DNA from: an uncultured Pseudoflavonifractor sp.
GTDB lineage: Bacteria > Bacillota > Clostridia > Oscillospirales > Oscillospiraceae
Direction: 5' to 3'
Assembly: GCA_947577065.1 (NCBI GenBank)
Contig: CANPTT010000008.1
Span: forward strand, 1 to 64,000
Length of the DNA stretch: 64,000 bases
Shown: positions 1-64,000 of the stretch, piece by piece
Layout of the letters: every line of letters begins with the position of its first letter
How positions within the stretch are numbered: position 1 is the first letter of the stretch
Program-made: the position numbers and the translations under genes
The notes under the pieces: model-generated
Seen by the model: the letters and a program-made list of their open reading frames with translations, nothing else
Told to the model about the DNA's origin: nothing
Databases searched by the model: none

Positions 1-41
1 CGTTCCCGTCGTCTTAACCGCCCCATCTCGGAAAGCATTTT

Positions 42-335
42 CTATAAACTTGCGTCACTGGGCAGAATAAAGAATCCCTTTTCCTGCACCAAGCTCTCAC
101 GAGCCTCCGCCGCCTCAACATCAGATAACTGTGCATAATCAAAATCAGAATTTCCGGCGGCGACCTCACCCTCGTTGATATAATTGCAGAGGTTCTCGGA
201 TATGTAGCGATAAAACATAGTGCCGAGGACATAGTTCTTAAAGTCCCAGCCATCTACTGCGCCCCGCAGTTCATCGGCTATGGCCCAAATCGCCCGATGC
301 AGTTCCTCGCGCTCTTGTTCCTTTTTATTGTCCAT
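42..335 (-). pseudogene. hsdM: Type I restriction-modification methyltransferase HsdM, N-terminal fragment
   Basis: The 97 residues match the N-terminal helical domain of HsdM, the DNA methyltransferase subunit of type I restriction systems, including the stretch around WDFKNYVLGTMFYRYISE. The frame closes with TAG just after the conserved FILPS motif, where intact proteins continue into the SAM-binding domain (family length about 500 residues). The start is the ATG at 335, with AAAGGG upstream. No methyltransferase motif is present, so the piece cannot be active. The 41 bases beyond the stop do not clearly continue HsdM. It is last in a leftward operon with the next two genes. Confidence 0.7.
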
Positions 336-377
336 TCTCAGCACCCTTTTCTGTTTGTAATTTGATCTTTAGCCGTT

Positions 378-1061
378 TTATCGCTCCCGCTCCCGATACA
401 TTTTTACATTATAATAATTCCTGCACCTTGTTGAACAAAATTCGCTCTTGGCTCGGGGGTTATAGTACACCCTCCCGCAATTCTTACAAATCTTGAGGCT
501 TCTGCTCGGCGCTGTGATCAGGGCTGCATAGGTCAGTCGCAACACTGATTCCAAGCTTTTGATCTCCCAGATGAGCTGGGGTGTCCGCCCAGCTGTCAGT
601 CGGTACGGCAGAAGACCAGTCAATTCCCCAACAGGAGTTTCCCCTTCTCCGTTGGCGTGGAGAAAATGCTGATAGAGATGCTTGAATTCCTTTTGGAATG
701 AATCCATATCCTCGCCGTATTCTATCGTGCCTACAGGGCGAAACGGTGGGGGCGTGTCCGGCTCCTCTCCGATGGCTTGTCCCAACTCCACATCCGGCCC
801 CAAAAGGCCGTAGCGGACCGCAAAATCGGCACACAGGCGGTCTTGGTCGGTGCCCTCCATATTGAGCTGTCGTCCCAGCTCCAAAGCATCGGCCACCATC
901 TGCTCGGCATGCTCGGCGCAGTTGTAGGTCACCTCTGTGGCTCCCGGTACAGGTACCAGATAGCGGAATATCCGCCGGTTGAAGGCCTGCTCCACCACCC
1001 GGTACTCCGACCATCGCTTCCACAGCACGGTCAAATCAGAGAACATGGCTTTCATTTCCAT
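378..1061 (-). CDS. Zinc-ribbon protein, DUF6076-like
   Basis: This is a 227-residue soluble protein. Its C-terminus carries a compact zinc-binding module, CKNCGRVYYNP, followed by FCSTRCRNYYN, which gives four cysteines in two CxxC/CxxxC pairs. The rest is acidic and helical with no recognised catalytic motif. Similar proteins with this terminal ribbon (I believe DUF6076) occur on Clostridia mobile elements, with no known function. The ATG at 1061 follows GGAGGA at good spacing. It lies between the sigma-like gene and the hsdM fragment, probably in one transcript from the promoter near 1704-1738. The family name is from memory. Confidence 0.55.
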   Translation of the reverse strand: MEMKAMFSDLTVLWKRWSEYRVVEQAFNRRIFRYLVPVPGATEVTYNCAEHAEQMVADALELGRQLNMEGTDQDRLCADFAVRYGLLGPDVELGQAIGEEPDTPPPFRPVGTIEYGEDMDSFQKEFKHLYQHFLHANGEGETPVGELTGLLPYRLTAGRTPQLIWEIKSLESVLRLTYAALITAPSRSLKICKNCGRVYYNPRAKSEFCSTRCRNYYNVKMYRERER

Positions 1062-1145
1062 GAAGATTCCTCCAGTGTAATCTATGTAATCAATGTATCA
1101 TATTTCAGTCCGGGCCGCAAGTACGGCTTGGACGTTTTTCTGTTT

Positions 1146-1661
1146 TTAGGACTGATTTTCCCGATTGGCGGCGGTTTTTCCCGTCACCAGCCACCTTACT
1201 TGTTCCAGCGCCCTCTGCCGCTGCTTGGTGATATTACGGACGCTGCACCCGGATTCTTCCGCCAAATCTTTTGTTGGAATACCCCAGACAATGTTTTTCA
1301 GCAGGATCTCCTTCTGCTTTGGCGTCAGTTCCCGCATGGCTGCGCTTACCGGGTATTCCTCTACCAACTGGTACAGCTCTTCCGGGTCTTGTAAGAAAAT
1401 AATCTCATTCCAATCCTCCGTCCTGCACAAACTCCGTAGTCCAATGAAGCCGTACTCACCTTCACAATGTTGTCGCTCCAGTAATGTCAGGTCCCGGTCA
1501 TCCCGATGCTCCCGATGCCGCCGCTCGTTGTTTTCATCAAAATGATCCAGCTCAGCCAACACCTCGTCCCACTTTCCCTCTGTTGCCAGAGCCTTTAGCT
1601 TGGCATCCAGCCGTTCTTCTCTTTGCTCCGCCATCGTCTTTTTCAAAATTCCTTTGCTCAT
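1146..1661 (-). CDS. Sigma-70 region 4-like HTH regulator of the element
   Basis: The 171-residue product has a charged, coiled-coil-prone N-terminal half. Its C-terminal helix-turn-helix (about residues 118-160: LTPKQKEILL, then IPTKDLAEESGCSVRNITKQ) resembles sigma-70 region 4 and the small sigma-like regulators of conjugative and integrative elements. An in-frame GTG lies at 1685, but no Shine-Dalgarno precedes it. The ATG at 1661 has GAGGAGG upstream at somewhat long spacing, so 1661 is preferred. It heads the leftward operon and probably controls the divergent promoters beside it. Confidence 0.6.
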   Translation of the reverse strand: MSKGILKKTMAEQREERLDAKLKALATEGKWDEVLAELDHFDENNERRHREHRDDRDLTLLERQHCEGEYGFIGLRSLCRTEDWNEIIFLQDPEELYQLVEEYPVSAAMRELTPKQKEILLKNIVWGIPTKDLAEESGCSVRNITKQRQRALEQVRWLVTGKTAANRENQS

Positions 1662-1703
1662 GCGTACCGCTTTTAACCTCCTCACCGTCTATAAAATAGA
1701 CGA

Positions 1704-1738
1704 TTGTAATTGATATAATTATTATGATCAATTACAAC
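1704..1738. promoter_or_regulatory. Palindromic divergent promoter/operator
   Basis: A perfect 11-bp inverted repeat, TTGTAATTGAT (1704-1714) and ATCAATTACAA (1727-1737), encloses 12 A/T-rich bases. On the plus strand TTGATA (1710-1715) and TACAAC (1733-1738) are 17 bp apart. The mirror arrangement on the minus strand gives TTGATC and TACAAT, also 17 bp apart. The two promoters therefore face away from each other inside one dyad, so a dimeric repressor bound here could shut both. Confidence 0.55.
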
Positions 1739-1766
1739 GATTTTGTCAAGAGTGAGGAGGGTATCC

Positions 1767-1940
1767 ATGCGAGATGAATGGAGCGGTCTGGCGGATTTGC
1801 TGGCCGGATTGATCGAAAAGTACATAGACCAGTTGGATCTGGATAATCTGCCTGCCCCTGCTCCCAAATCTTACAACACAGAAAAAGAAGTCGAAACAGC
1901 TCAAACTCCTTGTTGCAAAGGCCCGGAAGCTATGGTATGA
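1767..1940 (+). CDS. Small hypothetical protein
   Basis: A 57-residue ORF starts at the ATG preceded by GAGGAGGG at ideal spacing; a longer in-frame start exists upstream without such a site. The N-terminal half is an amphipathic helix (MRDEWSGLADLLAGLIEKYI) and the C-terminal half is polar and proline-rich with a CC pair. No family was recognised. It is the first rightward gene from the palindromic promoter and precedes the KilA-N gene, so it is probably co-transcribed with the recombinase. Confidence 0.45.
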   Translation: MRDEWSGLADLLAGLIEKYIDQLDLDNLPAPAPKSYNTEKEVETAQTPCCKGPEAMV

Positions 1941-1987
1941 TTATCGTGATAGAGCTGTCCAAACGAAATACAGGAGGTGTTCCTTTC

Positions 1988-2842
1988 ATGGGAAATCCGA
2001 TCAAGAAAGAGGTCATCCACGCCAAAGGAATTGATATTGGTATCTATACCACAGACTTCGAAAACGAATTTATTTCCTTGACTGATCTGGCAAAATATAA
2101 GAGCGACGAGCCAAACGATGTGATCCGCAACTGGATGCGGGGCCGGGATGTCATCGAATTTCTCGGCCTGTGGGAGAGCATGCACAACCCGGATTTTAAA
2201 CCCGTCGAATTCGACACCTTTAAAAGTCAGGCCGGCTCCAACGCTTTCACCATGTCTCCTACAAAATGGATTAAGGGTGTAAACGCCATCGGCATTGTGG
2301 TCAAGTCCGGCCGTTACGGTGGCGGCACCTATGCTCACATGGACATCGCCATGGCCTTTGCCACCTGGCTCTCCCCCGAATTCCAACTCTATGTGATGAA
2401 GGACTACCGGCGGCTGAAATCCGATGAGAGCAGCCGTATCTCCCTGGGATGGAACCTGAACCAGGAGATTGCCAAGCTCAACTACCGCATCCACACCGAT
2501 GCCATCAAGGAAAACCTGATTCCCCCGGAGCTGACAGCGGAGCAGATCGCCTTTACTTACGCCAGCGAGGCCGACCTTCTCAATGTGGCTCTGTTCGGTC
2601 TGACCGCCAAGCAATGGCGGGAGGCTCACCCCGGCAAAAAGGGCAATATGCGGGACGAGGCTACTCTCCAACAGCTTTTGGTGCTGGCCAATCTGGAAAG
2701 CTATAACGCCATCCTTATTGAGCAGGGCAAAGCACAGTCAGAACGGCTGGTGGCTTTGCGAGATCTGGCCGTTCAGCAAATGCGTTCCCTGCAAGCCTTA
2801 AACCTCAGCAGCCTGCCGCAGCTTCCCGAGGGCCAGGCGTAA
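1988..2842 (+). CDS. KilA-N domain DNA-binding protein
   Basis: The 284-residue protein begins with a KilA-N domain (about residues 10-120). Marks are the ISLTDLAKY, NDVIRNWMRGRD and GRYGGGTYAHMDIAMAFATWLSPEF segments typical of that phage/element DNA-binding fold. The C-terminal part is helical with a coiled-coil tail and ends in a polar segment. The start at 1988 follows AGGAGGTG; an upstream in-frame start would overlap the preceding small ORF and lacks a ribosome site. KilA-N proteins are common on prophages and integrative elements, but their job is mostly unknown. The stop is one base before the recombinase ATG, so the two are coupled. Confidence 0.8.
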   Translation: MGNPIKKEVIHAKGIDIGIYTTDFENEFISLTDLAKYKSDEPNDVIRNWMRGRDVIEFLGLWESMHNPDFKPVEFDTFKSQAGSNAFTMSPTKWIKGVNAIGIVVKSGRYGGGTYAHMDIAMAFATWLSPEFQLYVMKDYRRLKSDESSRISLGWNLNQEIAKLNYRIHTDAIKENLIPPELTAEQIAFTYASEADLLNVALFGLTAKQWREAHPGKKGNMRDEATLQQLLVLANLESYNAILIEQGKAQSERLVALRDLAVQQMRSLQALNLSSLPQLPEGQA

Positions 2843-2843
2843 C

Positions 2844-4526
2844 ATGAACAGTATGGACAGAGGAAAAATAAAGGTCTATCTTTACACCCGTGTGTCCACC
2901 GCCATGCAGACGGATGGATACTCCCTTGATGCCCAGAAAGCCCGGATGAAAGCCTTTGCCGAATATAACGGCTATGAGATTGCAGGGGAATACGAGGATG
3001 CGGGCAAGTCAGGCAAATCCATTGAGGGCCGGGCCGAGTTCTCCCGGATGATGGAGGATATTAAATCCGGGAAAGACGGCGTATCTTTTGTACTGGTATT
3101 CAAGCTGTCCCGTTTCGGACGGAACGCCGCCGATGTGCTGTCCACCCTCCAAATCATGCAGGATTTTGGGGTCAATCTCATCTGTGTGGAGGATGGCATC
3201 GACTCCTCCAAGGATGCCGGAAAGCTGATGATCTCCGTCCTCTCCGCTGTGGCGGAGATCGAACGGGAGAATATCCGTGTCCAAACCATGGAGGGCCGCA
3301 TCCAGAAAGCCAGAGAGGGCAAGTGGAACGGCGGCTTTGCCCCCTACGGCTACCGCCTGGTGAATGGACGGCTGGAGATCAACGAAGAAGAGGCCGTTGC
3401 CATCCGAACCATCTATGACCAGTATGTTAACACCGACATTGGTGCCAACGGCCTTTCCAAGTATCTGGAGGATCACGGCATCCGCAAGCTACCCCGGCAA
3501 AACGGAACAAACACACTCTTTGACGCTCACCTTATTCGCTTGATTTTGAAAAACCCCGTTTATTGCGGCAAGATCGCCTATGGCCGCAGAAAGACCGAAA
3601 AGGTACACGGTACCCGCAACGACTACCGCCTGGTTCATCAGGAAAATTATTTGCTTGCGGACGGCCAGCACGAGGCTATTGTCTCTGAGGAGGTCTGGCA
3701 ACAGGCTCAGGTGAAGCTGTTGGCCCAAGCTAAACGGTACGAGCATATTCACCGGGGCAAGGATGAGCATATCCATCTTCTCTCCGGCATCGTAAAATGC
3801 CCTCTTTGCGGTGCCGGGATGTACGGTAACAAAAGCTCCAAGCGACACCCGGATGGCTCGTTTTACAAGGATTTTTACTACTATGGCTGCAAACACCGCA
3901 CCATGCTGCGGGGACACAAGTGCAATTATAAAAAGCAGATCCGGGAAGAGTTGCTGGACGAAGCGGTGGCGGAGGTCATTACCAAGCTGGTAAGCAATCC
4001 CAAATTCGCCGCCATGATGCAGGAGAAGATCAATCTAAAGGTGGACACTGCCGCCATCGATCAAGAGATCACCAACTACGAAAAAGAGCTTCGCCAGATC
4101 TATTCCCTCAAGTCCCGGCTGACCGAGGAACTGGATGGCCTCAACCCAGATGACCGGCACTACCTCCGTCAGAAGAATGACCTGGACGAGCGCATCTACA
4201 AGCTGTACGATAAAATCGAGTCTGTGGAAAATCAGCTTATCGAAGCCCGAGCTAAGAAGACCTCCATTGAGGCGGACAAGATCACCAGCGACAACATCTA
4301 CAAAGTCCTCATCTACTTTGACTGTCTGTATGCCATTATGAATCCGCTGGAACGCCGCCAACTTGTGGAGTCTCTCATCTCCGAGATTCATGTCTATGAG
4401 GAGCGCCAGCCTAATGGTCAGTGGCTCAAATCCATCAAATTCAAGCTGCCCATCATCCGGGAGGGCATGGAGTTGAGTTTAGACTCTGGAGAACATATCG
4501 AGACGGTGGCTCTTCTCACAAAATAA
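2844..4526 (+). CDS. Large serine recombinase (site-specific integrase)
   Basis: At 560 residues this is full length for the large serine recombinases that integrate and excise mobile elements. The N-terminal resolvase domain carries the YTRVST motif with the nucleophile Ser18, then FSRMMEDI and KLSRFGRNAADVL. The central recombinase domain has NGGFAPYGYRLVNG and ILKNPVYCGKIAYGRR. A zinc ribbon follows (KCPLCGAGMYG, then GCKH and HKCNY), and the C-terminal third is a long coiled coil used in synapsis control. It follows the KilA-N stop by one base with only a weak ribosome site (CGAGGG), which suggests coupling. All key motifs look intact, so it is probably active. Confidence 0.92.
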   Translation: MNSMDRGKIKVYLYTRVSTAMQTDGYSLDAQKARMKAFAEYNGYEIAGEYEDAGKSGKSIEGRAEFSRMMEDIKSGKDGVSFVLVFKLSRFGRNAADVLSTLQIMQDFGVNLICVEDGIDSSKDAGKLMISVLSAVAEIERENIRVQTMEGRIQKAREGKWNGGFAPYGYRLVNGRLEINEEEAVAIRTIYDQYVNTDIGANGLSKYLEDHGIRKLPRQNGTNTLFDAHLIRLILKNPVYCGKIAYGRRKTEKVHGTRNDYRLVHQENYLLADGQHEAIVSEEVWQQAQVKLLAQAKRYEHIHRGKDEHIHLLSGIVKCPLCGAGMYGNKSSKRHPDGSFYKDFYYYGCKHRTMLRGHKCNYKKQIREELLDEAVAEVITKLVSNPKFAAMMQEKINLKVDTAAIDQEITNYEKELRQIYSLKSRLTEELDGLNPDDRHYLRQKNDLDERIYKLYDKIESVENQLIEARAKKTSIEADKITSDNIYKVLIYFDCLYAIMNPLERRQLVESLISEIHVYEERQPNGQWLKSIKFKLPIIREGMELSLDSGEHIETVALLTK

Positions 4527-4536
4527 AGATTTTCTC

Positions 4537-4567
4537 TTGACCTTGGACCCTCTCCATGGTGTATCTT
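4537..4567 (+). promoter_or_regulatory. MerR-type promoter with 19-bp spacer
   Basis: TTGACC (4537-4542) and TATCTT (4562-4567) are separated by 19 bp, the over-long spacing that MerR-family activators correct. The spacer region contains the near-perfect dyad ACCTTGGA-CCCTC-TCCATGGT. It lies directly ahead of the MerR gene, so autoregulation is likely. Confidence 0.75.
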
Positions 4568-4590
4568 TGATTCAGAAAGGAGTTGAGCCC

Positions 4591-5490
4591 ATGACCATCA
4601 AGGAAGCCCAACAGCTCTCCGGAGTGTCCGCCGACAACATCCGCTTTTATGAAAAACAGGGACTTCTCCACCCCATACGGAATCCGGGCAACGACTACCG
4701 AAACTACTCGGAAGAAGATATCCGCGTCCTGAAGCTCATCCGGCTCCTGCGGACGCTGGATATGCCCCTGGAGCAGGTGAGGGAGGTCCTCCGGGGTTCC
4801 CTCCCCCTTCCCCAGGCCGCCGCCCGGCAGCAGGCGCTGTTGGAGGAACGTTCCCAGCAGCTTTCCCACGCCATCCGTCTCTGCGAAGAGTTTACCGCCC
4901 TTCCCAGCCTGGAAGGGCTGGATATAGACGCCCTTCTGGCCCGGATGGACGCCCCCGAAACCAGGGAAGGTTTCTTCCAGGGCTGGCTCCGGGATTACCG
5001 CCAGGTGGCTCTGGCCGAACATGAGAAACGGTTCACCTTCCTCCCGGACGAGGCGGTGACCACCCCCCAGGAATTCTCCGCCGCCCTCTTTCAATATGCC
5101 CGGGAACACGGCCTTGACCTGGTAGTTACCAAGGAAAGCATGTACCCGGAATTCACCATTGACGGGATCGAGTATACCGCCACCCGGAACTATACCGCTG
5201 TCCGGGGCTGTCCCGTAGCCTCCATCCACTGTCAGGTCCTCCACCCCGAGGACTTTGAGCCTCAAGGGGTCTCTCCTCACCGCCGCCGGCTTCAACGGCT
5301 GTTTCACCTGCTCTGGTTTCCCCTTCTTCTGGTCCTGCTCCTGCTTCTGTCCCGAAAGGACCAGCTTGGCGGGCTTCTTTCCTCCTGGGAGGGCTGGGTG
5401 GTCCTGGCCTCCCTCCTGGTGGCCGTCGGTACCATGTCCTTCCGGAGCTGGCTGCTCTTTTACAATGAAAACGGCAAGGGAAAAAAATAA
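4591..5490 (+). CDS. MerR-family regulator with C-terminal membrane anchor
   Basis: The 299-residue protein has a MerR winged-helix domain (residues 1-70: IKEAQQLSGVSADNIRFYEKQGLL, then DYRNYSEEDIRVL) and a coiled-coil dimer helix. A middle domain of about 120 residues of unknown ligand follows. Two hydrophobic segments (about 240-257 and 270-290) end it, followed by a basic tail GKGKK. Such a tail would tether the regulator to the membrane. The ATG at 4591 has AAAGGAG upstream and follows a 19-bp-spacer promoter. The effector is unknown; a membrane or envelope signal is inferred only from the anchor. Confidence 0.82.
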   Translation: MTIKEAQQLSGVSADNIRFYEKQGLLHPIRNPGNDYRNYSEEDIRVLKLIRLLRTLDMPLEQVREVLRGSLPLPQAAARQQALLEERSQQLSHAIRLCEEFTALPSLEGLDIDALLARMDAPETREGFFQGWLRDYRQVALAEHEKRFTFLPDEAVTTPQEFSAALFQYAREHGLDLVVTKESMYPEFTIDGIEYTATRNYTAVRGCPVASIHCQVLHPEDFEPQGVSPHRRRLQRLFHLLWFPLLLVLLLLLSRKDQLGGLLSSWEGWVVLASLLVAVGTMSFRSWLLFYNENGKGKK

Positions 5491-5503
5491 CGTTCTTTCC
5501 CTC

Positions 5504-5532
5504 TGGACACCCCCCTTTTTCCGTGATAGGAT
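5504..5532 (+). promoter_or_regulatory. Putative sigma-A promoter for the DUF3783 gene
   Basis: TGGACA (5504-5509) and TAGGAT (5527-5532) are 17 bp apart, upstream of the AAAGGGGGG ribosome site. Both boxes deviate from consensus. Confidence 0.4.
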
Positions 5533-5562
5533 AAAGCCATCACGGAGAAAGGGGGGCCTTTT

Positions 5563-5940
5563 ATGCCCACGCCCGTCATCCTGTTTTACTCTCCCACTCC
5601 CGCGCCGTATGGGTCTAAGCTCCTCCAGCTTTGTGCCGTCCAGGGAATCAGGCTGCGGACAATGGCTCCTGCCGATCTGGACCGCTCCCTCTCCTCTCTG
5701 GTCCAGAGCTCTCCCTCCCCAGAGATTCCGTCCCCCGGCGAGCCTCTGCCCGAGCCCCTGCTCATCCTCTGCCGCCTGTCCGACCGGCAGCTGGACCGCG
5801 CCCTTCTGTCCATGCGGCAGGCTCAGATCCGCTGTCTCAAGGCCGTCCTTACCCCCAGCAATGCCGTTTGGACCCCACGTACCCTATACGGGGAGTTGGT
5901 CCGGGAGCGCTCTCAGCTGGGCGGCGCCCATGCCCAATAA
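5563..5940 (+). CDS. DUF3783 domain protein
   Basis: This 125-residue cytosolic protein has a C-terminal half that fits DUF3783: LLILCRLSDRQLDRALLSMR followed by CLKAVLTPSNAVWTPRTLYGEL. It is a small fold found widely in Clostridia with no assigned activity. The N-terminal 50 residues resemble a short alpha/beta unit (VILFYSPTP). The start follows AAAGGGGGG. A large hairpin at 5967-6011 follows the stop, so it is probably transcribed alone. Confidence 0.72.
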   Translation: MPTPVILFYSPTPAPYGSKLLQLCAVQGIRLRTMAPADLDRSLSSLVQSSPSPEIPSPGEPLPEPLLILCRLSDRQLDRALLSMRQAQIRCLKAVLTPSNAVWTPRTLYGELVRERSQLGGAHAQ

Positions 5941-5966
5941 CCCATCCTATTTTCCAGCAAAAACTT

Positions 5967-6011
5967 CCCCATTTCGCTTTTCTTCCCCTTGCGGGAAAAG
6001 GTGAAATGGGG
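5967..6011. terminator. Long inverted repeat, possible terminator
   Basis: CCCCATTTCGCTTTTC pairs with GAAAAGGTGAAATGGGG across a 12-base loop. The plus-strand tail has no clear T run, while the minus strand has a short one. It may end the DUF3783 transcript or shape the exporter mRNA leader. Confidence 0.4.
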
Positions 6012-6052
6012 TAAACTATTTAGGAGAAAAAACCGAAGGGGAGGAAGCCGTC

Positions 6053-6820
6053 ATGGATTATAGCGAGCTTTTGACGGTGGCCGCCGATCTGGGCTATGCT
6101 CTTTTGCGGAGTGGCGCCGAGATCTACCGGGTAGAGGAGGCCATTGAGCGTCTTCTCCGTGCCTATGGCATTGCCCAGCCCGCCCCCTTTGTCATTCCCA
6201 ACTGCATTATCGTCAGCTTTGTCACCCCTCATGGGGAGGCTATGACCCAGGTGCGCCGGATGCCCTCTCACGGCACCGATATCGATCAGCTGGAACGCTA
6301 CTATGACCTGGGCCGCCGGCTTTGCCGGGAGGTCCCGCCTTTGGAGGAGGCCCATCGCCAGTTGGAGGAGGTCCGCCGCCAGTGCCGCACCTATTCGTTC
6401 CCCGTCCTGCTGTGCGCCTACTTCACCGTCACCCTTTTTTTCGCCCTCTTTTTTGGCGGTACCGCCCGGGACGCCTTGGCCGCGGGGATCTGCGGACTGA
6501 CCATTGGGCTGGTCCTGACCCTCATGACCCGTCTTCACGCCAACCTGTTTTTTAAGTCTATGCTGTGCTCCGCCCTGTCCGCCCTCTTGGCTTGTACTCT
6601 GACCTGGCTGGGCCTGGCCCAGCACAGTGAGCTGGTCATCATCGGCGCTCTCATGGCTCTGGTCCCCGGCATTATTTTTACCAACGCCATCCGTGATGTG
6701 ATCGCGGGGGATATGGTGGCGGGACTGACCAAGATCGCCGACGCCCTTCTCACCGGGGTCTCCGTAGCCCTTGGCACCGGGTTCGCCCTAAGTCTGGCCC
6801 GGCTTTTCTGGGGGGTGTAG
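6053..6820 (+). CDS. Threonine/serine exporter family, N-terminal (YjjP-like) subunit
   Basis: The 255-residue product matches the ThrE N-terminal half (DUF1212). A soluble domain (1-125) carries the GAEIYRVEEAIER and RMPSHGTDIDQLERYYDL segments, followed by about five membrane helices from residue 120. In some bacteria ThrE is a single protein; here, as in E. coli YjjP/YjjB, the halves are separate genes. Related proteins export Thr/Ser or succinate, so the substrate here is open. A strong GGGGAGG site precedes the ATG. The partner gene begins six bases after the stop. Confidence 0.85.
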   Translation: MDYSELLTVAADLGYALLRSGAEIYRVEEAIERLLRAYGIAQPAPFVIPNCIIVSFVTPHGEAMTQVRRMPSHGTDIDQLERYYDLGRRLCREVPPLEEAHRQLEEVRRQCRTYSFPVLLCAYFTVTLFFALFFGGTARDALAAGICGLTIGLVLTLMTRLHANLFFKSMLCSALSALLACTLTWLGLAQHSELVIIGALMALVPGIIFTNAIRDVIAGDMVAGLTKIADALLTGVSVALGTGFALSLARLFWGV

Positions 6821-6826
6821 GCCGCT

Positions 6827-7294
6827 ATGACAGACGTTCTTTTTTCCGTTCTTTTTGCCTTCGCAGCCAGCGGCGCCTTTGCCGTCATCTACAATATCCG
6901 GGGCCCCGGCGTTCTCATCTGTGCCTTTGGTGGAGGCCTGGCCTGGTTTTCCTATCTGCTTTCCGCCCCCCTGCTGCACAGCGATATCGCCCAGACCTTT
7001 GTGGCCGCGTTGGTCATCTCCCTCTATGCCGAAGTCATGGCCCGGATCCGCAAATGTCCGGTGACCGGTTATCTTCTGGTGGCCATTTTCCCCCTGGTCC
7101 CCGGCGGCGGGATCTACTACACCATGGAGCATGCCATGGAGGGAGAGGTGAACGCCTTCCTCGCCTCCTTCCTCCACACTCTGGGTCTGGCAGGTGCCAT
7201 TGCCGTGGGTGTGCTGTTGGTCTCCTCCGCCGTACGGATGTGGACCGCCTTTCGTCGCCAGTCTTCCCCGATGAAAAAGGAGGAGCGCCCATGA
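6827..7294 (+). CDS. Threonine/serine exporter family, C-terminal (YjjB-like) subunit
   Basis: A 155-residue membrane protein with four to five hydrophobic helices matches the ThrE C-terminal half (DUF3815). The conserved LVAIFPLVPGGGIYYTMEHAMEG segment lies near residues 85-107. It should assemble with the preceding YjjP-like subunit to make one exporter. The stop overlaps the start of the HAD gene (ATGA), so the three genes form one translationally coupled operon. Confidence 0.85.
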   Translation: MTDVLFSVLFAFAASGAFAVIYNIRGPGVLICAFGGGLAWFSYLLSAPLLHSDIAQTFVAALVISLYAEVMARIRKCPVTGYLLVAIFPLVPGGGIYYTMEHAMEGEVNAFLASFLHTLGLAGAIAVGVLLVSSAVRMWTAFRRQSSPMKKEERP

Positions 7295-8016
7295 CCCAAT
7301 ACCGCTGGCTCCTGATGGACGCCGACAACACACTCTTTGATTTCGATGCCGCCGAGGAATTTGCCCTGACACGGACCCTGGTCCGTTTTGGGATCTCCCC
7401 CACGCCGGAGATCAAAGCCCAATATCGTTCCATCAACTCCAGCCTTTGGCTGGCCTATGACCAGGGGAAGATCTCCCAGGAGGCATTGGGTCCCAAGCGA
7501 TTTCAGCTCCTTTTTGAGAGTGGGGATTTCCCCGGTCAGCCTGGCGATCCTACCCAGTGGAGCGCCTTTTTCCTGGACACCCTGGCCGATTGTCCCACCC
7601 TTCTTCCCGGCGCGGAGGCCCTTTGCCGCCGTCTGTCCGACCGGTATATCCTCTCTCTCACCACCAACGGCGTCTCCCATGTGCAGCGCCGCCGCCTGAA
7701 AAACTCCCCCCTGGCCCGCTATTTTGAAGACCGGGTCTTTATCTCTGGGGAAATGGGCTGCCGCAAGCCGGAAAAAGCCTATTTTGACCTGGTCCTCTCC
7801 ACCCTGGGGGTAGGCAACCAGCGCAGCAAAGTGCTGGTTGTCGGTGACAGCCTCTCCAGCGATATCAAAGGCGCTTTCTACTCCCGGCTGGACAGCGTTT
7901 GGCTGCGCAGGTCCGGGGCCCGACCCGGAGTCCTTACGCCCACCTTTGAAGTGGAAAACCTCCCTCAGCTCGGACGGCTTTTGGGCGTTGACCGGTATGT
8001 AAATATTCCTCTATAG
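7291..8016 (+). CDS. HAD hydrolase, YjjG-like nucleotidase
   Basis: This 241-residue HAD phosphatase has all four motifs: MDADNTLFDFD near the N-terminus (nucleophile Asp), the STTNG-type motif SLTTNG, the lysine of CRKPEKAYFD, and the acidic VVGDSLSSDIKGA motif. The helical cap and length fit the YjjG/YfnB group, which removes phosphate from non-canonical pyrimidine nucleotides. Substrate assignment is by family only. The ATG at 7291 overlaps the exporter stop and has AAGGAGGAG upstream; the longer upstream reading frame runs inside the exporter gene and is not used. Confidence 0.85.
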   Translation: MTQYRWLLMDADNTLFDFDAAEEFALTRTLVRFGISPTPEIKAQYRSINSSLWLAYDQGKISQEALGPKRFQLLFESGDFPGQPGDPTQWSAFFLDTLADCPTLLPGAEALCRRLSDRYILSLTTNGVSHVQRRRLKNSPLARYFEDRVFISGEMGCRKPEKAYFDLVLSTLGVGNQRSKVLVVGDSLSSDIKGAFYSRLDSVWLRRSGARPGVLTPTFEVENLPQLGRLLGVDRYVNIPL

Positions 8017-8029
8017 GAGTTGATCCCCC

Positions 8030-8872
8030 ATGTCTTCCCCCTCCGCACCCCCTCGCTGGCTTATGCTGGTCCTAATGGGCTGCCTGAGCTTTCTGCTGGT
8101 CTTTTTTCTCTCCCGTTCCGATTTGGCCGGATCCCCGGCTGAGGCCGCGATAGCCTCTCCCACCGCCACCCCTGTGCCTACATCCTTTCCGGAGCCCGTA
8201 CCCCTCCCCACTCCGGCCCCTACCCCAGAGCCCACTCCGGAGCCGGACTGGTCCCAGCCCGTCCCCGAGGGAGAGGCGGCAAATCAGGAAGAATGGTTTT
8301 CCGACGCCGTCTTTATCGGAGATTCCCGCACCGACGGCCTCAAACTCTATAGCGGCATTACATCCAAGGCTGCCTTTTTGGATCATACGGGTCTTACCGT
8401 CTACGATGTGCTGAATGAAAAAGAGGTGATCCGCTCCGGCGGGGAAAAGCTCTCTGTTTTGGGCGCGCTTGCTCTGGGAGCCTATGGGAAGGTCTACATA
8501 TCTCTGGGCATCAATGAACTAGGCTATTATGATCCCCAGGGCTTCTCCGAAGCTTACGGCCAGATCATCGACGCCATTCGGGCCTGCCAGCCTGAGGCCC
8601 GCCTGTACATCCAGTCCATTCTTCCGGTAAACTCCGCCAAATGCAAGGCCAATGACGTCCCCTACTATGTGACCAATGAGGGGGTATCCAGCTACAACAG
8701 CATCCTTCCCGCTCTCTGTGAGGAGAAAAAGGTCTTTCTGTTGGATATCCCGGCCGAGCTGAGAGATGAGTCCGGTGAAAGTCCCGACCAGCTCTCCGCC
8801 GACGGAGTCCATTTTAAAAAAGCGGGCTATGGCCTTTGGCTGGAGTATCTCACCACCCATACAGGTCAATGA
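8030..8872 (+). CDS. Membrane-anchored SGNH/GDSL-type hydrolase
   Basis: The 280-residue protein has one N-terminal membrane segment (residues 10-28), a Pro/Thr-rich linker (45-75) and an SGNH domain. Catalytic marks are the FIGDSR block (Ser99), Gly/Asn of SLGINE (Asn162) and Asp258/His261 in ADGVHF. The fold places it outside the cell as an esterase, perhaps a deacetylase of wall polymers or exopolysaccharide. It is followed by a DUF4358 lipoprotein and by a paralogue that has lost the serine. The ribosome site is TAGGAG. The substrate is not known. Confidence 0.82.
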   Translation: MSSPSAPPRWLMLVLMGCLSFLLVFFLSRSDLAGSPAEAAIASPTATPVPTSFPEPVPLPTPAPTPEPTPEPDWSQPVPEGEAANQEEWFSDAVFIGDSRTDGLKLYSGITSKAAFLDHTGLTVYDVLNEKEVIRSGGEKLSVLGALALGAYGKVYISLGINELGYYDPQGFSEAYGQIIDAIRACQPEARLYIQSILPVNSAKCKANDVPYYVTNEGVSSYNSILPALCEEKKVFLLDIPAELRDESGESPDQLSADGVHFKKAGYGLWLEYLTTHTGQ

Positions 8873-8895
8873 TCCCGCCCCAGGAGGAGCTATAT

Positions 8896-9354
8896 ATGAG
8901 AAAAATCCTCTGCGCCGCTTGTCTTTCCGCCCTTTTCCTCACTCTGAGTGCATGTGGCGGAGGGGGGGAGAAGGCGGAATTTTCCCCCACCGATGACGCC
9001 AGGACTCTTCTGGATTCCCCCGGTGTCTTTGGAGAGGCTTTGACCGAGATCGACCAGTCCACCGCCTGCGCCCTTTACGGCATTGAGGAGACCACCGTCA
9101 CCGAAAGCGCCGTCTATGGCTCCACCTCCTCCGCCGAGGAGCTTGCCATCTTCACCTTCTCCGACGAGACCTCCGCTCAGGCTGCCGCCCAGCAGTTTAC
9201 TTACCGAGTGGAGGACCGGCGGGACGAGCTTGAAAATTATCTGCCAGACGAGCTTCCCAAGCTGGATTCCGCCATCGTGGAGGTTCGAGGGAACTCCGCT
9301 CTGTTGGTCATCGCCGCCGACTACGGCCCGGTAGACGTCTTCTTGGGGAACTGA
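8896..9354 (+). CDS. DUF4358-type lipoprotein
   Basis: The 152-residue precursor has a lipoprotein signal ending in a lipobox (TLSAC, Cys20), so it is anchored to the outer face of the membrane. The mature domain, with EELAIFTFSDETSAQAAAQQ and a central charged RVEDRRDELENY helix, fits DUF4358, a family of small Clostridia lipoproteins often found beside SGNH hydrolases. The ATG at 8896 follows AGGAGGAG. It sits between two SGNH-fold genes in one operon and may be an accessory subunit; no activity is known. Confidence 0.75.
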   Translation: MRKILCAACLSALFLTLSACGGGGEKAEFSPTDDARTLLDSPGVFGEALTEIDQSTACALYGIEETTVTESAVYGSTSSAEELAIFTFSDETSAQAAAQQFTYRVEDRRDELENYLPDELPKLDSAIVEVRGNSALLVIAADYGPVDVFLGN

Positions 9355-9357
9355 CCC

Positions 9358-10086
9358 ATGAAAATTTATAAGCTCCCTCCCGTGGCCCTGTCCCTGCTCC
9401 TGCTCCTCTCCCTCCCCGGGCAGGCCGCCCCGCCCTCCCACCGGCAGGTCCTTCCCCAGGTGGTGGACGCCCCCCACGTTTTTAACACCCCCCTCCCCGC
9501 CTCCCGTCCCGTATCCGCCGATTGGTTTTCCGACGCTGTGTTCATTGGAGACGCCCGTCTGGGAGAACTTCTGAATGCGGGTCTATTCCAGCCCGCTCTG
9601 GCTCTCACCCAAATCGGCCTCAACGTCCGGGACGTCCGTTCCGGCAGTCTCTTCTCCCTTGACGGGCAGCGCGCCACTCTTCGTCAAATGCTGGAGGGGA
9701 CACAGTGGAAAAAGGTCTATCTTATGCTGGGCTTTAATGAGGCAGCCTGGATGGACGACCAGGAATTTTATGAGGAATACTCCGCCCTTATCGACGACCT
9801 GCGCGCCCTGCTTCCCGGCGCCCAGATCTATCTCCAGACCCTGATCCCCGTCACCGTCTCCCGGGCGGTGGCCCAGGTCCCGGATAACCGTCTTTTGGCC
9901 GACCGCAGCGCTCTTTTGACCCGCTTGGCCCGATCCCAGCGGGTCTATCTGGTAGCTGTGGACGCCTTTTTTACCGAGGCAAACGGGACGCTCTCCCCCG
10001 GACTCAGCACCGACGGACTCCATCTGACCGCCGAAGGAAACGCCCGGTGGTTTGAATACCTCCGCACCCACACCATGGGAAGTTAG
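9358..10086 (+). CDS. SGNH-fold exoprotein lacking the catalytic serine
   Basis: This 242-residue secreted paralogue of the gene at 8030 has a cleavable signal (ALSLLLLLSLPGQAA) and the same blocks. The serine block reads FIGDAR (Ala66 in place of Ser), while Asn127 (LGFNE) and Asp219/His222 (TDGLHL) are kept. Without the nucleophile it should not act as a serine esterase. It could bind the same polymer, stabilise the partner, or use another mechanism. The codon is GCC, so this is not a simple read-through of a Ser codon. It starts three bases after the lipoprotein gene and is followed by a terminator. Confidence 0.8.
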   Translation: MKIYKLPPVALSLLLLLSLPGQAAPPSHRQVLPQVVDAPHVFNTPLPASRPVSADWFSDAVFIGDARLGELLNAGLFQPALALTQIGLNVRDVRSGSLFSLDGQRATLRQMLEGTQWKKVYLMLGFNEAAWMDDQEFYEEYSALIDDLRALLPGAQIYLQTLIPVTVSRAVAQVPDNRLLADRSALLTRLARSQRVYLVAVDAFFTEANGTLSPGLSTDGLHLTAEGNARWFEYLRTHTMGS

Positions 10087-10094
10087 ACAAAATC

Positions 10095-10132
10095 AGCCCC
10101 CGGCGTTTTGAAAACGCCGGGGGCTTTCTTTT
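10095..10132. terminator. Bidirectional rho-independent terminator
   Basis: A 15-bp perfect stem, AGCCCCCGGCGTTTT with its complement, is followed by TTTCTTTTAA on the plus strand and GATTTTG on the minus strand. It separates the converging SGNH operon and the obg operon. Confidence 0.85.
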
Positions 10133-10310
10133 AATCCTCAGGAATAGGGGCGATCACAGGCTTTCCGTCCCGGCTCAGCAGAGGGGTCACCCCACCGCCG
10201 CTGCCGCTCCAAAGGTAGAGGTACTCTACCCCCGTCGCCCTGTCCAGCCATATGTCCGCACCGGAGCCGATCCCTTGGCTATATATTTTTTCAAACCGTT
10301 TTTCCGCCAC
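10131..10310 (-). CDS. Small DUF6440-like protein (GTG start)
   Basis: A 59-residue ORF opens with GTG at 10310, preceded by GGGAGGG. The sequence reads MAEKRFEKIYSQG, then GADIWLDRATGVEYLYL, then GGGVTPLLSRDGKPVI. The RFEKIY start, the ATGV(E/Q)YL segment and the GG(L/V)TPLLxxDGKPV end are the pattern I associate with DUF6440, a small family common in Firmicutes with no assigned function. It lies 18 bases downstream of obg, in the same direction, so it is probably in the same transcript. The stop abuts the terminator. Confidence 0.7.
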   Translation of the reverse strand: MAEKRFEKIYSQGIGSGADIWLDRATGVEYLYLWSGSGGGVTPLLSRDGKPVIAPIPED

Positions 10311-10328
10311 GTTTCCCTCCCCTTTCTC

Positions 10329-11612
10329 TCATTTACGGTATTCAAATTCCAGATTATAAAGGCAAATGGGGTCTCCATCTTGTATCCCCATCTCCTCCAG
10401 TCTGGCATACACGCCGGACTCTCTCAGCTTCCGCTCAAACCAGTTCCGAGATTCGTAATCCCCAAAGTTTACATTGGCCATAAGCTGGCGCAGCCAGGGC
10501 CCGTCCACCACCCAGGTCCCATCCACCACCTCGATGGTCGGGGGCTGGGTGATATCCACCTCAGGAGGCCGCTCTACAAACGTGGGCTCATATACCGTAA
10601 TGGGAGGCAGCTCCCGGAGCTGTCCGGCGGCATACCACATCAACTCCTTTGTCCCCTGATGTGCGGCGGCGGACATCTCAAAGAAGGGCAGTCCCAGCTT
10701 CTCTGCATGGGCCCTCAGCGCTTCCAGCCCCTCCCTGTCCTGGGCAATATCCACCTTGTTTCCCGCCACGATCATGGGACGGGAGGCCAACTCAGGACTA
10801 TACTCCGCCAACTCCCCATTGATGGCTTCAAAATCCTCCACCGGGTCCCGCCCCTCACTTCCGGACACATCTACCACATGGATCAGCAGCCGGCAACGGT
10901 CGATATGGCGCAGAAAATCATGTCCCAGCCCAGCCCCCTCCGCAGCCCCTTCAATAATGCCGGGGATATCCGCCAGAACAAAGGAGGTGTTCTCATCCAG
11001 CGCCACCACCCCCAGATTGGGGGACAAGGTGGTAAAGTGATAATTGGCGATCTTGGGCTGGGCCCGGGTCACCACGCTGAGAAGGGTGGATTTCCCCACG
11101 TTGGGAAATCCCACCAGCCCCACATCGGCCAGCAGCTTCAGCTCCAAAGTCACGTCCCGCTCCTGGCCGGGGAGGCCCGCCTTGGCAAAATGAGGCGCCT
11201 GCCGGGTTGGGGTAGCGAAATGCTGGTTGCCCCAGCCGCCCCGGCCGCCCCGACACAGCACGAACGTCTCCTGTCCCGCCATGTCGCAGATGATCTCACC
11301 ACTGTCGGTATCTTTGACCACGGTTCCCCGGGGGACCCGGATGTAAAGGTCCTCTCCGTCTTTGCCCGAGCAGCGCTTCCCCTGGCCCGGCGCCCCATCG
11401 GGCGCCACATACTTGCGCTTATACCGAAAGTCCATCAGTGTGGACATGTGCTCATCCACCCGGAGGACCACGTTGCCTCCCCGACCGCCGTCGCCCCCGT
11501 CGGGCCCCCCTGCGGCCACATACTTCTCCCGGTGAAAGGCCACCGCTCCTCCGCCGCCCGCACCCGCGCGAACGGTAATACGGGCCTTATCTATAAATCC
11601 GTTGTTCGCCAT
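10329..11612 (-). CDS. obg: GTPase Obg (ribosome assembly / stress)
   Basis: The 427-residue protein has the three Obg domains in order. A glycine-rich OBG fold (1-158: RAGAGGGGAVAFHREKYV, GGDGGRGGNV) is followed by a G domain with GFPNVGKS (P-loop), DIPGIIEGA (switch II) and NKVD. A C-terminal OCT domain of about 80 residues ends with the YNLEFEYRK tail. Obg binds the 50S subunit late in assembly. Its place near rplU and rpmA is the classic arrangement. All GTPase motifs look intact. The start codon follows AAAGGGATTTG. Confidence 0.97.
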   Translation of the reverse strand: MANNGFIDKARITVRAGAGGGGAVAFHREKYVAAGGPDGGDGGRGGNVVLRVDEHMSTLMDFRYKRKYVAPDGAPGQGKRCSGKDGEDLYIRVPRGTVVKDTDSGEIICDMAGQETFVLCRGGRGGWGNQHFATPTRQAPHFAKAGLPGQERDVTLELKLLADVGLVGFPNVGKSTLLSVVTRAQPKIANYHFTTLSPNLGVVALDENTSFVLADIPGIIEGAAEGAGLGHDFLRHIDRCRLLIHVVDVSGSEGRDPVEDFEAINGELAEYSPELASRPMIVAGNKVDIAQDREGLEALRAHAEKLGLPFFEMSAAAHQGTKELMWYAAGQLRELPPITVYEPTFVERPPEVDITQPPTIEVVDGTWVVDGPWLRQLMANVNFGDYESRNWFERKLRESGVYARLEEMGIQDGDPICLYNLEFEYRK

Positions 11613-11640
11613 CTCACAAATCCCTTTCCTTCCAAACCCC

Positions 11641-12063
11641 TTAAAACTCCAGTAAATTTAAGCCGACCTCACCGCTGAACTTTCGTCCCGCCTGTCCATC
11701 CCACACCTGGACAAATATCTCCGCCGTGGCGCTGATGACGCAGCGGGTCAAGTGCCCCGCATAAACCTCCCCCTTCGCGGGATCCCCAAAGGTGATGTGA
11801 AGATGGAGGTAGGGTTCCCCCTCCTTGCGGGTAATATTTCCCACCAGGGCGGAAACCTCATACTCCCCCTCACAGCGCTTGCCATAAAATTTTTTCTCCT
11901 CCACACGGAAGAGCCCCACCGTCACGTCCTTCGCCGCCCCCAGCCCGGTGATGCAGGCCAGCCCGACCTCTTCCTCTTTTGCCAGCCGGGTGAGGCAATC
12001 CACCACCTCATCCCCGGGATCCAGGCGGAGAACATAGCCCTCGCCGTATTTCCGATATTCCAT
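11641..12063 (-). CDS. PPC/DUF296 domain DNA-binding-like protein
   Basis: The 140-residue protein fits the PPC (DUF296) fold found in plant AT-hook proteins and stand-alone in bacteria. Marks are YVLRLDPGDEVVDCLTRLAKE, the GLGAAKDVTVG loop, and LHLHITFGDPAKGEVYAGHL with clustered histidines, which in bacterial homologues can bind metal. The ATG at 12063 has GGGAGG upstream; the longer in-frame start would enter the terminator hairpin. It lies between the L27 terminator and obg, which is not the usual order. Function in bacteria is not established. Confidence 0.8.
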   Translation of the reverse strand: MEYRKYGEGYVLRLDPGDEVVDCLTRLAKEEEVGLACITGLGAAKDVTVGLFRVEEKKFYGKRCEGEYEVSALVGNITRKEGEPYLHLHITFGDPAKGEVYAGHLTRCVISATAEIFVQVWDGQAGRKFSGEVGLNLLEF

Positions 12064-12080
12064 GGAATACCGCCTCCCTT

Positions 12081-12120
12081 TTAAAAAAGAAAGCCGCAAA
12101 CGAAGGTTCGTTTGCGGCTT
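12081..12120 (-). terminator. Rho-independent terminator after rpmA
   Basis: AAGCCGCAAACGAA pairs perfectly with its complement around GG, followed on the minus strand by TCTTTTTTAA. It ends the rplU-prp-rpmA transcript just before the DUF296 gene. Confidence 0.88.
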
Positions 12121-12128
12121 CTTGCTGC

Positions 12129-12407
12129 TTACTCCGTGACGATAGAGACCTGCTTGCGGTCCTTGCCCAACCGGGAGAACTTCACCTTGCCGTCCCGCAG
12201 AGCGAACAGGGTGTCGTCGCTGCCCTTGCCCACGCCCTCGCCGGCGTGGAAGTGGGTGCCCCGCTGCCGGACCAGGATGTTGCCGGCCAGCACGAACTGG
12301 CCGTCGCCCCGCTTCACGCCCAGGCGCTTGGCGTTGGAATCACGGCCGTTCTTGGTGGAGCCGCCGCCCTTTTTATGAGCGAAAAACTGAAGACCAATAT
12401 TCAGCAT
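12129..12407 (-). CDS. rpmA: 50S ribosomal protein L27
   Basis: At 92 residues this is L27 with the Firmicutes N-terminal extension [10 protein letters not shown], cut off by the Prp protease before [14 protein letters not shown], the segment that reaches the peptidyl transferase centre. The body has the [25 protein letters not shown] and [10 protein letters not shown] motifs. The gene order rplU-prp-rpmA places the processing protease between its substrate and L21. Length and motifs are normal. Confidence 0.98.
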
Positions 12408-12412
12408 TGGTA

Positions 12413-12742
12413 TTACACCTCCATGACGATGATATTGTCGGGATACTCCTCCTGAAGCTGGGTGAAGTAGACCATCAGAGCCGCCATCAAAGTCTGGCAG
12501 GTGCTCTCGTTGGTCTGTCCCAGTCCCCCGGGGAGCTTAAGGGAAATGAGGGCCTTCTCCGGCTTCACCTTCACGCCGGCCTCCAGCCCCAGTACGTCGT
12601 TGACGGCGCACTCGGTAAGCCGGACCGCGCTGGTGACGGCGGCGCAGAGAACATCCTTCCCTGCTTCCGCCAGACCGCTGTGGCCCTCCACCTGGAAGGA
12701 AACAATGTTGCGCCCCTCCATGTGAAATGTGGCCTGGATCAT
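12413..12742 (-). CDS. prp: Ribosomal-processing cysteine protease Prp
   Basis: The 109-residue protein matches Prp (formerly YsxB), which removes the L27 leader peptide. The catalytic pair is visible: His in [10 protein letters not shown] (about residue 21) and Cys in [11 protein letters not shown] (about residue 33). The start codon overlaps the rplU stop by one base (TGATG), indicating translational coupling, and rpmA starts a few bases after its stop. Confidence 0.95.
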
Positions 12743-13053
12743 CAGGCCTTGATCTTGCCGATGGTCACTTTGGTGTAGGGCTGACGATGGCCCTGCTTCC
12801 GGCGGTAGTTCTTCTTGGGCTTATACTTGAAGACGATGATCTTCTTACCCTTGCCGTTCTTTACCACCTCGGCCTCCACCGTGGCGCCCTCCACAACGGG
12901 AGCGCCAAAGGTAGCCTTGTCGCCGTCGATGACGGCCAGGACCTTGTCAAAGGTGATCTTGTCGCCGGCCTCGTTGGGCAGCTTCTCGATGAAGAGGGTA
13001 TCCCCCTCCGCCACCTTGTACTGCTTGCCGCCGGTCTCGATGATTGCATGCAT
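12742..13053 (-). CDS. rplU: 50S ribosomal protein L21
   Basis: A 103-residue L21 has the typical [18 protein letters not shown] start, the [12 protein letters not shown] middle, and a basic C-terminus with [17 protein letters not shown] that contacts 23S rRNA. It is first in the rplU-prp-rpmA operon. A consensus promoter and an approximately 85-base structured leader precede it. The ribosome site is AAGGAG. Confidence 0.98.
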
Positions 13054-13136
13054 TTGCTTTCAACTCCTTCATTACGGGCTCGCTGTCGGGGGTGGAGATG
13101 TCTACACCTCTCACTTAGGGACCCATTCAAAGCGGC
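13054..13136 (-). promoter_or_regulatory. Candidate L21 leader (5' UTR of rplU)
   Basis: The roughly 80-base leader contains the hairpin GAGGTGT-AG-ACATCTC followed by CCACCCCC and a run up to the AAGGAG site. Firmicutes rplU transcripts often carry an L21-binding leader for autogenous control. The position and a small stem fit; the consensus could not be checked here. Confidence 0.45.
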
Positions 13137-13142
13137 TTTAGT

Positions 13143-13171
13143 AGTATATCAATCCAATCCGGAAATGTCAA
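13143..13171 (-). promoter_or_regulatory. Consensus promoter of rplU operon
   Basis: TTGACA (13166-13171) and TATACT (13143-13148) on the minus strand are 17 bp apart. The promoter overlaps the 3' end of the upstream HTH gene. Confidence 0.82.
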
Positions 13172-13586
13172 TAGGTTTTGGGGATAAAACCTTGTTTTCC
13201 TGGACTCTCCGCCGCTTTTTCTTCTCTAATTCCGCAAAACGGCTGCTCAAATATTCCGCTGTGACGCAGTCCGGCTCCTGAAACAGCGGGCTATCCCCCC
13301 GGCGGCGGAGGCTTTCCCGGCGCACCCAGGTCTGGTAAAAGGCCAATATCCGCCGCAGGGCTACGATCTCCCCCAGGGTTATCTTGACAGAGACGGTCAA
13401 CCGGTTTTCCTGCTCGTACATTTCCCGAACCCGCGCCAGCCGGCGGCGGCGCAGGAAATCCTGGTACAGGTAGGAGGCCTTTCCCGGAGAGATTTGATAC
13501 ATCTCCCCGATGGCTTTGAAGGTCAGGCCCTGCTGTTCCCGGAGCTTGGTGATCTCCTCGGACATTTTTATGGTTTGGGCATCCAT
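13149..13586 (-). CDS. HTH protein of unknown role
   Basis: This 145-residue basic protein has a helix-turn-helix near residues 12-45 (ITKLREQQGLTFKAIGEMYQISPGKASYLYQDF), reminiscent of sigma region 4 or Trp-repressor-type HTH. A long arginine-rich helical region follows (LRRRRLARVREMYEQENRL). No family was recognised. The ATG at 13586 follows AGAGGTG; an in-frame start seven codons earlier has none. A strong TTGACA-17-TAAAAT promoter drives it. It is divergent from a small XRE regulator, so the pair may be a remnant regulatory module. Confidence 0.5.
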   Translation of the reverse strand: MDAQTIKMSEEITKLREQQGLTFKAIGEMYQISPGKASYLYQDFLRRRRLARVREMYEQENRLTVSVKITLGEIVALRRILAFYQTWVRRESLRRRGDSPLFQEPDCVTAEYLSSRFAELEKKKRRRVQENKVLSPKPIDISGLD

Positions 13587-13607
13587 AGACTTCACCTCTT
13601 TTGACAT

Positions 13608-13651
13608 ATTTTAGGCCACATACAATCTAATGTCAATAGGCAATATATAAT
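13608..13651. promoter_or_regulatory. Overlapping divergent promoters
   Basis: On the minus strand TTGACA (13631-13636) and TAAAAT (13608-13613) are 17 bp apart. On the plus strand a TATAAT (13646-13651) faces the XRE gene. The repeated element AATCTA followed by ATG occurs on either side and may be an operator. Confidence 0.55.
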
Positions 13652-13693
13652 CTATGATAAAATTTTTTATCTACACAAGGGAGATGAATACCT

Positions 13694-13915
13694 ATGTCAT
13701 ATTCTGAAAAGCTGCGGGAGCTGCGGACGGATCATGATAAGACACAGCAACAGATCGCGGATTTATTGCAGACTACGCAAACCTATTACGCCAAATATGA
13801 AAATGGGAAGCATCCCTTGCCTATCAAGCATTTGATAGCTTTGTGCGAATATTATCACGTCTCTGCTGATTATATTCTTGGGCTGCCAAAGGGGTTGGAT
13901 TGGCCAAGGGAGTGA
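13694..13915 (+). CDS. Small XRE-family (Cro/CI) regulator
   Basis: The 73-residue protein is essentially one Cro/CI helix-turn-helix domain: LRELRTDHDKTQQQIADLLQTTQTYYAKYENG, then LIALCEYYHVSADYILGLPKG. The C-terminal YHVSADYILGL segment is typical of Clostridia XRE proteins. It is likely a repressor acting at its own promoter and at the divergent HTH gene. Base composition of the gene is more A/T-rich than its neighbours, consistent with acquisition by transfer. A ribosome site, GGGAGATG, precedes the ATG. Confidence 0.8.
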   Translation: MSYSEKLRELRTDHDKTQQQIADLLQTTQTYYAKYENGKHPLPIKHLIALCEYYHVSADYILGLPKGLDWPRE

Positions 13916-13987
13916 GTTGGGGGTGGTTTCGTCTTCTGCTGATAGGCAGGATGGCGATGATGGGGTGTACCATTCCTTTCACTGAGT

Positions 13988-14132
13988 GGTCTGGGGGACT
14001 ATTCTTTGGCGGCAAAGAATAGCCCTCCAGACCCCCCAAGAAACCGCCAAGGGGAGAGAGTTTCGACTCTCTCCCCCCTTGGAACCCCTCTCTCAACGAC
14101 CAAAGAGGGGGCCCTGCGGGGCCCCTCTTTGG
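13988..14132. repeat. Tandem array of three large hairpins
   Basis: Three long inverted repeats follow each other: 13988-14033 (21-bp stem with two weak pairs, loop GCGG), 14047-14082 (about 15 bp, loop TTCG) and 14100-14132 (about 14 bp, loop TGC). None has a T run. The gap between genes holds no ORF of note. The array may be a repeated intergenic element or a structured RNA. Confidence 0.6.
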
Positions 14133-14154
14133 AAACTCCCCTCAGTTGTTCTAT

Positions 14155-14200
14155 TGTTAAAAACTGACCCCCACGGCGTTACGAAGTAAGCCGTGGGGGT
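14155..14200 (-). terminator. Terminator of the alcohol dehydrogenase gene
   Basis: ACCCCCACGGC pairs perfectly with GCCGTGGGGGT (11 bp, with a further TTAC/GTAA pairing inside the loop), followed on the minus strand by CAGTTTTTAAC. Confidence 0.75.
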
Positions 14201-14318
14201 TCGTTCGCCTTTTCTCTAATGTGACCCCGTTCCTCCCCCCCGCGGGCGCACATTGTGCGCCCCTGCGAAGGGCCAAGAGCAAGGGCGGAGTCCTCACTCT
14301 GGGAAATGTCTGCCCAAC

Positions 14319-15494
14319 TTATTTCGCCCGGCGGTAGATCTCCGCCATATCCTCCCGGGTCAAATGCTTGGCGGCTCCCAGGTTGCCCCGGGTTGCCGCG
14401 TCGCACTTCTCGGCCAACTCCAGCACCTGCTCCTCGGTGAGTTCCAAACCTAACTCCTTCAGGTTGGTGGGCATCCCGATCTCCCGGTAAAACTCCTCCA
14501 TGGCCTCCACTCCCTTCAGGGCGGTGGCGGTATCGTCGGCCTGGGGGGCCACCCCCAGCACGTTAACGGCAAACTTGGCGAAGCGCTCCGGGCACTCGGG
14601 CAGGACGTAGCGGGCCCAAGTGCCCCAGACGGCGGCAAGGCCCGCGCCGTGGGAGACGTCAAACATTCCCCCCAGTTCATGCTCCAGCCGGTGGCAGGCC
14701 CAGTCACCCTTGCCCGCGCCGCAGCCGGTAAGGCCGTTGTGGGACAGGCTGCTCGCCCACATCACATTGGCCCGGGCCTCGTAATCCTTGGGGGCCTTTA
14801 CCAGTGTCCTGGAGGCGTCGATAACCGTGCGCATAAGCCCCTCCGCAATGGCGTCGGTGAGAGCCATCTCGTCGACATTGAAATACCGCTCCATGGTGTG
14901 CATCAGAATGTCGGCACAGCCGCAGGCGGTCTGGTAGTCGGGCAGAGTCATGGTCAGCTCCGGATCCATAATGGCAAATTTGCACCGGCACAGATCGCTG
15001 TTGCAGCCTCGCTTAATGCCTCCATCCTCATTGGTGATAACAGAGGAGTCGCTCATTTCACTGCCCGCCGCAGCAATAGTGAGCACCGCACCGATGGGGA
15101 GGCAAGCGGTGGGGGTGCGCTTAAAGTCATAAAAATCCCAGACCTCGCCTCCGCTGGCTACACCGTAACCGATGGCCTTGGCCGAGTCGATCGTGCTGCC
15201 GCCGCCCACGGGGAGAAGGAAGTCCACGCCCTCCCTCTCGCACAGGGCGATCCCCTCCCGCACAAGCCCCACATGGGGGTTGGGGACTACGCCGCCCAGT
15301 TCTACGTATCCAACACCCACCGCGTCCAGGGACGCCTTTACCCGGTCCAGGACCCCGGTGCGTTTGACGCTGCCTCCCCCGTAGTGGATCAGGGCCTTCT
15401 TGCCGCCAAAAGCCCTGACCTGTTCCCCCACTTGGTCCAGGGCGCCCTTTCCAAAAATCACCTTTGTGGGGGTGTAGTACTGAAAATTCATCAT
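14319..15494 (-). CDS. Iron-containing alcohol dehydrogenase (butanol dehydrogenase type)
   Basis: The 391-residue protein is a group III iron-dependent alcohol dehydrogenase most like the YugJ/BdhA butanol dehydrogenases. The nucleotide-binding motif GGGSTIDSAKAIG lies near residue 96. Metal ligands are expected from the Asp before the TMERYF segment and from histidines in ILMHTMERY, RLEHELGG and VSHGAGLA. It should reduce aldehydes to alcohols with NAD(P)H in fermentation. The start is the first ATG of an ATG-ATG pair, behind GGGAG; a longer ORF upstream has no ribosome site. It is monocistronic with its own terminator. Confidence 0.9.
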   Translation of the reverse strand: MMNFQYYTPTKVIFGKGALDQVGEQVRAFGGKKALIHYGGGSVKRTGVLDRVKASLDAVGVGYVELGGVVPNPHVGLVREGIALCEREGVDFLLPVGGGSTIDSAKAIGYGVASGGEVWDFYDFKRTPTACLPIGAVLTIAAAGSEMSDSSVITNEDGGIKRGCNSDLCRCKFAIMDPELTMTLPDYQTACGCADILMHTMERYFNVDEMALTDAIAEGLMRTVIDASRTLVKAPKDYEARANVMWASSLSHNGLTGCGAGKGDWACHRLEHELGGMFDVSHGAGLAAVWGTWARYVLPECPERFAKFAVNVLGVAPQADDTATALKGVEAMEEFYREIGMPTNLKELGLELTEEQVLELAEKCDAATRGNLGAAKHLTREDMAEIYRRAK

Positions 15495-15553
15495 GCTCTG
15501 TCCGCTCCCTTCAAAAATATATTGTATCGGCAATGCAGGCCGGCGTTCAGCCC

Positions 15554-16654
15554 CTATGCTTCGATCAGACGTCCAAAATACCAGCCCGTAACCCCATCCT
15601 TTTTGCACAGAGCCCCCCGGCTGGTCTGCCGCGCCACACTGAGCCTGTCCCCCGCCGTTACAGGCAGCCGGTAATCGGTGGAGTCCTCACAGTAGACCCC
15701 TTCCTCATCCCAGCGCAGATACTCAATCAGTATGTCCAGCTCCCGTCCCGTCTCCATATGGCGGCAGCGGCAAAATTCAGTCCCCGTGTCCAGCACCTCC
15801 ACCCGGCTTCGGCCCCAGCGGATATTCAGCGGATCCTCCGAGGGTGTTTGATCCTCCAGCGCGGTCATGACGGGAAGCCCGTCATAGGCCGCATAGGAAA
15901 ATTCTCCCCCCGGCCTTTGGGGCAGGATCAAGGCGTTTAATTGTCCGTCCGCCTTTAAAACACAGCCTCCGTCAATGCTGGCGATATGCCGGTCATGATC
16001 CAAAAGGGGCTTGGCAGACGGGATGTCCGCCCGGTAGAGGGTCACAGGGGTGTGCCCCACGATCACCCAGCGGCGGAAGGAGCGGCCCTGGTCCAAGAAA
16101 TTATCGTTCTTCATGCAGCCATAGGCGTCCAGCTCGTCCAGCCGGTCCTCCCGCGGCACTCCCCCATGGACGAAAAGATAGTCGTCACTGAGGAGGATGT
16201 GGGGCAAGTCCCGAAGAAAATCCAGTTCGGGGGCAAATGCCTCCCGGATCGCCTCCCGAAGGGCGGGGTATCCGTCCGGCAGATCTGCCCTCAGCCCCAG
16301 TAGCCCCGCCATTTCCACCAAGGCACACTTTTCCTTACGGGTCCGGAACCAATGTTCAAAAAACGCCTCCGGGATCCCATCCCGTCCGTCCACAAAGGCC
16401 AGCGTAATGTTGTCACAGTTCCCCAGCAGGGTGTGGACTGCGTATTTTTTCGACAGCTCCATCACAAAGCGCAGGGTCTCCAGACTGAACTCTGATTTTT
16501 CCAGGATATCTCCTAAAATAAAAAGTTCGTCATTGGCTCCAAACCCCACCTTGTCCAGAAGCCCCTTTAAAAAGGAAAGGTTGCCATGGATATCGCTGAG
16601 CACCAAGGTCCGATGGGCAGAAGATATCGCAACCCGCTTTACGACCGCATTCAT
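15554..16654 (-). CDS. Metallophosphoesterase (calcineurin/PPP-like)
   Basis: The 366-residue protein begins with a metallophosphatase domain: LSDIHGN (D-x-H), GDILEKSE (G-D), LGNCDN (G-N-x-D in place of GNHD/E), VHGGVP and GHTPV. These are the metal ligands of the PPP/symmetrical phosphatase family. The last about 100 residues (from WGRSRVEVLD) form an extra beta-rich domain of unknown function with GWYFGRL at the end. It could act on nucleotides or phosphoproteins. It follows prmA by three bases and is likely co-translated. Confidence 0.8.
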   Translation of the reverse strand: MNAVVKRVAISSAHRTLVLSDIHGNLSFLKGLLDKVGFGANDELFILGDILEKSEFSLETLRFVMELSKKYAVHTLLGNCDNITLAFVDGRDGIPEAFFEHWFRTRKEKCALVEMAGLLGLRADLPDGYPALREAIREAFAPELDFLRDLPHILLSDDYLFVHGGVPREDRLDELDAYGCMKNDNFLDQGRSFRRWVIVGHTPVTLYRADIPSAKPLLDHDRHIASIDGGCVLKADGQLNALILPQRPGGEFSYAAYDGLPVMTALEDQTPSEDPLNIRWGRSRVEVLDTGTEFCRCRHMETGRELDILIEYLRWDEEGVYCEDSTDYRLPVTAGDRLSVARQTSRGALCKKDGVTGWYFGRLIEA

Positions 16655-16657
16655 TTT

Positions 16658-17599
16658 TTACTCCAAAGCTGCGGCCATTGCGCACCAGCCGTCCCGCTCG
16701 ACGCGCTCCAACAGGCGCAGGCCGTTTTTTTTCAGGGCGCCTTCCACCTCATCGGCCCGGGTATCGATGACTCCCGAGCAGATAAATACCCCCTCGGGGG
16801 CCAAATACCCCTTCGCCTGAGCAGAGAGAGGAATGATCACATCGGCCACAATATTGGCAAGGACCAGACGGTAAGGTCCTGTCCGGCCCAGCTCCTCCGC
16901 CAGCTTTTTATCGCAGAGCACATCCCCCGCCCGAACAGTGTAGGCAGACGGCCCGATCCCATTCAAGGCGGCGTTTTCATAGGCTACGTCCACCGATTTG
17001 GGATCGATGTCCACCCCCAGGGCCCGTTCCGCCCCCAAATTCATGGCGGCGATGGATAGGATCCCGCTGCCACAGCCCAGGTCCAATACGGCGTCTCCGG
17101 GTCGGAGGTATTTTTCCAGCAGGGTCAGGCACAGTTGTGTGGAGGCGTGGGAGCCGGTGCCAAAGGTAAGTCCCGGATTCAGATATACCGCCGTGCGGCC
17201 TTGGGGCACATACTTTCCCCGCTCCCACTCCGGAACGATATAGACCCTTTCCCCCACCGCCATGGGCTGGTAGTATTTTTGCCAGCCGTAGGCCCAGTCC
17301 TCTTCCTTCATCACGGTGGTGGAGACCGGAGCTTCGATCCCCGCCAGGGCCTGCGCCATTTGCTCCCTCCCTGTCTCGTCATCGGTAACATAGAACTTGA
17401 CCCGGGCAACACCCTTCATCCGCTCCAAAAGGGTGTCGTCCACATAGTCCCAATATTGGCGGTTCTGTTCCAGAAAGGTCTGAAAATCGCTCTCGCTCTC
17501 CAGCACCAGGCCCTCAGCCCCGTTCATGGTGAGGCGGGCGGCAAGGGTGTCCATTTCCTTGTCGGTGGTCTCCACCGTCACTTCCAACCAGTCATTCAT
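16658..17599 (-). CDS. prmA: Ribosomal protein L11 methyltransferase
   Basis: The 313-residue protein is PrmA, which trimethylates ribosomal protein L11 using SAM. The N-terminal substrate-recognition part (1-120) is followed by the GLTFGTGSHASTQLCLTLLEKYL segment. The Rossmann methyltransferase motif DLGCGSGILSIAAMNLGA, the acidic VDIDPKS and the LANIVADVI (NI/LP-type) motif come next. The start at 17599 has AGGAGG upstream; the longer in-frame extension has no such site. It is first of a pair with the phosphoesterase. Confidence 0.93.
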   Translation of the reverse strand: MNDWLEVTVETTDKEMDTLAARLTMNGAEGLVLESESDFQTFLEQNRQYWDYVDDTLLERMKGVARVKFYVTDDETGREQMAQALAGIEAPVSTTVMKEEDWAYGWQKYYQPMAVGERVYIVPEWERGKYVPQGRTAVYLNPGLTFGTGSHASTQLCLTLLEKYLRPGDAVLDLGCGSGILSIAAMNLGAERALGVDIDPKSVDVAYENAALNGIGPSAYTVRAGDVLCDKKLAEELGRTGPYRLVLANIVADVIIPLSAQAKGYLAPEGVFICSGVIDTRADEVEGALKKNGLRLLERVERDGWCAMAAALE

Positions 17600-17619
17600 G
17601 TTGGGACCTCCTTCCAGGT

Positions 17620-18381
17620 TTAGTAGTCCAACAAAATAGGCACCTGATTTTCCTCCGCGAATTTCAGTGCCTGCCAAAAAAGAGAGAAGGCGAATTTTGC
17701 CAGGGACTGGGTGTCATATTGAAGATGTTCCTTCTCCATTGTGATACCGCCGCCCACACCGATGCTGCCGTCCGCAGGATAGCCCTCGGTGCGGCTCCAA
17801 CTCAGGATCGTATCCTCCTGTGCCTTCCATACCATGGCATTGATTCGCTTCAACTCGTCCCGCAGAATGGCGGTAGTGGCCAACATTCTCTGGTCCCCGT
17901 TGGGCAGAGGCACGCGGAACAGCATACTATCCGGCAGGGGAAGCCACCAGTCTGTTCCCCGGAACAGGGACCAGAACTTTTCCCTATCCTCTGACAAGCG
18001 CTTGATGGAGGGGTGTTCCATGAACTTCCAATCCTTTGGGACTGTGGAAGGCACTGGATCCTCATACACATGGCAGGCAGCCACCAGCAGCAGGGCTCCA
18101 AAGGCGTCCCAGTCCGGTTTGTCGGTAAAATAGGGCTTTTTGTTGTCCTCCGTCCAGGGCGCATAGGGCTTCTGATTTGGCCCGGTGATCGCGTTCAATA
18201 TCTGGTCCCGCCAAGCTTCAACGCTCTTTTGGATCTGGGCGGGAGACAACTTCTCCCACCCCTCCTCCGGAGCAATGCGCTGGAACCCGCAGCCATTTTG
18301 CTCCGCCCACTGTTGGGTCACGGTCTTCCAGTTGTGGGCGTAATACCGGGTCAAGGTCCCGGCATAAATATCAAGTCCCAT
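17620..18381 (-). CDS. Hypothetical protein, 253 aa
   Basis: No family was recognised. The protein begins MGLDIYAGTLTRYYAHNWKT and is rich in Trp and Lys, with no signal peptide or membrane segment. A Gly-rich segment SIGVGGGITMEKEHLQYDTQSLAKFAFSLFW lies near the C-terminus, where many residues are aromatic. The MGLDIY opening recalls short DUFs of phage and Firmicutes origin. It lies 20 bases upstream of prmA in the same direction and 25 bases downstream of the DegV gene, so it may share their transcript. Confidence 0.6.
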   Translation of the reverse strand: MGLDIYAGTLTRYYAHNWKTVTQQWAEQNGCGFQRIAPEEGWEKLSPAQIQKSVEAWRDQILNAITGPNQKPYAPWTEDNKKPYFTDKPDWDAFGALLLVAACHVYEDPVPSTVPKDWKFMEHPSIKRLSEDREKFWSLFRGTDWWLPLPDSMLFRVPLPNGDQRMLATTAILRDELKRINAMVWKAQEDTILSWSRTEGYPADGSIGVGGGITMEKEHLQYDTQSLAKFAFSLFWQALKFAEENQVPILLDY

Positions 18382-18406
18382 AATTGTCTCCCGAAAAACA
18401 GCAAAA

Positions 18407-19279
18407 TTATCTGGGCTCTCCGAAGAAGAAAACCACCGCGCAGCCGGGGCCTGTGTGGGAGCCGATCACCGGGCCGATGTCGCAGATTTTTACATCTTTG
18501 ACCTTACATTTCTCCTTAAGCTGATCCGCAAGATACTCCACGTCCTCCCGGCAGTCGCTGTGACTGAGGAACATGGTCTGACCGGCGGGATCGATGGCGG
18601 TATCCGCCACCTTCTGCACCAGGTAATCCAAGGCCGCCTTCCGGCCCCGGGCCTTCCCCACCGTATCCAGCTTACCGGCGTCATCCACATGGATGATGGG
18701 TTTGATCTGAAGCATAGTCCCCACCATAGCGGTGGTGGCGGAGATCCGGCCGCCCCGCTTCAGGTGCATCAGGTCGTCCACGGTGACCCAATGGCAGACC
18801 TTCATTTTGTTGTCCTCGCACCAGTCCCGGACGGCCTCCAGGCTCTCCCCCGCCAGTCGTTTCTTTCCGGCGTACCAGACCAGCATCCCCTGGCCGGCGG
18901 AAGCGCAGAGGGTGTCCACCACCTGGATCTTCCGCTGGGGAAACTTTTCCCGCAGCTCCTCCGCCGCCATCATGGACGCCTGACAAGTGTTGGATAATCC
19001 CGAGGTAAAGGAGAGAATGAGCACATCCTTTCCGGAGGACAAAATGGGGTCCAGAAGATCTATATACTGCTGCATATTTACCGCCGAGGTAGTGGACATC
19101 TCCCCATCCCGGAGAAGCTGATAGAATTCCTTGGAGCTCATGTTCCGCTTGTCGGGGTGGTCCTCCAGAGTGGTGCCCCGGATGGTAAAGCTCAGGGGAA
19201 GGACTTTCAGCTCCAACTCCTCTACCAGCTCCTGGGGCAGATCGGCGGAGGAGTCGGTAACGATCATATACTCACTCAT
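18407..19279 (-). CDS. DegV family fatty-acid-binding protein
   Basis: At 290 residues this is a full-length DegV (FakB-like) protein that binds a fatty acid and presents it to a DAK-type kinase. The conserved blocks are IVTDSSADLP at the start, EMSTTSAVN, ILSFTSGLSNTCQA, DTLCASAGQGMLV, HLKRGGRIS and IKPIIHVDDAGKL. A FakA partner is not in the window. Its start overlaps the DUF1836 stop by eight bases, so the two are coupled. Confidence 0.92.
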   Translation of the reverse strand: MSEYMIVTDSSADLPQELVEELELKVLPLSFTIRGTTLEDHPDKRNMSSKEFYQLLRDGEMSTTSAVNMQQYIDLLDPILSSGKDVLILSFTSGLSNTCQASMMAAEELREKFPQRKIQVVDTLCASAGQGMLVWYAGKKRLAGESLEAVRDWCEDNKMKVCHWVTVDDLMHLKRGGRISATTAMVGTMLQIKPIIHVDDAGKLDTVGKARGRKAALDYLVQKVADTAIDPAGQTMFLSHSDCREDVEYLADQLKEKCKVKDVKICDIGPVIGSHTGPGCAVVFFFGEPR

Positions 19280-19826
19280 GCTGCTTTTCTTCCTTTCGTT
19301 CCTTCTTGGATTTTTTTTGCGGCTCGGGTCGGCCCCGACGGATCAGATCCAGGACCCGCTGACAGGCCAACTTGTCGGCATAGCTTCTCATCGCCAGCTC
19401 CAGGGCCAGAGCAGGAAGCTCCTCCTCCCCCAGCTCGGGGTCCAGCCTCCCGGCTGTGGCGTCCAGAGCCTTGTCCAACTCCGTCTGAAACCGGACATAC
19501 ATCTGTTGCGCCCCCTCTCCGGCATGCTGTCCCACCAGCATCCCGGCGTCCTTTACGGGGAGGATCTGCTTCAGCGCGCAAATGGCGGTCAGATAACACA
19601 GATGGGGCCTGGAATACCGTTTCCCCTCTGCCCGTGGCAACAGGCCATCCTTAATGTAATTGTTCACCATAGCGGAGGTGAGCCATTCCTCCTCCCCGTA
19701 ACGAATAAGCTGCCGGGGCATATATCCAATGACCTGATCCATGTAAAGGCTCAGGTCGGGCAAAGCGTCCCATTGGGCGGGCCGCTGGGTCTCCAGCCGC
19801 CGCTTGAGCTCACCGAGTTCTTCCAC
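19272..19826 (-). CDS. DUF1836 domain protein
   Basis: The 184-residue protein matches DUF1836, a Firmicutes family with a MerR/HTH-like fold: the LTSAMVNNYIKDGLLPRAEGKRYSRPHLCYLTAICALKQIL segment is diagnostic. A basic C-terminal tail (PEPQKKSKKERKEEK) suggests nucleic acid binding. The start is GTG at 19826, immediately after AGGAGGG; the longer in-frame start has no ribosome site. DUF1836 genes commonly neighbour DegV genes, as here. It is probably a regulator; this is inferred. Confidence 0.82.
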   Translation of the reverse strand: MEELGELKRRLETQRPAQWDALPDLSLYMDQVIGYMPRQLIRYGEEEWLTSAMVNNYIKDGLLPRAEGKRYSRPHLCYLTAICALKQILPVKDAGMLVGQHAGEGAQQMYVRFQTELDKALDATAGRLDPELGEEELPALALELAMRSYADKLACQRVLDLIRRGRPEPQKKSKKERKEEKQHE

Positions 19827-19947
19827 CGCTCTCCCTCCTGTCTTTTTTAGAAGCAAAGGTATTGTACCACATTTGGAAGGAGGTAGTAAAGTCCGCCGCC
19901 GCCGGTTTTCCGGCATATTGGGTCACATAACAAAAATATGTGATATG

Positions 19948-19980
19948 TGAAAAAGGAGGGCGCCGGAAGGCGCCCTCCTT
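19948..19980 (-). terminator. Terminator of ppdK
   Basis: A 12-bp perfect stem, AAGGAGGGCGCC around a four-base loop, is followed by TTTTTC on the minus strand, nine bases after the ppdK stop. Confidence 0.88.
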
Positions 19981-19988
19981 CAAGTCTC

Positions 19989-22628
19989 TTAGCGGGGGTT
20001 CTTAATGGCGGCCTGCGCAGCAGCCAGGCGGGCAATGGGTACCCGGAAGGGGGAACAGGACACATAATCCAGCCCCACACTGTGGCAGAACTCCACGCTG
20101 GTGGGGTCGCCGCCGTGCTCGCCGCAGATGCCCAGATGGATATCCGGTCTGGTCTGACGGCCCAGCTTGGCGGCCATGGCCACCAGCTTGCCTACGCCGT
20201 TCTGATCCAGGCGGGCAAAGGGATCGCTCTCATAGATCTTCTGGTCATAGTAATAGCTGAGGAATTTCCCTGCGTCATCCCGGGAGAAGCCGAAGGTCAT
20301 CTGGGTAAGATCGTTGGTACCAAAGGAGAAGAACTCGGCCTCCTTGGCGATCTCGTCGGCGGTAAGGGCGGCCCGGGGGATCTCGATCATGGTGCCGACC
20401 TTGTACTTCATATCAGAGCCGGCGGCCTTAATGACCTCATCGGCTGTGGTCACCACCACATTTTTGACAAACTTCAGTTCCTTGACCTCGCCCACCAGGG
20501 GGATCATGATCTCAGGGACCAAGGTCCAGTCGGGATGCTTCTTCCGCACGTTCAAGGCTGCCTTGATAACGGCGCGGGTCTGCATCGCGGCGATCTCAGG
20601 ATAGGTGACCGCCAGACGGCAGCCCCGGTGTCCCATCATGGGATTGAACTCATGAAGGGAGTCGATGATAGCCTTGATCTCCGCCACGCTCTTCCCCAGA
20701 TCCTTTGCCAGCAGCTCAATGTCCTTCTCCTCGGTGGGGACGAACTCATGGAGGGGAGGATCCAGGAACCGGATCGTGACAGGGCAGCCCTCCATGGCCT
20801 CGTAAATACCCTCAAAATCGCTCTGCTGCATGGGCTCCAGAACGGCCAGGGCGGCCTCCCGCTGCTCGACGGTGTCGGAGCAGATCATACGGCGGATGGC
20901 AGGGATCCGGTCGGCGTCAAAGAACATGTGCTCGGTCCGGGTCAGGCCAATGCCCTGGGCGCCCAGCTCCCGGGCCTTTTTGGCGTCGGCGGGGGTGTCG
21001 GCGTTGGTGCGGACCTCCAGTTGGCGGAATTTATCGGCCCAGCCCATGATCCGGCCAAACTCTCCGGCAATGGTGGCGTCCACAGTGGGAATGGCCCCAT
21101 CGTAGACGTTGCCGGTAGAGCCGTCCAAGGAGATAAAGTCGCCCTCATGGTAGGTCCTTCCAGCCACCTCAAACTTCTTATTGGCCTCGTCCATCTTAAT
21201 GTCGCCGCAGCCGGAGACACAGCACTTACCCATACCGCGGGCCACCACGGCAGCGTGAGAGGTCATGCCGCCGCGGACGGTGAGGATCCCCTGGGCCGCC
21301 TTCATGCCCTCGATATCCTCGGGAGAGGTCTCCAGACGGACCAGGACCACCTTCTCGCCCTTCTCATGCCACTGCTTGGCCTCCTCCGCAGTAAAGACGA
21401 TCTTGCCGCAGGCGGCGCCGGGAGAGGCAGGCAGAGCCTTGGCGATGGGGGTGGCAGCCTTCAGGGCCTTGGCGTCAAACTGGGGGTGGAGAAGAGTGTC
21501 CAGGTTGCGGGGATCGATCATGGACACCGCCTTCTTTTCATCGATCATCCCCTCATCCACCAGGTCGCAGGCGATCTTCAGGGCGGCCTGGGCGGTCCGC
21601 TTGCCGCTACGGCACTGGAGCATATAGAGTTTTCCGTTCTCTACGGTGAACTCCATATCCTGCATGTCCCGATAATGGTCCTCCAGGGTGGCGCAGACCT
21701 TTACAAACTCGGCGTAGGCGGCGGGGAACTTGTTCTCCATCTCAGAGATGGGCATGGGGGTCCGCACGCCGGCCACCACGTCCTCCCCCTGGGCGTTGGT
21801 CAGGAACTCGCCCATCAGCTTCTTCTCACCGGTGGCGGGATCCCGGGTAAAGGCCACGCCGGTGCCGGAGTTGTCGTTCAGGTTACCGAAGACCATGGGC
21901 ATCACGTTGACGGCGGTGCCCCAGGAGTAGGGGATATCATTGTCCCGGCGGTACACGTTGGCACGGGGGTTATCCCAGGAGCGGAACACGGCCCGGATGG
22001 CCTCATAGAGCTGGACCTTGGGATCGGAGGGGAAATCCTGCCCCAGCTGCTTTTTATATTCCGCCTTAAACTCGGCGGCCAGCTCCTTAAGGTCCCCGGC
22101 GGTCAGGTCGATGTCAAGCTGCACGCCCCGGCGCTCCTTCATTTCGTCGATGAGCTTCTCAAAATATTTTTTGCCCACCTCCATAACTACGTCGGAGAAC
22201 ATCTGGATAAAGCGGCGGTAAGAGTCATAGACAAACCGTTCAAACTTGGGATCGGGGTTGCCGGCGATCATAGCGGCCACCACCTCGTCGTTGAGTCCCA
22301 GGTTTAAAATGGTATCCATCATGCCGGGCATGGAAGCCCGCGCACCGGAACGGACGGAGACCAACAGGGGATTTTGGAGATCGCCGAACTTCTTGCCGTT
22401 GAGCTCCTCCATCTTGGTCACGTTCTCCCAGATCTCGGCCATGATCTCATCGTTGATCTTCTGGCCGTCCTCATAATACTGAGTACACGCCTCGGTCGTG
22501 ATCGTAAAGCCCTGGGGCACCGGCATGCCGATATTGGTCATCTCAGCCAGGTTGGCTCCCTTGCCGCCCAATAGCTCCCGCATATCGCGGTTGCCCTCGG
22601 AAAATTTGTAGACATACTTTTTTGACAT
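19989..22628 (-). CDS. ppdK: Pyruvate, phosphate dikinase
   Basis: At 879 residues this is full-length PPDK, which interconverts pyruvate + ATP + Pi and PEP + AMP + PPi. The N-terminal ATP-grasp domain carries LLGGKGANLAEM and ARASMPGMMDTILNLG. The central swivel domain carries the phospho-histidine in GGMTSHAAVVARGMGK. The C-terminal PEP/pyruvate TIM barrel carries IGLTRTEHMF, EIMIPLVG, FGTNDLTQMTFGFSRDD and LGICGEHGGDP. In anaerobes PPi-linked PPDK runs in glycolysis or gluconeogenesis. Its own promoter and terminator flank it, so it is a single-gene unit. Confidence 0.98.
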   Translation of the reverse strand: MSKKYVYKFSEGNRDMRELLGGKGANLAEMTNIGMPVPQGFTITTEACTQYYEDGQKINDEIMAEIWENVTKMEELNGKKFGDLQNPLLVSVRSGARASMPGMMDTILNLGLNDEVVAAMIAGNPDPKFERFVYDSYRRFIQMFSDVVMEVGKKYFEKLIDEMKERRGVQLDIDLTAGDLKELAAEFKAEYKKQLGQDFPSDPKVQLYEAIRAVFRSWDNPRANVYRRDNDIPYSWGTAVNVMPMVFGNLNDNSGTGVAFTRDPATGEKKLMGEFLTNAQGEDVVAGVRTPMPISEMENKFPAAYAEFVKVCATLEDHYRDMQDMEFTVENGKLYMLQCRSGKRTAQAALKIACDLVDEGMIDEKKAVSMIDPRNLDTLLHPQFDAKALKAATPIAKALPASPGAACGKIVFTAEEAKQWHEKGEKVVLVRLETSPEDIEGMKAAQGILTVRGGMTSHAAVVARGMGKCCVSGCGDIKMDEANKKFEVAGRTYHEGDFISLDGSTGNVYDGAIPTVDATIAGEFGRIMGWADKFRQLEVRTNADTPADAKKARELGAQGIGLTRTEHMFFDADRIPAIRRMICSDTVEQREAALAVLEPMQQSDFEGIYEAMEGCPVTIRFLDPPLHEFVPTEEKDIELLAKDLGKSVAEIKAIIDSLHEFNPMMGHRGCRLAVTYPEIAAMQTRAVIKAALNVRKKHPDWTLVPEIMIPLVGEVKELKFVKNVVVTTADEVIKAAGSDMKYKVGTMIEIPRAALTADEIAKEAEFFSFGTNDLTQMTFGFSRDDAGKFLSYYYDQKIYESDPFARLDQNGVGKLVAMAAKLGRQTRPDIHLGICGEHGGDPTSVEFCHSVGLDYVSCSPFRVPIARLAAAQAAIKNPR

Positions 22629-22699
22629 AAAGTATCCTCCTTCATTCCGCTCTGGTGTAATTTTTTTGTGCGCAATTTTGAGCTTGACAGATATATTTG

Positions 22700-22728
22700 A
22701 TTATAAGCACTTTGGCCTGGAAAAGCAA
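22700..22728 (-). promoter_or_regulatory. Promoter of ppdK
   Basis: TTGCTT (22723-22728) and a perfect TATAAT (22700-22705) on the minus strand are 17 bp apart, giving an approximately 65-base leader with AAGGAGGA before the ATG. Confidence 0.72.
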
Positions 22729-22746
22729 GGAATCTTTTCCTCTTTT

Positions 22747-23484
22747 TCACGTTTTTTCCTTCACAAAGGGACCCAGCCATTTTTGGGCGGACCGGGTCAT
22801 TTCCCGTGAAAAGGCCGACTCATATTTTCTCTCGCAAAAAGCCCTGATCCATTCCTCAAAGCTCCGCTGCCCCGTATGGCCCTGAAACATCGACCGCAGC
22901 TCCTCCCCAGTAAGGGTGCGGTAGCGGTTTTCTGAAACCGTATATCTGCTCTCAAACCGCTTCGGCTTGGGGCGGGCCGCCTGCTGCTCTGTGGGATGGC
23001 CGATCACCAAAAGAGCGGCTGGGAATACAAATTCAGGCAGTCCCAGCAGCTGCCGTACCCGCTCCTCATTTTCCAAAATATCCCCGATGTAGCAGCTTCC
23101 CAGTCCCAGGGCCTGTGCTGCCGTCACCACATTTTGGGCGGCGATGAGAGCGTCCGCCATGGCCAGAAGGGCATCTCCCAGCCCGGGACTCCGGGGCGTC
23201 AGCCCCGCCTCTCGATACGCCTCCAACCATCTTTGGCAGTCGGCACAGAAAACAAGGACCATGGGGGACGCGGCGATAAAATCCTGGTGGTCACACAGCT
23301 GAGCCAGCTCCTCCTTTTCCTCTTGATCCGTCACGTCAAGAATGGTATAGAGCTGCTGGCATCCGGCGGTGGGAGCCTGGAAGGCGCACTCCAGCAAAAG
23401 GGTTCTCTCCTCCGCCGCCACAGGCTCCTCGGTAAAGATCCGGACAGATCTTCGGTCATACAAGCTTTGGATCACAGGGTCCAT
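22747..23484 (-). CDS. Nitroreductase family oxidoreductase
   Basis: The 245-residue protein is a FMN-dependent nitroreductase-fold enzyme. Its RRSVRIFTEEPV start forms the FMN phosphate site (Arg-Arg-Ser), followed by ECAFQAPTAGCQQLY and the GLGSCYIGDILEN loop. An additional about 60-residue C-terminal tail (from RPKPKRFESRYTV) resembles the NfsA/FRP-like group. The substrate is unknown. The start at 23484 follows GGAGGAGGA. It is divergent from the LacI operon, which contains two other, shorter nitroreductases. Confidence 0.85.
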   Translation of the reverse strand: MDPVIQSLYDRRSVRIFTEEPVAAEERTLLLECAFQAPTAGCQQLYTILDVTDQEEKEELAQLCDHQDFIAASPMVLVFCADCQRWLEAYREAGLTPRSPGLGDALLAMADALIAAQNVVTAAQALGLGSCYIGDILENEERVRQLLGLPEFVFPAALLVIGHPTEQQAARPKPKRFESRYTVSENRYRTLTGEELRSMFQGHTGQRSFEEWIRAFCERKYESAFSREMTRSAQKWLGPFVKEKT

Positions 23485-23604
23485 TGGGATCCTCCTCCGT
23501 ATATTCTTTGCTCCTATCATGCCACAGGATAAAAAATTTTTCAACCGGGAAAAGCGCCCCAATGGGACCATTGAACGCCTGTCAAAAAAGGAAAGGCAAA
23601 ATTA

Positions 23605-23660
23605 TTGACAAAAATAGATGGGTCTGCTATACTTCTTATTGGTTGGTTTAACGTTTGATT
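23605..23660 (+). promoter_or_regulatory. Promoter and LacI-type operator of the nucleoside operon
   Basis: TTGACA (23605-23610) and TATACT (23628-23633) are 17 bp apart. Just downstream, TTGGTTTAACGTTTGATT (23643-23660) holds an AACGTT core with a central CG, as in LacI-family operators. The site overlaps the start of transcription, the position expected for repression, and suggests autoregulation by the LacI protein. Confidence 0.7.
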
Positions 23661-23670
23661 AACGGAGGTA

Positions 23671-24735
23671 ATGGATGTGCACGCCACATTAAAGGACATT
23701 GCAGACGAGGTCGGGACCTCCATCACCACCGTCTCAAAAGTGCTAAACGGAAAAGAGATCCGTGTTTCTGAGGACAAGCGCCAGGAGATCCTGGCGGTGG
23801 CCGAGCGCCTGAAATATCTGCCCAACATTTCAGGCGTCAATCTTCGGAAGGGCTGCACCGACCTGATCGCCGTCATTGTGGGCGATCTCCTATACCCTTA
23901 CTACGCCAAGCTGCTCAAGGAGATGAGCGATCTGATCAGCTCCCGCGGCAAAAGCGTGATCGTCTGCGACATCGATAACAACGAGGAGATGGAACGAAAG
24001 CACTACCAGCGGCTGAAGAGCGGGTATGTGGACGGAGCCATTATCGTTCCCTCCCCCATCAATCGCTCAGAGGACAATGTGAAACAGGTCACCAAGATCC
24101 TGAGCGGCATCGACATGCCCATCCTGATGGTATCCGGCGACGGAGGAGAGGTGTATCCCGACTTCACCACCGTGGGGACCGATTCCGAAAAATGCGGGTA
24201 TATCGCCACCAAGCACCTGATCGAGCTGGGTCACCGCAGGATCGCCTATGTGTCCGAGCCCAGGGAAACGGGGCGGACCAATCCCCGGCTATGGGGCTAC
24301 ATCGCCGCGCTGCAGGAGGCCGGCATCCCCTATCAGCCTGAATGGGTCGCCTTGGGCCGCACCCGCTACAACGGTGGACGGACGGCCTATCAGGAGCTGG
24401 TCGGTCACGGGGTGACCGCGGCGGTTTGTTCCAGCGATATGCTGGCCATCGGCTTTGCGGGAGCAGCTATGGCGGACGGCTGTCTGGTCCCGCAGAACTG
24501 CTCTGTGATCGGCATGGATAACATCATGGCCACCGAGCAAAACACCCCCCAGATCACCACCGTCTCCCAAGGAGTGGGAGAGATCGCCCAAATTGCCGTG
24601 CAGGAGCTTTTTGACGACCTGGACGCCCGGAGACGCGGGCAAAAAAGAAAGCTCTGCCACATTCAGATCGAGCCCGAGCTGGTCGTGCGGCACAGCACCG
24701 CCGCTCCCCGGCAGAACGGGGGAAGCCGCCTATGA
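23671..24735 (+). CDS. LacI-family transcriptional regulator
   Basis: The 354-residue regulator has an N-terminal LacI HTH with hinge helix (HATLKDIADEVGTSITTVSKVLNGK, then LKYLPNISGVNLRKG) and a periplasmic-binding-type ligand domain (IAVIVGDLLYPYYAKLL to the C-terminus). A GTG two codons later would sit at better spacing from the GGAGG site, so the exact start is uncertain. It is the first gene of a ten-gene operon, overlapping the MFS gene by four bases. The effector is probably a nucleoside or a derivative, by context. Confidence 0.9.
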   Translation: MDVHATLKDIADEVGTSITTVSKVLNGKEIRVSEDKRQEILAVAERLKYLPNISGVNLRKGCTDLIAVIVGDLLYPYYAKLLKEMSDLISSRGKSVIVCDIDNNEEMERKHYQRLKSGYVDGAIIVPSPINRSEDNVKQVTKILSGIDMPILMVSGDGGEVYPDFTTVGTDSEKCGYIATKHLIELGHRRIAYVSEPRETGRTNPRLWGYIAALQEAGIPYQPEWVALGRTRYNGGRTAYQELVGHGVTAAVCSSDMLAIGFAGAAMADGCLVPQNCSVIGMDNIMATEQNTPQITTVSQGVGEIAQIAVQELFDDLDARRRGQKRKLCHIQIEPELVVRHSTAAPRQNGGSRL

Positions 24736-25955
24736 GCCGAAAGCGATATTATCCCTACCTTATTTTTCTTTTATGCTTTTTGATCCAAGGCGGTATTTTG
24801 GGTATCATCTCCAACTGCCGGGGCCTTTTCTACACGCCGGTATGTGAAGAATTGGGGATCGGATTGGGCACATTCACCGCCTATTCCACATTTTACGGCA
24901 TAGCCCTCTGCGCCTCCATCCCGCTGGCGACAAAGCTTGTCCGGCAGGGAAATTTACGGGTGGTCTTAACGGCGGGCAGCGTGGCCATCGCCGCCACGCA
25001 ATACGCCATGTCCTGGTTCAACGCCCCCTGGCAATGGTATCTGGCCGCGGCAGTGCAGGGCATTTGTCACGCGGTGCTGTTTATTCAAACGGTACCCATG
25101 CTGATCCACAACTGGTTTGCCGATCGGAAGGGCCTTTTCCTCGGCCTTGCCTGCTCCGCTTCCGGTCTGGTAGGCGCCGTGATGAACCGGGCCACCGAGC
25201 GGTACATGGCCCTCCACGGCTGGCGCGCCTCCTACCGCATGCTGGGACTCGTTCTGTTTCTGCTTCTGGTCCCTGCCTGCGCCGCTTTTTCCGTTCGCCG
25301 GCCCGAGGACGTAGGGGCAAGGCCCTATGGCGCGGACCGGGTCCGGGCTCCCACAAAGGCCGTTCAAAAGGACTTCCAAAATTTCAAGCGCAAGCACATG
25401 GTCTTTGGCGCTCTGGCCGGATACGCCTGTTTGATCTGTCTGACTGTGGGATACAATCAAATTCTTTTTTTGCTTGGTTTAACGTTTAATCACTCCTCTG
25501 AGCAGGCCAGTTCCTTTGTCTCCCTGGCCATGATCGGCACCATTGTTTTTAAAGTGTCGGTGGGTTGGCTCAACGACCGTTTTGGGGCGGCGGCAGCCTG
25601 CTACCTCTCAGGCTTCGGCATTGCGGCCGGCCTTCTTCTGCTGATGATGGGGCAGACCACAAGCTTTATGTTGGCCGGCTCTCTTCTGATGGGAATGCCC
25701 ATGGCGGTATCCATCGTGGTCATGCCCAATTTGGTCCGCAGCGTATTTGGAGAACAGGAATTTGAGAGCAGGTATAAGCTTTTGTCCATTCTGGTCAACC
25801 TGTCCAGCAACTTCAGCTACTCCCTCATCGGTTGGATGATATCCGTAACGTCCTACCAGGATACTCTGGCCGTTGGCGCTCTTGTGACGGCGGTGGCCCT
25901 GCTTTTGTCCGCGATAGCCTTTGCGATCCGAAAAAGGAGTTTTGTCTATGAATGA
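24732..25955 (+). CDS. MFS transporter
   Basis: This 407-residue protein has twelve predicted membrane helices and the MFS loop motif between helices 2 and 3, weakly conserved. The architecture and HNWFADRKGLFLGLACSASGL segment resemble the monocarboxylate/oxalate-formate group. It starts inside the LacI stop (ATGA). A second LacI-operator-like sequence lies inside this gene at 25474-25490. The substrate could be the base, sugar acid or other product of nucleoside breakdown; this is inferred from the operon only. Confidence 0.82.
   Translation: MSRKRYYPYLIFLLCFLIQGGILGIISNCRGLFYTPVCEELGIGLGTFTAYSTFYGIALCASIPLATKLVRQGNLRVVLTAGSVAIAATQYAMSWFNAPWQWYLAAAVQGICHAVLFIQTVPMLIHNWFADRKGLFLGLACSASGLVGAVMNRATERYMALHGWRASYRMLGLVLFLLLVPACAAFSVRRPEDVGARPYGADRVRAPTKAVQKDFQNFKRKHMVFGALAGYACLICLTVGYNQILFLLGLTFNHSSEQASSFVSLAMIGTIVFKVSVGWLNDRFGAAAACYLSGFGIAAGLLLLMMGQTTSFMLAGSLLMGMPMAVSIVVMPNLVRSVFGEQEFESRYKLLSILVNLSSNFSYSLIGWMISVTSYQDTLAVGALVTAVALLLSAIAFAIRKRSFVYE
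25474..25490 (+). promoter_or_regulatory. Intragenic copy of the LacI-type operator
   Basis: TTGGTTTAACGTTTAAT matches 16 of 17 bases of the promoter-proximal operator at 23643. It lies about 1.8 kb downstream inside the MFS coding region, where it could act as an auxiliary (looping) operator. It could also be chance. Confidence 0.4.
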
Positions 25956-26484
25956 AGTGATCAAAACCATTCTGGAGCGCCGCTCCATCCGCAGCTTTGA
26001 ACCGCGGGAGGTGGAGGCCGAGATCGTCGCCGAGATCCTGGAGTGCGGCCGATGCGCTCCCTGTGCCTGGGGCCGTCAGAGCTTTGAATTTTTCGCGGTG
26101 ACCGACCGGAGGTTGCTGCATGAGCTGGCCTGCCTCACCGCCAAGTATTTGGGGGGTGAGCCCCGGGAGCACGACTTTTTCTCCGCGCCGCTGGTGATCC
26201 TTGTCGCCGACCTGCGGGAAAATTTTATGCGTTTGGCCGACGCCGGCTGCGCCATGGAAAATATGTTTATTGCCGCCCAAAGTTACGGTCTTGGCTCTGT
26301 CTGGATCAACCAGCTCTCCCCCATCAGCGATAAGCTGGAGGTCATTGAAAAGCTGGAGAGCATCGGTGTGACCAAGGACCGTATCATCACCAGTGTAGGG
26401 GCCTTTGGCTATCCGGGGGAAGGCCCACGGGAAAAAGAACTGATTTCCAAGGTCCATTACATCCGAGGGGAGGAAACCCTATGA
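25948..26484 (+). CDS. Nitroreductase family oxidoreductase (short form)
   Basis: The 178-residue protein has the FMN site ERRSIRSFEPREV, then ECGRCAPCAWGRQSFEFFAV and the GCAMENMFIAAQSYGLGSVWINQL segment. The cysteine-containing CGRCAPCAWG loop near the substrate side is unusual for this fold. It starts eight bases before the MFS stop with AAAGGAG upstream, and its stop overlaps the phosphorylase start. The operon context suggests reduction of a nucleobase or a redox role on a modified nucleoside; no substrate can be assigned. Confidence 0.83.
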   Translation: MNEVIKTILERRSIRSFEPREVEAEIVAEILECGRCAPCAWGRQSFEFFAVTDRRLLHELACLTAKYLGGEPREHDFFSAPLVILVADLRENFMRLADAGCAMENMFIAAQSYGLGSVWINQLSPISDKLEVIEKLESIGVTKDRIITSVGAFGYPGEGPREKELISKVHYIRGEETL

Positions 26485-27230
26485 CCATGCACAACCACGC
26501 CCGGCCCGGACAGATCGCCAGCCACGTGATCGTAGCCGGAGACCCCGGGCGGGTGGAGTATATTGCCCAGACTTATTTAAAAAACGCGGAGTTGGTAAGC
26601 GATGTGCGGGGGGCGGTATGCTATACCGGCATTTATGACGGCCAGCGCATTTCCGTTATGGCCACCGGCATGGGAGTGCCCTCCATGCTCATTTACGCCA
26701 CCGAGCTTTTTCGGGACTACGGCTGTGAGGCCATTATCCGGATCGGTACCTCAGCGGGCTACCTGAGCTCCATGAAGCGTCACGATATCGTCTTGTCCCA
26801 GGCCGCCTGCCACACCACAGCCATCAACGACGGTCTGTTTAACGGGACCTTCTGCCCCATCGCGGACTTCGGCCTGCTTCGCCTGGCCGACCGGGAGGCC
26901 CATCGCATGGGCCAGGCGGTATACATAGGCAACACAGTCTGCAACGACCGATATTACCGTCTTCCGGAGAGCTACCGTTCCTCCAGCTGGGCCGATTACG
27001 GCGTCCTCTGTTCAGAGATGGAGGCGGCCGGTCTCTATACCGCGGCGGCCCAGTTCCGCAAGCGGGCTTTGATGATCGTCTCCATTCTCTCCCACCTGGA
27101 CCGTGACGAGGCCGGGAGGGAGACCATCACCCCTCTCCCCCAGGGAGAGCAGACCATCGACAACGCCATCCTTCTGGCTCTTTCCACCGCGGCGGCAGAC
27201 ATCCGGGAGGGACAAGATGGAGCTCTTTGA
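26481..27230 (+). CDS. Nucleoside phosphorylase, divergent DeoD-like
   Basis: At 249 residues it fits the PNP/UDP phosphorylase superfamily, trimeric/hexameric DeoD type: GDPGRVEYIAQTYL (phosphate Arg), VRGAVCYTG (phosphate Arg), ATGMGVPSM, IIRIGTSAGY and EMEAAGLYTAAA (ribose Glu). Where E. coli DeoD has the base-protonating Asp204 in TVSDH, by-eye alignment shows SILSH, i.e. Ser. This suggests altered base preference or mechanism. It starts inside the nitroreductase stop (ATGA) and overlaps the next gene by 14 bases. A nucleoside hydrolase is encoded later in the same operon. Confidence 0.82.
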   Translation: MTMHNHARPGQIASHVIVAGDPGRVEYIAQTYLKNAELVSDVRGAVCYTGIYDGQRISVMATGMGVPSMLIYATELFRDYGCEAIIRIGTSAGYLSSMKRHDIVLSQAACHTTAINDGLFNGTFCPIADFGLLRLADREAHRMGQAVYIGNTVCNDRYYRLPESYRSSSWADYGVLCSEMEAAGLYTAAAQFRKRALMIVSILSHLDRDEAGRETITPLPQGEQTIDNAILLALSTAAADIREGQDGAL

Positions 27231-27768
27231 GGCCATGCGTGCCCGGAGCAGCGTGCGGGAATACCGGGACGAGCCGATCCCCCCGGGAAAAATAGCGGCC
27301 CTGCAGCAGGCCGCTCTGCTGGCCCCCACCTCCCTGAACCTCCAGGAGCAAAAATTTTATTTTATTACCGACCGATCCGTCCTAAACCGGATCACAGAGG
27401 GAATGATAGAAGTCTCCCGGCAGCGAGAGGAATGGGACTATCTGGAGCGGCTGGCCCAGCGGGACGGAAAAGCCCTCTTCGGCGCCCCTCTGCTCATTGT
27501 GATCGCTGTAAACTCAAAAAATAATTATATCGATGTAGACGCCGGGATCGCCGCTCAAAACATCACTCTGGCGGCCAAGGCCCTGGGTCTGGATTCGGTC
27601 ATTATGGCCGCACCCGACCGGGTCTTTGGGGGAGAGCGAGGTGAAGAATACGCCGCCCTGATCGGCATTCCCGAGGGATATCGTTTCGCCATTTCAGTGG
27701 CTGTGGGCTACGGGGCCCGCCCCTTCCCGCCTCATGACCTGAAGCCGGGAAACATCCTATCCGTATAA
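27217..27768 (+). CDS. Nitroreductase family oxidoreductase (second in operon)
   Basis: The 183-residue protein shows the FMN phosphate motif RARSSVREYRDEPI, a QQAALLAPTSLNLQEQKFYFI segment and AGIAAQNITLAAKALGLDSVIMAAP (FMN loop). It differs clearly from the copy at 25948, so this is not a recent duplication. It begins 14 bases before the phosphorylase stop with GGGAGGG upstream. The BMP lipoprotein gene follows after 55 bases. Its role in the operon is unknown. Confidence 0.83.
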   Translation: MELFEAMRARSSVREYRDEPIPPGKIAALQQAALLAPTSLNLQEQKFYFITDRSVLNRITEGMIEVSRQREEWDYLERLAQRDGKALFGAPLLIVIAVNSKNNYIDVDAGIAAQNITLAAKALGLDSVIMAAPDRVFGGERGEEYAALIGIPEGYRFAISVAVGYGARPFPPHDLKPGNILSV

Positions 27769-27823
27769 GTGACAGGCCGCATTTGCGGTTTTCACAAAAA
27801 CCAAACAAAAAGGAGAAGAACAA

Positions 27824-28948
27824 ATGAAAAAGAAAAACTGGCTCGCGATCCTTCTTGCCCTGAGCATGACCCTGGGACTGGCCGCCTGCGGCAAAGCCCC
27901 CAGCGCGCCCACGCCCTCGGCGGGCACACCGGACGACGCCCCCTCCGCCTCCGGCGAGTCCTGCAATGTGGTCCTTGTCGTCCCCAACACCTTGGGTGAC
28001 AAAGCCTTCTCCGACATGGTCTGGGCCGGCGTTCAGATGGCCAAGGCGCAGAATCCCCAGGTCGGCAACATCAAGTGCATCGAGCTTCAGGGCGACACCA
28101 CCACTCCCATCCCCACCATGACCGAGTTGGCCGAATCCAAGGAGTGGGATATCATCGTCACCGGCACCTTTAGCCTGAAGGAATCCATTGTGACCGTGGC
28201 CGAACAGTTCCCCGACCAGAAATTTATTATCTACGACGCCGATATGGATTACAGCAACGGCGCCTTTGCCAACTGCTCCTCCTTTGCGGCCCTGCAAAAC
28301 GAGGGTTCCTTCCTGGGCGGCGCCCTGGCCGCCCTCATGTCCGACACCGGTGTCGTCGGCTTTGTGGGCGGCAAGGAGACCAGCTCCGTCAGCGACTTCC
28401 TGGTGGGCTACATTGAGGGCGCGTCCTATATCAACCCCGACATTGTAGTTCGGTCCTCCTTTATCGGCAGCTTTACCGACACCCCCAAGGCCAAGGAGCT
28501 TGCCCTGGCTCAGAACGCCCAGGGTGCCGACGTGATCTACGCCGTCTGCTCCGGTGCCGGCGCCGGGGTTTATGAGGCCGCCGCCGAAAACAATTTCTGG
28601 TCTCTGGGCGTGGATTCCGACCAGTCTTTGATCTTTGAGGAAACCAACCCCACCGCCGCCAAGGCCATTCTCACCTCCGTGGTAAAGAATTTTGACACCA
28701 TCCTGTGCCAAGCCATTACCGACGCTATCAGCGGCGATTTCCAGTGGGGCGTCCACAACGCCATCGACCTGGCCGCCGGCGGTATCGGCCTTGCCGAAAA
28801 CAGCTACTATGAGGCCGCCGTCCCCGCCGACATCCGCGCCCAGATCGACGAGCTCAAGGGCAAGATCGAAAGCGGAGAGATCAAGGTCAGCACTGCCATC
28901 GGCATGGAGGCCAGCGTATACGAAGCGCTCAAGGCGTCTGTGAATTAA
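27824..28948 (+). CDS. BMP-family nucleoside-binding lipoprotein
   Basis: The 374-residue precursor has a lipoprotein signal (LGLAACG, Cys21), a Ser/Pro/Ala linker and a BMP (Bmp/PnrA/BmpA) domain: NVVLVVPNTLGDKAFSDMVWAG, FVGGKETSSVSDFLVGYIEGA, DVIYAVCSGAGAGVYEAA and GVDSDQSLI. Members bind purine nucleosides and feed the ABC transporter whose genes follow (ATPase, two permeases). The ribosome site is AAAGGAGAAG. Confidence 0.93.
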   Translation: MKKKNWLAILLALSMTLGLAACGKAPSAPTPSAGTPDDAPSASGESCNVVLVVPNTLGDKAFSDMVWAGVQMAKAQNPQVGNIKCIELQGDTTTPIPTMTELAESKEWDIIVTGTFSLKESIVTVAEQFPDQKFIIYDADMDYSNGAFANCSSFAALQNEGSFLGGALAALMSDTGVVGFVGGKETSSVSDFLVGYIEGASYINPDIVVRSSFIGSFTDTPKAKELALAQNAQGADVIYAVCSGAGAGVYEAAAENNFWSLGVDSDQSLIFEETNPTAAKAILTSVVKNFDTILCQAITDAISGDFQWGVHNAIDLAAGGIGLAENSYYEAAVPADIRAQIDELKGKIESGEIKVSTAIGMEASVYEALKASVN

Positions 28949-28984
28949 AAATAAACCAGCGGACAGCGCGGCAAGGAGGCTGCC

Positions 28985-30538
28985 ATGGAACAGGAATACG
29001 TCCTTTCAATGCAAAACATCACTAAGATCTATAAGGACGGCTTTGTAGCCAACAAAAATATCGACTTCTCCGTCCGAAAGGGGGATATCCACGGTCTGGT
29101 AGGGGAAAACGGCGCCGGAAAAAGCACCCTGATGAAGGTACTCTTCGGCCAGGAACTGCCTGAGACCGGCAAGATATTCTTCAAGGGGGAGGAGGTCAAT
29201 ATCAGCAGTCCCCTCGCCGCGCTGAAGCTCGGGATCGGGATGGTGCACCAGCATTTCATGCTGGTGCCCTCCCTTACCGTGGCCGAAAACATGGTATTTG
29301 GCATGGAACCCACCAAGGGGGGGCTTTTCGATTTCAAGGAGGCCGTCCGCCTAACCGAGGAGGTGGCCCAAAAATACGGTCTTCCCATCGACCCCAACAT
29401 GAAGATCCGGGACCTCTATGTGGGCCAGAAGCAGCGGGTGGAGATCTTAAAGATGCTCCTGCGGAATGTGGAGGTCCTCATTCTGGACGAGCCCACGGCC
29501 GTGCTTACCCCCCAGGAGACCCAGGAGCTGTTTGTCCAGCTGGTCAAGCTGAAAGAGCAGGGCTATACCATCATCTTCATCTCCCATAAGCTGGGGGAGA
29601 TCAAGCAGATCTGCGACCGGCTCACCGTGCTGCGGGACGGCTGCTCTATTCAGACCGTGGACGTGGACAGCGTCACAGAACAGGACATCTCCCGCATGAT
29701 GGTGGGCCGCAACGCAGTAAACTCTCTGGTAAAGACTCCTCCCAAGATCGGACAGGTCAAGCTCCGGGTAAAGCGTCTCAATTACTTTAACGGCTTTGGC
29801 AAGCACGTACTTCAAAACGTCTCCTTTCAGGTGCGGGGCGGCGAGATCCTGGGTATTGCCGGGATCGAGGGGAACGGCCAGCGGGAGATCTCCGAAATGA
29901 TCACCGGCATCGACTCCATCCAAAGCGGCGAGATCCTGGTCAACGGTACCTGCGTCAAAGGGAAGAGCGTACGGGAGATCCGGGAAATGGGGGTGGCCCA
30001 CATCTCAGAAGACCGCATGACCTACGGTGCGGCCGCCGAGGCTTCTATCGAGCAGAATCTGATCTCCGACCGGTTTTATAAAAAGCAATATCAGCGTGGG
30101 CAGATCCTGAACAAAAAAGTGATCCAAAGGACCTCCAGGGAACTCATCAAGAGCTTTACCATTAAATGCGACGGCGGCTCCGCCCCTGTGAAAACTCTCT
30201 CCGGCGGCAACATTCAAAAGGTGGTGGCTGCCCGCGAGTTCTCCCAGAGCCCCCAGGTCATGGTAGCCAACCAGCCCACCCGGGGAATTGACGTAGGCGC
30301 CAGCGAGCTGATCCGGGAAAAGCTGATCGCTCTGCGGGACGAGGGTGCCGCCGTGCTCCTCATCTCGGCCGACATGGGCGAGCTGCGGGAGGTAAGCGAC
30401 AGTCTTATCGTTCTTTGCAACGGAAAAATCGTGGCCTACTTCGAAACGGTGGAGGGCCTGAGCGAAAACGAGCTGGGCGAATATATGCTGGGGCTGAAAG
30501 AACAGACGCCGGAGGAGATCGGGAGGTGCTTCCAATGA
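28985..30538 (+). CDS. Nucleoside ABC transporter, double ATP-binding protein
   Basis: The 517-residue protein has two ABC domains. The first carries GENGAGKST, the Q-loop VHQHFMLVPSLTV and LILDEPTAV. In place of the usual LSGGQ signature it has LYVGQKQRVEI. The second carries GIEGNGQ, a degenerate P-loop, and LSGGNIQKVVAAREF with VANQPTRGID. The MVHQHF motif and degenerate second site match YufO/NupA of nucleoside importers and RbsA-like ATPases. It pairs with the two permeases downstream and overlaps the first by four bases. Confidence 0.93.
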   Translation: MEQEYVLSMQNITKIYKDGFVANKNIDFSVRKGDIHGLVGENGAGKSTLMKVLFGQELPETGKIFFKGEEVNISSPLAALKLGIGMVHQHFMLVPSLTVAENMVFGMEPTKGGLFDFKEAVRLTEEVAQKYGLPIDPNMKIRDLYVGQKQRVEILKMLLRNVEVLILDEPTAVLTPQETQELFVQLVKLKEQGYTIIFISHKLGEIKQICDRLTVLRDGCSIQTVDVDSVTEQDISRMMVGRNAVNSLVKTPPKIGQVKLRVKRLNYFNGFGKHVLQNVSFQVRGGEILGIAGIEGNGQREISEMITGIDSIQSGEILVNGTCVKGKSVREIREMGVAHISEDRMTYGAAAEASIEQNLISDRFYKKQYQRGQILNKKVIQRTSRELIKSFTIKCDGGSAPVKTLSGGNIQKVVAAREFSQSPQVMVANQPTRGIDVGASELIREKLIALRDEGAAVLLISADMGELREVSDSLIVLCNGKIVAYFETVEGLSENELGEYMLGLKEQTPEEIGRCFQ

Positions 30539-31614
30539 ATAAAACCAAGAAAATCGAAGCGTTCTTTTTTGTCCTCCGCGACCTGTGCGCCATCGGGATC
30601 GCTCTGCTCATCTCCCTGATCCTTATCTTCGCGGTGAGCCAGGACGGCTGGGGCGCCTTTCGCCTCTTCCTTTTCGGCCCCCTTCAAACGGTGAGTCGAA
30701 TGGGCTATATTGTGGAAAAGATGATCCCGCTCATGTTCACCGGCGTAGGCGTGTGCCTTATGGTCCGCTGCGGACAGATGAACATGGGCAGCGAGGGTGC
30801 TTTTTATCTGGGCGGCGTTGCCTGCGCTGCGGCAGCCATCAAGATCGCCCTGCCCGCCGGGATCCACCCCCTGGTCTGTATGCTGGCTGCCGGCGTCGTG
30901 GGCGCTCTGGCCTGCGGCGTTACCGCCGTGCTCCACACCAAGTTTCACGCGCTGACTATCGTGACCTCCCTGATGATGAACTACATTTGCCTGTACCTGG
31001 GCCAGTACTTCATCAACCACCCCCTTTGGGACTCTATGTCCGGATACCAGGCGTCCTTTAAATACGCCCAAACTGCGCTTCTTCCCAAGCTGTTTTCCCG
31101 CACCAACATCCACGCCGGTCTCTTTGCCGCCGTGGCAGTGGTCATTCTAGGTCACATCCTGCTGGAAAAAAGCACCTTTGGCTACCGGATCAAGATGGTG
31201 GGCACCAATCTTCACTTTGCCCGGTACTCCGGCATCAACGTGACCGCCACCATCATCATCTGCGAACTGATCGGCGGCTTCCTGGCCGGTTTTGGCGGTG
31301 CGGTGGAACAGCTGGGCATGTATAAACGGTTTGAGTATTCCGGCCTGTCCGGACACGGCTTTGACGGTGTTATGATCGCCGTTATCGCGGGCAACAACCC
31401 CAAATACATTCCTCTGGCCGCCCTGTTCCTGGCCTATGTGCGGGTAGGGGCGGAGGCTATGGCCCGCATGTCCGACGTCCCTCCCGAGCTGGTCTCCATT
31501 GTCCAGTCGGTGGTCATCATGCTGGTCGTGGCCGAGAAATTCCTTGCCGGCTGGAAGCACCGGGTCATCGCCAAGCAATCTATGAAGGACCTTGCGCTCA
31601 CGGAGGTGAAATAA
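30535..31614 (+). CDS. Nucleoside ABC transporter permease 1 (YufP-like)
   Basis: The 359-residue BPD_transp_2-family permease has about nine membrane helices and the MVRCGQMNMGSEGAFYLGGV and VGTNLHFARYSGIN segments seen in YufP/NupB proteins, which import guanosine and related nucleosides. The start at 30535 is inside the ATPase stop (ATGA) with GGGAGGTG upstream. The long in-frame extension inside the ATPase gene is not used. Confidence 0.92.
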   Translation: MNKTKKIEAFFFVLRDLCAIGIALLISLILIFAVSQDGWGAFRLFLFGPLQTVSRMGYIVEKMIPLMFTGVGVCLMVRCGQMNMGSEGAFYLGGVACAAAAIKIALPAGIHPLVCMLAAGVVGALACGVTAVLHTKFHALTIVTSLMMNYICLYLGQYFINHPLWDSMSGYQASFKYAQTALLPKLFSRTNIHAGLFAAVAVVILGHILLEKSTFGYRIKMVGTNLHFARYSGINVTATIIICELIGGFLAGFGGAVEQLGMYKRFEYSGLSGHGFDGVMIAVIAGNNPKYIPLAALFLAYVRVGAEAMARMSDVPPELVSIVQSVVIMLVVAEKFLAGWKHRVIAKQSMKDLALTEVK

Positions 31615-31616
31615 GC

Positions 31617-32588
31617 ATGGAAAGCGTATTGGGGTATATCTTTTCCACAGAGTTTATTATCGCGATCCTCCGTATGAGCACACCCCTGATCCTGTGCTCC
31701 ATGGGGGTGCTTCTGGTGCGGAACTCGGGGGTGGTCTGCATCGCCTTTGAGTCCATGATGCTGGCTGCCGCTCTGGGCGGGGTCCTGGGCAGCGCCTATT
31801 CCAGGAGTCTGCTGGTGGGCCTTCTGTGCGGCATTGCTCTCAGCGTTTTGTTTGCCATGCTGTTTGGATTTTTTGTCCTGGTGCTAAAGGCCAACAATAT
31901 GCTGGTAAGCTTGGCCCTCAACACCTTGGGCAGCGGCGGGACAGTATTTATCCTGTTCGCCTTTACCGGCGACCGCGGCAGCTCTACCAGCATTCAAAGC
32001 CTTCAATTTCCCACCGTAAATATCCCTGTCATTCAGGATATTCCCATTCTGGGCAACATCCTCTCCGGCCACAATATTTTGACCTATGTGGCCCTTGTCA
32101 GTGTGCCCGTGGTCTATCTGATCCTGATGAAATCTCCTCTGGGCCTTCGCATCCGGGCGGTGGGGGAAAACAAAAACGCCGCGGAATCTCTGGGGACCAG
32201 CGCGATGAAGACCCAGTTCGTCGCACTGTTCATCGCCGGCATTTTCGCCGGTCTCGCGGGCATGTACATGTCGATGGCCTACGTCTCCGCCTTTACGCAG
32301 GACATGATCGCCGGTCGGGGCTTTATCGCCATCGCGGCTCAAAATCTGGGCGGCTTTATGCCGATCCCTACCCTTATCTGGTCCCTGGTGTTCGGTGCGT
32401 CCAATGCTATCGCCAACGCCTTCCAGGCCATCAATATGCCCCCGGAATTTCTCCAGATGTTCCCCTACTTTTCCACTGTTTTGGGTTTGATGCTGGTGGG
32501 TATGAGCATCAACCAGCAGGAGAAGAAAAAAGCCGCGGAGATCGAAGAAAAGTCAAAACTGGCTGACGCCTGTGAAGGGAATGGATAA
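31617..32588 (+). CDS. Nucleoside ABC transporter permease 2 (YufQ-like)
   Basis: The 323-residue permease has about eight membrane helices, with MSTPLILCSMGVLLVRNSGV near the start and PLGLRIRAVGENKNAAESLGTS, the cytosolic coupling loop. It pairs with the preceding permease as the second half of the heterodimeric channel. It begins two bases after the first permease, behind GGAGGTG. Confidence 0.92.
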   Translation: MESVLGYIFSTEFIIAILRMSTPLILCSMGVLLVRNSGVVCIAFESMMLAAALGGVLGSAYSRSLLVGLLCGIALSVLFAMLFGFFVLVLKANNMLVSLALNTLGSGGTVFILFAFTGDRGSSTSIQSLQFPTVNIPVIQDIPILGNILSGHNILTYVALVSVPVVYLILMKSPLGLRIRAVGENKNAAESLGTSAMKTQFVALFIAGIFAGLAGMYMSMAYVSAFTQDMIAGRGFIAIAAQNLGGFMPIPTLIWSLVFGASNAIANAFQAINMPPEFLQMFPYFSTVLGLMLVGMSINQQEKKKAAEIEEKSKLADACEGNG

Positions 32589-32590
32589 CT

Positions 32591-33598
32591 ATGACAAAGC
32601 CAAAGATCATTATGGACGTAGACACCGGTACCGATGACGCCGTAGCCCTGACTCTGGCTATGTTGGGCGGGGAGGTAGAGCTGCTGGGCGTCACCACAGT
32701 GAATGGAAATCTGGAGTTAAAGCTTACCACAGACAACACGCTGCGGGTGGTGGACTATTGCGGGAAGGGTGACCAGGTCAAGGTGTACAGCGGCTGTGAA
32801 TATCCGTTGGTCTCCACCCTCTCCCCCACCAGCGCCCAGTCCCTTCACCCCATTCCGAAGCGGGAGGGAACAAAGGTGGCCTTTGCCATGCACGGCGACC
32901 ACCTTCCGTTGCCGGAAACCAACTTGAAGCCCCAGGCCAAGGGCGCGGTCCTTTGGCTCATTGAAACCATCATGGCCGCCGAACCGGGCTCCATCTCCAT
33001 TGTCGCCCTCGGCCCCCTGACCAACATCGCCACCGCCATGCGGGCCGAGCCTTCCTTCGCCTCCCGTCTGAAGGAGATCGTGCTGATGGGCGGCGGAGAC
33101 CGGGTGTGCAATGCCTCCCCCGCCGCGGAGTTTAACATCTGGACAGATCCGGAAGCGGCGGAGATCGTATTGCAAAGCGGCTGTAAGCTGTCCATTATCC
33201 CTCTGGACGCCACGCATGAGGCAGAGATCTCCGCCTCAGAGGCCGACGAGCTGGCGGCCATTGGAAGCAAGGAGGCCCGGTTTGTGGCAGACGTTATCCG
33301 GGGACGGATCGGCGGCTACAGCCTTCGGGATCCTGACCTGGCTGCCCGCCAGGCCGCCCCACTCCACGACGCCCTGGCCCTGTGCTATCTCCTCCACCCC
33401 GAATGCGTCAGCAAAAAGCTGGAGGCCGTGTGCCATGTGGACATATCCGGAGGGCGGGCCTACGGCAGAACGGTGGTGGATCGCCGTGCCAACCTGGTCT
33501 CCGAAGCGCCCAACTGCACCTTTGCCCTGGGCGCCGATCGGGAGTGGTTCCTTCAGTGGATGAGCGGACTTTTAAAGCAGGCCGCCCTCGGCTCTTGA
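32591..33598 (+). CDS. Nucleoside hydrolase (IunH/RihA-type)
   Basis: The 335-residue protein starts with the calcium-binding DVDTGTDDAVAL motif of nucleoside N-ribohydrolases. SIVALGPLTNIATAMRAEP, EIVLMGGG, PAAEFNIWTDPEAAEIVLQSG and LHDALALCYLLHPE follow, with the catalytic Asp region and the C-terminal His segment at HDALA. It cleaves nucleosides to base and ribose inside the cell and is the last gene of the operon, followed by a strong hairpin terminator. Both phosphorolytic and hydrolytic enzymes are thus in one operon. Confidence 0.92.
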   Translation: MTKPKIIMDVDTGTDDAVALTLAMLGGEVELLGVTTVNGNLELKLTTDNTLRVVDYCGKGDQVKVYSGCEYPLVSTLSPTSAQSLHPIPKREGTKVAFAMHGDHLPLPETNLKPQAKGAVLWLIETIMAAEPGSISIVALGPLTNIATAMRAEPSFASRLKEIVLMGGGDRVCNASPAAEFNIWTDPEAAEIVLQSGCKLSIIPLDATHEAEISASEADELAAIGSKEARFVADVIRGRIGGYSLRDPDLAARQAAPLHDALALCYLLHPECVSKKLEAVCHVDISGGRAYGRTVVDRRANLVSEAPNCTFALGADREWFLQWMSGLLKQAALGS

Positions 33599-33625
33599 AG
33601 GGGCCCGACATATTAAATATGAGGC

Positions 33626-33662
33626 AAAAATCGGGGCCCCCTGTCAGACGACAGGGGGCCCC
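33626..33662. terminator. Bidirectional terminator
   Basis: A perfect 13-bp stem, GGGGCCCCCTGTC around AGAC, lies between the converging nucleoside operon and the flavoprotein gene. The minus-strand flank is GATTTTTGCC; the plus-strand flank has no T run. Confidence 0.8.
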
Positions 33663-33685
33663 AACTCGAAAGGAGAGAAAAACGC

Positions 33686-36097
33686 TTATTTCTTCAGCGC
33701 CGCCACAACGCTCTGAGCCGCCACGGCTCCGGAGGTCCAGGCGTAGCCCTGAGTCCAGCCCTCCCCTTCATAGTAAGGGTAGCTGAAATAGCCGCCGCTG
33801 TCCTGACCGGCCACATAGAGCCCCGAGATGGGCTGGTAGTCCTTGTTCATGGCCTGCATCTTGTCGTTGACCCGGATACCGTTGTAGGTACCGTCAATGG
33901 CAGAGATGACCTTCACGGCGTAGTAGGGACCCTTGTCCAGGTCGGGCATCATATCGGCGCGTTTGCCGAAGAGGGGATCCTCCCCGGTCTTCAGGACCTG
34001 GAGGTAGTCGGCGATGGTCTCCTGGTAAAGGCCCTGGTCTTCAAAACCGATAACCTTGCCCAACTCCTCCAGAGAGTTGGCCTTCCAGGCCTCCCCGGCC
34101 TCCAGAGCCGCCTGCATCTCGTCGTTCAGGGTGTAGTAGGAGGGCACCACGATCCGGGCCCGAAGCTTCAGGCTCTCAATGGTCTCCTTACTCAACACGC
34201 CCCACAGCCCCTTTTCCACCATGGCGTCCAACTGGTCCTGGGTAAAGACCAGATAGGCGTAGCCCACCCGGCGAAGAGCCGAGGCGCCGTAGGACAGGGC
34301 CTGGGTCACAAAGAACTCCTCATTGACAAACCGCTGGCCGGAGGGATCCAGGGCCAGGAAACCGGCCTGGTTCATAAACTTCATATAGCCGGCGTAGAAG
34401 TCCAGGTTCTTGTTGGAGCAGAATTCAGCCAGGTGAGGAGAGACCTCATCGGACAGGGAGGCCCCGGCGGCCAGGCACATGTTGAGGCCGTCGCCCACAT
34501 TGGTGGCCAGGCCGTTGAGATAGAAGTTGTCGTGGCCGAAGTACTCCCGCATCATCTCATCGTTGCCCCCGAAGCCGCCGGTGCAGACCAGGGTGGCCTT
34601 GGCGTTGACGGTAACGGTGGTCCCGTCCTGCTTTACGGCCTTTACCCCCGCCACGGTATCCCCCTTCATGATGAGGTCGGTGGCGGAGGTTTCCAGCAGC
34701 ACCTTCACCCCGCCGGGCTCAAGAAAGTTGTCATAGAGCACATCAAACTTGTGGGTGCCCTTCCCGGTGTCGTGGGCCCAGCGGGCGTTGTTGACCTTGG
34801 TGACGCCGGGGTCATCGGTCTTGTCCCAGTAGCCCTGGATCTTGTTGGCAACACCGGCGCTGGAATTTAAGATCTTATAGACCAAGGGGGCATTGGCCCG
34901 CCACTTGCAGAAGTCCATCAGGGTCTTAAAGGTGCCGTCCACGGTCTGGGGGTTGTCCACCGCCTTCTGCAGGTCACTCCCCACGGCGGCAAATCCGGTG
35001 GAGCACACCGAGGTGCCGCCCACCTTACCGCATTTCTCCAACACCACGACCTTCAATCCGGCCTCCATGGCCTCCAGGGCCGCCATGGTTCCCGCCGCAC
35101 CGGCGCCCACGATGGCCAGATCTACGTCATAGCTCTCGCTGGCAGAAGACTTGGCTACAGGGGCGTTAAAGCCCGCCAGGTTGGCTCCCGCCTGGGTCAG
35201 GGCCTGGGAGATGCCGCTCATGATGGCATTGCTGGTCATGGTAGCGCCGGTGACAGTATCCACCGCCAGGGACTGGTGCTCCACTACGGCGGCGGGGATG
35301 CGCTCCATGCAGGGCTCGATAAAGCCCGGGGTATCGGAACAATCCTCCACCACCACGGAGAGGATCTTGGTCTCATCTACGGTGACGGCCACCTTGGTGG
35401 GAAGAATGGTGGCGGGGGAGCCGAAGCGCTCGCCCTCAATGGTGCCCTTGCCCCACTTTCCGTAGGCCTCGCCGTAATAGGTGCCCGGCTTCATGTGCTG
35501 CTCCACCGCCACGGTCTTCCCCGCGAGGGTGACGCCGCTCTGCCCCAGGGCCTCCTTGGCGGCAGCCAGGACGGCTGCGCTGGTGATCGAGGCGCCGGAT
35601 ACGGCCTCCACCTCCACGCTGCCGGCGGCCATCATGGTCTGGGGCAGCAGGTCCACGGCCCGGCTGCCAATGCCGCTGGTCTCCTTATCGCCCACTACAG
35701 CGACAGCGGCCAGGGCTCCGCCGGAAATGGTCAGGGTAACGGTCACATCGCCGCCAAAGCCTTGGGCCGTAGCGGTGTAGGCGCCGTCCTTTCCTCCGGC
35801 AGGCTGTACGGGAGCCTTTACATCCCCCACCAGCTTTACGGTGTTGGGGTCATTCTTGTCCCACTCCACATCGATGCCCAGCAGTTCACACAGATAGCGC
35901 ACAGGGGCATAGGTAACGCCCTCGGAGGCGAAGACCTCCCCCTCCGCGCCGTTGGAGGCGACGGCGGACACCTTCTGACCGTTGACCGCCAGCTCCATGG
36001 GCATCACGGAGATGGTCCTTGCCCCACCGACGGCCAAAGCCGTTGTTCCCATGACCATGGCAGCAGCCAGGGCCAGGGCCGTGATCCTTTTTTTCAT
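33686..36097 (-). CDS. Secreted multi-flavin reductase (stalk + 2 FMN_bind + FAD_binding_2)
   Basis: The 803-residue protein has a Sec signal (1-22), a copper-amine-oxidase-N/stalk-type domain (about 31-91: MELAVNGQKVS, VTYAPVRYLCELLGI) and two FMN_bind domains (about 105-185 and 207-301). An FAD-dependent fumarate-reductase-type domain follows from 325 (GAGAAGTMAALEA, then VCTGGFGGND). The second FMN site has the full flavinylation pattern DTVTGAT (Thr286); the first reads EAVSGAS (Ser170). The architecture recalls urocanate and other extracellular reductases that pass electrons from covalent FMN to FAD. The acceptor is unknown. A MerR-type promoter precedes it. Confidence 0.9.
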   Translation of the reverse strand: MKKRITALALAAAMVMGTTALAVGGARTISVMPMELAVNGQKVSAVASNGAEGEVFASEGVTYAPVRYLCELLGIDVEWDKNDPNTVKLVGDVKAPVQPAGGKDGAYTATAQGFGGDVTVTLTISGGALAAVAVVGDKETSGIGSRAVDLLPQTMMAAGSVEVEAVSGASITSAAVLAAAKEALGQSGVTLAGKTVAVEQHMKPGTYYGEAYGKWGKGTIEGERFGSPATILPTKVAVTVDETKILSVVVEDCSDTPGFIEPCMERIPAAVVEHQSLAVDTVTGATMTSNAIMSGISQALTQAGANLAGFNAPVAKSSASESYDVDLAIVGAGAAGTMAALEAMEAGLKVVVLEKCGKVGGTSVCSTGFAAVGSDLQKAVDNPQTVDGTFKTLMDFCKWRANAPLVYKILNSSAGVANKIQGYWDKTDDPGVTKVNNARWAHDTGKGTHKFDVLYDNFLEPGGVKVLLETSATDLIMKGDTVAGVKAVKQDGTTVTVNAKATLVCTGGFGGNDEMMREYFGHDNFYLNGLATNVGDGLNMCLAAGASLSDEVSPHLAEFCSNKNLDFYAGYMKFMNQAGFLALDPSGQRFVNEEFFVTQALSYGASALRRVGYAYLVFTQDQLDAMVEKGLWGVLSKETIESLKLRARIVVPSYYTLNDEMQAALEAGEAWKANSLEELGKVIGFEDQGLYQETIADYLQVLKTGEDPLFGKRADMMPDLDKGPYYAVKVISAIDGTYNGIRVNDKMQAMNKDYQPISGLYVAGQDSGGYFSYPYYEGEGWTQGYAWTSGAVAAQSVVAALKK

Positions 36098-36140
36098 ACA
36101 TATTCTCTCCTTTTTTGGGGGATCCCCCAGTGTTGAAAAA

Positions 36141-36171
36141 ATCATACACGCTAAAGCGACTTTAGATGCAA
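36141..36171 (-). promoter_or_regulatory. MerR-type promoter of the secreted reductase
   Basis: On the minus strand TTGCAT (36166-36171) and TATGAT (36141-36146) are 19 bp apart, and the spacer contains the perfect dyad CTAAAG-TCG-CTTTAG (36151-36165). This is the geometry of MerR-activated promoters, and a MerR gene lies just upstream. Confidence 0.75.
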
Positions 36172-36182
36172 GCTCTTTTCAA

Positions 36183-36225
36183 GAAAAAACAGAGGCCGTG
36201 GGAGAATATTCTCCCACGGCCTCTG
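36183..36225 (-). terminator. Terminator of the hydrogenase-merR operon
   Basis: A perfect 18-bp self-complementary repeat (36190-36225; starts CAGAGGCCGTGGGAG) is followed by TTTTTTCTT on the minus strand. It separates the merR gene from the reductase promoter. Confidence 0.88.
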
Positions 36226-36366
36226 AGGACTACCATCGATCATCTCTAGCTGTCTTCCGCCGCACTGGCGGATCGTACATCCTACGGATAAATAGGGACC
36301 TGCCGGCCAATCTATGGATCCCCTTTGCCCGGCAGCCGGATTATGGCGCCGGTGCGTTAAATTTTT

Positions 36367-37197
36367 CTATCCCTCCACCGCCAACCAATATTCAAAATGG
36401 ACCATCTGTGGAAGCAGATCCTCCCGGCATCGGATCTCCCCCGTCTTGGCAAGGCAACGGCCTACGGCAGAGGTCACCGTCAGCCCTTTGTCCCGGGCGT
36501 AGTCCAAGGCGTAGCCCAACAGCTCCCCCACCGTAATGCCGGGACGGTCCAGGGCGGTAACGGTATGAATGGCCCGGCCTCCCCCCATCACCCGAGTATG
36601 GAGGCCCCGGGGCACCCCCAGAGTCCCGGCTACCGGCTCCTCTATGCAGTAGCCACATTCCCGGGCTTCCTCATAGGGGGAGTCCGGAACCAGTCTCTCC
36701 CCCTCTATGGCCACGGCGGCGTAGACCCAGGGAAGGAAGTGCATCCACTCCTGGACCTCCTTCTGAAGGGCGGGGGTCTGGTCCACGTTCTGTCCCTTCT
36801 GGTCCATCACAAGCCAGAGCCGGGGCATATCCGCCATCTCACAGCGGTGAAACAGCTGACCGATCCGTTCCAGCTCCTCTCTCTGTCGCCGAAGAGCGCC
36901 CAAGCGGCTCTCCAGCAGCTCCAGCTCTGCCCGTGTCTCCCGTTCCTTCGCCGCCGCCATAACATCCAGCTCTTGGACACTCTCGCAGGAGAAGAGCTCC
37001 AGGGTCTCCTCCAGACTGTAGCCCAGGTCATGATACCGCCGAATGCTGTAGAGCCATTTCAGGTTGCGGCTTTGGTATCTCCGGTCTCCCCCCTCGCTCT
37101 CCCGGGCGGGCAAAAGCAGACCGTGGCGCTCATAAAAGCGCAGGGCCTGGGGTGTGACCCCAAACCGTTTTGCCAGGGTACCGATCTTATAATACAT
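36367..37197 (-). CDS. MerR-family regulator with effector domain
   Basis: The 276-residue protein has a MerR DNA-binding domain (MYYKIGTLAKRFGVTPQALRFYERHGLL, then RRYQSRNLKWLYSIRRYHDLGYSLEETL) and a coiled-coil dimer helix. A C-terminal domain of about 150 residues fits the GyrI-like/multidrug effector type (AIEGERLVP, CGYCIEEPVAG, HFEYWLAVEG). The ATG is three bases after the hydA stop (TGA GGG ATG), so it is translated with hydrogenase. The next promoter downstream has a 19-bp spacer and dyad, its likely target. Effector unknown. Confidence 0.85.
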   Translation of the reverse strand: MYYKIGTLAKRFGVTPQALRFYERHGLLLPARESEGGDRRYQSRNLKWLYSIRRYHDLGYSLEETLELFSCESVQELDVMAAAKERETRAELELLESRLGALRRQREELERIGQLFHRCEMADMPRLWLVMDQKGQNVDQTPALQKEVQEWMHFLPWVYAAVAIEGERLVPDSPYEEARECGYCIEEPVAGTLGVPRGLHTRVMGGGRAIHTVTALDRPGITVGELLGYALDYARDKGLTVTSAVGRCLAKTGEIRCREDLLPQMVHFEYWLAVEG

Positions 37198-37200
37198 CCC

Positions 37201-38907
37201 TCACAGCTCCCAATCCTCCTGCTCGGTATGGAGCAGTTCATGGGCCCTATGGGACAGGGGCGCACCCAAATAGCTCTTATAAAGCTCCTCCACTGCCGGG
37301 TTCTCATGGGAGAAGCGCAGGGCGTAGGAGCGGTCCAGCTCATAAAGCCGTTCCCCCCGCTCTCCCGCCAGCTCCTGCCCGTCACAGATGGGCTGTCCGC
37401 CCCCTCCGGCACAGCCGCCGGGGCAAGCCATGATCTCCACAAAATCGTAGGAGACCTCTCCCCTCTCCAAGGCTTCCACCAGCTTCCTGGCATTGCCCAG
37501 TCCACTGGCCACCGCCACTTTCAGCTTCTTATCCCGGATCTGGAAGGAGGCTTCCTTCCAACCATCCAGGCCCCGGACCTCAGAAAATGCGTCCACCTCC
37601 GGATTCCGACCGGTAAGCAGGTAGTAGGCGCTGCGCAGGGCCGCCTCCATAACACCGCCGGTGGCCCCAAAAATGACCCCCGCTCCGGTGGCGGTGCCCA
37701 GGGGCTGGTCAAATTCCTCTTCTTCCAGGGCCGCCACATCCACATGCCGCAGCAGCCGCCCCAGTTCCCGGGTGGTGAGGACCACATCCACATCCTTCCG
37801 GGCGGCGTCGTTCACCGCCGCCACATCACACTCGTACTTCTTGGCGGTGCAGGGCATAATGGACACGCAGAAGATCTTGTCCGCCTCCACCCCCAGCAGC
37901 TGGGCATAATAGCTCTTGGCCACCGCCCCAAACATCTGCTGGGGACTCTTGGCTGTGGAAAGCTTCTTCACCAGATGGGGATACTCCAGCTTCAAAAACC
38001 GTACCCATCCAGGACAGCAGGAGGTAAACATGGGCCCCTGCCGCCCCTCCTTGATGTGCTCAATGAGCTCGCTTCCCTCCTCCATGATGGTGAGGTCGGC
38101 GGAAAAATCAGTATCAAACACATAGTCCACGCCCAAGGCCCGGATGGCAGCCACCATACGTTTCTCCGTGGCCGCTTCGGCGCTCACGCCCACCGCGTCC
38201 CCCCAAGCCGCCCGGACGGCGGGGGCCACCTGGACCACCACGATCTTCTCGGGGTCGGCGACCGCTTGGCGGACTCTCTGGGTATCGTCCCGGACCGTAA
38301 GCGCTCCCACAGGGCAGTGGGTGATGCACTGCCCGCACAGGGCGCAGTTCACATCCCGAATGCTTTTCCCTCCGGCGACCTCTACCCTGGCCCGCTTCCC
38401 CGTTCCCGTCAAGGACCAAACCCCCAGGGTCTGTACCTTCTCGCACACATTGACACAGCGCAGGCACTGGATACACCGAGAGGCGTCCCGGACCAGCGGA
38501 AAGGTCTTGTCCCACTTGTTGGAGAAGGGCTTCTTCTCAAAGGGTTCCTCCTGCAGATTCAGGTCCAGGGCAACCTTCTGCAGCTTGCAGTTCCCATTGC
38601 GCATGCAGGTGGTGCAGGACACGTTATGCTGGCTCAGGATCAGCTGCACATTGATCCGTCTGGCGTCCAGGACCCGAGGAGTCGCGGTGCGGACCACCAT
38701 CCCCTCCTCCGCCACAGTGGCGCAGGCGGCGCTGAGCCGGTCCTGCCCCTCGATTTCCACCACGCACACCCGGCAGGCTCCGATCTCATTCAGATCCTTT
38801 AGATAGCAGAGAGTCGGAATGTCGATCCCCGCCTTCTTCGCGGCGTCTAAAATAGTAGTCCCCTGTTCCACCGCCACCGGGTGGCCATCGATCGTCAGTT
38901 TTACCAT
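37201..38907 (-). CDS. hydA: [FeFe] hydrogenase catalytic subunit
   Basis: The 568-residue protein is a group A FeFe hydrogenase. The N-terminal 2Fe-2S domain has CYLKDLNEIGACRVCVVE and a distal Cys, then a His-Cys3 cluster (HNVSCTTCMRNGNC). A two-4Fe-4S ferredoxin follows (CIQCLRCVNVCEK, CALCGQCITHCPVGA). The H-cluster motifs TSCCPGW, MPCTAKKYE and MACPGGCAGGGGQP are complete, so it should be active. Maturases HydEFG are not in the window. Its start overlaps the upstream oxidoreductase by seven bases. Confidence 0.96.
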   Translation of the reverse strand: MVKLTIDGHPVAVEQGTTILDAAKKAGIDIPTLCYLKDLNEIGACRVCVVEIEGQDRLSAACATVAEEGMVVRTATPRVLDARRINVQLILSQHNVSCTTCMRNGNCKLQKVALDLNLQEEPFEKKPFSNKWDKTFPLVRDASRCIQCLRCVNVCEKVQTLGVWSLTGTGKRARVEVAGGKSIRDVNCALCGQCITHCPVGALTVRDDTQRVRQAVADPEKIVVVQVAPAVRAAWGDAVGVSAEAATEKRMVAAIRALGVDYVFDTDFSADLTIMEEGSELIEHIKEGRQGPMFTSCCPGWVRFLKLEYPHLVKKLSTAKSPQQMFGAVAKSYYAQLLGVEADKIFCVSIMPCTAKKYECDVAAVNDAARKDVDVVLTTRELGRLLRHVDVAALEEEEFDQPLGTATGAGVIFGATGGVMEAALRSAYYLLTGRNPEVDAFSEVRGLDGWKEASFQIRDKKLKVAVASGLGNARKLVEALERGEVSYDFVEIMACPGGCAGGGGQPICDGQELAGERGERLYELDRSYALRFSHENPAVEELYKSYLGAPLSHRAHELLHTEQEDWEL

Positions 38908-40727
38908 CTCTTGTCCCTCCCTCCCCGGAACGAACCCATTCCATGATGATCGCAGCGCAGACACCGGGAGCACTCCTGATGCGCCTCCTGCTCGGTCATG
39001 CACAGCTCCATCAGAGCAAAGTCTCCCTTTCTCTCTCCGGCGGCCCGCTCGGCCATATTGATCCGTCCGCAGGGGCCCGCCGCGGTCCGCGGGGCGTCCG
39101 GGATGGCCACCGGTCGCGCCAGCACATGGTGGAACCCCAAGTACGCGTCAATGTTGGCGGCGGCCGTTTTCCCCGCCTCCACAGCCCGGATCACGGTGGA
39201 GGGTCCGCTTACCGCGTCTCCTCCGGCAAAAACAGCCTCGCTGCCAAAGACGGCGCAGCCCGCGTCACTCTTCAGGTTATTCCGGCTCACAGGCAGCCCC
39301 CGCTCGGCAAAGGTGGCGCTGTCCACCACCTGCCCGATGGCGGCCACGATCACGTCGCACTCCAGCCGCACCTCCTCCCGGTCCGCCTTCACCGGCCGGG
39401 GCCGCCCCCGGTCATAGGCCCCGGGAAGCTGGGGTTGGACAATAAGGGCGGCCACGTTCCCATCCCGGTCCTTCTCCACCCGAACAGGGGACATCATGGT
39501 CACCATCTCACAGCTCTCGGCAATGGCCCCCTCCACCTCCTCAGGAAGGGCGGTCATATCCTTTTGACGGCGGCGGTAGACACACTTGACCTCCTTGGCT
39601 CCAAGCCGCATGGCGGTCCGGGTGCAGTCCATAGCTACATTGCCGCCTCCCACGACCACCACCCGCTTGCCCCGAAGGTCCAGCTCCTCCTCATCCCCCA
39701 TGGCCCGCAGCAGCTCCACCGCGGACAGCACGTTCCCCGCGTCCTCTCCGGGAACTCCCAGGCTGTTGGCGGCGTGGGCGCCGATGGCGATGTATACCGC
39801 GTCAAATTCCTTGCGCAGCTGCTCATACCTCTCTCCGGTAATGGCGACTCCGGTCTCAGCCGTTACCCCGGTACTCAAAATAGCGTCGATATCCGCGCTT
39901 AAGTAAGACTCCGGCAGCCGGTACCGGGGAATGCCATAGCGCATCATACCTCCCAGCTTCTTCCGCTGCTCAAACACCGTAACTTGGTGGCCCATCAGCT
40001 GCAAAAAGTAGGCCGCCGTCAGCCCGGAGGGACCGCCTCCCACCACCGCCACCTTCTTTCCCGTGGCGGGCAGGGGCTCGGGAGTGGGCACCGTCCCCGC
40101 GTTGTCGATGGCCATGCGTTTGATCCCCCGGATGTTTATCGCATCGTCCACCATATTTCTCCGGCACACGTTCTCACAGGGATGCTCGCACACCAGGGCG
40201 CAGGCCGCTGGGAAGGGGTTGTCGTACCGGATGACCCGCACCGCGTCGGCATACCGCTTCTCCTTCACCAGGGCGATGTACTCCGGGATATCCACGTGAG
40301 CCGGACACCCCAGCTTACAGGGTACCGGTACAAAGGTAGCGGTACAGTGATCGGACAGGATATGGGCCATAAAGTCCTCATGGAAGGACTGGAGGCTCTC
40401 CAAAAGGCTCCCCGCCGCCTCATAGCCGATGGGGCAGTCGGCGCTGTCCCGAATCGCCTGGGCCAGCCGCTCCAGGGTATCCAGGTCCTCCATCTCTCCC
40501 CTGCCCTCCAGGATACGGCCCAGAATAAGGGACATCTGGTTCAGTCCTACCCGACACGGGACGCACTTGCCACAGCTTTGGGAGGCACACAGAGCCAAAA
40601 ATGCCGCGCTCTGCTCCACTGGACAGTTCCCCGCCGGAGCCACTGCCCCCCGCCGGGCCAGGTCGGCATACAGGCTGCTGACCTTTTTCTCCGCCCCGGA
40701 GGGATGGATGATCTCGATCCGATTCAT
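38901..40727 (-). CDS. NAD(P)-linked iron-sulfur flavoprotein, hydrogenase partner (NuoF C-term + GltD-like)
   Basis: The 608-residue protein fuses a NuoF/HydB-type 4Fe-4S cap (residues 35-120: CASQSCGKCVPCRVGLNQM, then DCPIGYEA) to a GltD/NfnB-type oxidoreductase. The second part has a ferredoxin-like Cys block (CKLGCPAHVDIPEYI, CALVCEHPCENVCRR), an FAD site (VVGGGPSGLTAAYFL) and an NAD(P) site (VVGGGNVAMDCTRTAMRLGA). A C-terminal Cys motif (HQECSRCLRCDHHG) ends it. It is co-translated with HydA and so should link H2 to NAD(P)H. The usual FMN-binding NuoF and the NuoE part are absent. Confidence 0.87.
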   Translation of the reverse strand: MNRIEIIHPSGAEKKVSSLYADLARRGAVAPAGNCPVEQSAAFLALCASQSCGKCVPCRVGLNQMSLILGRILEGRGEMEDLDTLERLAQAIRDSADCPIGYEAAGSLLESLQSFHEDFMAHILSDHCTATFVPVPCKLGCPAHVDIPEYIALVKEKRYADAVRVIRYDNPFPAACALVCEHPCENVCRRNMVDDAINIRGIKRMAIDNAGTVPTPEPLPATGKKVAVVGGGPSGLTAAYFLQLMGHQVTVFEQRKKLGGMMRYGIPRYRLPESYLSADIDAILSTGVTAETGVAITGERYEQLRKEFDAVYIAIGAHAANSLGVPGEDAGNVLSAVELLRAMGDEEELDLRGKRVVVVGGGNVAMDCTRTAMRLGAKEVKCVYRRRQKDMTALPEEVEGAIAESCEMVTMMSPVRVEKDRDGNVAALIVQPQLPGAYDRGRPRPVKADREEVRLECDVIVAAIGQVVDSATFAERGLPVSRNNLKSDAGCAVFGSEAVFAGGDAVSGPSTVIRAVEAGKTAAANIDAYLGFHHVLARPVAIPDAPRTAAGPCGRINMAERAAGERKGDFALMELCMTEQEAHQECSRCLRCDHHGMGSFRGGRDKRW

Positions 40728-40777
40728 TCCCGCTCACTCCTTTATTCTTATTTTGTCAAAAAACTTTCGTTTTCCCC

Positions 40778-40786
40778 ATTATATCA
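40778..40786 (-). promoter_or_regulatory. Extended -10 promoter of the hydrogenase operon
   Basis: TGATATAAT on the minus strand is an extended -10 box without a good -35, about 50 bases upstream of the first ATG. A TTGACA nearer the gene has no matching -10. Confidence 0.4.
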
Positions 40787-40834
40787 CCACATTGTCCCCG
40801 GTGAATAGCCCCAGATTTTTCATTGTTCTCCCCG

Positions 40835-41146
40835 TCAGGCCACCAGCACCCCTTCCACCGCCAGCACCACCAAACAGCAGCATACCGCCACCGGAAACAG
40901 ACCCGCCCCCGCGAAGGCCAGGCCGACCCCCGCCGCCAACGCCAGCGCCCCGGCCACAGGGGACTGGGTGGTCTCTACGATGGCGGGGAAGGTCATGACC
41001 GCCAAGGTCACATAGGGTACATAGTAAAGAAAGGACCGGATAAATCGGCTTTTGATCTGTCCCCGGATCAGAGTCAGGGGCAGCACTCGGACGGCAAAGG
41101 AGACCAGGGACATGACCGCGATATAGATATATATGTTACCCCCCAT
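40835..41146 (-). CDS. azlD: Branched-chain amino acid transport protein AzlD
   Basis: A 103-residue membrane protein has four hydrophobic helices and the YIYIAVMSLVSFAVRVLPLTLI start and FYYVPYVTLAVMTFP-type segment typical of AzlD. It is the small subunit of the AzlCD exporter for branched-chain amino acids. The start lies eleven bases inside azlC. The ribosome site is GGAGGAAG, within azlC. Confidence 0.88.
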   Translation of the reverse strand: MGGNIYIYIAVMSLVSFAVRVLPLTLIRGQIKSRFIRSFLYYVPYVTLAVMTFPAIVETTQSPVAGALALAAGVGLAFAGAGLFPVAVCCCLVVLAVEGVLVA

Positions 41147-41876
41147 GGCATTCTTCCTCCTTTATCGGAAACAGGACCGCGGCGCCCCCCGCCAGCAGCA
41201 CAGTCAGCAAAATGACCCGAGTCCCCCCGGTGAGCCAGTCCAGCCGGAAAGCCCCCGCCGCCCTTCCCAAGGCAAAGCTGCAAAGAAAGCTTAGAAGCAC
41301 CAGCGCCCCCACCACCCTGTCCCTTCGGGCGGGGGGAATGATAATGGCCAAAAACATGCCGTACAGCGCCACGCTGAGGGCGCTCACCACCCGAAGAGGC
41401 AGAATGTTCCCGGCCACGATCCCCAGCGCGGTCCCCGCTGCCCAACTGGGGATGGACACCAGCATAGCTCCATATGTATAGACAGGTTCCACCGCTCCCA
41501 TCCGGGCCATGGTAACGCCAAAGATCTCATCGGTGATCCCGAAGCCTACTCCGAGCCGGTGCCAGAGGGAAGTCTCAGGGGAAAATCTTTGACTTAGGGC
41601 ACAGCTCATCAGTAGATACCGGGCGTTAGTGATGAGGATCGTGAGAGCCAGCTCCCAGTAGGGGGCCATGGCGGCAATGGCGGTGATCCCCGCGTACTCC
41701 CCGGCGGAGGCGTGGTTCAAAATGCTGATCACAAACCCCTGCGCCGCGGTGAGCCCCGCGTTGCGCCCGGCTATGCCCAGAGAGAAAGCCACGGCAAAGT
41801 ATCCCATGGCAATGGGGACCCCGTCCCGCAGTCCGGCCCGGAAGGCCCCTCTTTTTTCCATAGTCATGGGCATCAT
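41136..41876 (-). CDS. azlC: Branched-chain amino acid exporter AzlC
   Basis: The 246-residue membrane protein fits AzlC/YgaZ: GLRDGVPIAMGYFAVAFSLGI at the N-terminus, ILNHASAGEYAGITAI, the ITNARYLLMSCALSQ segment and GITDEIFGV. The AzlCD pair exports branched-chain amino acids and analogues. It starts inside the trmO stop (ATGA), so the three genes are one unit. A second downstream Met could also serve as start. Confidence 0.9.
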   Translation of the reverse strand: MMPMTMEKRGAFRAGLRDGVPIAMGYFAVAFSLGIAGRNAGLTAAQGFVISILNHASAGEYAGITAIAAMAPYWELALTILITNARYLLMSCALSQRFSPETSLWHRLGVGFGITDEIFGVTMARMGAVEPVYTYGAMLVSIPSWAAGTALGIVAGNILPLRVVSALSVALYGMFLAIIIPPARRDRVVGALVLLSFLCSFALGRAAGAFRLDWLTGGTRVILLTVLLAGGAAVLFPIKEEECHGG

Positions 41877-42577
41877 TGCCCCTTTCCGGTCAAGTTTTCT
41901 GTCACATCCACCACAGTGAGGGTCCGCCCGTCCACGGTGAAGCGGACCTCCAACCCGGCGAAGGCCATACCGTAGACCCGCTCCGGGTCGGCCTGATAGT
42001 GGGGCCGGGGATCCCAGGCCAGGACCCCCCGCAGGGCCTGCACCCGCTCAGGAGGGATCCTTCCCTCCATTTCCGGGGAAATGACCACCTTCAGCGTCTC
42101 CGCCGGGGCGGGGGCAAAGCCCTCCGAGGCCTCAGGACGGCAGTCGGCATAGGGAACGTATGGCTTGATATCGTAAATGGGGGTGCCGTCCATCAGATCG
42201 GCGCCGGATACGTGGAGCACAGGCCCCTTTGGGGTGGATAGCTCCACCCTCTCCAGCTTTACGCAGGAAAGGCCCAGGCCGTTGGGCCGGAAGGGAGACC
42301 GGGTGGCGAAGACCCCCAGCCGCTCGTTGCCCCCCAGCCGGGGGGGACGTACCGTGGGGGACCAGGTCTCCCGGCGGTTTTCCGAAAAGCCCCAGATGAG
42401 CCACAGGTGGGAGAAGCCCTCTATCCCCCGGAGAGCGTCGGGGCAGCGGTATTCCGGCTCAAAGGTCACTGTGGAGCGCAGCTCCTCCACCAGCCCACTC
42501 TGCCGGGGGATGCCGAACTTGGTGGGGAACTGGCTCTCCATCCGGGCGATCACCTTCAGTCCCGTTCCCTCCTCCAT
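41873..42577 (-). CDS. trmO: tRNA (t6A37)-methyltransferase TrmO
   Basis: The 234-residue protein matches the TsaA/TrmO family, which N6-methylates t6A37 in threonine tRNAs. The core holds RGIEGFSHLWLIWGFSEN, the signature GVFATRSPFRPNGLGLS and DLMDGTPIYDIKPYVPY. The C-terminal half (from EMEGRIPPER) is the extra domain seen in many bacterial members. The start at 42577 has AGGGGGAG upstream; the longer ORF adds no homology. It is the first of a three-gene unit with azlCD, a combination with no obvious functional link. Confidence 0.9.
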   Translation of the reverse strand: MEEGTGLKVIARMESQFPTKFGIPRQSGLVEELRSTVTFEPEYRCPDALRGIEGFSHLWLIWGFSENRRETWSPTVRPPRLGGNERLGVFATRSPFRPNGLGLSCVKLERVELSTPKGPVLHVSGADLMDGTPIYDIKPYVPYADCRPEASEGFAPAPAETLKVVISPEMEGRIPPERVQALRGVLAWDPRPHYQADPERVYGMAFAGLEVRFTVDGRTLTVVDVTENLTGKGQ

Positions 42578-42690
42578 GTCCGTCTCCCCCTTTCCTTTGG
42601 AAAAAATCATACCACAACCCGCCGTCAAACACAAGCGGTCCCTCCGGCGCTCCCATTTTTCAATTTTGCCTTTCCCTTGTTTCCCCTTGC

Positions 42691-42699
42691 TGGTATAAT
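42691..42699 (+). promoter_or_regulatory. Extended -10 promoter of the second phosphorylase gene
   Basis: TGGTATAAT (TGnTATAAT) sits 34 bases before the ATG; no good -35 is visible. Confidence 0.55.
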
Positions 42700-42732
42700 A
42701 GACTCATCACTAAAGAAACGGGAGGTATTTTC

Positions 42733-43446
42733 ATGAGCACCCATATCAGCGCCCAGCCCGGCCAGATCGCCCCCAAGGTCCTGATGCCCGGCGATCCTCT
42801 CCGAGCCAAATACATCGCGGAAAAGTTCCTGGCGGACCCGGTGTGCATCAACGAGATCCGGGGCATGTACGGCTACACCGGACGTTATAAGGACCAGCCC
42901 GTCACCGTCATGGCCTCGGGCATGGGAACCCCCTCCCTGATGATCTACATGACCGAGCTCTGCCGGGACTATAAGGTCAGGGAGTTTGTCCGCATCGGCA
43001 CCTGCGGGGCGGTGCGGGAGAGTCTGAAGGTGAACGACCTGATCCTCTCCACCGCCACCAGCACCACCTCGGGCATCAATCTCTACGACCTGCCCGGCAC
43101 CTTTGCCCCCGCCGCTGACTTCGACCTGAGCCGCCGGGCCTGGGAGCAGGCCAAAAAGGCGGGGCTTGCCCTCCACACGGGCACCACCCTGTGCAACGAC
43201 CACTTTTATGTGGAGGACAAGCCCGCCTACAGCCGCAAGTGGGAGAAGTGGGGGATCCTGGCCTCCGAGCAGGAAGGGGCGGGCCTCTACTCCGTGGCCG
43301 CCCGGGAGGGGGTCAAGGCCCTGATGCTCCTCACGGTGGTAGCCAACCTCTACCATCCTGAGGAGGACGTCCTCACCGCCCAGGAGCGGGAGCGGGGCCT
43401 GGACCGGATGATCCTGCTGGGGCTGGATACGCTGGTCAGTGAGTAG
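42733..43446 (+). CDS. Purine-nucleoside phosphorylase-like protein, divergent
   Basis: The 237-residue protein is a DeoD-type phosphorylase: GDPLRAKYIAEKFL, IRGMYGYTG, ASGMGTPSLMIYMTEL, VRIGTCGAV. The ribose-binding segment reads SEQEGAGLYSVAA where E. coli DeoD has VEMEAAGIY, so Met180 is Gln. The catalytic Asp204 region reads TVVAN in place of TVSDH. It therefore differs at two active-site positions and may act on another nucleoside. It is monocistronic with an extended -10 promoter and its own terminator, apart from the nucleoside operon. Confidence 0.82.
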   Translation: MSTHISAQPGQIAPKVLMPGDPLRAKYIAEKFLADPVCINEIRGMYGYTGRYKDQPVTVMASGMGTPSLMIYMTELCRDYKVREFVRIGTCGAVRESLKVNDLILSTATSTTSGINLYDLPGTFAPAADFDLSRRAWEQAKKAGLALHTGTTLCNDHFYVEDKPAYSRKWEKWGILASEQEGAGLYSVAAREGVKALMLLTVVANLYHPEEDVLTAQERERGLDRMILLGLDTLVSE

Positions 43447-43504
43447 GTTTTTCTCCGCAGAAAAGAGACGCCTTCTTTTTATGCCAAGCGATCCCCCCCC
43501 CAAA

Positions 43505-43560
43505 AAGCGACAGAAGACTCTCTCCCACGATCTGATATCGTGGGAGAGAGTCTTCTTTGC
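43505..43560. terminator. Bidirectional terminator
   Basis: A 20-bp perfect stem (43512-43531 with 43537-43556, five-base loop; left arm begins AGAAGACTCTCTCCC) lies between converging genes, with TTTTTGG on the minus-strand side. Confidence 0.8.
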
Positions 43561-43616
43561 TCGTTCCAGGCCCTGCCCTGTGCCCTATATTGCCCGGCGG
43601 CGCTCCCCGCCCCCTC

Positions 43617-44405
43617 TCAGCGGCCCAAAGCCTCCATAAAACGTCGGACCCGACTTTCCTCTATAGGGTTCCAGACGTTTCCGTCCCTTTTAAAGGAGCT
43701 TCCCACAATGGCCCCGTCCGCGATTTGAAGAAATTCGGCCCCGTTTTGAGCGGAGATCCCGCTCCCCAGCAAAACAGGAAGCGCTCCCGCTGCTCTTTTG
43801 GCCTCTCTCACATCCTCCAGGGTGGGATTGTGCCCTGTGGCAATGCCGGTAATGATAATGGCGGACGCCTCCGCCTCCTTTGCCGCCTCGATAGAAAAAT
43901 CCATAGGCTGTTCCGCCAGCGGATAGGTATGCTTCACCTGGATGTCCGCAAAAATCATTGTCTTCGCCGGATACCGGGCCTTCCGCCGCAGAAGAGAGGG
44001 ACCCGCCGCCAGCGTGATCCCCTGGGGACCCACCCGGTTTTCCACCAATGCCTCTACCCGGATAAAATCATACCCCGCCGCATGGGCAATACTCCATTCC
44101 GCGGCGGTATCGTTAAATTGAACGTTCAGTCCCAGCACAAGTCCGCTCTCCTGCCGCAGGCGGCCGGCCAATACAGCCATTGCCGTCAGGGTGGCTATCT
44201 CATTTTCTATACTGTAGGGCACATCGCCAAAGTTTTCTACAATAGCGGCGTCCACCCCTCCCCGCTCCAGAGCATGGAGATCCTCCGCCGCCGCCCGGTA
44301 TATTCCCTCCATATCTCCGTCATAATGAGGCGTCCCCGGCAGAGCCCTCAGGTGGACCATGCCGATAACCGCCTTTTTCCCTTGAAACACAGTTTGAAAA
44401 TCCAT
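43617..44405 (-). CDS. BtpA/SgcQ family TIM-barrel protein
   Basis: The 262-residue protein matches BtpA/SgcQ: AVIGMVHLRALPGTPHY at the start, GVDAAIVENFGDVPY, GLNVQFNDTAAEWSIA, ADIQVKHTYPL and VLLGSGISAQN, with the GAIVGSSFK C-terminal phosphate loop. The fold is a TIM barrel. SgcQ lies with a PTS in the E. coli sgc locus, and BtpA affects photosystem I in cyanobacteria, but no enzymatic activity is firmly known. Here it lies 44 bases downstream of a HAD gene and near a PTS operon, in the same direction. Confidence 0.88.
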   Translation of the reverse strand: MDFQTVFQGKKAVIGMVHLRALPGTPHYDGDMEGIYRAAAEDLHALERGGVDAAIVENFGDVPYSIENEIATLTAMAVLAGRLRQESGLVLGLNVQFNDTAAEWSIAHAAGYDFIRVEALVENRVGPQGITLAAGPSLLRRKARYPAKTMIFADIQVKHTYPLAEQPMDFSIEAAKEAEASAIIITGIATGHNPTLEDVREAKRAAGALPVLLGSGISAQNGAEFLQIADGAIVGSSFKRDGNVWNPIEESRVRRFMEALGR

Positions 44406-44449
44406 GCCTTCTCCTCCTTTTTTCTTATAGCCGTCCCACTGATTTTTTG

Positions 44450-45100
44450 CTAAATGACCGAGCGGATATACTCCCCCATCTCTTTTACCGTACGGGCGGA
44501 AAAGACGTGGGGGATCCCGTCCAGACTTCCGGGCCGCCGAAATCCCTCCCCCCGCAGCAGGGGGACAAAGGCCACGCCCGCCTCCGCCGCCGCCAGGCCG
44601 TCCTGGGGACTATCTCCAAACATGACCGCCCTTTCCGCGGCCCGGTCCAGGCTTGCCAGACATTCCCGGATCAGGCCCGCTTTGCCCCCCGTCCCCATGT
44701 CCAGGGCTATATGATCAAAGCATTCCGACAAGCCTGTGCGAGACAGGACCTCTTGGGCCAAATGGTGCTCTTTCAGCGTTGCCAGCGCTGTTTTTCCGCC
44801 CCGGTCACGAATATAATACAGAAAATCAAATACCCCGTCAAATATCACCGTCCGGTCCACCCCCAACTCCATATAGCCCTCCCGGTAGACCTTAAGCATA
44901 TCCTCGATCTCGGCAGCCGAAGCGTGATAGTGCGTCACAAAGGAATCCTTCAGCGCCGGGCCCAAAAAGGTTCGCAGCGCCTCTTCAGACAGCGGCCGCA
45001 ATTTCAAACGCTGCTCCATCCGCCGCAGAGCGGTCAGGATCGCTCCGTCGCTGTCAATAAGCGTTCCGTCCAAATCGAATAGAAAGCAATCTATTCCCAC
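44450..45100 (-). CDS. HAD hydrolase (phosphoglycolate phosphatase-like)
   Basis: At 216 residues it has the nucleophile motif FLFDLDGTLIDSD, a helical cap (about 15-85), ALATLKEHHL, a lysine in GTGGKAGLI and the acidic VMFGDSPQDGLAAAEAGV. It belongs to the Gph/GmhB-like small-molecule phosphatases. In context it may act on a PTS product. It is separated from the amidohydrolase gene upstream by a terminator. Confidence 0.88.
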   Translation of the reverse strand: MGIDCFLFDLDGTLIDSDGAILTALRRMEQRLKLRPLSEEALRTFLGPALKDSFVTHYHASAAEIEDMLKVYREGYMELGVDRTVIFDGVFDFLYYIRDRGGKTALATLKEHHLAQEVLSRTGLSECFDHIALDMGTGGKAGLIRECLASLDRAAERAVMFGDSPQDGLAAAEAGVAFVPLLRGEGFRRPGSLDGIPHVFSARTVKEMGEYIRSVI

Positions 45101-45184
45101 TGTTGTCCCCTCCTGTCTATCTCCGATTCAAAGAGGCAGGCTCACGCGCCCCGGTCAACGCCCAAAGCCGCCTGACCTTGTTAT

Positions 45185-45228
45185 AAAAAGATGGGGACAG
45201 CCTGTATCGTTCGGACGGCTGTCCCCAT
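45185..45228 (-). terminator. Terminator after the PTS/amidohydrolase operon
   Basis: ATGGGGACAGCC pairs with its complement (12 bp) over a 14-base loop, followed by CTTTTTATA on the minus strand, directly after the amidohydrolase stop. Confidence 0.8.
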
Positions 45229-45231
45229 TTT

Positions 45232-45957
45232 TTATAGCTTCCAGAGCTTCCTGGCGTTATCGTAAAAGATTTTTTTCTTGTCTTCCTCCGACAGCCCGTA
45301 GGGCTCAAATTTGACGATCTCACTGCCAGGATATTTATAAGGCCAGTCCGTAGCAAACAAGATCCGGTCAGGGCCCAGCTCCTCCAGGGCCTTTTCCATT
45401 ACCTGGATCTCCACCTGTCCCGCCGTATCCACATACACATTGGAAAGGGGCTTCGCACACTCCACGCAGCCATAGCCAAAGTCCAGATATCCAATGTGCG
45501 CAAAGACAAAGGTCGCGTCAGGGTGACGGGCGGCAATGGCCGCCCACTGCTGCGGCAGCGCCAAGGGCGCGGTCCCTGTATGACAGAGAATCGGCACGTC
45601 ATAGGGCGCTATGGCGTCAATGATCTTGTCCAACGCCGTATTGTTGTCAGGAAAATATCCGTGCTTCCAGGAGTGGAACTTGATCCCCCGAAAATATCCA
45701 CTATCCAGGCAGCGGCGCACCTCATCCACCGCTCCCGGCTCCCGGGGATTTATGTAGGCAAAGCCCACGATCCGGTCCGGGCACTCCTCTACCGCCGCCT
45801 TGACCTGGTCGTTAAGCTCAGCGGTAAGTACCCCATTCAGGATCGACAATCCGGAGCGCTCAATCTGGAACCGATCCATAGAGGCCACCAGATCCTTTAG
45901 ACTGTAACTGCCCCCTTTGCTGCTTTTCCCCATGTGGACATGAAAATCGTTGATCAT
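45232..45957 (-). CDS. Amidohydrolase-2 family metal hydrolase
   Basis: The 241-residue TIM-barrel protein starts with the metal motif FHVHMG (H-x-H), then GIKFHSWKHGYFPDN, ILCHTGTAP, FAHIGYLDFG and FATDWPY (last metal Asp). This is the amidohydrolase_2 (COG2159) group, whose members hydrolyse lactones or decarboxylate aromatic acids. The start at 45957 has AGAAGGG upstream. It follows the PTS IID gene by about 50 bases and ends at a terminator, so it should act on the sugar derivative the PTS imports. Confidence 0.85.
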   Translation of the reverse strand: MINDFHVHMGKSSKGGSYSLKDLVASMDRFQIERSGLSILNGVLTAELNDQVKAAVEECPDRIVGFAYINPREPGAVDEVRRCLDSGYFRGIKFHSWKHGYFPDNNTALDKIIDAIAPYDVPILCHTGTAPLALPQQWAAIAARHPDATFVFAHIGYLDFGYGCVECAKPLSNVYVDTAGQVEIQVMEKALEELGPDRILFATDWPYKYPGSEIVKFEPYGLSEEDKKKIFYDNARKLWKL

Positions 45958-46006
45958 GGAATTCCCTTCTTCCTTCAAGGTATCCGGTTCGCAGTCGCAC
46001 TTTCGC

Positions 46007-46822
46007 TCAGAATATCCCCAAATACGTACCGGCCACTCCCGCCGCCATCAGGGCCAGCATAAGGACGATGGGAGATACCTTTTTCTTTGATACCAGATAG
46101 AACATGAGCAAGGTCAGTCCCACGGGAAGGATCCCGGGAAGCAGGCCGTCCAGAGTCTGCTGAAGACTGATCACCGTATCGCCCGCCGTATAGGCCAGGG
46201 AGGTGTTCAGGCTCACCACGCCCGGAGTAAAGCCGCCGATGATCACAAACGCGGCCACCGCCGCCAACTCAGTGATCTTGCTGATCAGGCCGGATCTTTG
46301 CAGGTCGGCCACCAGCGTAACGCCCTTTTCATATCCCTTGAACACGCCAAAGTAGCGCACTCCCAGAGTAATGATGCTCATGCCCACCAAAAACAGAAGG
46401 GGACCCAGGATGCTGCCTTGGAGCGCCAGTCCGCAGGCAATGCCTGCCAGGATGGGCCGGGCCGTACCATTGATCAGGCTGTCGCCCAGGGCGGCCAGAG
46501 GGCCCATGAGTGCGGTCTTGACCGCGCTTATGGCGGAGGGATCCACATCCCCCTCTGTCGCCAACCGCTCCTCCATGGCGGCGGCCACACCCACCGGAAT
46601 GGCCGAGACCATGGGCTGGGTCAGGAACAGCTCCATGTGCCGCTCCATCGCCTGCGTCTTCTCCTCCGGCGTATCGTAGTACTTTTCAATAATGGGTCCC
46701 ATGGCCTGAGTAAAGCCGATGCACTGCTGCCGTTCAAAGTTTAGAGCACTGCGGATAAACATCTGGTTGCGCAGGATCTTCCAAAGATCCTTCCGGGTCA
46801 ATCTTTGATCGGTATTTTTCAT
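46007..46822 (-). CDS. PTS mannose/fructose/sorbose family IID component
   Basis: The 271-residue IID protein has a cytosolic N-terminus (LTRKDLWKILRNQMFIRSALNFERQQ) and EKTQAMERHMELFLTQPMVSAIPVGVAAAMEE. About three membrane helices follow, including GPLAALGDSLINGTARPI. With IIC it forms the membrane channel of a mannose-type PTS. The ribosome site is GAGGAGGAG. The substrate cannot be read from the sequence. Confidence 0.93.
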   Translation of the reverse strand: MKNTDQRLTRKDLWKILRNQMFIRSALNFERQQCIGFTQAMGPIIEKYYDTPEEKTQAMERHMELFLTQPMVSAIPVGVAAAMEERLATEGDVDPSAISAVKTALMGPLAALGDSLINGTARPILAGIACGLALQGSILGPLLFLVGMSIITLGVRYFGVFKGYEKGVTLVADLQRSGLISKITELAAVAAFVIIGGFTPGVVSLNTSLAYTAGDTVISLQQTLDGLLPGILPVGLTLLMFYLVSKKKVSPIVLMLALMAAGVAGTYLGIF

Positions 46823-46839
46823 GGGGGTCTCCTCCTCTC

Positions 46840-47586
46840 TTACGCTGCTTCAGCAGTATTCTTGCCGCTGGTAAAGATCTGATGCAGGGATACAGCGGCT
46901 ACGGCGATCAGGCCAATCCCCAGCATGTTGATGCCCAGGAATGCGGCGGCAATGTAACCGACAATAAAATAGGGCCACAGCTTTTTGACCTTGATGGTGC
47001 TCAGCAGCAGGCCAAAGCCTACCGCGCCGATCATTCCGCCGCCCACAGCCAGGCCGCTGATGATCTGCTCCGGGATCATGGCAATGATGGGCTCCACAAA
47101 TTCAGCCCCGAAATAGACCGCCAGGAAAGTGGGCAGGCCATAAAACAACAGATTGAATGCCAGCGCCACATAGTTGGCCCGCCGCACCCCTTTGAGTTCC
47201 CCCTTGGCCACAGACTTGTCCGCCCAGTGCAGAAGAGCCACGTTTACTACGCCATACTGCAAGGTGGTGATGGTCTGACCGATCAGGGCGATGGGGATCG
47301 CGGTGGCCACGGCCAGCTCAGTATTCCCCCCCGCAAAGACGGCAAAGGCGGTGGCGATCGCTGCCGCCAGGGTCGGGTCGGGCGGGATCGCCGTTCCCAC
47401 GAACACTACGGCCAGGAACATCATCTCCACGGTAGCGCCTACCACAAGACCGGTCTGAAGGTCTCCCATGATAAGTCCCACCACAACGCCCGTAATAATG
47501 GGCCGGGTGGTTTGCAGCTGGAGGGTCTGTTCGTCAATAATGGCCCACGTCACCCAAAGTCCCACCAAAATTGCTTTTAACAACAT
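46840..47586 (-). CDS. PTS mannose/fructose/sorbose family IIC component
   Basis: The 248-residue membrane protein has seven or more hydrophobic helices and the IIC blocks GLIMGDLQTGLVVGATVEMMFL and GTAIPPDPTLAAAIATAFA. It forms the translocation pore with IID. The start is at 47586 with GGAGGAAAAG upstream; the longer ORF upstream lacks a ribosome site. It is followed by IID after 17 bases. Confidence 0.93.
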   Translation of the reverse strand: MLLKAILVGLWVTWAIIDEQTLQLQTTRPIITGVVVGLIMGDLQTGLVVGATVEMMFLAVVFVGTAIPPDPTLAAAIATAFAVFAGGNTELAVATAIPIALIGQTITTLQYGVVNVALLHWADKSVAKGELKGVRRANYVALAFNLLFYGLPTFLAVYFGAEFVEPIIAMIPEQIISGLAVGGGMIGAVGFGLLLSTIKVKKLWPYFIVGYIAAAFLGINMLGIGLIAVAAVSLHQIFTSGKNTAEAA

Positions 47587-47706
47587 GGTTCTTTTCCTCC
47601 CTTTTCTGTTTTCGGGCCCTCTATCCAAACTCCGGAATCTGGACCGGGCCCCACATTATGCTCTATTGGCGGCCGCCGCAGGACACACGCTTTCCACTCT
47701 CCCTAT

Positions 47707-48186
47707 TTATTCGATCAGAGAGAACAACTCCGTCCCCTTCTCGTTTGGCACCACTCGGACCTCCAGGTAGATCCCCTTTTCCTTCAGTCTGGCAAAGTTG
47801 GCAATATCCGCCTCATCCAGCCATACCGACTTGGAATACTTTGTCTTCCGGGCGTTCGCACTTACGTTGCCCACATTGATCTCCTCTATTGCCACCCCGT
47901 TCTCCACCAGGGCCAAGGCGCTCTCCACGTTCCGCAGGACCACCAGTACCTTGGGAAGGTCTGCCTCCGGGGAGCAAAGCCATGCCGCGGCCTCCGCCAC
48001 CGGCAGGATCTTCAACGCGATCCCCGGTGGGCAAGCCATCTCCAGCAGCATTCTTTGAAACGGCTCCGCCGCCGCCTTATCGTCTGCGACCACAATGGTA
48101 TTGCTTCTCAGCACCGAGAGCCAGGCCGCCACGATCTGTCCGTGGATCAGTCTGTCGTCTATTCGCACATGTCCGATCTTTCCCAT
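47707..48186 (-). CDS. PTS mannose/fructose/sorbose family IIB component
   Basis: The 159-residue protein carries the IIB phosphorylation motif VRIDDRLIHGQIVAAW with the active His15, then NTIVVADDKAA and INVGNVSANARKTKYSKSVWL. It takes phosphate from IIA and passes it to the incoming sugar. A 120-base gap precedes the IIC gene, with no ORF or clear terminator in it. AAAGGGGG lies before the ATG. Confidence 0.93.
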   Translation of the reverse strand: MGKIGHVRIDDRLIHGQIVAAWLSVLRSNTIVVADDKAAAEPFQRMLLEMACPPGIALKILPVAEAAAWLCSPEADLPKVLVVLRNVESALALVENGVAIEEINVGNVSANARKTKYSKSVWLDEADIANFARLKEKGIYLEVRVVPNEKGTELFSLIE

Positions 48187-48201
48187 TCTCGCTTCCCCCT
48201 T

Positions 48202-48597
48202 TCAGTCTGTGGTGATCTTATCCATTCCCTGCGCGCCCGCGTGGAGCGCAGCCTCCGCCAGTTCCTTCAAATCTCCCCTGTGCTCCCTCAGCTCCAGGAT
48301 CTCCAAGAGCATTGGAATATTGAACCCGTGCAGCACCTGGATCCCTTCCGTTGTCTTCTGGTACAGGCTTGCCACATTGCAGGGACTCCCCCCCTTCAAA
48401 TCGGTAAGGATCATGATCCCCTCCTCTCTTCCCAGGTCCTGGATCGCGGCCTGAAACCGCTCTCCCAACACGTCCAGGCTGTCTCCCGGCTGAAAATCGA
48501 TGCACCGGACCCGTTCCTGTTCCCCCAAAAACATACTCACCAGCTCCAGCGCAGCCGGCGCCATGGTACCATGGGCCGCTATAATGATCCCCACCAT
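48202..48597 (-). CDS. PTS mannose/fructose/sorbose family IIA component
   Basis: The 131-residue protein shows the IIA active site VGIIIAAHGTMAPAALEL with phospho-His9 and the GIMILTDLKGGSPCNVASLY segment that follows in mannose-type IIA proteins. It is first of the IIA-IIB-IIC-IID set and lies about 100 bases downstream of the GntR gene. It overlaps nothing; IIB follows after 15 bases. Confidence 0.93.
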   Translation of the reverse strand: MVGIIIAAHGTMAPAALELVSMFLGEQERVRCIDFQPGDSLDVLGERFQAAIQDLGREEGIMILTDLKGGSPCNVASLYQKTTEGIQVLHGFNIPMLLEILELREHRGDLKELAEAALHAGAQGMDKITTD

Positions 48598-48697
48598 ATC
48601 TCCACCCCATTCCTTTCCGATTTTTCCTCATTTTGTCTATACATATATACTAAACAGGAGAAAAAGAAAGTGCCGGGCTCTCCCGCCAGCATTTCGG

Positions 48698-49495
48698 TCA
48701 GCTCATCCGCTGATGATAGCAGATAATTTGATACATATCACTTCTCAAATAATTTCTTGTGTACTCAAACAATTTCTTCGCCCCATCATAATTAAACCGC
48801 TGTCCATAGATCACCGGGGCATTCCGCCCATATTTCAGCAGGTCGTATATCTCCTTTTTTGAAATCACACCAATCGAAAAAGTCTCTTTGGTAGAATATG
48901 GCTTTACCCCTCTCTCCTCCAACAGCTTATAAAGTGAGCGCTGCCGCTCCAAAAATATCCTGTCGTCGGCGGTAAGGATCGCGGTGGGCAGATAGGAAAT
49001 GGACACCGCAGCCGGCTCCTCATTCATATAGCGAAGACGTTTGACCTCGGTGACCGGTTCCGTAGGCTGAAGGCCCAACAGCTTCGCCACCTCCGGCTTC
49101 ACTACCGACCGCATATCCAGGATCCTCGTAGACGGTGCGTACCAGCTTTCCTCCACATTATCGGCAAAATTGCCCGACATCGTTTTCCAGTGGAGCGGAC
49201 GCCGCTTTACAAAGGTCCCCTTTCCCTGCTCGGCATACAGGATCTCATCGTGAATAAGCCCCAAAAATGCTTTTCGGACCGTGATCGAGCTGACTCCATA
49301 CACCTTTCGATACCAACTCTCCGGCGGGATCCTCTCTCCCGGCAAAAACACCTTCCTTTTGATGTTCAGCGCCACATCCTTCTGCATGTGCTGGTACTTG
49401 GACGCGCCCTCCGCAAGGGCGGTCACCCACACCAGCTTGTCCGGCTGTCCCTTTCTGTAAAAAGGCACTTGCCACTCCCTTTTCGTTCCTATCAT
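48698..49495 (-). CDS. GntR-family (UTRA) regulator of the PTS locus
   Basis: The 265-residue protein has a GntR winged HTH (about residues 35-100: ALNIKRKVFLPGERIPPESW, VSSITVRKAFLGLIHDEIL, QGKGTFV) and a UTRA ligand domain with RLRYMNEEPAAVSISYLP. The start at 49495 is after AGGAGGGGG. It is immediately upstream of the PTS genes and probably senses the sugar or its phosphate. Base composition is more A/T-rich than the PTS genes. Confidence 0.87.
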   Translation of the reverse strand: MIGTKREWQVPFYRKGQPDKLVWVTALAEGASKYQHMQKDVALNIKRKVFLPGERIPPESWYRKVYGVSSITVRKAFLGLIHDEILYAEQGKGTFVKRRPLHWKTMSGNFADNVEESWYAPSTRILDMRSVVKPEVAKLLGLQPTEPVTEVKRLRYMNEEPAAVSISYLPTAILTADDRIFLERQRSLYKLLEERGVKPYSTKETFSIGVISKKEIYDLLKYGRNAPVIYGQRFNYDGAKKLFEYTRNYLRSDMYQIICYHQRMS

Positions 49496-49670
49496 AACCT
49501 TTTTCCCCCTCCTTTGCAACATCCCTCACACCGATTCATATGGCTGCACAAAATTTATATATATGAACTCTTGGAATAACATATAGAAATTTGACAAATT
49601 CCCCTTTTTCCCGCCTTTCGTGCATACCTTTCTGTTTATTCTGCCCCAAAGTCCCCTTGGGCAGGAAAGT

Positions 49671-49699
49671 TTGACAGGCAAATCCTGCCATGATAAGAT
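49671..49699 (+). promoter_or_regulatory. Promoter with dyad for the second GntR gene
   Basis: TTGACA (49671-49676) and TAAGAT (49694-49699) are 17 bp apart. The inverted repeat GGCAGGA (49660-49666) and TCCTGCC (49683-49689) spans the -35 box and is a candidate GntR operator. Confidence 0.65.
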
Positions 49700-49728
49700 A
49701 AGTATTATTATACAGCCAGGGGGTGCCT

Positions 49729-50460
49729 ATGCACAATAGTGTAGATAGAGAAAAACCCATTCCCATTTATTACCAGATAGAGGAAAGCATTCGTCAAGAT
49801 ATTGCCGCGGGGCGGCTCTCCCCGGGGGACCGTCTGCCCACGGAGCAGCAGCTGTGCGACCTGTTCAAGGTGAGCCGAATGACGGTCCGCCAAGCCCTCC
49901 AGAACCTGATCTCTGACGGAGTGGTCCAGCGCCGGCGCGGGCACGGTCCCGTCGTGGCTCTGTCCAACGTAGTCCATCCTCTGAGCCATTTTTCCGGGTT
50001 TTCCGATACACTGGCCGCCCAAGGGATCCATGTAACCACCAAGGTCCTATCCTTGCAGACTCTCCCAGCCACAGGCAAGGAGGCCGCATGGCTCCAGGTC
50101 CGGGAGGGCGATCCGATCCTCTTCCTCCGCCGGCTCCGCCTGGTGGACGGCACCCCCATCGCTCTCCAGCACACCTTTCTTCCCAAGGCCGTGGTGGGCC
50201 CTATCCGGGCTGCCGAGCTGGAGGAGCAACCACTCTACCACCTGCTGGACCGTCGCGGTTTCCAACTGGAAAGCGCCACGCAAAAGGTCTCCGCCTGTAT
50301 GCCCACCAAGCTCCAGTGTCGCCTGCTGGCCCTCTCCTCTCAAACCCCTCTTCTCTACACCGAGCGCTCCTCCCGACTGATCGGCGGCGTTCCTTTGGAA
50401 TTTGCCTGCTCTTGGTATAATTCCTCCCGCTTCTCCATGACCGTAGAGTTGGGGAGTTGA
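49729..50460 (+). CDS. GntR-family (UTRA) regulator
   Basis: The 243-residue regulator has the GntR HTH (PIYYQIEESIRQDIAAGRLSPGDRLPTEQQL, VSRMTVRQALQNLISDGVVQRRRGHGPVV) and a UTRA domain ending near LEFACSWYNSSRF. A GTG six bases upstream is possible, but the ATG at 49729 sits five bases after AGGGGG. It lies alone between divergent and convergent genes and could control either the PTS locus or the ABC operon to its right. The strong palindromic terminator follows. Confidence 0.88.
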   Translation: MHNSVDREKPIPIYYQIEESIRQDIAAGRLSPGDRLPTEQQLCDLFKVSRMTVRQALQNLISDGVVQRRRGHGPVVALSNVVHPLSHFSGFSDTLAAQGIHVTTKVLSLQTLPATGKEAAWLQVREGDPILFLRRLRLVDGTPIALQHTFLPKAVVGPIRAAELEEQPLYHLLDRRGFQLESATQKVSACMPTKLQCRLLALSSQTPLLYTERSSRLIGGVPLEFACSWYNSSRFSMTVELGS

Positions 50461-50461
50461 T

Positions 50462-50520
50462 CGGTCAAAAAAGGCTCTCTCCCGCGACCTCGGGTCACGG
50501 GAGAGAGCCTTTTTTGACCG
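50462..50520. terminator. Bidirectional terminator
   Basis: A near-perfect long palindrome (outer arm CGGTCAAAAAAGGCTCTCTC, reaching 23 bp) gives T runs on both strands between the converging gntR and ABC operon. Confidence 0.9.
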
Positions 50521-50539
50521 TTTTTCCTTTTGTCTTTCC

Positions 50540-51649
50540 TTATACCAGCTGACGGCGCTGCCGCTCCTTCTCAGCGGCCTCATCCTCGGCGGGATACCAC
50601 ATGGGAGAGGCCAGCCGCACCCGGCACGCCTCGCCCTCGGCAAAGGCGATCCGGTGGGGAGTCTGGATCTTCAGGTTTTGCTCTCCCACAGGCACGATGT
50701 ACTCGGTGCGGTCGGTGAGGAAAATGCGCTTGGCAATGTGGGTGGGATACCCCTCCTGGTCGGCGCCCAGCAGATCGATGGAGTTGGGCCGGGTGGCCAC
50801 CACCATCTGTTTGTCGGCGTCCTTGGGGATATCCAGCGCCAGGGGGTTCTCCATATCCCCCTTGGCGTAAACCTTTCCGTCCGCGATCTCCACATTGAGG
50901 AAGGTGCTCTCCCCCAGGAAGCTGTGGACAAACCGGCTGTTGGGCTTGTTGTAGAGGTTCTCCGGGGTGTCGATCTGCATGATCTTGCCCATATCGCACA
51001 CCATCATCCGGTCGGAGATCGCCATGGCCTCCGACTGGTCGTGGGTCACAAAAATAATGGTGAATCCAAACTCCCGCTGGAGCTCCTTGATCTCAAAGCG
51101 CATGGTCTCGCGGAGCTTGGGGTCCAGGTTGGAGAGGGGCTCATCCAACAGCATGACCTTGGGCTGGGTGACGATAGCCCGGGCCAGAGCGATCCGCTGC
51201 TGCTGGCCGCCGGACAGGTCGGAGGGATATACGTTCTCAAGGCCCGTAAGGCTGGTATGCTTCATGGCCGCCTTGACCCGCTGCTCGATCTCGGTCTTAT
51301 TCACCTTTTGGATCCGCAGGGGGAAGGCTACGTTTTCAAAGACGTTCATGTGGGGCCACACGGCGAAGGATTGGAACACCATGCCCAGTCCCCGCTCCTC
51401 CGGCGGGATGTAGAGATTCTTCTCCTTGGAGGAGACCAGCTTGCCGCACAGCTCGATCTCCCCCTCACTCAGGTCCTCAAACCCGGCCACCATACGCAGG
51501 GTGGTGGACTTGCCACAGCCGGAGGGGCCCAGGAAGGAAAAGCACTCGCCCTCGTGGACCTCCAGATTGAAGTCGTCCACGGCCACGATGTCGCCCAGGG
51601 TCTTGGTGGTGAAGCGCTTGGTCACATGTCTCAGTACCACTTGATCCAT
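50540..51649 (-). CDS. ABC transporter ATP-binding protein 2 (FbpC/PotA type)
   Basis: The 369-residue ATPase has Walker A GPSGCGKST, Q-loop FQSFAVWPH, signature LSGGQQQRIALARA, Walker B VMLLDEPLSNLD and the switch His in FVTHDQ. A C-terminal TOBE regulatory domain follows (VVATRPNSIDLL to the end). It belongs to the iron/spermidine/phosphonate-type importers. It is the last gene of the operon and the second distinct ATPase in it. Confidence 0.92.
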   Translation of the reverse strand: MDQVVLRHVTKRFTTKTLGDIVAVDDFNLEVHEGECFSFLGPSGCGKSTTLRMVAGFEDLSEGEIELCGKLVSSKEKNLYIPPEERGLGMVFQSFAVWPHMNVFENVAFPLRIQKVNKTEIEQRVKAAMKHTSLTGLENVYPSDLSGGQQQRIALARAIVTQPKVMLLDEPLSNLDPKLRETMRFEIKELQREFGFTIIFVTHDQSEAMAISDRMMVCDMGKIMQIDTPENLYNKPNSRFVHSFLGESTFLNVEIADGKVYAKGDMENPLALDIPKDADKQMVVATRPNSIDLLGADQEGYPTHIAKRIFLTDRTEYIVPVGEQNLKIQTPHRIAFAEGEACRVRLASPMWYPAEDEAAEKERQRRQLV

Positions 51650-51652
51650 GGC

Positions 51653-53374
51653 TCAGACCCCCTTCCTGTCCTTCGTCACCTCAGTGACGATGGTATTGCA
51701 AACAATGATAATGATAATGGCGATAGATCCCAGCGCCGCAGCCTGGGGGATCATTCCCGCGTCCCGCAGGGAGTAGATCTGCACGCCCAGGGTCCGGGTG
51801 TAGGGGCCGTACAGAAGCACCGAGGTGGTAACCTCCCGCATGGCCGGCAGGAAGATCAGGAAGAAGCCGGAGACCATAGCCGGGCGGATCAGGGGCAGGG
51901 TCACATCCTTCAGACTCTCCATGTGGCTGGCGCCGCAGGTCCGGGCCGCCTCCTCCAGAGAGGGGTGGACCTGAAGCAGGGCCGCCGAAGAGCTCTTCAT
52001 AGAGAAGGACAGGTACCGGGCGATGTAGGCGATCAGAATGATCCACAGGGTATTGTAGAGGCTGATCCCAAAGATGGCGCCGGACCAGGCCAGGATCACG
52101 CCGATCGCCAGCACTGTACCAGGCAGAGAGTAGGGCAGCACGGAGAGGATCTCCAGCATTTCCTTTCCCTTGGGCTTGATCTTCTGCACCACATAGGCGA
52201 TCAGAGTGCCCAGGAACATGCAGATGATACCCGCGCCCACCGAGAGAATAATGGAGTTCTTAATGGAGCCCAGAGTACCGTCAGACTTAAAGACCTTGAT
52301 GTAGTTATTGAAGGTAAAGTTCTCCGGCACCAGCGGCAGGCCATACGCCTTCACCAGACTCACCAGGAAGATCATCACCAGGGGCACAATGACGATGAGC
52401 ACCAGGGTGGCAATACACAGCACCAGCAGGGGGATCTTTGCACCCCGGAGCTTGATAAGAGTGGGCCGCATACTTTTGCCCTTGATGATATCGTAGCTGC
52501 CGGAGGAGAGGATCTTCTTCTGGATGACCAGAGCGACGGCCACCACCACCACAAGCATGATGGACAGGGCCGCCCCCTGGCGGATCCCCTCAAAGCTGCC
52601 TCCGGTTCGGGAGATAACGGCGTAGATCTTAGTGGGCAGGGTGAAGATGCCCTGAGAAAAGCCAAGAATAGAGGGCACGCCGAAGTGGGCCAGGGAGGTG
52701 GTCATGATAAGCAGGGCTCCCGCGGAAATGGCGGGGACCACCAGAGGAAGGGTAATCTTCCGAATAACGGTCATCTGCTTGGCCCCCGCGATCCGGGCGC
52801 ACTCCTCCAGCGTGGGATCCATCCGCTCCAGAGCGGAGACCACCTGCATGAACACGAAGGGGAAGTAGTAGGAGAGCTCCACAAAGATGATGCCACCCAG
52901 GGTGTTGATATTGACAGGGGCCTTGGAGAGGTTGAACACACTCATCAAAAGCTTATTGAGGTAGCCGGACCGGCCATTGAGCAGCAGGTCCCAGGCCATG
53001 GCCCCCAGGAAGGGGGGGAACATATAGGGGATGTTGAACAGCGCCCGCATCAGCCCCTTGGCGGGAATATCGCTGCGGCCCAGCAGCCATGCGTAGAAGG
53101 TGCCCAGGATCGTGCCCAGAAGGGTCACCCAAAAGGCGATCTTGATGGTGTTCCACATGGCCGACAGATTGCTGGGATCGGTAAGCTGGCCGATAAAAAG
53201 TTGGGGATCGAAGTGGCCCTGGTAGAAGAAGGAGTTGTAGATGATGGATACCACAGGGATGACCACCACGATAAGCAGCAGGACCACGCTGACCGCGGTA
53301 AGGACTCCGTCCACATTGACGCGTCGGCCGTCCACCGCGGCCAGGTCTTTATTTTTACTGCCAAACCGGCTCAT
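51653..53374 (-). CDS. ABC transporter permease, fused double-domain (FbpB type)
   Basis: The 573-residue protein has about twelve membrane helices and two permease units. Each has an EAA-like coupling loop: LEECARIAGAKQMTVIRKITLPLVVPA (first half) and LEEAARTCGASHMESLKDVTLPLIRPA (second half). The fusion is typical of FbpB iron(III) permeases and of relatives for phosphonates or phosphoglycerate. Each half should dock one ATPase, which fits the two different ATPase genes flanking it. Its start overlaps the first ATPase by four bases. Confidence 0.92.
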   Translation of the reverse strand: MSRFGSKNKDLAAVDGRRVNVDGVLTAVSVVLLLIVVVIPVVSIIYNSFFYQGHFDPQLFIGQLTDPSNLSAMWNTIKIAFWVTLLGTILGTFYAWLLGRSDIPAKGLMRALFNIPYMFPPFLGAMAWDLLLNGRSGYLNKLLMSVFNLSKAPVNINTLGGIIFVELSYYFPFVFMQVVSALERMDPTLEECARIAGAKQMTVIRKITLPLVVPAISAGALLIMTTSLAHFGVPSILGFSQGIFTLPTKIYAVISRTGGSFEGIRQGAALSIMLVVVVAVALVIQKKILSSGSYDIIKGKSMRPTLIKLRGAKIPLLVLCIATLVLIVIVPLVMIFLVSLVKAYGLPLVPENFTFNNYIKVFKSDGTLGSIKNSIILSVGAGIICMFLGTLIAYVVQKIKPKGKEMLEILSVLPYSLPGTVLAIGVILAWSGAIFGISLYNTLWIILIAYIARYLSFSMKSSSAALLQVHPSLEEAARTCGASHMESLKDVTLPLIRPAMVSGFFLIFLPAMREVTTSVLLYGPYTRTLGVQIYSLRDAGMIPQAAALGSIAIIIIIVCNTIVTEVTKDRKGV

Positions 53375-54465
53375 GCCGACACCTCCTTTTTCGGGGAATA
53401 GAAGCGGTAATTGAGGAATCGGACCCCAACCTCGGTCCCCTCCTTTACCACGCCCTGCCGGGCGGCGTCAAGGGTATTCTGCTGGACCCGAAGCTCCTGG
53501 TCCCCCAACTGGATAAAGTAATCGTACTCGCTTCCCAGGAACACGGAGCGGGTGACCGTGACCTTGATGGGGGAGGCGGGGTCAAAGACGATATCGTTGG
53601 GCCTCACTCCCACCTCCAGCTCTTGGGCTCCCTTGTTCTCCTCCGGGAGGACCCCGTCAGCCCAGGGAATGGTCCCACCCCCGGCGGGCTTCAGGGTCAG
53701 CTTGCCGTCCTGGACCTCCACGGGGATAAAGTTGGACACCCCAATAAACTCAAAGGTAAAGCGGTTGGCGGGACGGAGGATGATGTCCTCATCGGTGCCC
53801 ATCTGACAGAGGGTGCCGTCAGGCTCCATGACCGCCATCCGGTCGCACAGCTGAAGGGCGGATTGCTGGTCATGGGTGATATAGAGGACGGTGGTCCCGC
53901 TCTTGCGCTGGATCTCCCGGATCTCCTCCAGCATTTGTTCCCGAAGCTTGGCGTCCAGGTTGGTGATGGGCTCATCCATGACGATGATGTCGCTGTTGGT
54001 CACCAGGGCCCGGGCGATCGCCACCCGCTGCTGCTGGCCGCCGGAAAGCTGACTGGGAAGGTGGTTTGCATACTCGGTCATGTTCACCATGGCCAGGGTG
54101 TCGGCCACCCGCTGCGCGATCTCCGCCTTGCCGATCCGCTTCTTTTTCAGAGGATATCCCACATTCTCGCTTACCGTCAGGTGGGGCCACACGGCGTAGT
54201 CCTGAAAAACGATGCCGATATTCCGCCGCTCTACCGGCTGGTTGATCCGCCGGCCGGCGCTGAAAATACAGTTGTCCCCCACATAAATTTCTCCCGTTTC
54301 CGGCTTGTTGAGCCCCAGCAGGCAGCGGACCAGGGTGGTCTTGCCGCAGCCGGAGGGCCCTACCAGACAGAGGATCTCGCCGCTTTCAATGTCCAGGCTG
54401 AAATTCTTCAATATCTGGTTGGCGCCGTACTTGAAGGAGACGTCCTTAAATGAAACCTTTGCCAA
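53371..54465 (-). CDS. ABC transporter ATP-binding protein 1
   Basis: The 364-residue ATPase has Walker A GPSGCGKTT, Q-loop FQDYAVWPH, signature LSGGQQQRVAIARAL, Walker B IIVMDEPITNLD and YITHDQ, with a TOBE domain at the C-terminus. It resembles the ATPase at 50540 but the two differ widely in sequence, so they are not a recent duplicate. It follows the binding protein after a 188-base gap that contains a hairpin. Confidence 0.92.
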   Translation of the reverse strand: MAKVSFKDVSFKYGANQILKNFSLDIESGEILCLVGPSGCGKTTLVRCLLGLNKPETGEIYVGDNCIFSAGRRINQPVERRNIGIVFQDYAVWPHLTVSENVGYPLKKKRIGKAEIAQRVADTLAMVNMTEYANHLPSQLSGGQQQRVAIARALVTNSDIIVMDEPITNLDAKLREQMLEEIREIQRKSGTTVLYITHDQQSALQLCDRMAVMEPDGTLCQMGTDEDIILRPANRFTFEFIGVSNFIPVEVQDGKLTLKPAGGGTIPWADGVLPEENKGAQELEVGVRPNDIVFDPASPIKVTVTRSVFLGSEYDYFIQLGDQELRVQQNTLDAARQGVVKEGTEVGVRFLNYRFYSPKKEVSA

Positions 54466-54507
54466 AAAGTTCCCCTCCTTACTCTCTTTTTTATGGGTCT
54501 ATTTACA

Positions 54508-54544
54508 ACAAGGTGGGGGCAACGTATCGTTTCCCCCACCTTGT
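54508..54544 (-). terminator. Intercistronic hairpin, possible attenuator
   Basis: ACAAGGTGGGGG pairs perfectly (12 bp) with its complement over a 13-base loop, without a T run, between the solute-binding gene and the ATPase. It may stabilise the binding-protein mRNA or reduce expression downstream. Confidence 0.5.
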
Positions 54545-54653
54545 CAGTCACGCTTTCGTTCCCGCCCGGACAGCCGCGTTTTCCGCGGTGGGCCTTACCA
54601 AAGGTTCACCATTTGCCGGGCAGATCCTTTCCGCTGTTTGGGAGAGTGCGGGA

Positions 54654-55724
54654 TCAGGACAGGCCGAAGATCTTGTTGAAGTTCTCCAGATTGGTCTTGC
54701 CGTCGGCAGCCAGCTTTGCAAAGTCGCTTTCCAGCATAGAGGGAATGGCGGTCAGATCCACAGCCTGCTCCACATCGGTGCGGACGGAGACCAGGTTGTT
54801 GGCCACCAGGATCTCCTGACCCTCCTTGGAGAGGATGAAGTCATAGAGCAGCTTGCCGTTCTCCTCGTTGTTGCAGTCCTTCACCAGGCCGATGGGGCTG
54901 GCGATGGAAACGGTATCCTCAGGATACAGGAAAGCGATGGGGGAGCCCTCGGCCACCAGATTGGCGGTGACGTAGTCCAGGCACACGCCTACCTGATAGG
55001 CGCTGGCGGCCAGCTGGTTATGGGTGGCGGTAGTGCCGCTCTCCAGCAGACAGCCGTTGTCCTTCAGCTTCTGCATATAGTCGGTGCCGTACTTGTCAGA
55101 GCACATCATGGCGTTCATCCAGTACTTGGTGGTGCCGGCGGTGCCGGGGTCGGACATAACGATCTGGTCCTTCCACTTGGGATCCAGCAGGTCGTTCCAG
55201 GTCTTGGGCGCCTCCTCCGGGGTAACGGTGGCGGTATTGTAGGCAATGCCTACGCCCACCAGACGGGCGGCGGTGTAGTAGCCGTCGGCGTCGATGTAAG
55301 CGGGGTCAAGCCCGGCAGCCTCGGGAGAGGAGTACTGCTGAAGAATGTCCTCTTCCTTGAAGGAAACATAGTCGGCGGCGTCGCCCACCCAGATCACGTC
55401 GGCGTCCACGTGGCCGGCCTGAGCCTCGGTGGAGATCTTGGTGACCACCTTGCTGGTGCCGGCAAAGTAATACTCCATCGTCACGCCGGGATACTTCTTC
55501 TCAAAGCCCTCTTTAATGGCCACCAGCTGGTCCTCCTGCATGGAGGAGTACAGCATGACCTTGCCGGAATAGGTCTTCTCAGGGGCGGGAGCGGGGGCCT
55601 GACTCTCCACAGTGGGAGCCTGGCTCTCAGGGGCGAGAGTCTCGTCAGTCTTGCCGCTACCGCAACCGGCCAGCAGAGACAGGGTCATGACCAGGGACAG
55701 GCCGAGACAAATTTTCTTCTTCAT
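54654..55724 (-). CDS. Extracellular solute-binding lipoprotein (AfuA/FbpA type)
   Basis: The 356-residue precursor has a lipobox (SLLAGCG, Cys21), a Pro/Gln-rich linker and a periplasmic-binding fold. Blocks are GKVMLYSSMQEDQLVAIKEGFEKKYPGV, AQAGHVDADVIWVGD, GVGIAYNT and PKTWNDLLDPKWKDQIVMSDP. This is the family of iron(III), 2-aminoethylphosphonate and phosphoglycerate binding proteins, so the ligand is not fixed. It is the first gene of the operon; an extended -10 TGCTATAAA lies near 55790-55798. Confidence 0.92.
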   Translation of the reverse strand: MKKKICLGLSLVMTLSLLAGCGSGKTDETLAPESQAPTVESQAPAPAPEKTYSGKVMLYSSMQEDQLVAIKEGFEKKYPGVTMEYYFAGTSKVVTKISTEAQAGHVDADVIWVGDAADYVSFKEEDILQQYSSPEAAGLDPAYIDADGYYTAARLVGVGIAYNTATVTPEEAPKTWNDLLDPKWKDQIVMSDPGTAGTTKYWMNAMMCSDKYGTDYMQKLKDNGCLLESGTTATHNQLAASAYQVGVCLDYVTANLVAEGSPIAFLYPEDTVSIASPIGLVKDCNNEENGKLLYDFILSKEGQEILVANNLVSVRTDVEQAVDLTAIPSMLESDFAKLAADGKTNLENFNKIFGLS

Positions 55725-55885
55725 TTCACTCAGTTCCTTTCCACTCTTGATTTATGTAGCGAAGGTTTCCCCCCGCCTTTACCCGTTCATTTTATAGCAT
55801 TTCGCATAAAAACGGAAGTTTAAATTTTAAAAAAATGTGCAAAGTCACATTTTCAAACTTTGCTTTCAGGGAGTTTCCCCCTGTG

Positions 55886-55913
55886 TTGACATATTTTTCT
55901 CAACCGATATAAT
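55886..55913 (+). promoter_or_regulatory. Promoter of the membrane AraC regulator
   Basis: TTGACA (55886-55891) and TATAAT (55908-55913), both perfect, are 16 bp apart, with AGGAAGGGGG ahead of the ATG. Confidence 0.85.
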
Positions 55914-55946
55914 AGGTTTATCTTGAAAGCAGGAAGGGGGCTCCCT

Positions 55947-58007
55947 ATGGAAAAGTCCGCCAGTTCCTCCCGGCTGCGCCGGCGTCTTACCCAGGTGTGG
56001 ATCTGTATTCTTCTCCTTCTTGCCTTTTTGAGCGTTTTTCTCTTTCTGTTTTTTCAATTCCGGACCGCCGCTCTTCAGAGCATTACCGCCGCCAACGAGA
56101 GCTTTGGCAATTATGTAGATTCCGTCCTGGAGCTGTCCCACGCCAACATTCGCACCTCCGCCATGCAGGTATTCTATACCTCCTCCATCCGCAAGTTGCG
56201 TACCGCCGGGGAACTCACCCGCTCGGAGCAGATCATCGGCCTTCGGGACCTGGGCAATTTTGTCAGCAGCAGCGCTTTTATTGACAACATTATGGTCTAC
56301 AACGGGGAGGTGGACATGATCTTCACCTCAGAAAGCGGCTACGGCTCCGCCTTCTCCGGCCAATTTCACGATCAGGAGGCCTCCCACCTGCTCCTCCATC
56401 CCAAGGAGCATTCCTACCTGGTCCCCTTCAAGCGTCAGGCCGACGGGTACACCCACTACTCCTTCCTCTTTTCCGCCGACGACTCCTCCGGCTTTAGCTC
56501 CATCCTTTTGGACATCAACGCCTCCTGGTATGAATCCCAGCTCCTGGGGGCCCTTCCCCAGGACCGGCACATGATTGTGGACGGACAGGGCCAGCCCATT
56601 ATCTCCGCCAAGGAATCTATGGTCCTCCCCAGCTGGTCCGTCTTTGAAAACGCCTTTCTCTCCGCTCCGGACAGCGGTTATGTCCCGGCCGACCAATCCC
56701 CCTTTCTCTCCTCCTGCTGGGTCTATCACAGGCTGGGACAGACCGGCTGGTATTATCTGGAGTCTTTCCAGCTGGAGACGGATGCCCCCGGTCTTGTCCG
56801 TATCCAGCGGGTGGTCTTTGCCGTATTTTCCGCCATCTGCGTCGCCATTCTGATCCTCTTCGCCTACCTGCTCTTTGTGATCCTGCCCACCTTCTTCCAC
56901 ATCTCTCGGGCCCTTACCACCGTGAGTACAGAGGGAAAGGATTTTACGGAGAAGTTTGACCGGCTTCTCTCCTCCCACCAGGCTTATGAATCCAGTCGGA
57001 AGCTTCAGGAGCTCCAAGCGGGAGTCTTTCCCTCCGACACTGCCCTTCCCGTGGTCCTCATTGCCGCCAGCAATGACAGCGGAGAAAGCCTTTACAACCT
57101 GCTCCTCCTCTCCTGCGGGATCGGGGAGGCCACCGTGGCCCGGTCTGAGCTGGGAGACATCCTGGTCCTTCCCGCCTGCACCAACAAGGGCCGAAATCAC
57201 CTTTTGGGCTCTCTTCAGGGATTAAAGCTCCCCTCCCCCATTTTTGTCAGTCTCCCCTGCTATTCAGAAGAGCAGCTCTTGACCGCCTTTGACGCCTTGG
57301 ATGAGCTGCGGCGGCTGGCCTTTCTCTATCCCAATCAATCCATCCTGTGCCAGGAACTTCTGTCCGACTGCAATGAAACCAGCAGTCTTCAGCCCGAGAT
57401 GGTCTCCGCCCTGGAAACCGCTCTTAAAAAGGGACAGCTGGAGGTCGCCCAGGCCCAATGGCTGCTCCTGTTCAATCATATTCGCCGCGACCGGTACAAT
57501 GACTTCCATTTTGCTCTTCACTATGTGGACCGGACGCTTTCCTCCCTGGCCGGGGAATACGGCCTGGACCCCGCCCCCCCTATCGACGGCAGCCTTACAA
57601 GTCTTTCCGTCCTTCAGGACCATGTGGCCGCCCGTCTCAGGTCCATCACCGACGCCGCCTCCCAGCAACAGCAGCAGCTGGCGGAATCCCTGTCCGGCTC
57701 CGTCTGGGACAAGGTATACGAGCTTTACCACGATGAAAATTGCTGCAGTCAAATGATTGCCGAGCAGCTTGGCATGAGTCCAAGCTATCTTAACCGCCAG
57801 TTCCGGGCCGCAGCGGGGATGTCCGTCAACGACGCCATCCAACACGTCCGCATCGATAAGGTCTGCAAGCTCCTCCGCCAGTCGGACCTCCCCGTGGAGC
57901 AGATCGCCCGCCAGGCAGGGTACAGCAACACAAAATACTTTTTTGTCCTCTTTAAAAAGTATACCGGCAAAACCCCCTCCCAGTTCCGGAGCGATATGAC
58001 GGAGTAG
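55947..58007 (+). CDS. Membrane-spanning AraC-family regulator
   Basis: The 686-residue protein has two membrane helices (about 22-44 and 295-320) around a roughly 240-residue extracytoplasmic sensor. A cytosolic region follows, ending in a 100-residue AraC DNA-binding domain with two HTHs (CCSQMIAEQLGMSPSYLNRQFRAAAG, then VEQIARQAGYSNTKYFFVLFKKYTGKTP). This one-component layout, in the style of YesN/AraC sensors of Clostridia, lets it read an external ligand directly. It is divergent from the ABC operon and is its likely activator. The start at 55947 follows GGAAGGGGG. Confidence 0.9.
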   Translation: MEKSASSSRLRRRLTQVWICILLLLAFLSVFLFLFFQFRTAALQSITAANESFGNYVDSVLELSHANIRTSAMQVFYTSSIRKLRTAGELTRSEQIIGLRDLGNFVSSSAFIDNIMVYNGEVDMIFTSESGYGSAFSGQFHDQEASHLLLHPKEHSYLVPFKRQADGYTHYSFLFSADDSSGFSSILLDINASWYESQLLGALPQDRHMIVDGQGQPIISAKESMVLPSWSVFENAFLSAPDSGYVPADQSPFLSSCWVYHRLGQTGWYYLESFQLETDAPGLVRIQRVVFAVFSAICVAILILFAYLLFVILPTFFHISRALTTVSTEGKDFTEKFDRLLSSHQAYESSRKLQELQAGVFPSDTALPVVLIAASNDSGESLYNLLLLSCGIGEATVARSELGDILVLPACTNKGRNHLLGSLQGLKLPSPIFVSLPCYSEEQLLTAFDALDELRRLAFLYPNQSILCQELLSDCNETSSLQPEMVSALETALKKGQLEVAQAQWLLLFNHIRRDRYNDFHFALHYVDRTLSSLAGEYGLDPAPPIDGSLTSLSVLQDHVAARLRSITDAASQQQQQLAESLSGSVWDKVYELYHDENCCSQMIAEQLGMSPSYLNRQFRAAAGMSVNDAIQHVRIDKVCKLLRQSDLPVEQIARQAGYSNTKYFFVLFKKYTGKTPSQFRSDMTE

Positions 58008-58046
58008 ATAAGTTCCGTTTTCTCCCCCCAACGCACCCTTTACGGC

Positions 58047-58084
58047 AAAAATGGGCCGCCACTTTATGTGGCGGCCCATTTTTT
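58047..58084 (+). terminator. Terminator of the AraC-family gene
   Basis: A perfect 12-bp stem, ATGGGCCGCCAC around TTTAT, is followed by TTTTTTATG on the plus strand; the minus-strand flank is also T-rich. Confidence 0.88.
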
Positions 58085-58120
58085 ATGTCTGCTGCTGCAA
58101 ATATTCAGAATCGGTCATTT

Positions 58121-58585
58121 TTATTTATATAGCCCCAAGCCAATCAGGAAGTTCGGCATGCTGACCCCTATCGTTGAGATCAGCATGGTCGCCCCCGTCA
58201 CCGTCCTGCGTCTTGTAAAAGCAGCGATAGTCCCCAGCGTGATCCCCACCGCCATGGAAAACGCAAAAGCCGTAAGACCCAGTCGGGCTGTCACCGGAGC
58301 GCTCCTCGCAATTATTTCGGTCACCTGCTGTCCCTTTCGAATCAAGGACTCGCCCAAATCTCCGTGGAACAGACCCTTAATGTAAATGACATACTGCTCC
58401 CCCAGCGGCTTATCTAACCCATATTTGATATTCAAAGCCTCATAGGCTTTGACCGCGGCCGCAGTGTCGTCATCGTTGATAAATGGAGAGCCCGGGATGA
58501 TTCGTTCCAGGAAAAAGGTCACCGTGATCAGGATCGCCATGGTAACTAACCCAATAGTCAAACGCTTTAGTATATATTTCGTCAT
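58121..58585 (-). pseudogene. Truncated oligopeptide ABC permease (DppB/OppB)
   Basis: The 154 residues match the N-terminal half of DppB/OppB: MTKYILKRLTIGLVTMAILITVTFFLERIIPGSPF, then LNIKYGLDKPLGEQYVIYIKGLFHGDLGESL, then TARLGLTAFAFSMAVGITLG and GVSMPNFLIGL. Family members are about 310 residues. The frame ends at TAA after only three to four helices, before the EAA coupling loop and the last helices. No other opp/dpp genes follow; a terminator and the AraC gene lie directly after. The operon was therefore probably cut by a deletion. Confidence 0.85.
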
Positions 58586-58766
58586 CTGCCCTTCCTCCTG
58601 CCGAAATAAACGAATTTGGATTTTTTCCCAATTTTAAATTTATTTCCGGTATTTTTACCATTCATTTTTATTTTATAAGTATACATAGCGTGCCCCCTGC
58701 TGTCAATATACTTTTTACGTCACAATTTAATAAAAATTCCAAATATACCGCAATAGTTTTGTGATA

Positions 58767-58794
58767 TTTTTACCGTGCTATACAAAGTTGTCAA
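58767..58794 (-). promoter_or_regulatory. Possible promoter of the truncated dppB
   Basis: TTGACA (58789-58794) and TAAAAA (58767-58772) on the minus strand are 16 bp apart in an A/T-rich 430-base gap (58586-59015), which also holds the rpiR terminator and nothing else recognised. Confidence 0.35.
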
Positions 58795-58856
58795 AACTGT
58801 GTACAGTTAATTTTCTCCCTTTTCTCCCCATTTTTGTACCCTGCGAGGGGCAAAAG

Positions 58857-58901
58857 GGAAAAAATAGCCGCTGAGAGCTTCACAACAAATGCTCTCAGCG
58901 G
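58857..58901 (-). terminator. Terminator of the RpiR-family gene
   Basis: CCGCTGAGAGC pairs with GCTCTCAGCGG (11 bp, 12-base loop), followed on the minus strand by CTATTTTTTCC. Confidence 0.82.
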
Positions 58902-59015
58902 TTGTTCAAATTGATATTTTGTCAACCCCGTTTTTTCTGTTCAAACCATTGAAATAGAGATGTCTAAAAATAAAATAATGACATCAGCAAGTGTTTCTCT
59001 CTCCCAATTTGACAA

Positions 59016-59798
59016 TCAGGAACCGGACAATGCGGAGCCTAAGTAAGAGACCAGCACCTCGATCCAAACCAGATAGTTGGCATGCTGATCCAGAAAAAAG
59101 TCGTCTGTAAACTGATTTGTCGACGGTATATATACCGTTTTTTCTGCATATTTTTGCATAGGGCTGTTCTTTGTGCTGGTCACCAAAAGTGTGTAGACCC
59201 CCGAAGACCGAGAGACCTCAATCGCCTCCCGAAGACCCGGTGTATTTCCGGTTACCGTTAAAAAGATGTGAGCATCCTTTGGGGTCCCGACTTGAGACAG
59301 CTCCTCTACCAGAACGGGATCAAACACTGCCTCAGCGTCAAAATTGATTTTATAAAAATGGTGACGCATGTGCTGAGCGGTATAGGCGTCCCGGTTCAGC
59401 GCAAATATTTTTACCCGCTCAGAGACCATAAGCCGCTTTGCGATCTCAGCGGTCTCTGCTTCACTGATGCAGTGCTCCATTTCTCTCAGTGTATAGAGAT
59501 AGGCCTCAATAATTTTATACACTGCCGTGTCTTCCCGGTTTCCGCTTTTTATTCGTTGTCCCTTTGCCCCACTGTGGACGTAGCGGGAAAAATCGTATTT
59601 GAATTCTGTAAATCCACTGTATCCAAGCTTTTGAGAAAAGCGCATCAACGCTGTTTTCGATACGCCGCAGGCCTGCGCAAGGACTATCAAATTGCTTTTA
59701 AGAACCTCCTGACTATTTTGAGTAATATAGGAGTAGATCTGTTTTTCGCTCTTGGTAAAGGTATTCCATACCTCTGACATTCGTTCCATCGGCGTCAT
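59016..59798 (-). CDS. RpiR-family regulator (HTH + SIS domain)
   Basis: The 260-residue protein has the RpiR HTH (MSEVWNTFTKSEKQIYSYIT, LIVLAQACGVSKTALMRFSQKLGYSGFTEFKYD). A SIS-type sugar-phosphate domain follows (ISEAETAEIAKRLMVSERVKIFALN, DAHIFLTVTGNTPGLREAIEVSR, STNQFTDDFFLDQHANYLV). These regulators sense sugar phosphates. The start at 59798 has weak purine-rich sequence upstream; a longer ORF reaches 59879. It is A/T-rich relative to its surroundings and lies next to a truncated dppB, so its former operon may be lost. Confidence 0.86.
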   Translation of the reverse strand: MTPMERMSEVWNTFTKSEKQIYSYITQNSQEVLKSNLIVLAQACGVSKTALMRFSQKLGYSGFTEFKYDFSRYVHSGAKGQRIKSGNREDTAVYKIIEAYLYTLREMEHCISEAETAEIAKRLMVSERVKIFALNRDAYTAQHMRHHFYKINFDAEAVFDPVLVEELSQVGTPKDAHIFLTVTGNTPGLREAIEVSRSSGVYTLLVTSTKNSPMQKYAEKTVYIPSTNQFTDDFFLDQHANYLVWIEVLVSYLGSALSGS

Positions 59799-59959
59799 TT
59801 CTCTTTTCTTCCTCTCTCCACAAATTGGGGATAGTGCACCTGCATCCCCCTGCGGCCCTATGATCGCAGCTGAAATCAAGTCTATACGGCCCAGTATTTT
59901 TTGCGCTCCTTTAATTTTCTATTGGTCCAAACTGACAATCTCACTAATTTATGTTAATT

Positions 59960-59988
59960 ATTATATGTCAGAATTGGTTCTTTTGCAA
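59960..59988 (-). promoter_or_regulatory. Promoter of the RpiR-family gene
   Basis: TTGCAA (59983-59988) and TATAAT (59960-59965) on the minus strand are 17 bp apart. CTGACA near 59929 and TGTCAG near 59967 form a possible inverted operator. Confidence 0.7.
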
Positions 59989-60270
59989 ATAATATTTCGC
60001 CTGTCCAGTCTTCTCCTCACCCTATTCCCGCCGCAATTATTTGTCTTAACATCACATATGCGAAACCACTCTCAGCCCTGAGCCTGAACTCTCATTCCTG
60101 CTCAATAAAGCCAAACGTCTTTTTCTTTTCTGCGATTGGATCGCGGTTGGAAAGATAGGATCCTGCCATTCCTTGCGTCCCAATAGACAAACAAGGGTAA
60201 GCGGCCCCAAAAAGTTGGCCGATCAGTTGAAAAGCCGTTTTTTGCCGGGGCTCTCTTTCCCCAACGAAAA
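59989..60270. other. Intergenic segment with no recognised gene
   Basis: Together with the rpiR leader this makes a gap of about 470 bases. No RNA gene or protein family was recognised; a short unsupported ORF covers part of it on the minus strand as an extension of the integrase tail. Confidence 0.6.
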
Positions 60271-60307
60271 GAAAAACCCTGTAACCGAAACGGTTACAGG
60301 GTTTTTC
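60271..60307. terminator. Terminator downstream of the tRNA-Thr fragment
   Basis: A perfect 16-bp stem, GAAAAACCCTGTAACC with its complement around GAAAC, gives T runs on both strands. On the minus strand it directly follows the tRNA 3' end, as expected of the original tRNA terminator. Confidence 0.85.
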
Positions 60308-60309
60308 TT

Positions 60310-60354
60310 TGGAGCTGCTACCCAGATTTGAACTGGGGACCTCATCCTTACCAA
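60310..60354 (-). other. 3' fragment of tRNA-Thr(GGU): attachment-site remnant
   Basis: On the minus strand the sequence runs from the anticodon loop TTGGTAA through GGATG (3' anticodon stem), variable loop and the T arm CCCAGTTCAAATCTGGG to the acceptor strand CAGCTCC plus A. The 5' half of the tRNA (acceptor, D arm, 5' anticodon stem) is missing and replaced by unrelated sequence. A break in the anticodon loop is where tyrosine integrases usually cross over, so this is read as the att copy left by an inserted element. Confidence 0.75.
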
Positions 60355-60490
60355 CTGATTGCCAGCCTCGGATGTACCGCTTTCCGGTGCTTTCGGGGCG
60401 TTTTTGTTGCGGAGGTACATGGTCTTTGGCCCTTTTCCGTCCTTTGACTCCGTCTGGATTTTTCCGCGTGTGGGTCACGGTGTGGGTCAA
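60355..60490 (-). pseudogene. C-terminal tail of a tyrosine integrase (remnant)
   Basis: The minus-strand frame reads LTHTVTHTRKN, then VPPQQKRPEST, and runs on through the tRNA fragment as DEVPSSNLGSSS. This repeating THTVTHT tail is one I associate with the ends of tyrosine integrases in Clostridia, encoded next to the tRNA attachment site. No catalytic R-H-R-Y region is present. The frame is the same as that of the small gene upstream, separated by TGA. Identification is from memory of such tails and is moderate. Confidence 0.45.
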
Positions 60491-60493
60491 AGA

Positions 60494-60715
60494 TCAAGCC
60501 TCTGCCCGTTGGAGATAGAATTCACTCTCTGCCACTCGCACCACAAAATCGTATTCCAGACGAGTCGCTTTGGAGGGAATAATATTATACCGTTTGAACA
60601 CTGTGCGTAAATAAGAAAAGTATTCTTTATCCTCCTTGGTCATCGGAGAAACCCATCCCTGCTCACTGCCCACAGACTCAGCCTGTAATAATTCTTCTCT
60701 GCTCATTTCAGACAT
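60494..60715 (-). CDS. Small protein of a two-gene unit, unknown
   Basis: A 73-residue acidic protein (MSEMSREELLQAESVGSEQG, then TKEDKEYFSYLRTVFKRYNI, then LEYDFVVRVAESEFYLQ) matches no family I know. The start at 60715 has GGAGGG upstream and overlaps the GNAT-like gene by eight bases, so the two are coupled. It lies directly beside an integrase/tRNA remnant. The size and coupling would suit an antitoxin or an accessory protein to the upstream enzyme, but this is only a guess. Confidence 0.6.
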   Translation of the reverse strand: MSEMSREELLQAESVGSEQGWVSPMTKEDKEYFSYLRTVFKRYNIIPSKATRLEYDFVVRVAESEFYLQRAEA

Positions 60716-61229
60716 TGGAATCCCTCCTAAACTCTGAAATAATTCGTTCCGCTGCATCCTCCCAAATCACCATTCGGAAAGGGTCATATGCGGAAACCTG
60801 ACGTGCACCAAACTCTCTCCTATAGTAATCCAGCAACTCACTAGTCTTGGCCTTGAACATTAAAACTCCGTCAAACCCGGCCTCCAGAGATACCTGCACT
60901 GCATAGGCAAACAGCGCCTTAGCAATTCCGTAATAGCGTTTTTGCCCACCCTCAATATGAAGAAGATTCGCATTGCTGTGGCGGGCACTCTCCATGTAAA
61001 CAATTTCCACTGCCAAACAGCTCTCATCTGCTTCATAGGCCATAAGGCCCAGCAACTCATTACTGTCCAATCGACGCAGTGCCACTTTATTGGGTAGCTG
61101 ACGCACATATGATGTAGTCCAGCTCGTCTGCCAATCCTGTGTCTCTATTAAATCATGCTCTGTTGCCTTTTCGATGATGGTCGATATTTTTCTGTCAGAA
61201 CCAGATTCCCGTACAAATAGGTCAAGCAT
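60708..61229 (-). CDS. GNAT-like acetyltransferase fold protein
   Basis: The 173-residue protein has the layout of a GNAT acetyltransferase: LGLMAYEADESCLAVEIVYMESARHS (beta-4), GGQKRYYGIAKALFAYAVQVSLEAGFDGVLMF (acetyl-CoA loop and helix region, although the classic RGxG is not clear) and LLDYYRREFGARQVS near the end. The YYRREFGA ending is typical of GNATs. It precedes a small coupled gene and is driven by a good promoter. Substrate unknown. Confidence 0.65.
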   Translation of the reverse strand: MLDLFVRESGSDRKISTIIEKATEHDLIETQDWQTSWTTSYVRQLPNKVALRRLDSNELLGLMAYEADESCLAVEIVYMESARHSNANLLHIEGGQKRYYGIAKALFAYAVQVSLEAGFDGVLMFKAKTSELLDYYRREFGARQVSAYDPFRMVIWEDAAERIISEFRRDSNV

Positions 61230-61250
61230 AGCACCACTCTTTTCACTGGT

Positions 61251-61279
61251 AGTCTACCATAGAAACCCGCAAAATACAA
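61251..61279 (-). promoter_or_regulatory. Promoter of the GNAT-like unit
   Basis: TTGTAT (61274-61279) and TAGACT (61251-61256) on the minus strand are 17 bp apart, about 20 bases before the ATG. The rest of the gap 61280-61502 holds nothing recognised. Confidence 0.55.
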
Positions 61280-61502
61280 GTCCCGCCCCCACGCAGAATT
61301 TGCTATGCTGTAAACAATATAAGGGGCTATTCTAATACTCCAAATATCGTGGCAGCATAGTAGGCGCTGACCTTCCGGGTGGCAATCGCTAAAGGCAGTT
61401 TAAGAAATAGTGCCTCTTATATGTTTGAAATCTTACAATTACTTTTTGCCTCTGTATTTCACCATTTGTCCCTATCGACTTCCATCTCCAATTATGTACA
61501 AT

Positions 61503-61544
61503 AAAGGAAGCCCCTCCGGCCGGTGGAAATCGGCCAGAGGGGCT
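61503..61544 (-). terminator. Terminator of the phnE/nucleotidase operon
   Basis: AGCCCCTCCGGCCG pairs with CGGCCAGAGGGGCT (one mismatch) over eight bases, followed on the minus strand by TTCCTTTATTG, just after the nucleotidase stop. Confidence 0.8.
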
Positions 61545-61562
61545 GATGCTTTATAGATGCTG

Positions 61563-63077
61563 TTACCGAACCGAAAAAGGATTTTGCGGCAGGCAGACAT
61601 TATCCCCATACTGCTTAAAATATCCCATCATCAAATCAGACATCTCCAAATTGATCTCCTTCTCCACCCGGCAGCCCAGATAGCACTCATAGCCCCCCGT
61701 CCCGCTGGCCCGATAGCTGTTGAGACAGATGGAAAAGCTGTCCTCCTCCCGGACGGGGACGCCCTGGTACTCCAGCTTGACCACCCGGCTGCCCACAGGC
61801 TTTGCAATATCAAAGGTATACGCTACTCCCGCATAATAGTCATAATTATAGTGCTCCACCTTCGGATGCAGAAAGCTGTCCGAGACCTGGAGCGCTCCGT
61901 CTGGCCCATAGGAAAAGTAGGCCGCGCTGCGCTCCATGGCCTGGCGGAGCACCGACCCGGAGATCCGGAGCACCGCTAAGGTGTTGGTGTATGGATAGGC
62001 GGTGAGGAGGTCCCTGCGGTGCACCGTCTGGGGCAGTCCCGCAATTTCATTGGCCAGGCTTGTGGCAGACAACTGGGCCCCGGATACCCACAGCTGGACC
62101 AGATTGAAAAAGTCTGCCAGTCTGCACCCCTTGCTGGCCATGGTCAGCGGATCACTGGGAAGCAGCGGTTCCTCCAGATGGCCCACCACCTCGTCCAGCC
62201 ATTGCTGGGCCCCCTGCTCAACGGTGGAAAATTTCTGCAGCAGGGCCGGCTCACAGGCCCCGCCCGCCGGGATCGTTCGGCTGGAAAAATACTTCTTTCC
62301 ATCCTCTTCCTCCATATTGATTTGGAGAAACTCTTTCCCATTCTCAGCGGGTTGAACCACAAAGGTACCATGAACCATCTGGCCGGGAACCGACATATGC
62401 TGGTGTCCGGTCAGGAGAAGATCGAAGTCCAGCTCCCGGCAGATGCGGCAGGCGATATTTTCCCTGCTGGTGCTGAGCGTCCTCCCGGTGGACAAATCCT
62501 GCTCAAATCCGCCATGATAGACGCACACCGTCACATCCACCTGACCCCGTAATTTTTCAAGCGCCGCCCGGGCTTCCTCAAAGGGGTCGCTCACCGTGAT
62601 ACCCTCCAGGTGCTCCGGCCGCTCCCAGATATTCACATGGTCGGTGACAATACCTACCAGCCCCACCCGCAGGCCGTTCTCCAGCACATGGATCCGGGCG
62701 GGGAACCGGGCAGTACCGTCACTTCCCCGCACGTTTTCACAGATACAGCCCGCTCTGAGCATCCGGAGATAGCCGTCCAGATAGGGCATGCCGAAATTGA
62801 AGTCGTGGTTCCCCAAGGTGACGTAGTCGTATCCGCAGCAGTTCATGATCTCCGCCAGTGTGTCGGCTTTGCCCAGGTTATCGTGGCAAAAGGCCCCAAA
62901 AGGAGAGCCCTGCAGTCCGTCTCCCCCGTCAATGACCAGGGTATTCCCGTCCTTTTGGAACCGGTTGGCGCACTTGAACAGGCCGATATTTTTTTCTTCC
63001 CGGCTACGGTAATCCGTGGGATAGATATAGCCGTGTATATCAGAAGTAAAATAAATTGTCAGCTTCCTACTTCCCAT
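61563..63077 (-). CDS. 5'-nucleotidase/2',3'-cyclic phosphodiesterase-type enzyme
   Basis: The 504-residue protein has an N-terminal metallophosphatase domain with TSDIHGY, DGGDGLQGSPF, TLGNHDFN, VYHGGFE and LLLTGHQHMS. A C-terminal 5'-nucleotidase domain follows (MASKGCRLADFFNLVQ, YPYTNTLAVLRISGSVLRQAME, NSYRASGTGGYECYLG). There is no signal peptide, so the enzyme appears cytosolic, unlike many UshA-type relatives. It starts three bases after the phnE stop and is the last gene of the operon, which suggests phosphate release from nucleotides or phosphoesters brought in by the transporter. Confidence 0.9.
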   Translation of the reverse strand: MGSRKLTIYFTSDIHGYIYPTDYRSREEKNIGLFKCANRFQKDGNTLVIDGGDGLQGSPFGAFCHDNLGKADTLAEIMNCCGYDYVTLGNHDFNFGMPYLDGYLRMLRAGCICENVRGSDGTARFPARIHVLENGLRVGLVGIVTDHVNIWERPEHLEGITVSDPFEEARAALEKLRGQVDVTVCVYHGGFEQDLSTGRTLSTSRENIACRICRELDFDLLLTGHQHMSVPGQMVHGTFVVQPAENGKEFLQINMEEEDGKKYFSSRTIPAGGACEPALLQKFSTVEQGAQQWLDEVVGHLEEPLLPSDPLTMASKGCRLADFFNLVQLWVSGAQLSATSLANEIAGLPQTVHRRDLLTAYPYTNTLAVLRISGSVLRQAMERSAAYFSYGPDGALQVSDSFLHPKVEHYNYDYYAGVAYTFDIAKPVGSRVVKLEYQGVPVREEDSFSICLNSYRASGTGGYECYLGCRVEKEINLEMSDLMMGYFKQYGDNVCLPQNPFSVR

Positions 63078-63080
63078 AGT

Positions 63081-63890
63081 TTACCCCCTCGCCAGCTTTG
63101 TCCTGATCCTGGCGGATATAGTCTCGATAATCAGCACCAGGACGATCAGGCCCAACAGGATGGCCCCCACCTCGTTCCAGCGGTATGCGCTCATGGCGAA
63201 GATCAGGGGCGCGCCAATACCTCCCGCTCCCACCAGACCGAGAACGGTGGCGTCCCGCAGATTCATGTCAAAGCGGTAGATGATGGTGGAGGTAAAGTCC
63301 GGCATGAGCTGGGGCAGGATGCCGTAGCGAATTTTCTGAAAGGTGGTGCAGCCGGCAGCGTCCAGGGATTCCAGGATCCGTTTATCCAGGTCCTCGATGC
63401 TCTCAATATACATTTTGGAGACCATCCCAATGGAGCAGAGAGACATGGTCAAAAGGCCCGCAAAGGGGCCGGGGCCGGTCACGCGGATGAACATAAGGCC
63501 ATACACAAAGGCGGGGATGGTCCGCACCGCCGCGATCAGGCCCCGTCCAATGACCGCCACGGGCCTGGGCACCAGATTGGTGGCGGACAGGAAAGACAGG
63601 GGCAGAGAGATCACCGCCCCCACCACCGTCCCCAGGAAAGCGATGCAGAAAGTCTCCAGCAGAAGATAGGGCACTCCATTAGTGCCAAAGGTCAGCAGAA
63701 GCTTGCTGTCCGGGTGAAAAATCCCTGCCAGGATGTTCCCCGCCACTTTCCAGCCGTTCTCTCCTGTGCTACCCAGTTCAATGGTTGTACTGGACCAGGC
63801 CAGAATGCCGGCGAGCAGGAGGGCGAGCAGGAGCTGATACGCCCAGCGCTTTGGCGCGGACTGATAGGCCTGCCGAATGGTTTCATTCAT
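63081..63890 (-). CDS. phnE: Phosphonate ABC transporter permease PhnE
   Basis: The 269-residue permease has about six membrane helices. The PhnE-type coupling segment is ILESLDAAGCTTFQKIRYGILPQLMPDFTSTIIYRFDMNLRDATVLGLVGAGGIG. PhnE imports phosphonates, phosphite or phosphate esters with PhnC and PhnD, not seen here. The start at 63890 sits seven bases after GGGAGGT; an in-frame GTG three codons upstream overlaps that site. It follows a second PhnE gene by 15 bases. Confidence 0.9.
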   Translation of the reverse strand: MNETIRQAYQSAPKRWAYQLLLALLLAGILAWSSTTIELGSTGENGWKVAGNILAGIFHPDSKLLLTFGTNGVPYLLLETFCIAFLGTVVGAVISLPLSFLSATNLVPRPVAVIGRGLIAAVRTIPAFVYGLMFIRVTGPGPFAGLLTMSLCSIGMVSKMYIESIEDLDKRILESLDAAGCTTFQKIRYGILPQLMPDFTSTIIYRFDMNLRDATVLGLVGAGGIGAPLIFAMSAYRWNEVGAILLGLIVLVLIIETISARIRTKLARG

Positions 63891-63905
63891 ATGCCGCACC
63901 TCCCG

Positions 63906-64000
63906 TCAGGTCAGCCGCTTGCGGATGGCATGGCTGACCCACTCGATCACGACCACCGTGACAAAGAGGACAACCAGGATCATCCCAAGGCTGTCATATT
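63906..64000 (-). CDS. phnE: Second PhnE-type permease, C-terminal end only
   Basis: Only the last 30 codons lie in the window: YDSLGMILVVLFVTVVVIEW, then VSHAIRKRLT and a TGA stop. A hydrophobic helix followed by a basic amphipathic end is what PhnE permeases end with (compare the adjacent gene, which ends in ARIRTKLARG). The two permeases would form a heterodimer. The gene continues past the right edge. Confidence 0.7.
   Translation of the reverse strand, partial: YDSLGMILVVLFVTVVVIEWVSHAIRKRLT

Follow-up and report, generated by a model that had tools for sequence, protein, structure and literature searches.

The closest described counterparts of the DNA considered here are the potential intrastrand triplex (PIT) elements, or TM_ECO, which are found in E. 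coli and further proteobacteria (Hoyne and Maher; Holder et al., 2015, PMC4666352). TM_ECO consists of one 37-nt unit of the Y-R-R type (class II) that hardly varies from copy to copy and has no strand bias or link to mobile elements (PMC4666352). The best studied intrastrand triplex motif folds in vitro and has left no trace in vivo (PMC4666352). Purine-motif triplexes, in which G*G-C, A*A-T and T*A-T triads are formed, are reported not to form in RNA (PMC4666352).

Other relevant systems are repeats with hairpin or inverted ends. MITEs and the RUP, BOX, Correia and enterobacterial RU repeats are non-coding, dispersed, intergenic and family-restricted, with inverted ends. REP/BIME sequences with their RAYT, and palindromes derived from IS200/IS605, have hairpin ends on one strand. 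Insertion of IS200/IS605 elements is biased to one strand relative to replication.

The Oscillospiraceae element described in this report shares features with these systems. Like PIT/TM_ECO it carries a short G/C-rich motif, intergenic and present in many copies, for a single-strand triplex of the purine type (compare PMC4666352), but it has two RH-R-Y (class I) units within a larger element, variable co-varying arms, and an orientation linked to the replication fork; by eye, its copies do not fit the TM_ECO pattern CCCTCNCCC N3-6 GGGNGAGGG N3 GGGNGAGGG. In contrast to the MITE-like repeats, it is larger (~590 bp) and carries a multi-hairpin, putatively triplex-forming arm, and no target duplication or partner transposase has been identified. 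Its arrays are far more complex than REP/BIME-RAYT or IS200/IS605 ends, and the Y1 transposase is not found in the copy-richest genome. As in H-DNA there is a mirror repeat, made up of the pyrimidine arm and the linker that follows it; in the consensus it measures about 11 bp and its spacer 4 nt. In the present element, however, the purine arm additionally pairs in cis and co-evolves, neither of which duplex H-DNA requires.

The hairpin array

The window (the whole 64,000-nucleotide stretch of DNA that was analysed) contains a 403-bp gap at 13916-14318, between a small XRE gene on the plus strand and an iron-type alcohol dehydrogenase gene that ends at 14319 on the minus strand. Four stem-loops, H1 to H4, span 13983-14205 of this gap. 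The features of the locus are as follows.

13694-13915, plus strand: small XRE gene facing H1; 73 aa, HTH_3 domain (Pfam PF01381, 50.4 bits)
13955-14203, plus strand: left-end-only copy of a dispersed ~590-bp element, from pairwise alignments with copies at unlinked loci
13991-14030, plus strand: H1 hairpin, CTGGGGGACTATTCTTTG / CAAAGAATAGCCCTCCAG; arms extendable to 13983-14038
14031-14045, plus strand: linker after H1, ACCCCCCAAGAAACC; orientation-specific co-variation with H1 not detected (z about 1)
14047-14082, plus strand: H2 hairpin, with compensatory changes across 24 copies
14047-14060, 14061-14066 and 14067-14082, plus strand: purine 5' arm, loop TTTCGA and pyrimidine 3' arm of H2
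14083-14094, minus strand: putative third strand of H2; plus strand AACCCCTCTCTC, mirror partner of arm AAGGGGAGAGAG at 14049-14060
14100-14132, plus strand: H3 hairpin, CCAAAGAGGGGGCCC TGC GGGGCCCCTCTTTGG
14133-14141, minus strand: putative third strand of H3; plus strand AAACTCCCC, mirror partner of arm AAAGAGGGG at 14102-14110
14168-14199, plus strand: H4 hairpin, CCCCCACGGCGTTAC / GTAAGCCGTGGGGG; not recognised as an intrinsic terminator

The initial annotation had described a row of large hairpins in this gap, with pairing far above background, and both observations hold: the predicted folding energy of 13980-14206 is -121.9 kcal/mol, against -79 +/- 5.1 in 200 dinucleotide shuffles (z = -8.4), none of which is as stable. 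Its reading of 14155-14200 as a genuine terminator is not supported. A terminator scan, in which a GC stem has to lead straight into a T run, found no plus-strand site at H4, and in other copies H4 ends in a conserved GGGGTTCG; the only two matches of the scan are minus-strand readings of H2 and H3, and these are not above chance. No Rfam family is present at gathering score in the whole window, and permissive matches lie far below threshold.

Other features of the window were also noted. A second dispersed hairpin repeat (GCGGGCGCACATTGTGCGCCCCTGCGAAGG) lies 3' of it at 14238-14273, and has many sites in a genome of another genus (G025) and also occurs in relatives, often with another palindromic core (GGGCGGATATTATCCGCCC and similar). 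The minus strand at 13149-13607 encodes a 152-aa HTH-like protein without a Pfam match, divergent from the XRE gene. Elsewhere in the window, a single A-rich stretch at 5477-5520 fits a loose triplex pattern (16 of 18 positions), probably by chance.

A dispersed element restricted to a family

The array belongs to a multi-copy, family-restricted, intergenic and non-coding element with hairpin-bearing inverted ends. Copies at unlinked loci have ~590 bp in common at roughly 70-90% identity. Counted from the start of H2, alignments of the window copy to unlinked copies run from -72 or -91 (-128 for locus L058) to +157, whereas complete copies elsewhere align to about +510; the window thus holds the left ~230 bp only, and the right end is missing, inverted H1 included. 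The stretch 13918-13954 may also be part of the element, as judged from the alignments. Complete copies begin with hairpins H1-H4 on the left, continue with a middle part that has no coding capacity, and are closed on the right by an inverted H1; in some, the whole array is also inverted at the right end. The family as a whole therefore has the multiple dispersed non-coding copies with inverted ends that characterize MITEs, although the window copy itself is without a right end.

The suggestion that this is a dispersed intergenic repeat of the lineage is confirmed at the level of genome, genus and family, and two checks that had been proposed, a copy search in the genome and covariance in relatives, both turned out positive. 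In the window's own genome, which is 85% complete in 64 contigs, additional copies lie on contigs C59, C38 and C11, while C31 and C21 hold partial ones. The stems are kept among relatives, and compensatory changes in them are numerous. A covariance model built on H2-H3 places the element in 12 of the 16 genomes of the genus, with copy numbers between species of that one genus ranging from 0 to 35 among the matches listed; the 35 are in the complete genome of Oscillospiraceae bacterium CE91-St43 (AP025582, here G010). Within Oscillospiraceae, 52 of 301 sampled genomes and 30 of 106 genera have it, whereas among about 290 other sampled genomes of the class Clostridia it was found in none except the window's own. 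Copies often stand at contig ends, as is typical of repeats. No match was obtained in phage and plasmid collections by blastn or in viral contigs by pattern search, and a search of the open-access literature yielded no description of such repeats in Oscillospiraceae.

Within G010, another repeat (GGCTTCCCCTGGGGGAAGCTGTC...GGAAGGC) is nested mid-element in many copies, noted at L124, L125, L128 and L135. In these G010 copies strong conservation and a structured look also mark the ~170 nt that precede the right H1.

Third tracts that co-vary with purine arms

The initial annotation saw the hairpins but missed the more informative pyrimidine linkers after H2 and H3, each of which mirrors the purine arm of the hairpin it follows. 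For H2, mirror pairs of arm and linker include GAGAGGGAGAG with CTCTCCCTCTC, AGGGGGAAAG with TCCCCCTTTC, and GAGGGGGAGAG with CTCCCCCTCTC. In a co-variation test on 121 distinct copies, linkers were permuted among copies and the match of each arm to its own linker was scored. The own-pair match is far above permutation, with z = 12.5 for H2 and 9.6 for H3 within the genus and 9.3 and 7.1, respectively, outside it, z values that overstate independence since copies are related by descent; none of 5000 permutations reaches the own-pair score. Reversed-arm controls, which represent the ordinary base-pairing relation, give z = 1.0, -0.1, 2.3 and 2.2. Arm words in which 7 or more triads are contiguous come in 43 distinct forms, and every one of them is matched by a mirrored partner of its own. 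A 9-triad motif is present in 86 of the 121 copies and absent from 400 kb of random strand sequence of G010; no triplex motif arose in 500 shuffles of the window gap.

H2 and H3 are thus each a hairpin joined to a third tract, which runs as a mirror image of the purine arm and co-evolves with it. This mirror relation cannot come from copying either strand, so that constraint on a three-tract structure is its natural reading. H1 was considered as a third unit of the same kind and rejected, as it has no third-strand signal (z about 1).

Triplex type and strand

The pairing code was derived with the register fixed on G:C alone. Arm G faces C, and faces A in 0 of 485 cases; arm A faces T 102 times, A 31 times and C 3 times. 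Read on the minus strand, this code gives the triads G*G-C, A*A-T and T*A-T, which are those of the purine motif in PMC4666352, and under it the third strands in the window match at 12 of 12 positions for H2 and 9 of 9 for H3. Purine-motif scoring exceeds the pyrimidine code in every set with signal. Mismatches within the stems provide a second indication of strand: on the plus strand A·C is found in 45 distinct contexts and G·T in 15, an excess that translates into G·T or G·U wobbles on the minus strand. Together with the reported incompatibility of the purine motif with RNA (PMC4666352), the code and the minus-strand wobbles favour minus-strand DNA. The pairing code and stem mismatches agree with a minus-strand intrastrand DNA triplex of the antiparallel purine motif, and the pattern is as expected if evolution were maintaining a DNA triple helix at H2 and H3.

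The class I order (RH-R-Y; Holder et al., 2015) of third strand, purine arm and pyrimidine arm is found in H2 and H3 of the window. The family consensus has a 6-nt loop and a 4-nt spacer; ITxF limits are loops of 1-6 nt and at most one mismatch, and H2 of the window needs an 8-nt spacer or a 2-nt bulge.

Genomic context and orientation

Copies favour convergent gene gaps and avoid promoters. According to home-made gene calls from a retrained caller, 45 of 98 copies lie in convergent gaps (background 17%) and 3 in divergent gaps (background 16%); in tandem gaps the array runs with the genes in 26 copies and against them in 24. H1 is approached by an XRE gene reading into it in 19 of 119 copies, against an expectation of about 2%, an approximately 7-fold excess (p about 2e-11, without correction for copies sharing a locus). 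The XREs adjoining arrays are diverse and do not form one mobile subfamily.

The XRE gene at 13694-13915 is regarded as an associated neighbour of the element. At the corresponding locus, G007 has array and XRE arranged as in the window, and the sister genome G014 has an array between the same XRE and neighbouring gene, in opposite orientation. G001 has the same convergent XRE and alcohol-dehydrogenase genes with only a short ordinary hairpin between them and no array, and in G013 and G009 the whole XRE region is absent. The 152-aa HTH-like gene is missing along with the XRE gene in the latter two genomes.

An end for the small XRE transcript had been among the functions first suggested for the hairpins. 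The association stands, but a protective role as a general explanation is rejected because most copies are without an XRE and array direction is independent of neighbouring genes. Carriage of the XRE inside the element was likewise rejected, given the diversity of adjacent XREs; only at locus L104, in another genus (G117), do arrays flank an XRE and a small gene. There, at 1480-2200, two inverted arrays enclose an XRE-like gene and a 52-aa ORF without a Pfam match, possibly a cargo-bearing version of the element.

Orientation relative to replication was assessed in the one complete genome, G010, whose GC skew indicates an origin close to 0 and a terminus at around 1.7 Mb. With two ambiguous inverted pairs left out, the plus strand of the array points in the fork direction in 23 of 26 copies, a bias that is only modest (p = 0.02) because 69% of random genes in this genome are on the leading strand. 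Convergent gaps offer no cue from gene direction, and there 11 of 12 copies are oriented with the fork. None of 30 copies falls within 1.14-2.38 Mb, a stretch of 1.24 Mb that surrounds the presumed terminus (uniform placement would give this with a chance of about 5e-7). With the arrays oriented along the fork, the leading-strand template is the minus strand.

Proposed element and alternatives

The preferred reading, to which a rough probability of 0.55 is given, is that the hairpins form the left end of a dispersed Oscillospiraceae element that is MITE-like and non-autonomous and has a structured, protein-recognised triplex end. Mobility, triplex formation in cells and a function of the element are inferred. 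When the minus strand becomes single-stranded, during replication, supercoiling or strand transfer, each unit would fold in the order third purine tract, purine arm, loop and pyrimidine arm into an antiparallel purine-motif intrastrand triplex. These units would give a stiff structured end, and a trans-acting recombination or replication protein may recognise this end and so allow spread into gene 3' ends. Co-orientation with replication would be explained if the element can insert, or persist after insertion, in just one direction with respect to the fork. That such elements, mobile or chromosomal, constitute a bacterial class of their own, not previously known and ending in a co-evolving purine-motif triplex hairpin array read as single-stranded DNA at the fork, is a tentative proposal put at somewhat below even odds.

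Some observations sit less easily with this model: H1 is without a third-strand signal, H2 of the window has a bulge or a long spacer, and for the related E. coli motif folding was observed in vitro but not in vivo (PMC4666352). The search for a transposase partner, for which Y1_Tnp was the one mobiliser sought, found none: the Y1 (HUH) transposase expected in the same genome for a REP/RAYT or IS200/IS605 relative is missing, and PF01797 (Y1) is absent from G010 and from seven other genomes of the genus, several of them copy-rich. Y1 is therefore not the obvious mobiliser. By eye no target-site duplication is certain, and an exact empty-site junction was not found.

If the arrays instead served the host, as triplex arrays at the fork that act as a polar pause or as a recombination or segregation signal and are placed by selection and not by transposition, the orientation with the fork (also in convergent gaps), the position of all 30 G010 copies outside the terminus region and the keeping of the third strand across genera would be readily accounted for. 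Such a role is nevertheless unlikely, as copy number differs from 0 to 35 between species of one genus among the matches listed, either orientation occurs in the same gap in different species, and complete copies have element-like inverted ends. A structured RNA, which had also been suggested for the locus, would have to be transcribed from the minus strand and might act as a 3'-end protector, insulator or bidirectional attenuator in convergent gaps. The compensatory changes, the preference for convergent gaps and gene 3' ends, and the excess of A·C over G·T on the plus strand, which would be G·U wobbles in a minus-strand RNA, are all compatible with it; G·T is, however, also the better-tolerated mismatch in a DNA hairpin, orientation shows no preference relative to neighbouring genes (26 against 24), and neither an Rfam family nor a plus-strand terminator was found. 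The third-strand code is moreover that of the purine motif, reported not to form in RNA (PMC4666352). The RNA proposal is thus kept as a rival, a distinctly improbable one, with the strand-specific evidence pointing to the minus strand and a DNA-type triplex code.

A parallel pyrimidine-motif (class III) triplex on the plus strand, in RNA or DNA, was the first hypothesis and was displaced by the pairing code, the wobbles and the code scoring. Pairing of arm G with C and of arm A with T fits it equally well, and its code gives z = 10.2 and 6.6 for H2. It leaves unexplained why 31 of 136 arm A positions, but no arm G, face an A, a fault in a parallel triplex, scores below the purine-motif code wherever signal exists, and would require protonation for its C+*G-C triads; the G·T wobbles indicate the minus strand. 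This form of triplex is accordingly considered highly improbable.

Significance

Whether intrastrand DNA triplexes form and have a role inside bacteria is an open question, for which the purine-motif element family provides a testable case. Over 100 natural variants are available in which the stem and the third tract change together, and the pairing code tells triplex type and strand apart. If the interpretation is true, it would be the first comparative-genomic evidence, in the form of third-strand co-variation, that intrastrand triplexes are selected and used in living bacteria. The element also adds an undescribed repeat family to abundant gut bacteria, and its replication bias suggests a mode of movement or of tolerance.
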